Source: Propioniciclava sp.
GTDB lineage: Bacteria > Actinomycetota > Actinomycetes > Propionibacteriales > Propionibacteriaceae
DNA: 35,106 bases
Reading direction: 5' to 3'
Assembly: GCF_029977985.1 (NCBI RefSeq)
Contig: NZ_JARKOT010000200.1
Location: forward strand, 1-35,106
This document shows, piece by piece, positions 1 to 35,106 of the stretch (position 1 is the first letter of the stretch; each line of letters begins with the position of its first letter). The position numbers and the translations under genes were made by a program. The notes beneath the pieces are model-generated. The model saw only the letters and a program-made list of their open reading frames with translations, was not told the DNA's origin and did not search any database.

Positions 1-134
1 CACAGGTCGGCCAGATCGAGCAGGAGCCGCACCTTCTCCACCTCGGCCGCGCGCTCGGCGAGATCGGCGGCGCGCAGGCGGGCCAGCCGGTCGGGGACCG
101 GATCGTTCGGGTCATGCCGGGGGGTGTCGGACAT
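1..134 (-). CDS. 5' fragment of an unidentified SOS-controlled protein, possibly DUF222/13E12-like
   Basis: The first 44 codons of a minus-strand gene run off the left edge. The ATG (complement of 132-134) opens a charged, alanine-rich, probably helical stretch containing LRAADLAERAAEVEKVRLLL and then DLADL. This style resembles the N-terminal part of actinobacterial DUF222/HNH (13E12 repeat) proteins, but 44 residues cannot settle the family. A near-consensus LexA box lies 20 bp upstream of the start (154-169), and several mycobacterial 13E12 genes are known to be SOS-induced, which fits. The reading frame and codon use are coherent to the edge. Family assignment is an inference. Confidence 0.55.
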   Translation of the reverse strand, partial: MSDTPRHDPNDPVPDRLARLRAADLAERAAEVEKVRLLLDLADL

Positions 135-153
135 GCACCCACCCTACCCTCTA

Positions 154-169
154 TCGAACACCTGTTCAA
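154..169. promoter_or_regulatory. LexA/SOS box
   Basis: TCGAAC-ACCT-GTTCAA matches the actinobacterial SOS box TCGAAC-N4-GTTCGA at 15 of 16 defined or spacer positions. It sits 20 bp upstream of the minus-strand start at 134 and about 105 bp upstream of the plus-strand VOC gene at 275. The leftward gene is the likelier target. DNA damage control of that gene is inferred from the site alone. Confidence 0.7.
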
Positions 170-274
170 TACCTCGGGCCACCCAGCTCAACGAGTTCGG
201 ACGCACGCGCGGACGCCCGGTGCCCGGGGGCGTGCGAGACTCGGAGACGCACAACCTGGCGAGAGGAGACCGGT

Positions 275-982
275 GTGGGCATCCGACTGGAGGCGCTCGA
301 GTTCGACGCCAACGACCCCGAGCGCCTGGCGGCGTTCTGGGCGGCGATCCTGGGGAGGGAGCCCTCGTCGACCACGAGACTCCCGGGTCTGGTGGACACC
401 GACTTCGAGGTGCGATTCGTGCCGGAGCGGCAGCCCAAGCCGGCCGGACGCCACCGCATGCACTTCGACCTCACGAGCGCGTCGGACGAGGAGCAGGCGG
501 CCACGGTTCGCCGCGCTCTGGAGTTGGGCGCCAGCCACCTGGATGTCGGCCAGCGCGGCGACGAGGGGCATGTGGTGCTGGCTGATCCGGAGGGCAACGA
601 GTTCTGCGTGATCGAGAGTTCCAGCCGCTTCCTGGCGAACACGGCACGGATCGGTGGGATAGCGGGGGAGGGCATGCCCGAGGTCGGCTACTTCTGGAGC
701 GAGGTGCTCGGCTGGCCCCTCGTGTGGGACCAGGACGAGGAAACCGCCATCCAGTCCCCACGGGGCGGCGTCAAGATCACGTGGGGTGGACCACCGATCC
801 CGGCGAAGCTGCACCGGAACCGTTTGCGCTGGGTGCTGAGGGCGACCGCACCAGCCGGCGAGGAGATCCACCGACTGCAGGAGATGGGCGCCACCATCGT
901 CCGTGCGGAAGGGCAGGGCGTCGAGCTGGCTGATCCGGAAGGCAACGAGTTCACGATCGCCGACGTCGAAGCGCCGCAGTAG
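275..982 (+). CDS. VOC (glyoxalase-like) family protein with two domains
   Basis: A 235-residue protein made of two tandem vicinal-oxygen-chelate units, about 1-115 and 120-235. Each unit ends in the same signature: LADPEGNEFCVIE in the first and LADPEGNEFTIADVE in the second. It matches the glyoxalase-like superfamily common in actinobacteria, whose members include dioxygenases, lyases and resistance proteins. The substrate cannot be read from the sequence. The GTG start is chosen because GAGAGGAG (259-266) lies at ribosome-binding distance and the first beta strand (IRLEALEFDAND) follows at once. The methyltransferase starts 11 bp downstream, so the two are probably co-transcribed. Confidence 0.85.
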   Translation: MGIRLEALEFDANDPERLAAFWAAILGREPSSTTRLPGLVDTDFEVRFVPERQPKPAGRHRMHFDLTSASDEEQAATVRRALELGASHLDVGQRGDEGHVVLADPEGNEFCVIESSSRFLANTARIGGIAGEGMPEVGYFWSEVLGWPLVWDQDEETAIQSPRGGVKITWGGPPIPAKLHRNRLRWVLRATAPAGEEIHRLQEMGATIVRAEGQGVELADPEGNEFTIADVEAPQ

Positions 983-993
983 CCGATGGTGTC

Positions 994-1728
994 GTGAGAG
1001 TGTCGGGAACCCACTTCGAACGGATGGCGACCGAGTACGCCACGGCGCGGCCGCGCTACCCGGACGCCGTCTTCGAGACCCTCGAGCCCGAGGGCGTCAT
1101 CGGACCGGGCACTCGAGTCCTCGAGATCGGCGCCGGCGCGGGCCTCGCCACCCGGGAGCTCCTGGGCCGCGGCAGCGACGTGGTCGCGCTCGAACCCGGC
1201 GTCCAACTGGCTCGACTGCTCGCTGACGCCGCCTCCGGCGCGCACGTGATCGTCTCCCGGCTGGAGGACGCGCAACTCGAGGAGGCCGGGTTCGACTCGG
1301 CGATCGCGGCCACGGCCATGCACTGGGTCGATCTGTCCGTCGGGCTACCGACTCTTCATCGGGCGCTCCGTCCAGGCGGCTGGCTGGCGGTCTGGCGCAA
1401 TGTTTTCGGCGACGACAGCGTGGATACCGAGTTCCGCCAGCGCGTAGAGGCGATCGTGACACAGCGGGACGAGGGCGACGTCGGCCGAAGCCGCGATCAG
1501 CGACCCACCGTGGAGGAGTTGGCCGCGGGAGGCTGGTTCGAGCCCGTGCGGACCCAACGGTGGCGTTGGTCGATCGACCTGAGCGCCCAGCAGATCGGAC
1601 TCCTGTTCAAGACCTTCAGCAACTGGACGCCGGCGGAAGTGGCCGCTGTCCAGGACGCCGCAGAAGAGTTGGGCGGCCACGTCACGGAGCACTACCAAAC
1701 CGTGCTGCACCTTCTCCGACGTGGTTGA
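994..1728 (+). CDS. class I SAM-dependent methyltransferase
   Basis: A 244-residue Rossmann-fold methyltransferase. Motif I is VLEIGAGAG at residues 42-50, and the acidic end of strand 2 is in VVALEPG about 20 residues later. The N-terminus (FERMATEYATARPRYP) is the usual opening of the methyltransferase type 11/25 group. The later IAATAMHWVD region is the typical substrate-side segment. The GTG start lies 11 bp after the VOC gene, and no strong Shine-Dalgarno sequence is visible, so translational coupling is plausible. The methyl acceptor is unknown. Confidence 0.85.
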   Translation: MRVSGTHFERMATEYATARPRYPDAVFETLEPEGVIGPGTRVLEIGAGAGLATRELLGRGSDVVALEPGVQLARLLADAASGAHVIVSRLEDAQLEEAGFDSAIAATAMHWVDLSVGLPTLHRALRPGGWLAVWRNVFGDDSVDTEFRQRVEAIVTQRDEGDVGRSRDQRPTVEELAAGGWFEPVRTQRWRWSIDLSAQQIGLLFKTFSNWTPAEVAAVQDAAEELGGHVTEHYQTVLHLLRRG

Positions 1729-1847
1729 GGGCCCGGTGTCCGCTCCGAGTAATGCTGTCGGTCAACCCGGATGAGATGGTGTGGTGACGTGGCCTGCTGC
1801 TGCTGACTCTGGCTCGTTGATCTGCCGTTCCCGGGGTCTCTGGAGCG

Positions 1848-1994
1848 TCAGCGGGAGAACTGGGGGACGAGGGTCGACACGGTGCGGCCGCACCAGGAGC
1901 ACCATGCGGTGTGCTCGCCGGCGCGGATGGACGTGGAGTGGCCGCAGGTGAGCGCGACCTGGTGCAGCCGCCAGGCTGCGGTGTGGGTGATCAT
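1848..1994 (-). CDS. 48-residue CxH...CxxC zinc-knuckle-like small protein
   Basis: A short protein with C17, H19, C32 and C35 in TCGHS and WCSWCGR, a spacing suited to one zinc ion. The ATG at 1994 is preceded by CACAGGAGAACAGAAC, a strong ribosome-binding site at good distance. This favours the 48-residue form over a longer open frame that would start near 2162. No signal peptide or membrane segment is seen. The function is unknown; small zinc ribbons of this kind often bind nucleic acid or protein. A 17-bp inverted repeat lies about 115 bp upstream (2110-2126). Confidence 0.6.
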   Translation of the reverse strand: MITHTAAWRLHQVALTCGHSTSIRAGEHTAWCSWCGRTVSTLVPQFSR

Positions 1995-2109
1995 GTTCTG
2001 TTCTCCTGTGTCGCGACGCGGGGCGCCGGCGACGGGTCTTGTCGTTCGAGGCGGGTCGCGCCGGCTTGGCGCGGACGTCCGCTGCGGGCGGGTGACGGGT
2101 GTCACTCGT

Positions 2110-2126
2110 TCGACCACGATGGTCGA
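2110..2126. promoter_or_regulatory. perfect inverted repeat, candidate operator
   Basis: TCGACCA-CGA-TGGTCGA has 7-bp perfect arms and a 3-bp spacer. It lies in the 245-bp non-coding stretch between the small zinc-knuckle gene and the DUF4345 remnant. Its size and symmetry suit a dimeric helix-turn-helix repressor. No regulator gene is adjacent. The rest of 1995-2239 shows nothing else I can name. Confidence 0.35.
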
Positions 2127-2239
2127 TTGGCTCCAGCGTACGTCACCGACCCAAGACCACATGGAACTCGACGCGACTCGCGAGCGCTAGAAGGGACCGG
2201 TCCGCCTTCTCACCGGGGCTCAGATCTCACTCGGCTCGG

Positions 2240-2523
2240 TCACCTCGTGACCGCTTTCCGGTTCAGGCGGATGGAGGCTTCGGCGATCAGCGGGGTGACG
2301 AGCTCGATCGCCATGAGCACGTCGTGGACGCGGTCCGGTCGGCCGAGGGTGCCCCGCGTGATGAGGCGGCTGGCTCCGCCGGCTGCCATGAGTGCGGCTA
2401 GGAGTCGGAACCGAGACACGTCGTCGTGGTCGGCGGCGTCGAGCCAGGCGATGCCGTAGCCGGCGAACATGGCGCCCATGTAGCGCACGTGGGAGTCCAC
2501 GGTCGGGCTTGTCGATGCCGCCT
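2240..2523 (-). pseudogene. DUF4345 family protein, 5'-truncated by an insertion sequence
   Basis: The surviving C-terminal part matches DUF4345, a small membrane-protein family usually about 120-130 residues long. Conserved features are VDSHVRYMGAMFAGYG, then a GGASRLITRGTLGRPD segment and an ELVTPLIAE tail. An 86-residue frame can start at a GTG (2500), but the homologous-looking frame runs further upstream to about 2523, where IS21-type end sequence begins. The first transmembrane helix and the natural start are missing, so this is most likely a gene broken by the insertion at its 5' side. Confidence 0.6.
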
Positions 2524-3141
2524 GAATACTGACCCCCAGGTGCCGAGCGAAAGTTGACCCCCTCGGTCAGAGTGAGGGAGTGATCAGCGTGGAGGATTGG
2601 GCCGAGATCAGACGGCTCCACAAGTCGGAGAAGATGGCGATCAAGGCGATCGCCCGCCAGTTGGGTGTGGCGCGGAACACGGTGCGGGCGGCGTCGCCCT
2701 CGGATGGGCCGCCGAAGTATGAACGGGCTCCGGCGGGGTCGGCGGTGGATGCGTTCGAGCCGCAGATCCGGGCGTTGCTGTCCAAGACGCCGACGATGCC
2801 GGCGACGGTGATCGCGGAGCGGATCGGGTGGACTCGATCAGCGTCGGCGCTGCGGGCGAGGGTCGCTGAGTTGCGGCCGTTGTTCGCGCCGTCGGACCCG
2901 GCCGACCGAACCGAGTACCAGCCTGGGGAGATCGTGCAGTGTGATCTGTGGTTCCCGCCCAAGATCGTGCGGGTGGCTGCGGATGTTTGGGTGGCGCCTC
3001 CGGTGCTGACCATGGTGGCGGCTTGGTCGGGGTTCATCGCCGCGGTGTTGCTGCCGTCCCGGACCACGGGGGATCTGCTGGCTGGGATGTGGCAGCTGCT
3101 GTCGACCAACTTCAAGGCGGTGCCGAAGACGCTGGTCTGAG
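2515..3141 (+). mobile_element. IS21-family remnant (left end and part of istA)
   Basis: The left end has repeated terminal-type blocks, ACTGACCCCC near 2527 and GTTGACCCCC near 2553, as in IS21-like elements, which carry several copies of a terminal repeat. Only the first part of istA follows, and no istB is present. The right side is cut where an IS3-type end begins at about 3141. The exact left boundary is approximate because no target duplication could be identified. Confidence 0.65.
2580..3140 (+). pseudogene. istA: truncated IS21-family transposase IstA
   Basis: A 186-residue N-terminal fragment. Residues about 5-40 are the helix-turn-helix (IKAIARQLGVARNTVRA), followed by a linker. 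The start of the DDE integrase domain is then visible with its first catalytic Asp in IVQCDLWFPP. Full IstA proteins are about 400-500 residues, so the second Asp and the Glu are lost. The TGA at 3138-3140 lies at the junction with an IS3-type end and is probably not the native stop. It cannot catalyse transposition. Confidence 0.8.
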
Positions 3142-3515
3142 GTTGACCCCGTAACCCGGACACCGTCTTGGCGGGTTCCCTTGTCGGGGACCGCCGGAGA
3201 GGATGTTCTCGATGGGATCGACGAGGAAGAGAAGGACGTACACGCCGGAGTATCGGCGGGAGGCCGCGCATCTGGTGATCGACACCGACCGGACGATCGC
3301 AACGGTCGCCGGCGAGATCAACGTGGGTGCGCAGCTGTTGGGCCGCTGGGTCCAGCAGGAGCGCGACCGGATCGGTGCCCCACCGGAGGCGCCGCTGGAC
3401 GCCTCGGAGCGGGCCGAGTTGGAGCGGCTGCGGCGGGAGAACACCGAGCTGCGGTTGGACAACGAGTTCCTGGGAAAAGCCGCAGCCTTCTTCGCAGCGA
3501 AGAACACTCTGGTTC
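3141..3515 (+). mobile_element. IS3-family remnant (left end and orfA)
   Basis: GGTTGACCCCGTAACCCGG at 3141 resembles an IS3-type terminal repeat. It is followed by orfA, but orfB, which would hold the DDE integrase, is absent. The element interrupts the IS21 remnant and therefore arrived later. Its right limit is placed where the OrfA sequence stops resembling the family, near 3510. Confidence 0.6.
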
Positions 3516-3622
3516 TCGCGGTTGACAGCAGGTGCCAGGTACCTGCGAATAGTGCTGGGGATCGAGAAGGGGACATCAGGTCGGTGGGGGCAGAGCCCTA
3601 CAGTACTAGCGATCTGACATAA
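3212..3622 (+). pseudogene. IS3-family transposase OrfA, truncated and read into foreign sequence
   Basis: It has an N-terminal helix-turn-helix (RRTYTPEYRREAAHLVID, then VGAQLLGRWVQQER) followed by the leucine-zipper-like coiled coil (ERAELERLRRENTELRLDNE) and the FLGKAAAFFAAKN ending typical of IS3 OrfA. After about residue 100 the family match stops, and the frame continues through unrelated DNA to 3622, over the start of the dif-like site. I prefer ATG 3212 to ATG 3203 because GGAGAGG (3193-3199) is too close to the earlier codon. Without OrfB there is no transposase. Confidence 0.7.
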
Positions 3623-3639
3623 TGCACATTATCGGACTG
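3612..3639. other. dif: candidate dif (XerC/XerD recombination) site
   Basis: The AT-rich 28-bp site stands out in high-GC DNA. Read on the minus strand it is CAGTCCGATAA - TGTGCA - TTATGTCAGAT, that is, an 11-bp XerC-type arm, a 6-bp centre and an 11-bp XerD-type arm. The XerD-type arm matches the E. coli arm TTATGTTAAAT at 9 of 11 positions, and both inner edges have the ATAA/TTAT dyad expected of dif. It is non-coding apart from the stray tail of the OrfA remnant. It could be the chromosomal dif or the attachment site of a Xer-using mobile element. Confidence 0.6.
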
Positions 3640-3654
3640 GCAAGGGCCCCGCTG

Positions 3655-4773
3655 TCACAAGGAGCCAGACCCCCATGTCCTCTGGTCATGGTCGCCCAGT
3701 GCGAAGTGCTCCGCGAGCTTGTTGAGCGTGAACTCCTGGCGGAGCTTCCCGGCGCTGTTCTGGTTGGCGAACATCCCTTTCTCCCAGAACGCTTCTTCAC
3801 GCGGACGGCTCGTGACCCACTCGACCGGGATGACGTACTCGGCGTCCTCGTCGCTGTCGGTCTCCGGTGACTCGCCGTGGCCGTAGCGACCAGCGAGGGG
3901 CAAGTCTCGCAACGGCGTCCATTGCCCGTTGACCCGTACGCTCGCCTCGTCGTAGCGATGCGCCTCACCCAGCGTGACGCCGACCGCAACGTACCCGGCT
4001 TTGGGAATGTAGACGTTGATTCGGGCTCCCGACGGCACCGACCGGAGGGTGCGGGAATACCAATCGCCACCCCCGGCAGAGACGAAACCGAACTTCCGGC
4101 CGTCCTCCCAGAGGCGTCCTGCTTCATACTCGCCGAAGGAAACGAACCAATCTTGCCCATTCCAGTCGGCCAGCTTTCCCTTCTTGGTGGGCCGTGGCCC
4201 GGACGCCGCCTCGCCCGGTTCGGCCAGCCACGAGCGAGCCAGGTAGCGGCGGTCCTCGTCCGCCAGGTGCGCAAAGAAGGCGGCGTTGATGGGGACGCCG
4301 AACGTCCGAAGGTAGGTGACGATGCGCTCGGAGCTGTCGTCCAATTCGGTGGCCACGATGGTGAGCTGCGTTTCAGCGTTCAGCTCGTCGGGCGGAGGTG
4401 CTCCGAACGTGTCGGCGAAGGCCGCTTCGAAAGCCACATCGAGGTGCTCGTTGGCGATCGCGATCAGGTCGTCGCGTGTGAGCGTGCTGGCCCAGGAGCC
4501 GTAATCGAGCGCTTGGGCGACCACCTCGCGAGGGGTCTTGTCCCGCTTGAGCTCGAGAACGTGCACGACGCCGTCGGCGTCCACCGCAAGCAAGTCGATG
4601 TACATATTGTAGGGCGTGCGGACCTGGCGTCCGATCACGAGTACCGCCGTGCCCAACAGCGAAGGATCCTTCTCCAGGAAGTCCTCCAGCATCGACTCGG
4701 TCGGAAGCGCGGTCGCTGTGAGGCGGTGAGGTGTCTCTCCGTCGATCCTCCACAGACCCATCTCAATCGGCAT
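3655..4773 (-). CDS. PD-(D/E)XK nuclease-like protein (NucS/DUF91-type core) with extra C-terminal domain
   Basis: A 372-residue protein. Residues 25-100 carry a PD-(D/E)XK core resembling DUF91/NucS: ESMLEDFLEKDPSLL, then D60 (YIDLLAVD) and E74-x-K76 (VLELKRD), then the helix REVVAQALDYGSW. Residues about 205-275 form a separate compact domain (DWFVSFGE, WEDGRKFGFVSAGGG, INVYIPKAGYVAVG), which I read as a PUA/EVE-like fold. A basic C-terminus with MFANQNSAGKLR follows. ATG 4773 (MPIEMGLWRIDG) is chosen over a TTG at 4797 because the fold starts there. A DNA-repair or modification-sensing restriction role is possible. It is transcribed toward the dif-like site 16 bp beyond its stop. Confidence 0.75.
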   Translation of the reverse strand: MPIEMGLWRIDGETPHRLTATALPTESMLEDFLEKDPSLLGTAVLVIGRQVRTPYNMYIDLLAVDADGVVHVLELKRDKTPREVVAQALDYGSWASTLTRDDLIAIANEHLDVAFEAAFADTFGAPPPDELNAETQLTIVATELDDSSERIVTYLRTFGVPINAAFFAHLADEDRRYLARSWLAEPGEAASGPRPTKKGKLADWNGQDWFVSFGEYEAGRLWEDGRKFGFVSAGGGDWYSRTLRSVPSGARINVYIPKAGYVAVGVTLGEAHRYDEASVRVNGQWTPLRDLPLAGRYGHGESPETDSDEDAEYVIPVEWVTSRPREEAFWEKGMFANQNSAGKLRQEFTLNKLAEHFALGDHDQRTWGSGSL

Positions 4774-4820
4774 GCACCAAGGATCGCAGAGCGGCAACTG
4801 GATTCAGCCGATCGACGAGT

Positions 4821-5768
4821 TCACTCCCAGAGCACGTATTCCGGCTCCGGGCTGAGATCCATGACTTCCGCGGGCGTCATCAACGGCCCGTGGCGGGCGT
4901 CCTCTTCGAAGAACAGCTTGAACCCCAGGTGCACGTGCTCCGGCGTCCGTGAGGCGATGCGGTAGTACAGGCCCGTCTTGGCCGTCGGCGTCCCGATGCC
5001 GTCGACGGACTTGATCAGCACGACGCCCTCCGCCGGCTGCAGCAGGTCCTCGTCGGTGACGATGTCCTCGTGGAGCTGGTGGTACAGCACCACCTTCTCG
5101 GGCAGGTTGTTCGCCGCCACGAGCTCCGACACCCAGCCGGCGATGGCGTCCAGTTCCTGTCCGGTCGTGTGCCCGAACACCTTGCCCGGCACCTCGTCCG
5201 GCCCCACGGCCCACTCCGGGTCGAGCGCCAGGCTGACGTCGGGGTTCACCAGCCACTTCTCGTAGTAGCGCACCTCGTCAAACATCGCCGAGCGCCCCGG
5301 CTGGATGTTCAACAGCAGCATCGCCTTGTGCTTGCGCGCGGTCTCGAGCCAGCTCGCGATCACGTCGTCGGCCACCCGCGTCCGGTACAGCCCGTCGTCG
5401 CCCGGCGTCGCGTGCACCATGGTCGCGATGAGCTCCATCACCGGCATGACCTTTCGGTCCCCCGCGTAGTCCGCCCCCGACGCCACGATCTCGTCCAGCC
5501 GCGCATCGATGTCGCCCGTGCCCAGCCGCCCCAGCGCCCCTGCCCCCGGATACCCCGAATACCCGAACAGCCGATAGTCCGGGAAGATGACCCGCCCGCC
5601 GCCCGGCAGCTCCGGCGGTTTCGGCCGCGTCAGGACGCCCACCAGCGCCGTGAGCCCCCAGATCGAGGCGATGACTCCCGCCAGAATCGCCAGGATCACG
5701 AAGAAGCGGGGCTGGATCTGCCATCGGTACCTGGTTCCCACGAAGCCAGCTAACCGGACGCCCCCCAC
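4821..5768 (-). CDS. membrane-anchored extracytoplasmic protein of unknown function
   Basis: A 315-residue protein. One hydrophobic segment near residues 22-46 (FFVILAILAGVIASIWGLTA) is preceded by basic residues, which suggests a signal anchor. The rest is soluble and appears to be outside the cell. Repeated strand-helix alternation (LFGYSGYPGAGALGRLG, VMPVMELIATMV, AMLLLNIQPGRS, ALDPEWAVG, GFKLFFEEDARHG) looks like a TIM barrel with acidic residues at strand ends, as in glycoside-hydrolase-like proteins. This is structural reasoning, not recognition of a named family. The GTG at 5768 is provisional; a GTG at residue 10 would shorten it. It is divergent from the M23 gene. Confidence 0.65.
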   Translation of the reverse strand: MGGVRLAGFVGTRYRWQIQPRFFVILAILAGVIASIWGLTALVGVLTRPKPPELPGGGRVIFPDYRLFGYSGYPGAGALGRLGTGDIDARLDEIVASGADYAGDRKVMPVMELIATMVHATPGDDGLYRTRVADDVIASWLETARKHKAMLLLNIQPGRSAMFDEVRYYEKWLVNPDVSLALDPEWAVGPDEVPGKVFGHTTGQELDAIAGWVSELVAANNLPEKVVLYHQLHEDIVTDEDLLQPAEGVVLIKSVDGIGTPTAKTGLYYRIASRTPEHVHLGFKLFFEEDARHGPLMTPAEVMDLSPEPEYVLWE

Positions 5769-5915
5769 TCCCCTCCCCCGGACACGCGGGCGGCACTCTC
5801 ACCTGCCCGTCGAGACTTCCCGCCCGGTCGGTCACAACGGCTTGCTGTGAGATCACTGAGATCATGAGGATGGCTCTCAGGAACCACGTCGCTGTCGCCT
5901 GGGAGAAACTCAGCC

Positions 5916-6857
5916 ATGTCGAAACTCGTTCGCGCCTGCCTGGTCGCGACGCTCACCTTCGCCAGCACGCTCGTCATGAGCGTGACCACCAGCCCGAACG
6001 CCTCGGCCGCCGAGAGCCGCGTCGTCTGCAACCATCCGTGGGTCCGCGTCCGGGAAGCCCCGTCGACCGATTCCCGCGAGCTGGGTCGGCTGAGCCGCGG
6101 AACCCAACTCAGCGGCGTTCAACAGGGACGCTGGTTCCGACTGGCCGACGGCCGGTATGTCGCCGCCTACTACACCTGCCCCTCCAGCGGCCCGGCCCGC
6201 GCAACCGCGGCGAGCGGCCAGTCGTTCACAGTGTGTGGGACGCCGTGGGTGCGCGTCCGCGAGGCCGCCACCAAGCGCAGCCGAGAACTCGGCCGACTCA
6301 GCCGCGGCGACGTGTTTTCCGGTGAGCGCGAGGGCGGCTGGATCCGGACCGCCGCAGGGTACGTGTCCGCGTCCTACGCCTGCACGACCCAGGAGAGCTC
6401 CGCTGCCGCGGCGGCCGTCCCCGACTCGGGAACCGCGCTCAGACAGCCCACCGGCACCCTCGGCAGCCCGACCGGCGTCTACGGCAACCGCTGGCACCCG
6501 ATCCAGCACGTCTACCGCTTCCACAACGGCATCGACATCGGCAACACGGCCGGCCAACCGGTCGTGGCTGCGGAGTCCGGAGTCGTCACCACGGTGGCGA
6601 GCGATGCCAGCGCCGGCCTCTACATCAAGGTGGACCACGGCTCGCTCCGTGGTGTCAGCAGCGTGGGAACGAACTACCTGCACCTGGAGGCGACCGCCGT
6701 CTCGCCGGGGCAACGGGTCGAGCGCGGCCAGCTCATCGGTTGGGTCGGCAGCACCGGCTCCTCCACCAAACCCCATCTGCACTTCAGCGTGCTCGAGAAC
6801 GGCACCGTGGTGAATCCCGAGGGCTGGGTGGGATCGCTCAGTTCCCTGCGGCCCTGA
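5916..6857 (+). CDS. secreted M23 metallopeptidase with two SH3-like domains
   Basis: A 313-residue peptidoglycan hydrolase of the lysostaphin/LytM type. Residues 1-32 are a signal peptide ending in an ASA-type site. Two bacterial SH3-like repeats follow, about 37-90 and 105-158, each with PWVRVREA, SRELGRLSRG and a tyrosine-rich end. The M23 domain fills about 180-305 with zinc ligands H203 and D207 (HNGIDIG) and H289 in PHLHF; H256 and H287 complete the active site. GGAGAA lies about 10 bp before ATG 5916. It probably cleaves cross-links in cell-wall peptides. Its 3' end is 4 bp from the convergent VWA gene. Confidence 0.92.
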   Translation: MSKLVRACLVATLTFASTLVMSVTTSPNASAAESRVVCNHPWVRVREAPSTDSRELGRLSRGTQLSGVQQGRWFRLADGRYVAAYYTCPSSGPARATAASGQSFTVCGTPWVRVREAATKRSRELGRLSRGDVFSGEREGGWIRTAAGYVSASYACTTQESSAAAAAVPDSGTALRQPTGTLGSPTGVYGNRWHPIQHVYRFHNGIDIGNTAGQPVVAAESGVVTTVASDASAGLYIKVDHGSLRGVSSVGTNYLHLEATAVSPGQRVERGQLIGWVGSTGSSTKPHLHFSVLENGTVVNPEGWVGSLSSLRP

Positions 6858-6861
6858 GGCG

Positions 6862-8859
6862 TCACGCCTCCCAGTCGAGATCGTCGTGCCCGGCCCGCCG
6901 GAAGCGGAGGTACTCCCCCACCACCGCCGCGCCGAGGTCGCCGAGGTCCGGGGCGATGACGCGTCCGCCGATCCGGTCGGCCAGCCCGTCGAGGAAGCGG
7001 CGGAGGCCGGGGTCGTCGCCCAGCCGGAAGAACGTCGTCCGCGTGCCGCGCCGCGTCACGCGGTCGAGCTGGGTCACCGTCTTACGGATCGTCTCGTCGT
7101 CGGGCGGCCAGGCGAACCACGCGTCGCCGTAGCTCTCCAGGTGCGCCGTCGGCTCCCCGTCGGTCACCACGAGCAGCACCGGGTCCATGCTCGGGTGCCG
7201 GGCGAAGAACCGCTCCGCCAGCAGGAGCCCGTGGTGCAGGTTCGTGCCCTGCTCGCGCACCGGGGGCAACCCTGTCAGCTCGTCGATCGCCATCACCTGG
7301 GCCAGCCGCCCGAACGCGATTACCTGCAGCCGGTCCCCGCGGAAACGCGTGCCCACCAGGTGGTGCAGCGCCAGCGCCGTCCGCTTCATCGGCACCCAGC
7401 GACCCTCCGCGGCCATCGAGTATGAGGTGTCCACCAGCAGGACCACTGCCGACTGGGTCCGCGTCTCGGTCTCGGCAACCTCTACGTCGCGTACGTCGAG
7501 GCGGACGCCGCCCTGCGGGTCGGTGCCCTCCGTGGCCGTGCGCACGATCGCGTTCGTCAGGCTACGGGTGACATCCCACGGCTGCGCGTCGCCGAACTCC
7601 CACGGACGCGTCGCCCCCGTCTGCTCGCCGGCAGCCCCCGCGAGGCGGGCGTCGCGCGCCCCGGTACGCCCTGAGAGGTGACGGGCGGCGTCCGCCAGCA
7701 AGGCCTTCCCAAGCCGGCGCATGGCCTGCGGCGACAGCCGCAACGAACCGTCGGCGGAGCGCCGCAGCAGCCCGCCCTCGCGCAGCGCCCGCTCGAGTTG
7801 GCCGAGCGCGCGAGCCGAAACGGCGGCGTCCTCGCCGAGTTGACGCATGATCGCGTCGAGGTCGATGTCGGCAGCCCGCGCGCCCGAGTAGTTCTGGTCG
7901 AGTTGCTCGGCAAGGGCGTCCAACTCGGCAAGGTCCTGGACCACGCCCGTCCCGTCGCCGAGCCCGAGGCCTTCGTTGCCCCGGAAGCTCTCCGATCCGG
8001 TCCAGTCCAGCCCGGGACGCAGCGCCTGCAGGTTGCCGTCAAGTGCGTCCAACTGCGCAACGAGGGACGCAGAACCGAACGCCTGCAGCGACAACTCCAT
8101 GAGTTCGCGCCGCTGCTCGGCACTCATCGAGTTGAGCAGCCGCTGAGCCGCCGCGGCCCGCGCTGCCAGGGAGTCGATGAGCTCGTCGACCGTGCGCGGG
8201 TTCTCCGAGAAGTGCTCGCCGTGCTTGGCCATGAAGGCGTCGAAGTCGGCCTGGGTGTCCTCGCCGCGACGATGCTTGGCGAGCAGGTCGTTGAGGTCGG
8301 TGAGCATCGTGCTGACGGCCTGCCGGTCCTCGTCGGTCGCGTTCTGCAGCGCCTGCTTCATGCCGGCGAACCGCTGGTCGAGCAACTCGCGCCCCAACAG
8401 GTCCTTGATCTTCTCGTAGGACGCCGCCGCCTCGCCCGACTGCCAGTCGTACGACGCCAGCTCGTTGACCGCAGCCGCCGTCGACGGTGGCAGGTTGTTC
8501 AGCCGCATCTCGCGCCAAGCCCGGTCGTCGTCGTCCATCAGGGCGTCGCGGGCGAGCTGCTTGCGCTCCGCCAGCACGGCGTCATCGAGCAACTTCCTCA
8601 CGTCGGTGAGGGTGCCGTCGAGGTTGTGGCGCCGGAGCAGATCGCCACGCCGCTGCCGGGCGCGTCGCGCCAGGTCGTCGAAGCCCTGCTGCTGGCGCCC
8701 GCCGCGGCGCAGGAACTCGCGCAGCGCCCGCTCGGGACTGGACCCGGCCATGACGTCGTCGGCGATCGCACCCAGCGCTTCGGCCAGGTCGACCGGCGGC
8801 GCGAGCGGGTCCGGACCGCCCGTGTAGCGCCCGTAACGAGAGCGGTGGTGGCTCGGCAT
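6862..8859 (-). CDS. VWA-domain protein, partner of the adjacent AAA ATPase
   Basis: A 665-residue protein. The first 450 residues are helical and rich in Ala, Asp and Arg. The C-terminal 195 residues form a von Willebrand A domain with an intact MIDAS: D477-T-S479-Y-S481 in VVLLVDTSYSM, followed by VVTDGEPT. ATG 8859 is supported by AGGAGG eight bases upstream; the frame stays open to 9051, but that part overlaps the upstream ATPase gene and looks non-coding. Only 10 bp separate the two genes. MoxR-type AAA plus VWA pairs (RavA-ViaA, CoxD-CoxE, Mg-chelatase-like) act as chaperones that insert metals or remodel complexes. The client here is unknown. Confidence 0.88.
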   Translation of the reverse strand: MPSHHRSRYGRYTGGPDPLAPPVDLAEALGAIADDVMAGSSPERALREFLRRGGRQQQGFDDLARRARQRRGDLLRRHNLDGTLTDVRKLLDDAVLAERKQLARDALMDDDDRAWREMRLNNLPPSTAAAVNELASYDWQSGEAAASYEKIKDLLGRELLDQRFAGMKQALQNATDEDRQAVSTMLTDLNDLLAKHRRGEDTQADFDAFMAKHGEHFSENPRTVDELIDSLAARAAAAQRLLNSMSAEQRRELMELSLQAFGSASLVAQLDALDGNLQALRPGLDWTGSESFRGNEGLGLGDGTGVVQDLAELDALAEQLDQNYSGARAADIDLDAIMRQLGEDAAVSARALGQLERALREGGLLRRSADGSLRLSPQAMRRLGKALLADAARHLSGRTGARDARLAGAAGEQTGATRPWEFGDAQPWDVTRSLTNAIVRTATEGTDPQGGVRLDVRDVEVAETETRTQSAVVLLVDTSYSMAAEGRWVPMKRTALALHHLVGTRFRGDRLQVIAFGRLAQVMAIDELTGLPPVREQGTNLHHGLLLAERFFARHPSMDPVLLVVTDGEPTAHLESYGDAWFAWPPDDETIRKTVTQLDRVTRRGTRTTFFRLGDDPGLRRFLDGLADRIGGRVIAPDLGDLGAAVVGEYLRFRRAGHDDLDWEA

Positions 8860-8869
8860 GGGCACCTCC

Positions 8870-10264
8870 TCAGCCGTAGATCGTCTCCCCGTCGTCGGAC
8901 TCCTTGCTGATCCGGCGGGCGAGGTAGAGGCCTTCGAGAGCGACTTCGATGGCGCTCGCGCACTCGCCGTCGTTGGTCGCCTCGAACCGCTCGGCGATCG
9001 TTTCGTAGAGGTCGGAGTCGCCGAGACGAGGCAGGCCGTCAAGCAGTTCACGCGCCGTCACCTGTTCGCCCGTCACGACCGTGCGTGACCCGTCGAGGGC
9101 CGCGACCAACGGGCCGAGGTCGATCCCGCGCAGGTGCGCCCGCACCGCGTCGGCGGTGGCGGTGCGCAGGAGGTGGGCCAACACGTCCCACTCGCGGCCC
9201 TCCTCGCCGGACTCGAACTCGATCTTGCCGCCGAGCACGTCCACCGCTGCCTCCAGGTCGACGAGGCGAGCGACGGCGTCCGGTTCGCCACGCACCGTCG
9301 CGCGATGCCGAGCGGCGGCGGCCACCGTCTCGGCGCCCGCGATCGCGAAACGCGCCGAGACGCCCGACCGCTGGTTGACCGACGGCGACTCGCGCAAGGC
9401 CCGCGTGAAGCGAGCCAAGATCTCCAGGATCACGGGCGGAACGGCGCCGACCAGCTCGGCCTCCTGCTCGATCACGGCGATCTCGTCGTCGAGCTCGATC
9501 GGGTAGTGGGTGCGGATCTCGGCGCCGAAGCGGTCCTTCAGCGGGGTGATGATGCGGCCGCGGTTGGTGTAGTCCTCGGGGTTCGCCGAGGCCATCACCA
9601 GGACGTCGAGCGGCAGGCGCAGCACGTGACCGCGGATCTGGATGTCGCGCTCCTCCATCACGTTGAGCATCGCGACCTGGATGCGCTCGGCGAGGTCGGG
9701 CAACTCGTTGATGGCGACGATGCCTCGGTTCGAGCGCGGGATGAGCCCGAAATGGATCGTTTCCGGGTCGCCCAGCCGGCGCCCCTCGGCCACGCGCATC
9801 GGGTCCACATCGCCGATGAGGTCGGCCACCGAGGTGTCGGGCGTGGCGAGCTTCTCCGCGTAGCGCTCGTCGCGGTGCAGCCACGTGATCGGCAGGTCGT
9901 CGCCCTCCTCGGCGACCCGCCGGCGCGTCGCGTCGGTGATCGGGTCGAACGGGTGCTCGTGCAACTCTGAGCCCTCCACCGCTGGGGTCCACTCGTCGAG
10001 CAGCCCGACCATGGTGCGCAGCAGGCGCGTCTTGCCCTGGCCGCGCTCCCCCAGCAGCACCACGTCGTGGCCCGCAATGAGGGCGCGCTCCAACTGGGGA
10101 AGCACCGTGCGGCTCATGCCGTGGATGCCGGGCCAAGGGTCCTCGCCGGAAGCGAGCTTGGCGAGCAGATTGGCGCGGATCTCCTCGCGCAGGGTTCGGT
10201 AGGTGTGGCCGGACGCCTTGAGTGCGCCGGCCGTGGCAATGCTGGGGCGTTCACTCACGCGCAC
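8870..10264 (-). CDS. MoxR/magnesium-chelatase-like AAA+ ATPase
   Basis: A 464-residue AAA+ protein. The Walker A motif is GERGQGKT at residues 72-79. The Walker B region is GIVAINELPDL near 181-191, with Asn-Glu in place of the usual Asp-Glu, as also occurs in Mg-chelatase-like relatives. Sensor-1 is MASANPEDYTNRGR, and RFGAEIRTHYP follows. A helical lid and a C-terminal region that may contact the VWA protein complete it. The first gene of a two-gene operon with the VWA gene. Start is GTG 10264 or GTG 10258. It is divergent from the phosphatase gene across 56 bp that must hold both promoters. Confidence 0.88.
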   Translation of the reverse strand: MRVSERPSIATAGALKASGHTYRTLREEIRANLLAKLASGEDPWPGIHGMSRTVLPQLERALIAGHDVVLLGERGQGKTRLLRTMVGLLDEWTPAVEGSELHEHPFDPITDATRRRVAEEGDDLPITWLHRDERYAEKLATPDTSVADLIGDVDPMRVAEGRRLGDPETIHFGLIPRSNRGIVAINELPDLAERIQVAMLNVMEERDIQIRGHVLRLPLDVLVMASANPEDYTNRGRIITPLKDRFGAEIRTHYPIELDDEIAVIEQEAELVGAVPPVILEILARFTRALRESPSVNQRSGVSARFAIAGAETVAAAARHRATVRGEPDAVARLVDLEAAVDVLGGKIEFESGEEGREWDVLAHLLRTATADAVRAHLRGIDLGPLVAALDGSRTVVTGEQVTARELLDGLPRLGDSDLYETIAERFEATNDGECASAIEVALEGLYLARRISKESDDGETIYG

Positions 10265-10320
10265 AACCTAACCCCCGGACGCAAGCCCCACCGCGGGGCA
10301 GGCGAGTACGCTCGCGCCCC

Positions 10321-10965
10321 ATGGAGGCCACCCAGCCCACGCTCCTGCTCCTCGTTCGGCACGGCGTCACCCCCACCACCGGCCAGGTCCTTCCCGGTCG
10401 CGCACCCGGACTGCACCTCTCCGAGGCGGGGCTCCACCAAGCAGCCATGGTGGCCGAGCGCCTCGAGGGACTGCCGCTCGCGGCGATCTACAGCTCGCCC
10501 CTCGAGCGCGCCCGGGAGACCGCCGCGCCCTCCGCGGCCCGTTTCGGGCTGGACGCCGTCGCTCACGACGGCCTGATCGAAGCCGACTTCGGAGCCTGGA
10601 CCGGACGCCGCATCGACGAGCTGACCCAGCTGCCGGAGTGGGAAACGGTCCAGAAAGCGCCGTCGACCTTCCGCTTTCCCGGCGGCGAGAGCTTTCCCGA
10701 AATGGCCGACCGCATGGTCGCCGCTCTCGACGCGATCCGCGGCGCGCATCCCGGGCAGGTCGTAGCCTGCTTCAGCCACGCCGACCCGATCAAGGCCGCC
10801 CTCGCCCACGCTCTCGGGACGCCGCTGGACGCCTTCCAGCGGTTGTGGGTCAACCCGGCGTCCGTCTCGGTGATTCGCTACGCACCCGACGGCTCCCTCG
10901 GCGTCCTGACGACGAACACGACCACCGGGTCGCTGAAGGAGCTGCGGGGCCGTGAGCACGCCTGA
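10321..10965 (+). CDS. histidine phosphatase family protein (MSMEG_4193 type)
   Basis: A 214-residue phosphoglycerate-mutase-like phosphatase. The phospho-accepting histidine is in LLVRHGVTP, and the second catalytic His is in ACFSHADPIK. IYSSPLERARETA and IEADFGAWTG are the other conserved segments. ATG 10321 is chosen because the RHG strand follows directly. In many actinobacteria this phosphatase lies beside DUF3090 and SCO1664-family genes near mshC. Here SCO1664 follows with a 14-bp overlap, so the two are translationally linked. The substrate is unknown. Confidence 0.9.
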   Translation: MEATQPTLLLLVRHGVTPTTGQVLPGRAPGLHLSEAGLHQAAMVAERLEGLPLAAIYSSPLERARETAAPSAARFGLDAVAHDGLIEADFGAWTGRRIDELTQLPEWETVQKAPSTFRFPGGESFPEMADRMVAALDAIRGAHPGQVVACFSHADPIKAALAHALGTPLDAFQRLWVNPASVSVIRYAPDGSLGVLTTNTTTGSLKELRGREHA

Positions 10966-11668
10966 GCCCCCGTTCACCCGCGAGCTCGGCTTGCTCGCGT
11001 CGGCGGAACTCGGCGTGCTGGGCCGGGTCACCGAGTCGACCAACCTGACCCTCGTGGTCGAGTTCGGGCAGGGCGACGATTACGCGTGGGGCATCTACAA
11101 GCCCGAGGCGGGCGAGCGGCCGCTGCACGACTTCGACCCCGGCCTGCACGCCCGCGAGCTGGCGGCGTTCGAGCTGAGCGAGTGGCTGGGTTGGCACCTG
11201 GTGCCCCCCACCGTCGTGCGCCACGACGCGCCGGTCGGCGTCGGTTCGGTGCAGTGGTTCGTCGAGAACGACGGCGAGCACTACTTCACCCTGCTCGAAC
11301 AGCGCCCCGAGACGCACGACCAGCTGCGGCGCATGGCGCTGTTCGACGTGATCACGAACAATACCGACCGCAAGGGCGGGCACGTGCTCTGCGACGCCGA
11401 CGGTCACCTCTGGGGCATCGACCACGGCCTGTGCTTCGGCGCCCACGCGCGCCTGCGCACCGTCATCTGGGACTTCGCCGGCGAGGCGATCGCCCCCGCC
11501 CTCCTGGGCCAGATCGCACCGCTGGCGACCGAGATCCCTCCCGCGGTGGCGGAGCTGATCGACGACCACGAGGCCGAACTCGTGCGCCGACGGGTCCGGC
11601 GGCTCTTGCGCGAGCGGGAGCTACCGTGGCCGACCCACGACTACCAGTACCCCTGGCCCCTCGTGTGA
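10952..11668 (+). CDS. SCO1664 family protein (PI3/4-kinase-like fold)
   Basis: A 238-residue protein of the actinobacterial SCO1664 family, related in fold to phosphatidylinositol 3/4-kinases. Visible landmarks are the Lys of WGIYKPEAGE, the catalytic-loop-like ALFDVITNNTDRKGGHVL, and the metal-binding-like LWGIDHGLCFG. The GTG start overlaps the end of the phosphatase by 14 bp. The DUF3090 gene that usually sits between or next to this pair is not in this window. Kinase activity is inferred from fold only. The stop is 6 bp from the convergent lpdA stop. Confidence 0.88.
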   Translation: MSTPEPPFTRELGLLASAELGVLGRVTESTNLTLVVEFGQGDDYAWGIYKPEAGERPLHDFDPGLHARELAAFELSEWLGWHLVPPTVVRHDAPVGVGSVQWFVENDGEHYFTLLEQRPETHDQLRRMALFDVITNNTDRKGGHVLCDADGHLWGIDHGLCFGAHARLRTVIWDFAGEAIAPALLGQIAPLATEIPPAVAELIDDHEAELVRRRVRRLLRERELPWPTHDYQYPWPLV

Positions 11669-11674
11669 GGCGCC

Positions 11675-13075
11675 TCAGAGGTTGATCATGTGGCCGGAGA
11701 CGCCCTCGACGGCCTCCTTGATCGCCTCGGACAGCGTGGGATGCGCGTGCACGGCCCGGCCGACCTCCTCAGCCGTCAGGTCCCACATCTGGGCCAGCAC
11801 GAGCTCGGGCAGCAGCTCGGTCACGTCCGGGCCGATCATGTGCGCGCCGAGGATCTCGTTGTGCTCGGCGTCGGCGACGACCTTGACGAAACCGACGGCG
11901 TCCCCGAGACCCCATGCCTTGCCGTTGGCCGAGAACGGGAACTTGCCGACCTTGACTTCGAAGCCCTTCTCCTTGGCTTGGGCCTCGGTGTAGCCGAACG
12001 AGCCGATCTGCGGCTGGCAGTAGGTGGCCCGCGGGATCATGTCGTAGTTGATCGGCAACGTCTCGGCGCCCGCGATGGTCTCGGCGGCCACGACGCCTTG
12101 GGCCTCGGCGGTGTGCGCGAGCATGAGCTTGCCGGTCACGTCGCCGATCGCGTAGATGCCGTCGACGCTGGTGCGCATGAAGTCGTCGATCTCGACCATG
12201 CCGCGCTCGGACACCTTCACGCCCGTGTTCTCCAGACCGTAGCCCTCCAGGCGCGGCGCGAAGCCCATGGCCTGCAGCATCGTGTCGGCCTCGAGCACCT
12301 TCGCCTCGCCGCCCTTGGCCGGCTCGACGGTGACCTTAACGCCCGACCCCGTGTCCTCGACGCTCGTCACGGCCGTCGACGTGAGGACCGTGATGCCGAG
12401 CTTCTTGTAGGCCTTCGCGAGCTCCTTGCTGATCTCCGGGTCCTCGTTCGGCACCATCCGGTCGAGGTACTCCACGATCGTCACGTCGACGCCGTAGGAG
12501 TTGAGCACGTAGGCGAACTCGGTGCCGATCGCGCCCGAGCCACCGATGATGATCGACTTCGGCAGCGACTGGGCGAGGATCTGCTCCTTGTAGCTGATCA
12601 CGTTCTCGCTCCACTGCGTGCCCCGCAGGAGCTTCGTGGTGGCCCCCGTCGCGATGATGCAGGCATCGAACGTGACGCTCTGCTTCGCGCCGTCGTTGCC
12701 CGCGACCTCGATCGTCTTCGCATCCGTGAAGGTGCCCCAGCCGTGCAGCTCGGTGATCTTGTTCTTCTTCATCAGGTAATGGATGCCGTTGACCATCCGC
12801 TCCGACACCTCGCGGCTGCGGCTGTACGCCTTGCCGTAGTCGAGGCTGAATTCACCGGAGATGCCGAACTTGTCGGCCTCGTGGGTGACGATGTGGGCGA
12901 GCTCGGCGTTGCGCAGCAGCGATTTGGTCGGGATGCAGCCCACGTTCAGGCACACGCCGCCCCAGTACTCCTTCTCGATGATGGCAACCCTCTTGCCCAG
13001 CTGGGCGGCACGGATCGCGGCCACGTACCCACCGGGGCCCGCGCCGAGGACGACGACGTCGAAGTGTGAGCTCAT
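11675..13075 (-). CDS. lpdA: dihydrolipoyl dehydrogenase
   Basis: The 466-residue E3 component of 2-oxoacid dehydrogenase complexes. It re-oxidises dihydrolipoamide with FAD and NAD+ in the cytoplasm. The FAD-binding GAGPGG is at residues 11-16, and the redox disulfide is C42/C47 in [15 protein letters not shown]. An NAD-binding [11 protein letters not shown] follows mid-protein, and the C-terminal dimer motif HAHPTLSEA carries the His-Glu pair. Length and motifs match the mycobacterial type. ATG 13075 fits the immediate beta strand. No other E1/E2 genes are nearby, so the gene stands alone and probably serves several complexes. Confidence 0.95.
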
Positions 13076-13169
13076 GGGGTCACTCTAAACCAGTCCGGAC
13101 GCCTCCCACGCCGCAAGTTGCCACCCCTCATGCCGGGGTTGGCGACCCGGAGCACTACCATGTTCCGTT

Positions 13170-14693
13170 GTGACGCAGAACACTCCAGCCAGCGTGGGCC
13201 GCCTCATCCGGGACGCCCGCATGCAGCGGGGGCTCTCCCCCGAACAGGTCGCCGAGGTGCTCGACATCGCTCCGGCCGACCTCGCTCAGATCGAACGCGG
13301 TGCACTCGACCTCGATCTCGACCGGGTCGCCCAGATCGCGGACGCGCTGCAGAATCCCGCACTCGCGCCCACGTCCGGCACGATGCACATGCGCGTCAAG
13401 GGTCCGACCAAGCTGTCAGGCAGCATCGACGTCCGCTCGTCCAAGAACGCCGCAGTCGCCCTGCTCTGCGCCTCCCTGCTCAACAAGGGCCGCACCGTTC
13501 TGGAAGGGATCGCCCGCATCGAGGAGGTCAACCGCATCCTCGAGGTGCTCCGGAGCATCGGCGTCAAGGTGACCTGGTCCGACGACCGCAGCGAGCTCGA
13601 GCTCGTCCGCCCCGAAGTGCTCGACCTCGCCGCCATGGATGTGGACGCCGCCCGCCGCACCCGCAGCGTCATCATGTTCCTCGGCCCACTGCTGCACATG
13701 CTGCCCGAGTTCGAGTTGCCCTACGCCGGCGGCTGCAACCTCGGCACCCGCACGGTCACCCCGCACCTGCAGGCCCTGCAGTACTTCGGTCTCGACGTGA
13801 AGGCGACCGACGGCTGGTACCACGCGGCCGTGCGGGAGACCACGAGCGGCGTCCGCCACATCACCCTCACCGAGCGCGGCGACACGGTCACCGAGAACGT
13901 GCTCATGGCCGCCGCCCTCTACCCGGGCACGACCGTCATCCGCAATGCGTCCCCCAACTACATGGTGCAGGACGTGTGCTTCTTCCTCGAGAGCCTCGGG
14001 GTCACGATCGACGGTATCGGCTCGACCACCCTGCGCGTCACCGGCGTGGAGCGTATCGAGGCCGACGTGCGCGTCGCCCCGTCCGAGGATCCGATCGAGG
14101 CGATGAGCCTGATCACGGCCGCCGTCGTCACCAAGTCCGAGCTGACGATCCGCCGCTCCCCCATCGAGTTCCTCGAGATCGAGCTGGCGATCCTGGAGGA
14201 CATGGGGCTGCGCTACGAGCTCAGCGAGGAGTACGCCGCCGCCAACGGCCGGACCCGGCTCGTCGACATCACGGTGTACCCCAGCAACCTGCACGCCGCC
14301 CAGGACAAGATCCACCCGATGCCGTTCCCGGGCCTCAACATCGACAACCTGCCCTTCTTCGCCGTCATCGCGGCCGAGGCGGAGGGACGCACGCTGATCC
14401 ACGACTGGGTGTACGAGAACCGCGCGATCCACCTGCTCGACCTCAACAAACTAGGCGCCAACACCCAGTTGCTCGACCCGCACCGCCTCGTCGTCGACGG
14501 GCCGACCCGGTGGCGCAGCCAGGAACTCGTCTGCCCGCCCGCCCTCCGGCCCGCCGTGTGCCTGTTGTTGGCGAGCCTGGCCGCGCGCGGCGTCACCGTG
14601 CTTCGCGACGTCTACGTCATCAACCGCGGCTACGAGGACCTCGCCAACCGGCTCAACAAGCTGGGCGCCGACGTCCAGGTGTTCTTCGACTGA
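13170..14693 (+). CDS. murA: MurA-like UDP-GlcNAc enolpyruvyl transferase with N-terminal helix-turn-helix
   Basis: A 507-residue fusion. Residues about 8-65 are a Cro/C1-type helix-turn-helix (GRLIRDARMQRGLSPEQVAE, then ADLAQIERGA). Residues 73-507 form an EPSP-synthase-type MurA domain. K92-N93 (SSKNAAVALL) and catalytic C189 in YAGGCNLGTRTV are retained, so activity is likely. The Arg-Pro that usually follows Gly-Ala in this loop is Thr-Arg-Thr here. MurA makes the first committed peptidoglycan precursor in the cytoplasm. Actinobacteria often carry a second long form of this kind; whether this is the only copy cannot be told. The GTG start at 13170 has no clear Shine-Dalgarno, so it may be leaderless. 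Confidence 0.87.
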   Translation: MTQNTPASVGRLIRDARMQRGLSPEQVAEVLDIAPADLAQIERGALDLDLDRVAQIADALQNPALAPTSGTMHMRVKGPTKLSGSIDVRSSKNAAVALLCASLLNKGRTVLEGIARIEEVNRILEVLRSIGVKVTWSDDRSELELVRPEVLDLAAMDVDAARRTRSVIMFLGPLLHMLPEFELPYAGGCNLGTRTVTPHLQALQYFGLDVKATDGWYHAAVRETTSGVRHITLTERGDTVTENVLMAAALYPGTTVIRNASPNYMVQDVCFFLESLGVTIDGIGSTTLRVTGVERIEADVRVAPSEDPIEAMSLITAAVVTKSELTIRRSPIEFLEIELAILEDMGLRYELSEEYAAANGRTRLVDITVYPSNLHAAQDKIHPMPFPGLNIDNLPFFAVIAAEAEGRTLIHDWVYENRAIHLLDLNKLGANTQLLDPHRLVVDGPTRWRSQELVCPPALRPAVCLLLASLAARGVTVLRDVYVINRGYEDLANRLNKLGADVQVFFD

Positions 14694-14714
14694 TCGCCCG
14701 GGCCGACGGGCCGC

Positions 14715-15569
14715 TCACCGCAGGCGCGTCACCTCGAACGTGAACCGCGGAGACACCAGGTCGTCCTGGGCCGCCACCAGCGCCAGCTCGCGCTGGTCGA
14801 GTTGGGTCGTGCGCTCCAGCACCGAGTAGACCACGTCGGCCGTCCGGCCCACCGCCCGCTCCGGCGAGCCGGTGGCGAGGAGCGCGGCGAGGAACATGGC
14901 CGCCGTCAAGTCGCCCGAGCCGGTGAAGGTGCGGCCGAGCAGCGGCGTCGTGACGCCCCAGGCGCCCTCGCCGTCGACGGCCACCATCATGACCGTGTCG
15001 TCGGCGGCGCCGTCGACGACCACCGACGTCACGAGCACCACCTCCGGCCCCTGCGCCCGCAGCGCACCGGCGGCGTCCAGCACCTCGTCGAGCGTGCTCG
15101 ATTCCCGGCCGGTCAGGAAGTTCAGCTCGAAGTGGTTCGGCGTCATCACGTCGGCGGCGGCCACCACGTGGTCGCGGACGAACTCGGGGATGCCGGGCAG
15201 CACATACATGCCCCGGCCGACGTCGCCCATCACCGGGTCGCAGCAGTAGATCGCCTGCGGGTTGCGCTGCTTGACGAGCGCGACCACCTCGAGGATCTCC
15301 GCTCCCATGGCCGGCGCCCCCTGGTAGCCCGTGAGAACGGCGTCGACGCGGCCGAGGACGCCGAGGTCGTCGATCCCCGCCACGACGTCGTGGACGTCCT
15401 CGGGTCGCAGCAGCGGCCCCTTCTTGCCCGGGTAGGACGTGTTGTTGGAGAAGTGGACGGTGAGGACCGGCCACACCTCGCACCCCACGCGCATCAGGGG
15501 GAACGTGGCGGCGCTGTTGCCGACATGGCCGTAGGCGACGCTGGACTGGATCGACAAGATGGTGGTCAC
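14715..15569 (-). CDS. pdxY: pyridoxal kinase PdxY
   Basis: A 284-residue ribokinase-fold enzyme that phosphorylates pyridoxal in the vitamin B6 salvage pathway. The N-terminus ILSIQSSVAYGHVGNSAA is diagnostic for PdxY. YCCDPVMGDVGRGMYV and MTPNHFELNFLTG mark the core. Near the C-terminus FTGSGDLTAAMFLA contains the GSGD anion hole with the catalytic Asp. GTG 15569 gives the usual start (TTILSIQ); the frame is open to 15590. It converges with murA across 21 bp. Confidence 0.92.
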   Translation of the reverse strand: MTTILSIQSSVAYGHVGNSAATFPLMRVGCEVWPVLTVHFSNNTSYPGKKGPLLRPEDVHDVVAGIDDLGVLGRVDAVLTGYQGAPAMGAEILEVVALVKQRNPQAIYCCDPVMGDVGRGMYVLPGIPEFVRDHVVAAADVMTPNHFELNFLTGRESSTLDEVLDAAGALRAQGPEVVLVTSVVVDGAADDTVMMVAVDGEGAWGVTTPLLGRTFTGSGDLTAAMFLAALLATGSPERAVGRTADVVYSVLERTTQLDQRELALVAAQDDLVSPRFTFEVTRLR

Positions 15570-15617
15570 GGTGGGCCATTGTGCACCCACCCGTGGTCTT
15601 TCCCTAGGGTGTGCAGC

Positions 15618-16409
15618 ATGCGAGCGACCGCCGGCGACCTACCGTACTTCCGCGGTCGGTTCGTCGCCCTCGCGCACCGGGGCGGAGTCAGCGCCGATGC
15701 CCCCGCGGAGGTCGAGAACAGTCTGCGCGCCTTCGAGGCGGCGTGGCGGCTCGGCTTCACCCACCTGGAGACCGACGTCCACACCACCGCCGACGGCGTC
15801 CTCATCGCCTTCCACGACACGGTGCTCGACCGCGTGACGGACGCCGCCGGCGCCGTCGCCGATCTGCCGTGGGCCGAGGTGAGCCGGGCGCGGATCGGCG
15901 GCAGCGAGCCGGTCCCCACACTCGACGACCTGTTGGACGCCCTCCCCCACGCCCGCTTCAACATCGACCTCAAGGCGCCCGGAGCGGTCGAGCCGCTGGT
16001 GGCAGCCCTCGACCGGCACGGCGCCCACGACCGGGTGTGCGTGGGCAGCTTCGGCGAGCGGACCATCCGCCGCTTCCGGCGCCTCACCGCCGGCAGGGTG
16101 CCCACGTCCGCCTCGCCGGTCGAGATGGCCGTGTTCGGGCTGCTGCGCGGCGTCCGTCGTGTCTTCCCCCTGGCCGGAAGGGTGTTCCAGATGCCCGAGC
16201 GGCACGAAGAGACCGGCCTGCTCCTGTTGAGCCCCCGCATGGTCGCCGCCGCGCACGCGCGGGGCGCCCAGGTCCACATCTGGACCGTGAACGACCGCAC
16301 CGACATGGAGCGGCTCATCGACCTCGGCGTCGACGGGATCGTGTCCGACGACTTGGAGACGCTCCGGGGTGTCCTCATCGACCGTGACCTCTGGGAGGGG
16401 AACGCATGA
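15618..16409 (+). CDS. glycerophosphodiester phosphodiesterase
   Basis: A 263-residue GDPD-family enzyme that hydrolyses deacylated phospholipid head groups to glycerol 3-phosphate and an alcohol. Catalytic landmarks are H20-R21-G22, E33-N34-S35, E51-x-D53 (ETDVH) and H66-D67. Further on are FNIDLKAPG and the VHIWTVND end strand. No signal peptide is present, so it acts inside the cell. ATG 15618 follows a short leader and starts just before the fold. The last codons overlap the next ATG (ATGA), so it is translationally coupled to a transporter. Confidence 0.93.
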   Translation: MRATAGDLPYFRGRFVALAHRGGVSADAPAEVENSLRAFEAAWRLGFTHLETDVHTTADGVLIAFHDTVLDRVTDAAGAVADLPWAEVSRARIGGSEPVPTLDDLLDALPHARFNIDLKAPGAVEPLVAALDRHGAHDRVCVGSFGERTIRRFRRLTAGRVPTSASPVEMAVFGLLRGVRRVFPLAGRVFQMPERHEETGLLLLSPRMVAAAHARGAQVHIWTVNDRTDMERLIDLGVDGIVSDDLETLRGVLIDRDLWEGNA

Positions 16410-17752
16410 CGTACGACGAGGGATCCGCGCTGGAGAAGTCCCAGGGCGCGCCCGCCCGGAAGGTGCTCGCTTGGGCCATGTGGGACTGGGGCACCCAGCC
16501 GCTCAACACCGTGATCATCACCTTCGTGTTCGGCGCCTATATCGTGACCGAGGCGTTCGGCGAGACGAACTACACCTCCCAGTCGCTGGCGCTGTCGACG
16601 GGGCTCGCGGGCCTCGTGGTGGCACTCATCGCGCCGGTGCTCGGCCAGAACTCCGACCGGACCGGCCACACCGTCCGCAACCTGCGCTGGCAGACGTGGG
16701 TGATCGCCGTGCTCGCCGCAGCCCTCTTCTTCGTGCGGCCCGACCCGGCCTACCTGTGGCTCGGCCTCGGCATTCTCGCCGTGGCGTCCATCGTGGGCGA
16801 GCTGGCCAACGTGAACTACTACGCGCTCATCGACGAGGTGTCGACGGCGAAGAACGTGGGCCGCGTGTCGGGGCTCGGCTGGGGCATGGGCTACCTGGGC
16901 GGCATCGTGGCGCTGCTCGCGCTCTACTTCGGCTTCATCCAACCGGAGGTGGGGCTCTTCGGGGTGAGCAACGCCGACGCGCTCGACATCCGGGCGTCGA
17001 TGATCCTGTGCGGAGTGTGGATCTTGCTGTTCACCATCCCCACGTTCGTGGCCCTCAAGGACCGGCCGCGCGACCGGGCGCCGTCGGTGGGTATCGCGGC
17101 GTCCTACCGGCTGCTGTGGGAGTCGATCCGGCGCCTGTGGCGCTCCAGCCCGCAGACGCTGTTCTTCCTGCTCGCGTCGGCGCTGTTCCGCGACGGACTG
17201 TCGGGCGTGTTCGCCTTCGGCGCGGCCATCGCGATCGGAACCTTCGGCTTTTCGCCCAGCAGCGTCATCCTCTTCGGCGTCGCCGCCAACCTCATCGCCG
17301 GCCTCTCGACCATCGCGTTCGGGTTCCTCGACGATCTCATCGGGCCGCGCCGCGTCATCCTCATCGCACTCGGTGCCCTCGTCCTGCTCGGCATCGGCGT
17401 CTTCGTCTTCCACGCCGGCGGCCAGATCGTCTTCTGGACGCTCGGCATGGGCATGACGGCCTTCGTCGGGCCGGCCCAGGCGGCCTCCCGTTCCTACCTG
17501 GCGCGGCTCATCCCGGAGGGCAAGGCCGGCGAGATCTTCGGCCTGTACGCGACGACGGGGCGGGCCGTGTCGTTCCTGTCGCCGCTCGCATTCGGGGGCG
17601 CCATCGGGCTCGGCCACGCGGTGACGGGCGAGGCGAACACGCAGTACTGGGGCATCCTCGGCATCGTCGTCATCCTCATCGCTGGCCTCGCGCTCATGCT
17701 GCGCGTGCGCGAGCACCACGAGGCCGGCGGGGAAGGATTGACCGCCCGGTAG
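16406..17752 (+). CDS. UMF1/Atg22-like major facilitator transporter
   Basis: A 448-residue membrane protein with about 12 hydrophobic segments. The N-terminal WAMWDWGTQPLNTVIITFVFG signature and GQNSDRTGHTVR (loop 2-3 of MFS) identify the UMF1 group, the bacterial relatives of yeast Atg22. PAQAASRSYLARLIPEGK is a second conserved loop. The substrate is unknown. Coupling (ATGA) to a cytoplasmic glycerophosphodiesterase suggests movement of a glycerophosphodiester or its product, which is an inference. Confidence 0.88.
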   Translation: MTYDEGSALEKSQGAPARKVLAWAMWDWGTQPLNTVIITFVFGAYIVTEAFGETNYTSQSLALSTGLAGLVVALIAPVLGQNSDRTGHTVRNLRWQTWVIAVLAAALFFVRPDPAYLWLGLGILAVASIVGELANVNYYALIDEVSTAKNVGRVSGLGWGMGYLGGIVALLALYFGFIQPEVGLFGVSNADALDIRASMILCGVWILLFTIPTFVALKDRPRDRAPSVGIAASYRLLWESIRRLWRSSPQTLFFLLASALFRDGLSGVFAFGAAIAIGTFGFSPSSVILFGVAANLIAGLSTIAFGFLDDLIGPRRVILIALGALVLLGIGVFVFHAGGQIVFWTLGMGMTAFVGPAQAASRSYLARLIPEGKAGEIFGLYATTGRAVSFLSPLAFGGAIGLGHAVTGEANTQYWGILGIVVILIAGLALMLRVREHHEAGGEGLTAR

Positions 17753-17778
17753 CGTTGAGGGCGTCGAAGGAGGACGAC

Positions 17779-18114
17779 ATGCCAGACAAGTCACTCAAGG
17801 GACACGGCCTCGGCGGCAAGAGCCTCGCCGACGGGGCAGGGGTCGAGCTCGCCGCCCGCCAGGAGATCGCGTTCGTGTGCCCGAAGGGCCACGAGTTCAG
17901 CCTCACGTTCGCGGCGGAGGCCGAGCTGCCCACACTGTGGGAGTGCCCGCGTTGCGGCACCGAGGCGCGCCGCGCCGACGGAGTCCAGCCCGAGGTCAAG
18001 GAGGGCAAGCCCCCGCGGACCCACTGGGACATGCTCCGCGAGCGCCGCTCCATCCCCGAACTCGAGGAGATCCTCGCCGAGCGTCTGGACCAGATCAGGT
18101 CGGAGGGATCGTGA
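17779..18114 (+). CDS. rbpA: RNA polymerase-binding protein RbpA
   Basis: A 111-residue actinobacterial transcription factor. It binds RNA polymerase and the principal sigma factor and stabilises the open promoter complex. The zinc site C34, H38, C56, C59 (FVCPKGHEF and WECPRCG) is complete. The basic linker and the C-terminal sigma-interaction helix (HWDMLRERRSIPELEEILAE) follow. AAGGAGG (17767-17773) sits 5 bp before the ATG. In M. tuberculosis rbpA also neighbours ppm1 and fxsA, and that arrangement is kept here. Its stop is 3 bp from the convergent fxsA stop. Confidence 0.96.
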   Translation: MPDKSLKGHGLGGKSLADGAGVELAARQEIAFVCPKGHEFSLTFAAEAELPTLWECPRCGTEARRADGVQPEVKEGKPPRTHWDMLRERRSIPELEEILAERLDQIRSEGS

Positions 18115-18117
18115 GCC

Positions 18118-18603
18118 TTAGGGCTCGATCTCGCCGCGGATGACCGTCGGATCCTCCGGCGCCGCATCACCCCGCACGACCGTGTCGGGGTTGAGGCGCG
18201 CATCGAGGAGGACCGCCCGGTCGCGGTAGGGCTTGAGGAACGCGCCGAGCGCAGCCTGGACGCCGCGGCGCGCGATCGGTCGCGTGACCGGCAGGATGCA
18301 GAACAGCCCGAGCACGTCGGTGATCAGACCCGGCAGCAACAACAGGAAGCCACCGAGGACGACCAGCATCGCGTCGGTCACCCGGTTGCCCGCCTGCGCG
18401 GCGCTCTCGGGCCGCTCGAACAACGACCGGAACGTGCGGAGACCCTCGCGCCGGAACAGCCACACCCCGAGCCCTGCGCCGGCGAGCAGGATCAGGAAAG
18501 TCCAGCCGAGGCCCAGGGTCTGGACGAGCCACGCGAGCAGCCAGACCTCTGCCACGGCCCCCAGCATGAGGACCGCGAGCACGATCCAGCCCGTGCGGCG
18601 CAT
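18118..18603 (-). CDS. fxsA: FxsA family membrane protein
   Basis: A 161-residue inner-membrane protein with hydrophobic helices at about 5-25, 32-50 and 78-105. FLLLLPGLITDVLGLFCILP is the family signature; the first helix has AEVWLLAWLV. E. coli FxsA (YjeG) affects phage exclusion when overproduced; its normal role is unknown. The ATG overlaps the ppm1 stop (ATGA), so it is the last gene of an lnt-ppm1-fxsA operon. The tail after about residue 125 is polar and probably cytoplasmic. Confidence 0.93.
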   Translation of the reverse strand: MRRTGWIVLAVLMLGAVAEVWLLAWLVQTLGLGWTFLILLAGAGLGVWLFRREGLRTFRSLFERPESAAQAGNRVTDAMLVVLGGFLLLLPGLITDVLGLFCILPVTRPIARRGVQAALGAFLKPYRDRAVLLDARLNPDTVVRGDAAPEDPTVIRGEIEP

Positions 18604-19499
18604 CAGCCGTTCCGCCTCGGCTCGGTCGGATCGGCCGGCGGCTGCTCGCCCCGGTGGCGGAACTCGTGGGCGGCGTCCTGCGCGGCCCGACCCACCGCGC
18701 CCACGAAGCGACCCGTGACCTCCCCCGCGTCCTGCGCGCGGCGCCCGAGGCGGCCGGTGAGGCCCTTGAGCTGCTTGCGGCGGTGATCGATGCCGAGCAG
18801 CGTGGTCGACTTCATAGCCTCCTTCACCACGGTCGAGTCCATCTTCGAGTCGCCACGCTCACGCTCGCGGAACGTGATCGGCACCTCGACGATGCGGCCA
18901 CCCCCCCGGTGGACCGCCCACGTCAGATCGCGCTGGATGCCGTAACCGTGCTTGTCGATGGGGTTCTGCAACGCCTTGCGCAGCGTGTCGGCGTGGAAGG
19001 CGTTGAAGCCGCCCGTGATGTCGCGGACCGGAATGCCGAGCCACAGGCGCGTGTAGAGCCCGCCGCCCCGGGAGAGGATCTCGCGGGACTTCGGCCAGTT
19101 GACCACGCTGCCACCCTTGACCCAGCGGCTGCCCTTGACCATGTCGGCGCCGTCGAGCGCGGCAAGCACCCGCGGCAGGTCCTCGGGCGCATGGCTGCCG
19201 TCGGCATCGAACTCGACGAGCACGTCGTAGCCCGCGTCGAGGCCCCACGCGAATCCGGCCAGGTAGGCCGCTCCCAGCCCCTCCTTGCCCGTGCGGTGGA
19301 GCACGTGGATGTGCTCGTCGGACGCCGCCAGCTCATCGGCGCGGCGTCCGGTGCCGTCGGGTGAGTTGTCGTCGACGACGAGGATGTGCACGTCGGGGGT
19401 CGCCGCCCGGAGCCGCGATGTGATCATGTCGACGTTCTCGATCTCGTTGTACGTCGGGATGATCACGAGCACCCGGCGCTGGGACGCGGCGTCCACCAT
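18603..19499 (-). CDS. ppm1: polyprenol monophosphomannose synthase
   Basis: A 298-residue GT2 glycosyltransferase that moves mannose from GDP-mannose to polyprenyl phosphate. The product donates mannose for lipoglycans and for protein O-mannosylation outside the membrane. VIIPTYNEIEN, VVDDNSPDGTG and the DXD motif D98-A-D100 (EFDADGSH) are visible, with ITGGFNAF and FRERERGDSKM later. There are no C-terminal transmembrane helices; instead a basic tail of about 50 residues may hold it at the membrane. It lies 12 bp after lnt. In M. tuberculosis these two activities are fused in one protein; here they are separate. Confidence 0.94.
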   Translation of the reverse strand: MVDAASQRRVLVIIPTYNEIENVDMITSRLRAATPDVHILVVDDNSPDGTGRRADELAASDEHIHVLHRTGKEGLGAAYLAGFAWGLDAGYDVLVEFDADGSHAPEDLPRVLAALDGADMVKGSRWVKGGSVVNWPKSREILSRGGGLYTRLWLGIPVRDITGGFNAFHADTLRKALQNPIDKHGYGIQRDLTWAVHRGGGRIVEVPITFRERERGDSKMDSTVVKEAMKSTTLLGIDHRRKQLKGLTGRLGRRAQDAGEVTGRFVGAVGRAAQDAAHEFRHRGEQPPADPTEPRRNG

Positions 19500-19511
19500 G
19501 GAATCCTCTCC

Positions 19512-21080
19512 TCACTGGCCCGCGGTCGGTGCGGGCGCATCGTCCATTGTTCCATCCCGGCGGGAACGGATCGCGGCCAACAGGCCCATCGCCAGGGCAA
19601 CCGCGCCGGCGAGCGCCACGCACGCCTCGACGAGCCTACCGACGGCCATGACGGGCGTCGTCGCGTGCGTGAGCGCCATCGTCTCGACGCCGTGGGCGCC
19701 CTCGTGCTGCGGGTAGCGGGCGAGCACCTCGCCGTGCGTGCCGATGCGACCCGAGACGCCCGACGTGGTGACGACGAGGATCTCCGTGCGCATCTCCGCG
19801 GCGCGGACGCGGGTGATGGCGAACTGCTGGTCGATCTGGTTCGTGCCCTGGTACATCGCGTTGGAACTCTGGACGAACATGAGCTGGGCGCCGGCGTCCC
19901 GTGCCTCGTACAGCGTTTCGGGGAAGATCACCTCGTAGCAGATCGCGACGCCGAGGCTCACCTGCCGGCCGTCGCCCAGCGTGACGGGAATCGCCCCCGG
20001 GCCGACGCCCGGCACCGACTGGGCACCGACGTAGCGCAGTTCGGGGACCAGCGGCAGCAGGACGGACCGGAAGGGGATCCACTCACCGAACGGCACGAGG
20101 TTGCGCTTCGCGTAGCCGAGGGTGACGTCGGTGCCGTCCCACCAGAGGGCGACCGTCTGACGGGTCTGGGCGGCGGCGTCCTCGTAGATCGAGCCGACCA
20201 GGATCGGGACGCCGGCGGCGTCCACGGCGGCCTGGACGAGGCGGCGGGTGGGGGCGTCGCTGCGGGGGTCGAGGTCGGTGGCGTTCTCGGGCCAGACGAC
20301 GAAATCGGGCGCGGGCAGGGCGCCGGCGGCGACATCGTCGGTGAGCAGCGCGGTCTGGATGCCCTGGTTGGTCGTGATCGTCCGGGCCGGCCCCAGGCCG
20401 TAGACGCCGCCACCCGGCGCCCCGCCCTGGGCCCACCCCACGGCGACCGTGCCCTGGTTGGTGCGCGGGGCGTCCCAGAGGGTGCCGAGGCCGCCGGCCA
20501 GGAGCATCGCGACGAGGGAGGCCGCCGCGACGCCCGCGCGGCGGCGTCCGGGCCCGAGGACGACCCACGCGAGCAGACAGCCGCCGAGCGCCACGAGGAA
20601 ACTGACGAAGGCGGCGCCCACGAATGGGTAGAAGCCGGCGAGCGGGGCGTCGGGCATCGCGTAGCCGAGCCGCATCCAGCCGAAGCCGTCGAAGGGGAAG
20701 ACGGACATGACCCACTCCCCCAGGCCCCAGCCGGCCGCCTGCCACACCGGCGCGTAGCGCAACCGGCGGACGACACGGACGGTGCCCGCGATCGCCGCGT
20801 AGACGAACGCGGTGACGAGCGTGAGCCCGGCATAGGAGAGGATCAGGATCGACGTCTGCCACAGCAGCGACGTGCCCATGAACGCCAGCCCGAACGCGTA
20901 GCCCAGCCCCACGGCGGCCGGCAGGTGCCGGGCGCGGGCGCTGACCCACGCCAGCGCCGCCACCGCGACGAACGCCAGCGGCCAGAGGCCGAACGGCGCG
21001 AAGGACGCCGAGGCGAACAACCCGCCGCCGACGGCGACAGGGAGCAGCAGCCACGAGGGCAGCGCAGTGGCCCGGATCAC
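19512..21080 (-). CDS. lnt: apolipoprotein N-acyltransferase
   Basis: A 522-residue membrane enzyme that adds the third acyl chain to lipoproteins. About six N-terminal transmembrane helices come first, then a nitrilase-like catalytic domain outside the membrane. The triad is E265 (VVWPENATD), K325 (KRNLVPFGEW) and C381 (AICYEVIFPE). These numbers, from the GTG start at 21080, are close to E. coli Lnt E267, K335 and C387, which supports this start over the open frame to 21164. The start is preceded by GGGAG at a rather long distance. It heads the operon with ppm1 and fxsA. A HAIR-type repeat at 21106-21124 lies just upstream. Confidence 0.93.
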   Translation of the reverse strand: MIRATALPSWLLLPVAVGGGLFASASFAPFGLWPLAFVAVAALAWVSARARHLPAAVGLGYAFGLAFMGTSLLWQTSILILSYAGLTLVTAFVYAAIAGTVRVVRRLRYAPVWQAAGWGLGEWVMSVFPFDGFGWMRLGYAMPDAPLAGFYPFVGAAFVSFLVALGGCLLAWVVLGPGRRRAGVAAASLVAMLLAGGLGTLWDAPRTNQGTVAVGWAQGGAPGGGVYGLGPARTITTNQGIQTALLTDDVAAGALPAPDFVVWPENATDLDPRSDAPTRRLVQAAVDAAGVPILVGSIYEDAAAQTRQTVALWWDGTDVTLGYAKRNLVPFGEWIPFRSVLLPLVPELRYVGAQSVPGVGPGAIPVTLGDGRQVSLGVAICYEVIFPETLYEARDAGAQLMFVQSSNAMYQGTNQIDQQFAITRVRAAEMRTEILVVTTSGVSGRIGTHGEVLARYPQHEGAHGVETMALTHATTPVMAVGRLVEACVALAGAVALAMGLLAAIRSRRDGTMDDAPAPTAGQ

Positions 21081-21105
21081 CCGCGTAGCGTAGCTCCCGC
21101 CAAGA

Positions 21106-21124
21106 TTGAGCGAAGGAGGCTCAA
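21106..21124. promoter_or_regulatory. HAIR-type inverted repeat 1 (HspR operator)
   Basis: TTGAGC-N7-GCTCAA fits the HspR-associated inverted repeat CTTGAGT-N7-ACTCAAG in spacing and core. It lies 92 bp before the hsp20 ATG and 26 bp before the divergent lnt start. HspR with DnaK represses heat-shock genes in actinobacteria. Confidence 0.65.
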
Positions 21125-21148
21125 CCGTGGAATAGTGCGCGGAGGCGC

Positions 21149-21173
21149 CGCGTTGAGGAGTCAACTCAACGCG
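21149..21173. promoter_or_regulatory. HAIR-type inverted repeat 2 (HspR operator)
   Basis: CGCGTTGAG-N7-CTCAACGCG has perfect 9-bp arms around a 7-bp spacer and contains the HAIR core TTGAG-N7-CTCAA. It ends 42 bp before the hsp20 ATG, in a position to block its promoter. The centre lies 46 bp from that of the first repeat. Confidence 0.75.
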
Positions 21174-21215
21174 TCTCGGAACCGTTCCGGGGCGCCCGTT
21201 CCAGGAGGTTCACCC

Positions 21216-21671
21216 ATGGCCCAGCGCAACGATCCCTTCCGCGAGATGGAGCGCCTGCTCGGCACCGCGTTCCGGTCGCCGTCCGCGGCCGGCATGCCGC
21301 TCGACCTCTATCGCACCGGCGAGACCTTCGTCGTGAAGGTCGACCTGCCCGGCGTCGACCCGGCCTCGATCGACATCGACATCGAGGAGCGCACCCTCAC
21401 GATCCGCGCCGACCGTCCCGCCGACGAGGGCGAGGTGCAGTGGCTCGCCCACGAGCGGCCGTCCGGCACGTTCGCCCGCCAGCTGACGCTCGGCTACGGC
21501 GTCGCCCTCGACCGCATCGAGGCGGACTACACCGACGGCGTCCTCACCCTGACCATCCCGGTGGCCGAGGAGGCCAAGCCGCGCAAGATCGCGGTGCAGC
21601 ACGGCACCGGCCGCCAGCTCAAGGAGGGCACGGTCGAGGGCTCCGTGGCCGACGAGGACGCCGAGTCCTGA
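21216..21671 (+). CDS. hsp20: Hsp20/alpha-crystallin small heat-shock protein
   Basis: A 151-residue ATP-independent chaperone that holds unfolding proteins. The alpha-crystallin domain covers about 28-125: MPLDLYRTGETFVVKVDLPG, the IDIDIEERTLTIRA strands, RQLTLGYGVALDRIEADY and GVLTLTIPVAEE. The conserved G-V-L-T-L motif and the following isoleucine-containing segment are present. AGGAGG (21203-21208) is well placed before ATG 21216. Two HAIR-type inverted repeats upstream indicate HspR control and heat induction. A divergent promoter region is shared with lnt. Confidence 0.94.
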   Translation: MAQRNDPFREMERLLGTAFRSPSAAGMPLDLYRTGETFVVKVDLPGVDPASIDIDIEERTLTIRADRPADEGEVQWLAHERPSGTFARQLTLGYGVALDRIEADYTDGVLTLTIPVAEEAKPRKIAVQHGTGRQLKEGTVEGSVADEDAES

Positions 21672-21710
21672 CGGGTGCGGGGCGGGGACACACGCGCTAG
21701 CCTCACGGAC

Positions 21711-23051
21711 GTGAGTGAACTCCGCGCAACCGTCTCCGCCCTGCTCCCCGGCGTGCTGGCCGACCTCGCCGACCTGGTCGCGATCCGGTCGGTGAGCGCC
21801 CTGCCCGCCCACCACGCCGATGTCGACGCCAGCGCGGACGCCGTCGCCCTCTTGCTGTGCGACGCCGGCTGCCCCGACGTGGTGATCGTCCGCGAGGGCG
21901 GGCAGCCGGCCGTCATCGGTCGCTGGCCCGCGCCGCCTGGGGCTCCCACGGTGTGCCTCTACGCGCACCACGATGTCCAGCCCACCGGCGAGGTGGCGCT
22001 GTGGACGTCCGATCCGTTCGTCGTCGCCGAGCGGGAGGGGCGCCTCGTCGCACGCGGCGTCGTGGACGACAAGGCGGGTATCGCCGTCCATCTCGCGGCC
22101 TTGCGCGCGTTCGACGGCCAGCCGCCGGTCGGCGTCACCGTGTTCGTCGAGGGCGAGGAGGAGATCGGCTCGCCGTCGCTCGCCACCATCCTCGAGCGCC
22201 ACCGCGACCGGCTCGCCGCCGACGCCTACGTCATCTGCGACTCGGCCAACTGGCAGGTCGGGACGCCCGCCTTCACCACCGCCTTGCGCGGCATGTGCCA
22301 GTTCGTGGTCGAGGTGCGCACCCTCGACCACGCGCTGCACTCGGGGCAGTACGGCGGCGTCGTCCCGGACGCCACGACCGCCCTCATCCGCCTGCTCGCG
22401 AGCCTCCACGACGAGCAGGGCGATGTGGCCGTGGCCGGCCTGCTGCGCAACGACGCGTTCGAGCTCGACTACCCCAGCGACCGCCTGCGCACCGAGACGG
22501 GCGTCCTCGACGGGGTCGGACTGATCGGGACGGCGTCCGTCGCCGACCGCCTCTGGTCCGGGCCGTCGGTGACCGTCATCGGCATCGACGCGCCCAGCGT
22601 CGCCGAGGCGTCTCCGACTCTGCAACCGGTCGCGCGGGCTCGCGTGAGCGTCCGGCTGGCGCCGGGCCAAGAGGGCGCGGCGGCGATGGCGGCCGTCAAG
22701 GAGCATCTCGTGGCGCACGTGCCGTGGGGAGCGCACGTGATCTTCTCCGACCCCAGCCACGCGACCGGCACGACGGTCGCCCTCGCCGGCCCCATCGCGG
22801 ACGCCGCCCGCGCCGCCTACGCGGAGGCCTGGGGAGTCGAGCCGGTCGAGATGGGCCAAGGCGGGTCGATCCCGATGGTGTCGGACTTCCAGCGACTGTT
22901 CCCGGAGGCGGAGATCCTCGTCACGGGCGTGTGCGATCCCGATTCGCGCATGCACGGCATCGACGAGTCCCTCGACCTCGGCGACTTCGGGAAGGCGTGC
23001 CTGGCCGAGGCCCTGCTGTTGGCGCGGCTGGGCGAGGGGGCGGCGTCCTGA
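21711..23051 (+). CDS. M20 family dipeptidase/metallopeptidase
   Basis: A 446-residue zinc peptidase of the M20 family, the ArgE/DapE/CPG2 group (dipeptidase type). Metal and catalytic landmarks are H87 (YAHHDVQPTG), D120 (RGVVDDKAG) and E150-E151 (VFVEGEEEIGSP), with the late SRMHGIDESL His near the C-terminus. The dimerisation/lid domain is between about 205 and 330. The GTG start at 21711 is chosen because the N-terminal helix starts there. It probably cleaves dipeptides in the cytoplasm. The stop is 1 bp from the convergent Lrp/AsnC stop. Confidence 0.92.
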   Translation: MSELRATVSALLPGVLADLADLVAIRSVSALPAHHADVDASADAVALLLCDAGCPDVVIVREGGQPAVIGRWPAPPGAPTVCLYAHHDVQPTGEVALWTSDPFVVAEREGRLVARGVVDDKAGIAVHLAALRAFDGQPPVGVTVFVEGEEEIGSPSLATILERHRDRLAADAYVICDSANWQVGTPAFTTALRGMCQFVVEVRTLDHALHSGQYGGVVPDATTALIRLLASLHDEQGDVAVAGLLRNDAFELDYPSDRLRTETGVLDGVGLIGTASVADRLWSGPSVTVIGIDAPSVAEASPTLQPVARARVSVRLAPGQEGAAAMAAVKEHLVAHVPWGAHVIFSDPSHATGTTVALAGPIADAARAAYAEAWGVEPVEMGQGGSIPMVSDFQRLFPEAEILVTGVCDPDSRMHGIDESLDLGDFGKACLAEALLLARLGEGAAS

Positions 23052-23052
23052 G

Positions 23053-23505
23053 TCAGTCGTCGTCCTCGGGGGTGAGGGGCCGGTCGGCGAACGGCACGGA
23101 CAGGACGAGCGTGGTCTCGGTCGTGACGCTCGCGGACTGGCGGATCTGGTTGAGCAACGCCTCGAGATCGGCCGGCTTGGCGACCTGCACCATGAGCAGG
23201 TAGCTGGCCCGGCCCGCGATCGAGTAGCAGGAAACGATGCCGTCGATCGTCTCGAGCCGGCCGGAGATGTCGTCGTCCTCCGCGGGGTTCACGACGCGCA
23301 GCGAGATGAACGCGGTGAGCACCTTGCCGAGGGATTCGGGGTTGATGACGGCCCGGTAGCCGGTGATGACGCCGCGCTGCTCGAGGCGCCGGACGCGCTG
23401 CTGTGCCGCCGACGTCGAGAGCCCCGTGGCCTTGCCGATGTCGGTGAACGACATGCGGCCGTCGCCGGACAGCAGGGCGAGGATCTGGGCGTCGGTGCTC
23501 TCCAT
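23053..23505 (-). CDS. Lrp/AsnC family transcriptional regulator
   Basis: A 150-residue regulator. Residues about 3-60 are the winged helix-turn-helix (DAQILALLSGDGRMSFTDIG, then STSAAQQRVRRLEQRGVITG). Residues about 65-140 form the RAM ligand-binding domain (AFISLRV, VSCYSIAGRASYLLMVQV, SASVTTETTLVLS). An amino acid is the probable effector. ATG 23505 starts right before the fold; an upstream start at 23523 adds six residues. Divergent from the exonuclease gene across about 50 bp, it may regulate itself or that gene. Confidence 0.93.
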   Translation of the reverse strand: MESTDAQILALLSGDGRMSFTDIGKATGLSTSAAQQRVRRLEQRGVITGYRAVINPESLGKVLTAFISLRVVNPAEDDDISGRLETIDGIVSCYSIAGRASYLLMVQVAKPADLEALLNQIRQSASVTTETTLVLSVPFADRPLTPEDDD

Positions 23506-23555
23506 GGGCTCATCGTTCCACAAGCGTGGACGCCGGGTCTGCCAGACTGCACACC

Positions 23556-24455
23556 GTGAACGCTCCCCGCACGCTGCTGTTGGACACGGCGTCGTTGTAC
23601 TTCCGCGCCTACCACGGGCTGCCCGATTCGCTGGTCGGTGCGGACGGGCGTCCGGTCAACGCTGTCCGCGGCCTGCTCGACTTCATCGCCCGGTTCGTGA
23701 CCGAGTACGCCCCCGACCGGCTGGCGTGCTGTTGGGACGACGACTGGCGGCCGGCCTGGCGCGTCGACCTCGTACCCACCTACAAGGCGCACCGCGTCGC
23801 GCACGGCAACGTCGAGCAGGTGCCCGAGGCGCTGACCGCGCAGGTGCCCCTCATCCGTGGGGTGCTCGACGCCTTGGGTCTCGCCGTCGTCGGGGTGCCC
23901 GGCTACGAGGCCGACGACGTGATCGCCACGCTGGCCGCCGGGGCGCCCGGACCGGTCGACGTGGTCACCGGCGACCGCGACCTGTTCCAGTTGGTCTCCG
24001 ACGCCGACGGCGTCCGGGTGCTCTACGTGGCCCGGGGCGTCGCGAAGCACGAGCGGGTGGACGACGCCTGGCTGTCGGCCAAGTACGGCATCACGGGGGC
24101 CGGCTACGTGGACTTCGCCGTGCTGCGCGGCGACCCCTCCGACGGGCTACCGGGGGTGAAGGGGATCGGGGAGAAGACGGCGGCGTCCTTGGTGGCCCGT
24201 TACGGCGATCTCGACGGCATCCTCGCCGCCCGCGACCGGCTGTCCCCCGCCGTGGCCCGCGCGCTGGGGGCGTCCATCGACTACCTCGGCCCCGCCAGCG
24301 AGGTCGTCCGGGCCGCCCGCGACCTCGACCTCGGGACGCCGGATCTCACCCTTCCTTCGTCCCCGGCCCGGCCCGAGGAGTTCGCCCAGCTCGCTGAGTT
24401 GCTCAACCTCGGCGGGAGCGCGGAACGCATCCTGAAGGCCCTCCGGGAGCACTGA
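23556..24455 (+). CDS. stand-alone 5'-3' exonuclease (PolA N-domain/FEN-like)
   Basis: A 299-residue flap-endonuclease-like nuclease without a polymerase part. Acidic metal ligands are visible in LLLDTASLYFRAYHG, CCWDDDWRP, YEADDVIATLA and VVTGDRDLFQLV. The helix-hairpin-helix SDGLPGVKGIGEKTAASLV binds DNA, and RVDLVPTYKAHR is the arch region. Such proteins remove 5' flaps or RNA primers. GTG 23556 is preferred to GTG 23526 because the catalytic strand begins 6 residues later. Its stop abuts the inverted-repeat cassette at 24456. Confidence 0.9.
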   Translation: MNAPRTLLLDTASLYFRAYHGLPDSLVGADGRPVNAVRGLLDFIARFVTEYAPDRLACCWDDDWRPAWRVDLVPTYKAHRVAHGNVEQVPEALTAQVPLIRGVLDALGLAVVGVPGYEADDVIATLAAGAPGPVDVVTGDRDLFQLVSDADGVRVLYVARGVAKHERVDDAWLSAKYGITGAGYVDFAVLRGDPSDGLPGVKGIGEKTAASLVARYGDLDGILAARDRLSPAVARALGASIDYLGPASEVVRAARDLDLGTPDLTLPSSPARPEEFAQLAELLNLGGSAERILKALREH

Positions 24456-24570
24456 TCCACGCCGGATAGGTGCAGAAACGCCGCTTCGGCCGGGAAGTAC
24501 GCCGGATAGGTGCCAATACTCCGGGTCTGCGCGGCGTATGTGCACCTAAGCGGCGTCGCTGGAATTGAAG
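24456..24570. repeat. left inverted repeat of the AbiEi-like cassette
   Basis: Starting directly after the exonuclease stop codon, this segment matches the reverse complement of 25615-25762 in ordered blocks. These include GAAACGCCGCTT (24475-24486), GCCGGGAAGTACGCCG (24489-24504) and AAGCGGCGTCGCTGGAATT (24548-24566). It carries three full copies of a 16-bp module, ACGCCGNNTRGGTGCM, at 24459 (+), 24499 (+) and 24541-24556 (-). Confidence 0.75.
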
Positions 24571-24597
24571 TCGCCACGAACCTCACCCAACCCGGGG

Positions 24598-24625
24598 TTA
24601 TCCCCAGAAATGCGTGTCATCCACA
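24598..24625 (+). promoter_or_regulatory. two DnaA-box-like sequences
   Basis: TTATCCCCA (24598-24606) and TCATCCACA (24617-24625) each differ by one base from the DnaA consensus TTATCCACA. They are in the same orientation, 19 bp apart, in the leader of the AbiEi-like gene. They may only be chance or regulatory sites; no other origin features are seen. Confidence 0.25.
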
Positions 24626-24677
24626 GGTCACGAAACTCGTTCGGCGATTTCGTCCTCGGGGATGCTTGGCTGACCGC

Positions 24678-25589
24678 ATGGATGACTGGATTCTGCGGCA
24701 CACCGAACAACTGCGTGCGGATGGCTGGAGCAAACGCGACCTCGACAACGCCCTCAAGGCCGGCACGCTCGCGCGGGTGGTGCGCGGGGTGATCCGGACG
24801 GGTGGCGAGGTGGCTCAAGAAGCAGCGCACCTGGTGCGGGCGCGCGCGGTGCTGATGCGCCAGAGCACCAGTGTGCTCTCCCACGAGAGCGCCGCCTTGG
24901 TGCACCGTCTCCCGATCCGGCTGGTCGACCCACCCCTCGTCCATCTCACCGCAGCCCCGCCCGCGCACGCCCGGGTTCGCTCGGGCTACCACGTGCACGT
25001 CGCCCCGCTCGAGGCCGACGATCTGGTCACCGTCAACGGTCTGCGCGTGACCTCCGTGGCGCGCACCGTCGCCGATGTGGCCCGTTCGGCTCCCTACGCC
25101 TGGGGAGTCGCCATGGCTGACCGCGGTCTCGCCCGCCGCATTACCCGGGAGGAACTGCTGGCGCGGGCCGAGTCCGTCGGGAAGAGGACGGGTGCCGGGC
25201 GGGTTCGGCAGGTCATTGCCTTCGCCGATGCCCGCGCCGAATCCCCGGCCGAGTCGGCGAGCAGGGTCACGATGGCCCGGGCCGGCCTGCCCGCCCCCAC
25301 CCTTCAGTTCGAGGTCAGGGACGCCGCTGGTTGGCTCGCCACCTGCGACTTCGCCTGGGAGGAGCACCGGGTGGTCGGTGAGGTCGACGGCAAGGCGAAG
25401 TTCGGGCGTCTCCTCAAGGCGGGCGACACCCCCGAGGACGCCGCCCATCGACAGGTCATGAGGGACGAGGCACTGCGCCAGGCGGGATGGTGGCCGTGCC
25501 ACTGGTCCTGGGAGGAGGCGTGGGACGTCCGCAAGCTGACCACGAAGCTCGAAGGGGCCTTCCGCGCGGCGGAGAACTTGCCCCGCTGA
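24678..25589 (+). CDS. AbiEi-like N-terminus fused to a DUF559/Vsr-like nuclease domain
   Basis: A 303-residue protein. The N-terminal part resembles the winged helix of type IV antitoxin AbiEi (DGWSKRDLDNALKAGTLARV, then a VLSHESAALVHRLP core). Residues about 195-290 look like the very-short-patch-repair/DUF559 restriction fold. Candidate catalytic acids are in ESPAESASR, CDFAWEE and VGEVDGKAKFGR, with the terminal RDEALRQAGWWPCHWSW strand. Such genes are common and multi-copy in actinobacteria, and their true function is unproven. No AbiEii-like toxin partner is adjacent. ATG 24678 is the first codon of the fold. It is flanked on both sides by inverted modular repeats. Confidence 0.8.
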   Translation: MDDWILRHTEQLRADGWSKRDLDNALKAGTLARVVRGVIRTGGEVAQEAAHLVRARAVLMRQSTSVLSHESAALVHRLPIRLVDPPLVHLTAAPPAHARVRSGYHVHVAPLEADDLVTVNGLRVTSVARTVADVARSAPYAWGVAMADRGLARRITREELLARAESVGKRTGAGRVRQVIAFADARAESPAESASRVTMARAGLPAPTLQFEVRDAAGWLATCDFAWEEHRVVGEVDGKAKFGRLLKAGDTPEDAAHRQVMRDEALRQAGWWPCHWSWEEAWDVRKLTTKLEGAFRAAENLPR

Positions 25590-25614
25590 GTGGTGCCGGC
25601 GGCTTCGGGGCCCC

Positions 25615-25762
25615 CTTCAACTCCAGCGACAATTTCAGCGACGCCGCTTGGGCGCACGTACGCCGCGTCTGCGCGGCATACGTGCGCTTAGGCGGCGTAC
25701 TTCCCGGCGGAAGCGGCGCTTCTGCACCCAAGCGGCGTTTCAGCACCCATCCGGCGTGCATC
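25615..25762. repeat. right inverted repeat of the AbiEi-like cassette
   Basis: It matches the left repeat (24456-24570) in reverse complement with a 30-bp insertion of extra modules. Shared blocks are AATTTCAGCGACGCCGCTT (25631-25649, one mismatch to the left copy), CGGCGTACTTCCCGGC (25693-25708), AAGCGGCGTTTC (25730-25741) and GCACCCATCCGGCGT (25743-25757). Four modules lie here: 25641 (+), 25684 (-), 25723 (-) and 25742 (-). It runs into the metW stop codon (25761-25763). Confidence 0.75.
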
Positions 25763-26372
25763 AGCCCGCGGACTGCGGGCACAGCACGTACACTGCTGCC
25801 CCGGCGGCCAGGTTGGGGATGCGGCCGTACATGCGGAGGCGGCGTCCGGTCTGGGTGTAGGTGAACCGGCGCTCGATGGTGAGACCCTGACGGGCGAAGA
25901 GGTCCTCCAGATCGGCCAGCGTGGTGAACCGGAGGTTGGGCGTCTCGTACCACGGGTACGGGAGTTCCTTGCTCACCGGCATCCGACCCCGCAGGAGGCG
26001 CAGCCGGTTCCGGTAGTAGCCGAAGTTCGGCACCGACACGATGAGCCGCTCCCCCACGCGCGCCATGCCGGCGAGCACGCGGGCGGGTTCGAGCATCGTC
26101 TGCAGGGTGCGCGACAGCACGACCCAGTCGTAGGAGCGGTCGGCCAGGTCGTCGAGCGCGGCCGGAATGTCGCGTTCCAGCACGGGAACCCCCCGCCGGA
26201 TCGCCGCCAGCACGGCGTTCGGGTCGATCTCGACACCCGTGCCCGCGCAGCCCTTCTCGTCGATCAGCTGGCGCAGCAGATCGCCCTGGCCGCAGCCGAG
26301 GTCCAACACCCGGGACGCCACAGGGATCTGGTCGGCGACGAGGGCGAGGTCAGGACGCAGGAACGCGCTCAC
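25761..26372 (-). CDS. metW: methionine biosynthesis protein MetW
   Basis: A 203-residue Rossmann methyltransferase-like protein that works with MetX in homoserine acylation in many bacteria. Motif I is VLDLGCGQGDLL. The family signatures SYDWVVLSRTLQTM, SVPNFGYYRNRLRLL and PYPWYETPNLRFTTL are all present. The GTG start overlaps the metX stop (GTGA). It is the last gene of thpR-metY-metX-metW. Its 3' end touches the right repeat of the AbiEi-like cassette, so its terminator may lie in, or have been displaced by, that repeat. Confidence 0.94.
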   Translation of the reverse strand: MSAFLRPDLALVADQIPVASRVLDLGCGQGDLLRQLIDEKGCAGTGVEIDPNAVLAAIRRGVPVLERDIPAALDDLADRSYDWVVLSRTLQTMLEPARVLAGMARVGERLIVSVPNFGYYRNRLRLLRGRMPVSKELPYPWYETPNLRFTTLADLEDLFARQGLTIERRFTYTQTGRRLRMYGRIPNLAAGAAVYVLCPQSAG

Positions 26373-27511
26373 ACGCCCACCTCCAGGGCCCGGTCGAAGA
26401 ACGCCCGCAGCGTCGCATGATAGGTCGGGTCGGCCAGCAGGAACGAGTCGTGCCCGAACGAGCTGTGGATCTCGCGGAACGTCACCGGGAGGCCCGCGTG
26501 CTCGAGCCGGTTGACGATCCGCAGCGAGTGCGCCGTCGAGAAGCGCCAGTCCGAGTCGAACGACACCACCAGGTAGTTCACTGGCCGGGCGACCACGGCG
26601 TCGAGGACGCCCACGCGCGCGAAGGGGTCGAAGTAGTCCATCGACCGGCTCAGGTAGAGGTAGCTGAGCGCGTCGAAGCGCTCCAGGAACGCCTGACCCT
26701 GGTGGTCGAGGTAGCTCTCCACGGCGAAGTCGATGCCGAAGCCCGGCCGGTGCGCATCGAACTGCGGGTTGCGGCCGAACTTCTCGGTGAACGCGTCCTC
26801 CGAGAGGTACGTGATGTGCGCCATCATGCGCGCGATCGACAGTCCCGTGTCCGGGTTGACGCCGGCGGCGGCGTACTGGCCCTCCCGGAAGTCACGGTCG
26901 TCGGTGATGGCGCGGCGTCCCACCGCGGAGAAGGCGATGTTCTGCGCCGTCAGGCGGCTCGATGCCGCCACCACGAGCGCGTTCGCCACCTCCTCGGGGT
27001 GCTCGAGCGACCACTGGAGCACCTGCATACCACCGAGCGATCCGCCGAGGGCGGCCAGGAGCCGTCGGATCCCCAGCTGACCGCACAGCGCCCGGTGCAC
27101 GGCCACGAAGTCCTCCATGACGAGCAGCGGGAAGTCGAGCCCCCACGCTCGGCCCGTCGCGGGGTTGACCGACGAGGGCCCCGTCGTGCCCTGGCAGCCG
27201 CCGAGCAGGTTGGCGCAGACGACGAAGAACCGATCGGTGTCGAGCGGCTTGCCCGGCCCGATCAGGTTGTCCCACCAGCCCGCACGCCGATCCCCCGCAT
27301 GCCAGCCCGCCGCGTGTGCGTCGCCGGTGAGCGCGTGACAGATGTAGACGGCGTTCGCACCGGCGGCGTCCAAGCGGCCGTAGGTCTCGTACGCCACCTC
27401 GACGTCGCGCAACTCGCCCCCGTGGGTCAGCCGCAGGGGTGCGTCGGTGAAGAGCCGGACCGTCCGGGTCTGGACCAGGCCGACCGAGTCGGGGGCGTCG
27501 TGCGGGGTCAC
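26369..27511 (-). CDS. metX: homoserine O-acetyltransferase MetX
   Basis: A 380-residue alpha/beta hydrolase-fold enzyme that activates homoserine with acetyl-CoA (or succinyl-CoA) in the cytoplasm, feeding MetY. The nucleophile is S158 in LGGSLGGMQ. GCQGTTGPSSVNP is the substrate-side loop. The catalytic Asp lies in VVSFDSDWRF and the His in SSFGHDSFLL. GTG 27511 overlaps the metY TGA (GTGA). Acetyl rather than succinyl specificity is the usual assignment for actinobacteria but cannot be fixed by eye. Confidence 0.95.
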   Translation of the reverse strand: MTPHDAPDSVGLVQTRTVRLFTDAPLRLTHGGELRDVEVAYETYGRLDAAGANAVYICHALTGDAHAAGWHAGDRRAGWWDNLIGPGKPLDTDRFFVVCANLLGGCQGTTGPSSVNPATGRAWGLDFPLLVMEDFVAVHRALCGQLGIRRLLAALGGSLGGMQVLQWSLEHPEEVANALVVAASSRLTAQNIAFSAVGRRAITDDRDFREGQYAAAGVNPDTGLSIARMMAHITYLSEDAFTEKFGRNPQFDAHRPGFGIDFAVESYLDHQGQAFLERFDALSYLYLSRSMDYFDPFARVGVLDAVVARPVNYLVVSFDSDWRFSTAHSLRIVNRLEHAGLPVTFREIHSSFGHDSFLLADPTYHATLRAFFDRALEVGV

Positions 27512-28794
27512 GCAGACAGCGCCCGGTCCAGGTCGGCGATGAGGTCGTCGGCGTTCTCGATGCCGATGCTCAATCGGACGCCCTCCGGCGCCACCCCGGC
27601 GTCCACCAGTTCGGACTCGCTGAGCTGGCTGTGCGTCGTGGTCGCGCTGTGGATGGCGAGGCTCTTCGCGTCGCCGATGTTGGCCAGGTGGCTGAAGAGT
27701 CCGAGGGCCTCGATGAACCGGGAGCCGCCCTCGCGGCCGCTCTTCAGGCCGAAACTCACCAGGCCGCCGTAGCCGCGACCCTCCAGGACCCGGTTGGCGA
27801 CGTCGTGGTAGCGGTCGCCCGGCAGGCCCGGGTACTGCACCCAGGCGACCCGTTCGTCGGCGGCCAGGAACTCGGCCACCGCCAGCGCGTTCGCGCTGTG
27901 GCGTTCCATGCGCAGGTGCAGGGTCTCGAGCCCCAGCAAGATCTGGAAGGCGTTGAACGGCGACAGGGTTGCCCCCGTGTTCCGGAGCATGACCGTCCGC
28001 GCCCGGGTGATGAACGCGGCCGGGCCGGCGGCGTCCGTCCACACGACCCCGTGGTAGGCGCCGTCCGGGCCCGTCAGGTTGCCGAAGCGTTCGGCGTGCG
28101 CGGCCCAGTCGAAGGAGCCGGCGTCGACGATGACCCCGCCCATCGTCGTCCCGTTGCCGCCGAAGTACTTCGTGGCCGCGTGGACGACGATGTCGGCGCC
28201 GTGGTCGACGACCTGGCACAGGTAGGGCGTCGGCACGGTGTTGTCGATGATGAGCGGCAGCCCGAGCGCGTGCGCGGCCTGCGCCCAAGCCGGCACGTCG
28301 AGCACGTTCAGCGCCGGGTTGCCGACGGATTCGGCGAAGACGCACTTCGTCCGCGCGTCGACGATCGCGGCGAGGCCGGCGGGATCCTCCGGGTCGACGA
28401 ACCGCGTCTCGATGCCGAACTGCGGCAGCGTGTGCGCGAACAGGGCGTAGGTGCCGCCGTACAGCTTCGCCGACGCGACGATGTTGTCGCCGGCGCTGGC
28501 CAGCGTCATCACCGCGTAGGTGATCGCGGACGCCCCGGACGCCGTCACCAACGACGACAACCCGCCCTCGAGCGCCGTCACGCGCTCTTCGAGCACCGCG
28601 TTCGTCGGGTTCATGATGCGCGTGTAGATGTTGCCCGGCCGGCGCAGCGCGAAGAGGTCGGCGGCGTGCTGGGTGTCGTCGAACACGTAGCTGGTCGTCT
28701 GGTAGATCGGCACGGCACGGGCGTTCGTCGTCGGGTCGGCGGACTCCTGCCCGGCGTGCACGGCAAGGGTCTCGAAGCGGCGTTCGGTCGTCAC
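27508..28794 (-). CDS. metY: O-acetylhomoserine sulfhydrylase MetY
   Basis: A 428-residue PLP enzyme of the Cys/Met metabolism family that makes homocysteine from O-acetylhomoserine and sulfide. The PLP lysine is K209 in HAATKYFGGNGTTMGG. RRPGNIYTRIMNPTNAVLE and IIDNTVPTPYLCQ are conserved contacts. The length fits MetY rather than the shorter MetB/MetC. GGAGGACCA directly precedes the GTG at 28794, inside the end of thpR, which it overlaps by 4 bp. The frame stays open upstream to 29850, but that part is antisense to another gene. Confidence 0.95.
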   Translation of the reverse strand: MTTERRFETLAVHAGQESADPTTNARAVPIYQTTSYVFDDTQHAADLFALRRPGNIYTRIMNPTNAVLEERVTALEGGLSSLVTASGASAITYAVMTLASAGDNIVASAKLYGGTYALFAHTLPQFGIETRFVDPEDPAGLAAIVDARTKCVFAESVGNPALNVLDVPAWAQAAHALGLPLIIDNTVPTPYLCQVVDHGADIVVHAATKYFGGNGTTMGGVIVDAGSFDWAAHAERFGNLTGPDGAYHGVVWTDAAGPAAFITRARTVMLRNTGATLSPFNAFQILLGLETLHLRMERHSANALAVAEFLAADERVAWVQYPGLPGDRYHDVANRVLEGRGYGGLVSFGLKSGREGGSRFIEALGLFSHLANIGDAKSLAIHSATTTHSQLSESELVDAGVAPEGVRLSIGIENADDLIADLDRALSA

Positions 28795-29387
28795 TGGTCC
28801 TCCACGGGTGCTGGCTCGCGGGTAAGGGTATCCGCGGAGAAGGGGAACCGTTCCACGATCTCGTAGCGGTTGGTGCGGTCGGTCAGGTGCGACTCGATGA
28901 GCAGCAGTTCGGTCGCCTCCCAACCGGGGGCGTCGAACGTGTCGAGCACGGTGAGCAAGCGGCGCACGTCGACCTTCCGGTGGGCCCGCGCCAGCGTCAG
29001 GTGGGGCGTGAACGCGGCCCCGTCGGTCCGGACGCCTGCGTGCCCGGCCGCGTTCCGCGATCGCACGGCCAGCGAGGCCAGGTCGGACGCCCCCTGCGTC
29101 ACCCCGAGCCAGAGGTGACGGGCGGCGTCCGGGCTGCCGAAGACGCCACCCCGGCCGAGCTGCAACCCGAACGGCCGGGTTCGGGACGCCGCCGACGTCA
29201 GTCCCTCGACCAGGCGGTCGAGATGGCGATCGCCCACGGCGGCCATGAAGGCGGTGGTGAGGTGCCACGTCTCCGGCTGCGTCCAACGGAGGCGGGTCTC
29301 GGCTTCGCGCCGAGGCACGAGGAAGGCGTCCAACTCCTCGACGAGCGCGGGCGGGGGGACGATGGCGGTGAACAGGCGGGCACCCAT
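28791..29387 (-). CDS. thpR: RNA 2',3'-cyclic phosphodiesterase ThpR
   Basis: A 198-residue 2H phosphoesterase. The two HxT motifs are H42-L-T44 (WHLTTAFM) and H129-L-T131 (TPHLTLARAH), each at the end of a lobe. LFTAIVPP is the family N-terminus, so ATG 29387 is preferred to upstream codons. These enzymes open 2',3'-cyclic ends of RNA or act on tRNA half molecules. It is the first gene of the methionine operon, overlapping metY by 4 bp. No link between RNA ligation and methionine synthesis is established. Confidence 0.92.
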   Translation of the reverse strand: MGARLFTAIVPPPALVEELDAFLVPRREAETRLRWTQPETWHLTTAFMAAVGDRHLDRLVEGLTSAASRTRPFGLQLGRGGVFGSPDAARHLWLGVTQGASDLASLAVRSRNAAGHAGVRTDGAAFTPHLTLARAHRKVDVRRLLTVLDTFDAPGWEATELLLIESHLTDRTNRYEIVERFPFSADTLTREPAPVEDQ

Positions 29388-29533
29388 GACGGGCCAGCCT
29401 AGGGCACAACGTATTCGTGCGAGATGTGAACAAATCGCTATCTGCGCACGGTGTGGCGTCTGCGCGCGGCTGCGAAACTGGAGCATCAACAGCCGGCGAC
29501 AGGGGCGTCACCGGGCCGAACGAGGAGGTTTGG

Positions 29534-30838
29534 ATGCGATTCAGGACACTGGTGGCCGCGGGCATCGCCGGGCTCTTGGTGCTGGCGGGGTGTTCGTCCC
29601 CGAGCACGACCACGACCGCTCCCACCGGGGGCACGACCACGTAGGCGACGGACGGCGGCTCCGGTGGTGCGGGCGGAGAAGTGGGCGTCTTCACGTGGTG
29701 GGCCGAGGGCTCGGAGAAGCTGGGCCTGGGCGAGTTGGAGAAGCTGTTCAAGGAGGAGTACCCCAACGACACCTTCGTCAAGCTGGCCGTCGCGGGCGGC
29801 GCGGGGTCCAACGCGAAGGCGAGGCTCGAGGCCGACCTCAACAACAACAATCCGCCGGACTCGTTCCAGGGCCACGCGGGCGCGGAGCTCTTCGACTACA
29901 TCCAGGCCGGCCAACTGCAGCCCGTCAACGACGTGATCGAGGGCCTCGGCGGCTCGGCGGTGTTCCCGCAGGACCTGCTCGATCTCATCACGGTCGACGG
30001 CAACATCTACTCGGTGCCCTCCAACGTCCACCGCTCGAACATGGTGTGGGTCAACCCGGCCGTGCTCGAGAAGGCCGGCCTCGGCAAGGAAGCTCCCGCC
30101 GATCTCGACGCCTGGATCGCCGACATGGAGAAGCTGAAGGCAGCCGGCGTCGAGACGCCGCTCGCGGTGGCGACCGCCCCGTGGACGCAGCTCCATCTCT
30201 TCGAGAGCGTCCTGCTGAGCGAGCTGGGTGCCGACCAGTACAACGCCTTGTTCACCGACGGCGACTGGAACGCGCCCGAGGTGAAGGCCGCGGCCGAGAA
30301 GTTCGGCACGCTCCTCTCCTACGCCAACACCGGCGGCGCCGACGACTGGCCGGCCGCAACCGACATGGTCATCGACGGGCGTGCCGCCTACAACGTGATG
30401 GGCGACTGGGCGGTCGCGCAGTTCGCCTCGCGTGACATCGCCGAGGCCGACTACGCCTACTCGCCGACGCCGGGCACCGACGGCACCTTCTTGTTCCTCG
30501 CCGACTCGTTCACCCTGCCCGTCGGCGCGAAGAACCCCGACGGCGCCAAGGACTGGCTGAACCTCGTCGGATCCGCCGAAGGCCAGCAGGCGTTCAACAT
30601 CGCGAAGGGCTCCATCCCGGCCCGCACCGACGTGCCCGCCAGTGCCTTCCCGACCTACCAGCAGTCGGCCATGGAGTCGTTCACCAACGACACCATCGCC
30701 TCGTCCATCACCCACGGTGCCGCCGTGGAGACGGCGTGGAGCGCCGACATCACCACTGCCGTCTCTCGGTTCGCGAGCGACCGGAACGTGGACGGCTTCG
30801 TGTCCGCGCTCGCCACGGCCGCGCAGGCGAACCGCTGA
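29534..30838 (+). pseudogene. sugar ABC transporter substrate-binding lipoprotein with in-frame TAG
   Basis: ATG 29534 (AGGAGG at 29523-29528) opens a lipoprotein signal peptide, MRFRTLVAAGIAGLLVLAGC with a lipobox LAGC, and a Thr-rich linker. A TAG at 29642-29644 interrupts the frame. The same frame continues with no further stop for 398 codons into an intact binding domain (GVFTWWAEGSEKLGLGELEK, GGAGSNAKARLEADLNNNNP, DSFQGHAGAEL). This resembles the glucose/mannose-type binding proteins of the Thermus/actinobacterial group. A reinitiation start (GTG 29681) would yield a protein without a signal peptide. It may be a nonsense mutation, read-through or sequence error. Confidence 0.8.
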
Positions 30839-30854
30839 TCGGCCTGTTCGGGGA

Positions 30855-30891
30855 AGGAGGCTCCGGACGCCGCCGGCGTCCGGGGCCTTCT
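30855..30891 (+). terminator. 17-bp intercistronic hairpin
   Basis: The arms 30855-30871 and 30875-30891 pair along 17 positions including two G-U wobbles, around a 3-nt loop GCC. There is no T-run after it, so it is more likely to stabilise the upstream mRNA end or reduce read-through than to terminate fully. Such hairpins between a binding-protein gene and its permeases are common in ABC operons. The arm and loop include the 10-mer GGACGCCGCC that recurs across the window. Confidence 0.6.
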
Positions 30892-30917
30892 CCCGGCTGA
30901 CGAGGGGAAGAAGATCT

Positions 30918-31826
30918 GTGCGGAACAAGTGGCAGGGGCTGGCGATGGTCGCCCCGTCGATCCTGTTGGTGATCGTGTTCGTGTACGGCCTCATCGGCCG
31001 CAACGTGGCGACGTCGTTCGAGCGGGTCACGCAGCGCACGCTCGCCGGCAACGAGAAGGTGGTGAGCGAGGGTGGGCTCGCCAACTACGCCAACCTGCTC
31101 GGGGACGAGCGCTATCAGCACGCCCTGTGGAACCTGCTCGTGCTCACCGTCGTGTTCGTGGGCGGCACGATGGTCTTCGGCATCCTGTGGGCCCTGTTGC
31201 TCGAAAAGGGAGTGACCGCGGAGGGGTTCTTCCGCTCGGTCTACCTGTTCCCGATGGCCGTGTCGTTCATCGCGTCCGGCACCGTGTGGAAGTGGCTGCT
31301 CTCCCCCGGTATCGGCGACCACGAGGCGATCGGCCTCAACCGTCTCTTCCTCAACCTCGGCTTGCCCGGGCTGCAGAGCCGGTGGTGGTCGGATCCGGGA
31401 GCGTTCAACATGGCGGCCATGGCGCTGCCCGCGGTGTGGCAGTTGTCCGGGTACGTGATGGCGCTCTTCCTCGCGGGCTTCCGCGGTATCTCGGAGGACC
31501 AGCGGGAGGCGGCGCGCGTCGACGGCGCGAGCGAGTGGCAGATCTACCGGCACGTGCTGTTCCCGCAGCTCACCCCCATCGCCCTCTCGGCGCTCATCAT
31601 CATCGGCCACATGTCGATGAAGACGTTCGACCTCATCTACGCCATCGCCGGCCAGAACAACTTCATCGCCGACGTGCCCGCCACGCTGATGTGGGTGCAG
31701 CTCTTCCAGCAGCGAAACGCGCCCATGGCCGCGGCGAACGCGACGATCCTGCTGCTCATCGTGGCGGTGGTCGTCGTGCCCTACCTCGTCTACACCAACC
31801 GCACCGAGAGGGTGGCCAAGCGATGA
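30918..31826 (+). CDS. sugar ABC transporter permease (MalF-like)
   Basis: A 302-residue inner-membrane permease with about six transmembrane helices. The EAA loop REAARVDGASEWQIYRHVLFPQL, which docks the ATPase, is intact near residue 196. The N-terminal segment FVYGLIGRNVATSFE is typical of the MalF/UgpA group. The GTG start at 30918 follows GAGGGG. It lies 79 bp after the binding-protein gene, beyond a strong hairpin, and overlaps the next permease by 4 bp. No ATP-binding subunit gene is present, so a shared MsiK-type ATPase is likely. Confidence 0.92.
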   Translation: MRNKWQGLAMVAPSILLVIVFVYGLIGRNVATSFERVTQRTLAGNEKVVSEGGLANYANLLGDERYQHALWNLLVLTVVFVGGTMVFGILWALLLEKGVTAEGFFRSVYLFPMAVSFIASGTVWKWLLSPGIGDHEAIGLNRLFLNLGLPGLQSRWWSDPGAFNMAAMALPAVWQLSGYVMALFLAGFRGISEDQREAARVDGASEWQIYRHVLFPQLTPIALSALIIIGHMSMKTFDLIYAIAGQNNFIADVPATLMWVQLFQQRNAPMAAANATILLLIVAVVVVPYLVYTNRTERVAKR

Positions 31827-32716
31827 CCGCCGTTGTTGCCGACCGGACCGACGTGAGCCCACGGCCGCGGCGTCGCGCGGCGACGCCCGGCCAACTCACA
31901 TGGCGTTCGATCCGCATGGCGCTGCTCATCTTGTTCGCGGCGCTCGTGCTCATGCCGATCTACGTGGTTCTCGTGACCAGCTTCAAGGCCCCTGCCGACT
32001 TCACCGTCACCGGCGCCTGGGACCTGCCGGCCCGTTTCAGCACCACCGGGTGGGTCGCCGCCTGGCAGGCCCTGGCGCCGGCGCTGGTGCGGTCTTTGGC
32101 GCTCGGCGTCGTGGCTGCCGTGGTGTCGTCCTTCCTCGGGTCGATGAACGGCTTCGTGTTCAGCAAGTGGCAGTTCCCCGGGGCCAACGTCGTGTTCACG
32201 ATGTTCCTGTTCGGCATGTTCATCCCCTACCAGGCCGTCATGATCCCGCTGCAGCAGCTGATGATCGCGATGAACTCCTCGCTGCCGTTCCTGACCGGCA
32301 TCCCGACGCTGATCATCGCCCACACGATCTACGGCATCCCCATCTGCACGCTCATCTTCCGCAACTACTACGCCGCCGCCGTGCCGGACGAGATCCTCGA
32401 GGCGGCCCGGGTCGACGGCGCCGGCATGTGGCGGATCTTCTCCTCGATCGTGCTTCCCGTCTCGGCGCCTGCTTTCGTCGTGACCCTCATCTGGCAGTTC
32501 ACGTCCGCCTGGAACGACTTCCTGTTCGCGCTCTTCCTCACCGACCGCAACACCGGACCAGTGACCTATGCGCTGCAGGAGTTGGCGTCCGCCCAGAACC
32601 CCGACTACTCGCGCATGATGGCGGGCGTGCTCGTCGCGTCCTTCCCGACGTTGCTGGTCAACTTCTTCCTGGGCCGGTACTTCGTGCGCGGCCTCATGAG
32701 CGGGTCGGTCAAGTAG
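31823..32716 (+). CDS. sugar ABC transporter permease (MalG-like)
   Basis: A 297-residue inner-membrane permease, partner of the preceding one. Transmembrane helices lie at about 31-53 and from 95 onward, with the EAA loop ILEAARVDGAGMWRIFSSIV near residue 194. The N-terminal 30 residues are basic and cytoplasmic. ATG 31823 overlaps the preceding stop (ATGA), which gives balanced synthesis of the two subunits. The segment FQGH...TWWAE of the upstream binding protein and this type of permease suggest a hexose substrate, not proven. Confidence 0.92.
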   Translation: MTAVVADRTDVSPRPRRRAATPGQLTWRSIRMALLILFAALVLMPIYVVLVTSFKAPADFTVTGAWDLPARFSTTGWVAAWQALAPALVRSLALGVVAAVVSSFLGSMNGFVFSKWQFPGANVVFTMFLFGMFIPYQAVMIPLQQLMIAMNSSLPFLTGIPTLIIAHTIYGIPICTLIFRNYYAAAVPDEILEAARVDGAGMWRIFSSIVLPVSAPAFVVTLIWQFTSAWNDFLFALFLTDRNTGPVTYALQELASAQNPDYSRMMAGVLVASFPTLLVNFFLGRYFVRGLMSGSVK

Positions 32717-32773
32717 GGCTGCGCCGGCGGCGTCCGGGCCGTGTGGGAGAATCGGGGCGACGAAAGGACACCC

Positions 32774-33241
32774 ATGGGAACCCTCGAGGACCGACTCCAC
32801 GGCGACATGGTGGCAGCCATGAAGGCGCGCGACACCACGCTCACCACCACCTTGCGCATGGCGATCGCCGCGCTGAAGAACGAGAAGGTGGCGGGCAAGG
32901 AGGCTCGCGAGCTGTCCGAGGACGACGAGGTGAAGGTGCTCCAGCGCGAGGTGCGCACGCGCAAGGACTCGGCGCAGGCCTACACCGACGGCGGGCGTCC
33001 GGAACTCGCGGCCAAGGAGCTCGCCGAGGCCGACGTGATCGGTGCCTACCTGCCCGCCATGCTCGCGGACGCCGACCTGGACGCCCTCGTCGCGGAGGAG
33101 GTGACCGCCGCCGAGGCGGCCGCCGGCGAGAAGCCGACGATGCGCCAGATGGGCCAGATCATCAAGGCCGTCAACGCGCGCGCCGCCGGGCGCGCCGAGG
33201 GGTCGGCGATCGCGGCCCGGGTGAAGGCCGCCCTGGCCTGA
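32774..33241 (+). CDS. GatB/YqeY domain protein
   Basis: A 155-residue all-helical protein of the YqeY family. It is related to the tail domain of GatB, which contacts tRNA in the amidotransferase. LEDRLHGDMVAAMKARDTTL, LRMAIAALKNEKV and the GYLPA-like VIGAYLPAML with MGQIIKAVNARAAGRA are the family landmarks. AAAGGA lies 6 bp before ATG 32774. It could bind tRNA but its role is unproven. The 57-bp spacer to the permease contains one GGCGGCGTCC copy (32726-32735). Confidence 0.9.
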   Translation: MGTLEDRLHGDMVAAMKARDTTLTTTLRMAIAALKNEKVAGKEARELSEDDEVKVLQREVRTRKDSAQAYTDGGRPELAAKELAEADVIGAYLPAMLADADLDALVAEEVTAAEAAAGEKPTMRQMGQIIKAVNARAAGRAEGSAIAARVKAALA

Positions 33242-33310
33242 TAGGACGAGGGCCCCAGGGGGCACTGACAGGGCGACGCCCAGGGCTTCCGCGGTGCGGG
33301 GTTCGTTGGT

Positions 33311-33523
33311 GGAGTGGAGTTCATCACCGAACTGAGGATCATCCGCGACACGACCACCTGCATCTGCGGGTCCGATCTGTAGGCATACCGCGGGATCGAG
33401 ACCCTCGACCAGCCACGGCAGTTCGGCCACGAGTACCTGGGCGTCGTCAGGAACTCCCCCTTGCCCGACGCTGCGGAGGGCTACCAGGCCATGGACGAGC
33501 GCCGCGCCATCAAGGTGCTGCTC
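33311..33523 (+). pseudogene. zinc-dependent alcohol dehydrogenase remnant
   Basis: Both ends of a formaldehyde/alcohol dehydrogenase-like protein are visible in one frame. The N-terminal zinc-site region reads TTTCICGSDL, then a TAG (33380-33382), then AYRGIETLDQP and FGHEYLGVV. It is joined directly to the C-terminal end AEGYQAMDERRAIKVLL. About 250-300 residues between them are missing, which is an in-frame internal deletion. The upstream part also lacks a convincing start. It is not functional. Confidence 0.65.
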
Positions 33524-33544
33524 ACGCTCGACCGAGTTCTGGCC

Positions 33545-34267
33545 TCACCAACCGACGCCGGTGTGCTCGGCGAGCTTCACGAGGAGTTCGTCCTGGACGC
33601 CGGCGTCGGCCGTCTGCGGGTGCGGGTCCTGGCGGCGGCGGTGGTGCCAGTACCCCCCGGAGCCGTGAGCGGCGGCGTCCGGGCCGGCGGCGAGCCACGC
33701 CTGGGTGCGCCAGCCGTCGTCGAGGTCGTCGGGGGCCCCGGTGCCGCCCATCTTGGTGGGGACCCAGCCGGGGTCGACGGCGTTGGCGAGGATGTCGAGG
33801 CGCAGGCGGGCCAGGGCGAGCATCAGGGCGGTGACGAGGAACTTCGAGTCCGAGTAGGACGCGGCGTCCGGGTGGGCGAAGTCGTAGCGGTCGATCTTCG
33901 GCGAACCGCCCCGATGCATGCTGCTGCTGAGGTAGACGTGGCGGCCGGCGTCCGGCAGAAGGGCGGTGAGTAGGTAGGGGGCGACGACGTTCACCGAGAG
34001 GACGGGCCCGTCCAGCACGCCGGCGTTGTGGATCACCGAGTCCGGCTGGCCGAGCCGGTTGACCTGCTCCGCGATGCCGCGGACCTCGTCCTGGTCGGAC
34101 AGATCGCCATGGACGCCGCGGGCGCCGGCGTCCAGTAGGTCCTGGCAGGCGCTCAGCCGCGCTAGGTTGCGGGCGTGGACGATGACGTCGTGCCCCCCGG
34201 CGAGCAGCGCTTGCGCGGCGAGGCGTCCCAGACCGTCGGAGGAACCCGTGATGAGGATCGAAGCCAT
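33545..34267 (-). CDS. short-chain dehydrogenase/reductase
   Basis: A 240-residue Rossmann-fold oxidoreductase. The cofactor motif TGSSDGLGRLA is at residues 7-17, NAG in VIHNAGVL follows, and catalytic Ser-Tyr-x-x-x-Lys is in YLSSSM and YSDSK. ANAVDPGWVPTKMGG is the usual C-terminal cofactor loop. NAD(P) preference and substrate are unknown. The ATG at 34267 fits the first strand. The C-terminal 30 residues are unusual (HHRRRQDPHPQ) and may be the altered end. It lies between two pseudogenes and appears to be intact. Confidence 0.85.
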   Translation of the reverse strand: MASILITGSSDGLGRLAAQALLAGGHDVIVHARNLARLSACQDLLDAGARGVHGDLSDQDEVRGIAEQVNRLGQPDSVIHNAGVLDGPVLSVNVVAPYLLTALLPDAGRHVYLSSSMHRGGSPKIDRYDFAHPDAASYSDSKFLVTALMLALARLRLDILANAVDPGWVPTKMGGTGAPDDLDDGWRTQAWLAAGPDAAAHGSGGYWHHRRRQDPHPQTADAGVQDELLVKLAEHTGVGW

Positions 34268-34381
34268 GCCGTCAGCCTAGACAACCGGCCGCGGGACGAA
34301 ACGGCGGGGAGCGCTCCCCATGCCCTTCGTCGGTGGGCGGTTCTAGGCTGGCGTCACCACCCCACAGACAGGAGCAGACAC

Positions 34382-34720
34382 ATGACGATGGTCGGAGCGG
34401 ACGTCGCGGAGCTACGGCACGTGGGCAGCGCCCCGGATCGTTGTTCACAGCGCTTGGTGGCGATCCGCGGGGCGTTGACGCGGGGACTCCCTCCTCGCCC
34501 TGGCGCGGTGGGGACGCGCAGAGGTTCCGGCAGCGCTGGAACGCGTAACTCGCTCCACGACTCACGGTGACCGCGGACACACGCGCGGCGGCCGCCCGGA
34601 CCCTGGCGGCTGAGGCCGACGAACAGGAGCGGGCGTCCGAATCGGGCGGCAGCCGGCTGGGCGGGTCGGCCGGCAGCGCCGGCGGGCGGTCGGGCGACGC
34701 CTCCCCCAGACCGCTGAACT
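34382..34720 (+). pseudogene. WXG100-like protein, frameshifted and interrupted
   Basis: ATG 34382 (after GGAG in the leader) opens MTMVGADVAELRHVGSA, a typical start of small WXG100-like actinobacterial proteins. A frameshift near 34480-34500 moves the reading frame to one with SPWRGGDAQRFRQRWNA, which contains the W-x-G motif, followed by TAA. The frame then continues as LAPRLTVTAD and a helical tail (ARTLAAEADEQERASE). One frameshift and one stop make it non-functional. Length and layout fit an ESX-type secreted helical-hairpin protein. Confidence 0.6.
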
Positions 34721-34887
34721 CGCAAACGAACACTCGCTCCTGCTCGTTCCCGAAGCCGGGCACACGAGCGCCATCACAACAGCCTGATCTGAAGGGTGCG
34801 GGGCCCCGAAGGGGGCAGTCTTCAGGAAGCGTCACCACCGTGACTGGGAGTCCGACGCAACAACAGCGGTGACCTGGAGTTGAGTCC
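34721..34887. other. non-coding stretch between WXG-like remnant and IS256 end
   Basis: No supported gene. Two open frames cross it on both strands but have no recognisable signals. The only structures noticed are short dyads, such as GTCAC-CACC-GTGAC at 34831-34844. It may be remnant of the interrupted locus. Confidence 0.5.
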
Positions 34888-35106
34888 GGCAGAGTGGTGT
34901 ACGACCCGGTGATCTGAACCGTGTCGCTCCGGACGTGGGGGCGGTCATCGGGTGATTCTTCGAGAGATCTCTCACAACCGATCGAAGAAGGGCACCAACG
35001 ATGACCGCTGTTTCCAGTATCGACGACCCTGCCCTGTTCCTGAACACGCTGCTCGGTCAGTCCTCCCCGGACCTGCTCCGGAAGCTGTTGGAGGGGTTCG
35101 TGAACA
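34888..35106 (+). mobile_element. left part of an IS256-family element
   Basis: GGCAGAGTGGTGTACGACC at 34888 resembles a terminal repeat of actinobacterial IS256-like elements, and the transposase starts 113 bp later. A 12-bp palindrome GAGAGATCTCTC lies at 34963-34974 in the leader. The element runs off the right edge. The exact left boundary is uncertain. Confidence 0.55.
35001..35106 (+). CDS. 5' fragment of an IS256-family transposase
   Basis: The first 35 codons, continuing past the window. The N-terminus MTAVSSIDDPALFLNTLLGQ, then SSPDLLRKLLEGFVN, matches the N-terminal dimerisation region of IS256-type mutator transposases. The DDE core lies outside the window, so its completeness is unknown. 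ATG 35001 is preceded by GAAGAAGG at ribosome-binding distance. Confidence 0.8.
   Translation, partial: MTAVSSIDDPALFLNTLLGQSSPDLLRKLLEGFVN

Follow-up and report, generated by a model that had tools for sequence, protein, structure and literature searches.

A putative AbiEi-nuclease gene flanked by inverted copies of its own dispersed hairpin in Propioniciclava, a candidate REPtron-like unit

A contig of Propioniciclava sp. (NZ_JARKOT010000200.1, positions 1 to 35,106; this whole stretch of 35,106 nucleotides is called the window below) carries what is probably a REPtron-like unit: a gene for a fused DNA-binding and nuclease protein lies between inverted copies of its own hairpin, solo copies of which are scattered, and the protein would be what spreads the hairpins. 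We put the probability of this reading at roughly two in three. Comparison of sequences shows the architecture and its recurrence, the match between gene and repeat, the dispersal and empty sites of the repeats and conserved nuclease-like residues in the protein; a role of the enzyme in spreading hairpins is inferred.

The locus and its dispersed hairpin

The unit lies between two genes that we take to be exo and metW, following general knowledge and an earlier sequence-only reading of this DNA. The stop codon of exo ends at 24455 and that of metW is at 25761 on the opposite strand; the space separating them holds a left repeat, the AbiEi-nuclease gene and an inverted right repeat (Table 1). 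The two repeats are related through three pairs of inverted arms, at 24459-24567 and 25630-25738 (109 bp, 79% complementary), 24452-24489 and 25727-25764 (38 bp, 89%) and 24555-24570 and 25615-25630 (16 bp, 94%), and the two 500-bp flanks of the gene match each other in blastn with an E of 2e-23. The arms and this match confirm the order of left repeat, gene and inverted right repeat given in the sequence-only reading, which had further stated that these parts fill the space exactly and share blocks of 12-19 bp. Both details need correction, as 107 bp remain between the left repeat and the start codon and 25 bp between the stop codon and the right repeat, and the repeats are longer than such blocks, having the 109-bp arms and a 58-bp hairpin each. 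In both repeats the hairpin has 27-bp arms and a 4-nt loop, and one or two half-arm modules lie outward of it.

Table 1. Features of the unit and its two edges, in window positions
Feature	Positions	Strand	Description
Left repeat	24456-24570	+	Half-arm module 24459-24490, 58-bp hairpin 24499-24556, inner end 24555-24570
Left hairpin core, 58 bp	24499-24556	+	27-bp arms, TCTG loop; in alignment of 21 copies
AbiEi-nuclease gene, 303 aa	24678-25589	+	AbiEi-like part ~9-170, putative Vsr/EDxHD-like part ~190-300
Right repeat, inverted	25615-25762	-	Inner end 25615-25630, hairpin 25641-25698, outer modules 25699-25762
Right hairpin core, 58 bp	25641-25698	.	In alignment of 21 copies; pair counts
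5'-3' exonuclease-like gene (exo)	23526-24455	+	Longest ORF, true start perhaps further in; one edge of insertion site
metW	25761-26372	-	Other edge of insertion site

Inspection by eye revealed neither a target-site duplication at the ends of the unit nor a common insertion motif, and within the window no AbiEii nucleotidyltransferase partner adjoins the gene, its neighbours being exo and metW. Rfam matched the repeat only far below gathering scores, to microRNA families; we regard these matches as chance fits to a long hairpin. Integron sites of the attC type, judged from the sequence against the familiar motif, were considered and dropped.

Searching the draft genome (296 contigs, 6.5% contamination) with the repeat yielded 38 matches at E<=1. 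By hand count these represent 19 places beyond the window and a further, weak one on contig C224; a query with the whole unit added a 28-bp match on C6. The copies have the hairpin in common and vary in module number, and C51 carries two in the same orientation. An ORF heuristic places 13 of the 18 hairpins tested in this genome between ORFs, while the other five overlap a possibly spurious ORF call; several solo copies sit between convergent genes. At none of the 19 places does a second inverted copy enclose a gene, although some of them are near contig ends, where a partner could be missed. The sequence-only reading had proposed a non-autonomous cassette with exchangeable cargo; further repeat copies do exist in this genome, but none was found around other cargo.

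Outside this genome, searches of 12 congeners (E<=1e-3) and of plasmids and phages (1e-5) did not recover the repeat. An exact repeat pattern also found nothing in genome_contigs and viral_contigs, from which this or very near genomes are perhaps absent; the pattern detects 11 of the 20 own loci tested, and similar families elsewhere should therefore have shown.

We aligned 21 copies of the hairpin, leaving out one truncated copy (L028). Pairing holds in 84.3% of cells, compared with 27-45% in slid versions of the alignment and 82.6% in shuffles, 7 of 500 of which were as high. The covariation score was 0.122 against 0.091, with one shuffle of 500 as high. Covariation alone is modest support for the hairpin, because 55 of 500 shuffles had as many pairs changed on both sides and 198 of 500 as many further pair types. 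No GTAG or CGTC 5' tag tetranucleotide is evident by eye at the hairpin foot in these 21 copies.

Two observations concern individual copies. The truncated one (L028, G000:C182:42800) breaks off within the hairpin, and the unrelated sequence that follows has an open frame, which looks like the insertion of another element. Three solo copies (L004, L016 and L027) have common sequence beyond the hairpin, which suggests a larger duplicated unit.

The protein and its homologues

Residues 9-170 of the protein match AbiEi profiles in a defence profile library (best E 9e-20). Pfam AbiEi_4 is matched at 0.01 by 19 of 40 family members, the window protein itself reaching it only at 0.08. In Foldseek, a structure model (pLDDT 92.1, pTM 0.88) matched AbiEi 6y8q (E 5e-6), the I-Bth0305I domain 3r3p (probability 0.99, TM 0.69 by target, with a poor E of 0.16) and Vsr 1cw0 (probability 0.95, again with a poor E of 0.19); judging from length and secondary structure, the latter two matches would fall on the C-terminal part. 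There the family has a conserved nuclease-like set E-Q-D-ExDG-K. Among 40 aligned members, chosen from 76 intact ones, A72, E192, Q210, D224, E235, D237, G238, K241 and R262 are invariant, while conservation across all 76 is 91-100% at the E, Q, D, E, D, G, K and R positions, and 27 members, mostly named, keep the same residue set. From the model and these profiles, the protein looks like an AbiEi-like part fused to a putative Vsr/EDxHD-like nuclease part. The sequence-only reading had called it nuclease-like, in agreement with the C-terminal matches and conserved residues.

Pfam DUF559 (PF04480) was not matched by the window protein or, at 0.01, by the 40 members, and PHROGs, NCBIfam and a sequence profile search of solved structures gave no match. 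A Y1 transposase was matched neither in the window protein nor in the 40 members, and PF01797 (Y1) had no match in the genome of origin, in a search whose control matched in 10 of 14 genomes. The closest paralogue in the same genome is 40% identical to the window protein.

The gene family is present in 45 of the 57 genomes searched, the genome of origin included. At each homologue locus the 500 bp upstream of the gene were compared with the 500 bp downstream of it. A repeat common to both flanks was found at 86 of 115 non-redundant loci of Actinomycetota, and it was inverted at 78 of them. By subset, before removal of duplicates, it was present at 24/31 loci in the first set (22 inverted), 38/54 in a further set (34 inverted) and 28/36 in the named set (25 inverted). 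By comparison, a common repeat occurred in 3 of 59 control segments, similar in span and taken from the named loci, and at 3 of 30 metW loci, one being inverted in either control. Six duplicates were removed to reach 115 (L088, L162, L163, L167, L169 and L174); the test omits L074, L134, L140, L159, L161 and L198, with less than 150 bp of flank, and L142, with no tblastn hit, and L155 served as context only.

At 63 loci (L159 included) the median distance is 102 bp from the end of the upstream repeat to the predicted start codon, and 19 bp from the stop codon to the downstream repeat; the hairpins of homologues are often 50-70 bp or longer. Named hosts with such flanks include Tessaracoccus, Propioniciclava, Acidipropionibacterium, Geodermatophilus, Gordonia and Williamsia, as well as Rhodococcoides, Agreia, Knoellia and Olsenella. 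No common flank repeat was detected at 29 of the 115 loci, among them L010, the nearest paralogue in the genome of origin, and 7 of 10 further paralogues in genome G018.

In the genome of origin (G000), another gene, that of L071 (C233, gene 853-1788), is flanked by 66-bp hairpins that are 92% alike and of another sequence; it matches Pfam AbiEi_4 and DUF559 and has no clear similarity to the window protein (BLASTP E 1.1). From this locus, the hairpin-flanked design may reach beyond close homologues. The paralogue L011 of the same genome (C18, gene 1354-2271) has modular flank repeats in direct rather than inverted orientation and a tandem array of ~19-bp units upstream of the gene. In Acidipropionibacterium thoenii (L184) the two flanking hairpins have 61 identical bases in common, likewise in direct orientation, which suggests recent copying or conversion of hairpins.

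Across genomes, each gene is tied to its own repeat family, with the repeats dispersed extragenically. Paralogues within one genome have repeats that are alike in 2 of 73 pairs, through weak matches of 19 bp and 46 bp. Among the matches listed, the only cross-lineage ones noticed are between G034 and G052, of one genus. The flank repeat was found elsewhere in its own genome for at least 14 of 16 genomes tested, with no place elsewhere among the matches listed for G002 and G015; these 16 were drawn from 22 first-set genomes with flank repeats, leaving out G003, G007, G014, G021, G028 and G033. In one genome (G025), six of nine paralogues were tested and proved to have six separate repeat families, with 2, 3, 9, 9, 3 and 2 places elsewhere by hand count; those left out were L112, which has no flank repeat, and L115 and L120, with 18 and 28 bp in common. 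All 16 solo copies sampled from G009 and G027 fold as hairpins, and 14 of them are intergenic by the ORF heuristic. TGCA is found close to the centre of the hairpin in 33 of 137 arms, the figure for off-centre windows being 95 of 1105; as a universal loop motif it is only a lead, chosen post hoc as one of twelve motifs counted.

Occupied and empty sites in relatives

In 8 of 12 congeners (G004 and G006-G012) exo and metW sit side by side, their hits 2-137 bp apart and no gene in between. On this comparison the AbiEi-nuclease unit at exo-metW is an insertion, as the sequence-only reading had proposed. That reading had also pointed to related genomes as a place to look for the repeats; the 12 congeners gave no repeat match, but the orthologous junction is empty in eight of them. 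The G001 junction has ~340 bp of other sequence, and the fetched loci of G003 and G005 contain no exo hit. The junction in G002 (L049, 2080-3230) holds a different ORF of 220 aa that lies between short repeats and matches nothing in Pfam or PADLOC; this is an independent event at the same place. In another genus, the gene in the exo-metW gap of L066 (2101-2544) matches a Pfam HNH endonuclease (4e-9), and genes similar to it by eye occupy the gap in L054, L055, L060, L061 and L064, again from other genera. The junction may be a site that genes of this kind prefer.

Solo copies were treated in the same manner. Ten of the 19 solo places, chosen for coding flanks, were compared with three relatives by flank queries, and six of the ten (L017, L018, L019, L022, L025 and L037) correspond to a site without the repeat in a relative, where 17-90 bp separate the flank matches as against 208-343 bp in the genome of origin. 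Against this pattern, two of the sites have longer spacers in another relative, L018 in G005 (~0.5 kb) and L022 in G011 (~1.1 kb), and the flanks of the L031 site are ~4 kb apart in G005. For L014, L021, L031 and L036, no adjacent pair of flank hits was found in the three relatives.

Relation to known systems and competing explanations

The closest known systems are REPtrons, that is RAYT (TnpA-REP) genes with REPs, REPINs or BIMEs, and also TIRtrons with TIRYTs. According to three papers (PMC3733652, PMC6006769, PMC3116915), a REPtron is a single-copy RAYT gene flanked by REPs that also have dispersed extragenic copies, each RAYT has its own REP family, and REPtrons are not thought to move as a unit. 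One large class, the CGTC REPs, is described in this literature as apparently having no dedicated transposase. The unit described here is similar in that a gene is flanked by inverted palindromes, one gene goes with one repeat family, copies are dispersed extragenically, and several genes occur in one genome, each with its own repeat. It differs in its protein, which is not a Y1 HUH transposase, and in its hairpins, which are often longer. In the sample of PMC6006769, high-G+C Actinobacteridae are stated to have only subclass 1.1 (IS200-type) Y1 members, unlike the present actinobacterial system. The defining Y1 enzyme was not found in the genome of origin, and we therefore speak of a REPtron analogue and not of a REPtron. 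To our knowledge, extragenic palindromes with a dedicated enzyme are known only from Y1 transposases.

Other resemblances are partial. The N-terminal part is like the AbiEi antitoxin of the AbiE type IV toxin-antitoxin system, in its profiles and in its match to 6y8q; the protein differs in its nuclease-like C-terminal domain, and no AbiEii partner gene lies in the window. The C-terminal part resembles the Vsr / EDxHD I-Bth0305I group of the PD-(D/E)XK fold, in its fold match and in its E, D, ExD, K set; unlike members of that group, the protein is fused to an AbiEi-like part and its gene is flanked by cognate hairpins. DUF559 is set apart by its Pfam model, which neither the window protein nor the 40 members match. 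Insertion sequences and MITEs differ in their target-site duplications and near-identical copies, neither of which was seen for the present unit. BOX-type repeats are, like these, hairpins with a variable number of direct modules, and we know of no cognate flanked gene for them. No title or abstract opening in our literature search, which mostly did not cover subscription journals and preprints, describes AbiEi/DUF559 genes flanked by palindromic repeats.

Most probably the AbiEi-like part would recognise the cognate hairpin, either as duplex or extruded, and the Vsr/EDxHD-like part would nick or cut DNA there or at the target. Repair or replication would then add a hairpin copy to a further intergenic site. 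Hairpins would in this way spread in trans, whereas the gene of the protein would stay single-copy and diverge together with them.

The main rival holds that the repeats are binding sites, through which the AbiEi-like part controls its own gene, and that the dispersed copies serve as a regulon, insulators or terminators; the nuclease part would have another target or police cruciform DNA. The same association of gene and repeat would arise from a regulator that has operator-like repeats, and the AbiEi-like N-terminal part speaks for it, as the promoters of bona fide AbiEi antitoxins contain inverted repeats to which the antitoxin binds. So do the upstream repeat copy, ~100 bp before the start codon, and the several solo copies between convergent genes, where terminators are expected. 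Autoregulation, however, has no need of the second copy just downstream of the stop codon, and copies that are so many, yet restricted to one lineage and absent from orthologous sites, are not what a conserved regulon predicts; the strong conservation of the nuclease residues also counts against this explanation, which we consider unlikely. A purely incidental association, with repeat-rich intergenic regions that happen to host such genes, could appeal to the abundance of repeats in these genomes. It is hardly credible given the excess of flank repeats at homologue loci over both controls, the different repeats of paralogues, and an expectation by hand arithmetic of ~0.2 chance pairs within 1.3 kb for 21 copies in 3.1 Mb.

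Movement of gene and repeats together, as in a transposon-like or homing cassette, was the view of the sequence-only reading. The exo-metW junctions without the unit, the G002 junction with its different ORF between repeats, and the homing-endonuclease-like fold match are all in its favour. Yet solo repeats outnumber the gene, no target-site duplication was seen by eye at the ends, and the distance to the closest paralogue argues against a unit copied as a whole, so that we find this explanation improbable; a cassette with exchangeable cargo is not supported either, as no second inverted copy was seen around a gene at the 19 other places. A toxin-antitoxin or defence module, with the hairpins as RNA partners of the protein, is more doubtful still: the defence profile library includes the AbiEi-like domain and the repeats have strong predicted folds, but no AbiEii toxin gene adjoins within the window, and dispersed intergenic solo copies would be unusual for an antitoxin RNA. 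The defence role suggested in the sequence-only reading loses ground for the same reason, since only the AbiEi-like part resembles a defence component. Its proposal is thus partly supported: the observation is confirmed and the interpretation needs changing, as the gene appears to be cognate to the repeat and not its cargo.

The REPtron-like reading would have consequences beyond this locus. A hairpin-flanked arrangement has already been reported for unrelated transposase-like enzymes; here a putative nuclease would take the same position. We are inclined, with some hesitation, to see here a second, independent kind of REP-type system, in which a large actinobacterial AbiEi-nuclease family may multiply its own hairpins by cut-and-repair, unrelated to HUH single-strand transposition. 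If this is true, a widespread family of actinobacterial genes that has no curated name would gain a function, lineage-specific hairpin repeats would gain a source, and the spread of such repeats would become testable with matched enzyme-repeat pairs, of which a single genome (G025) offers six.
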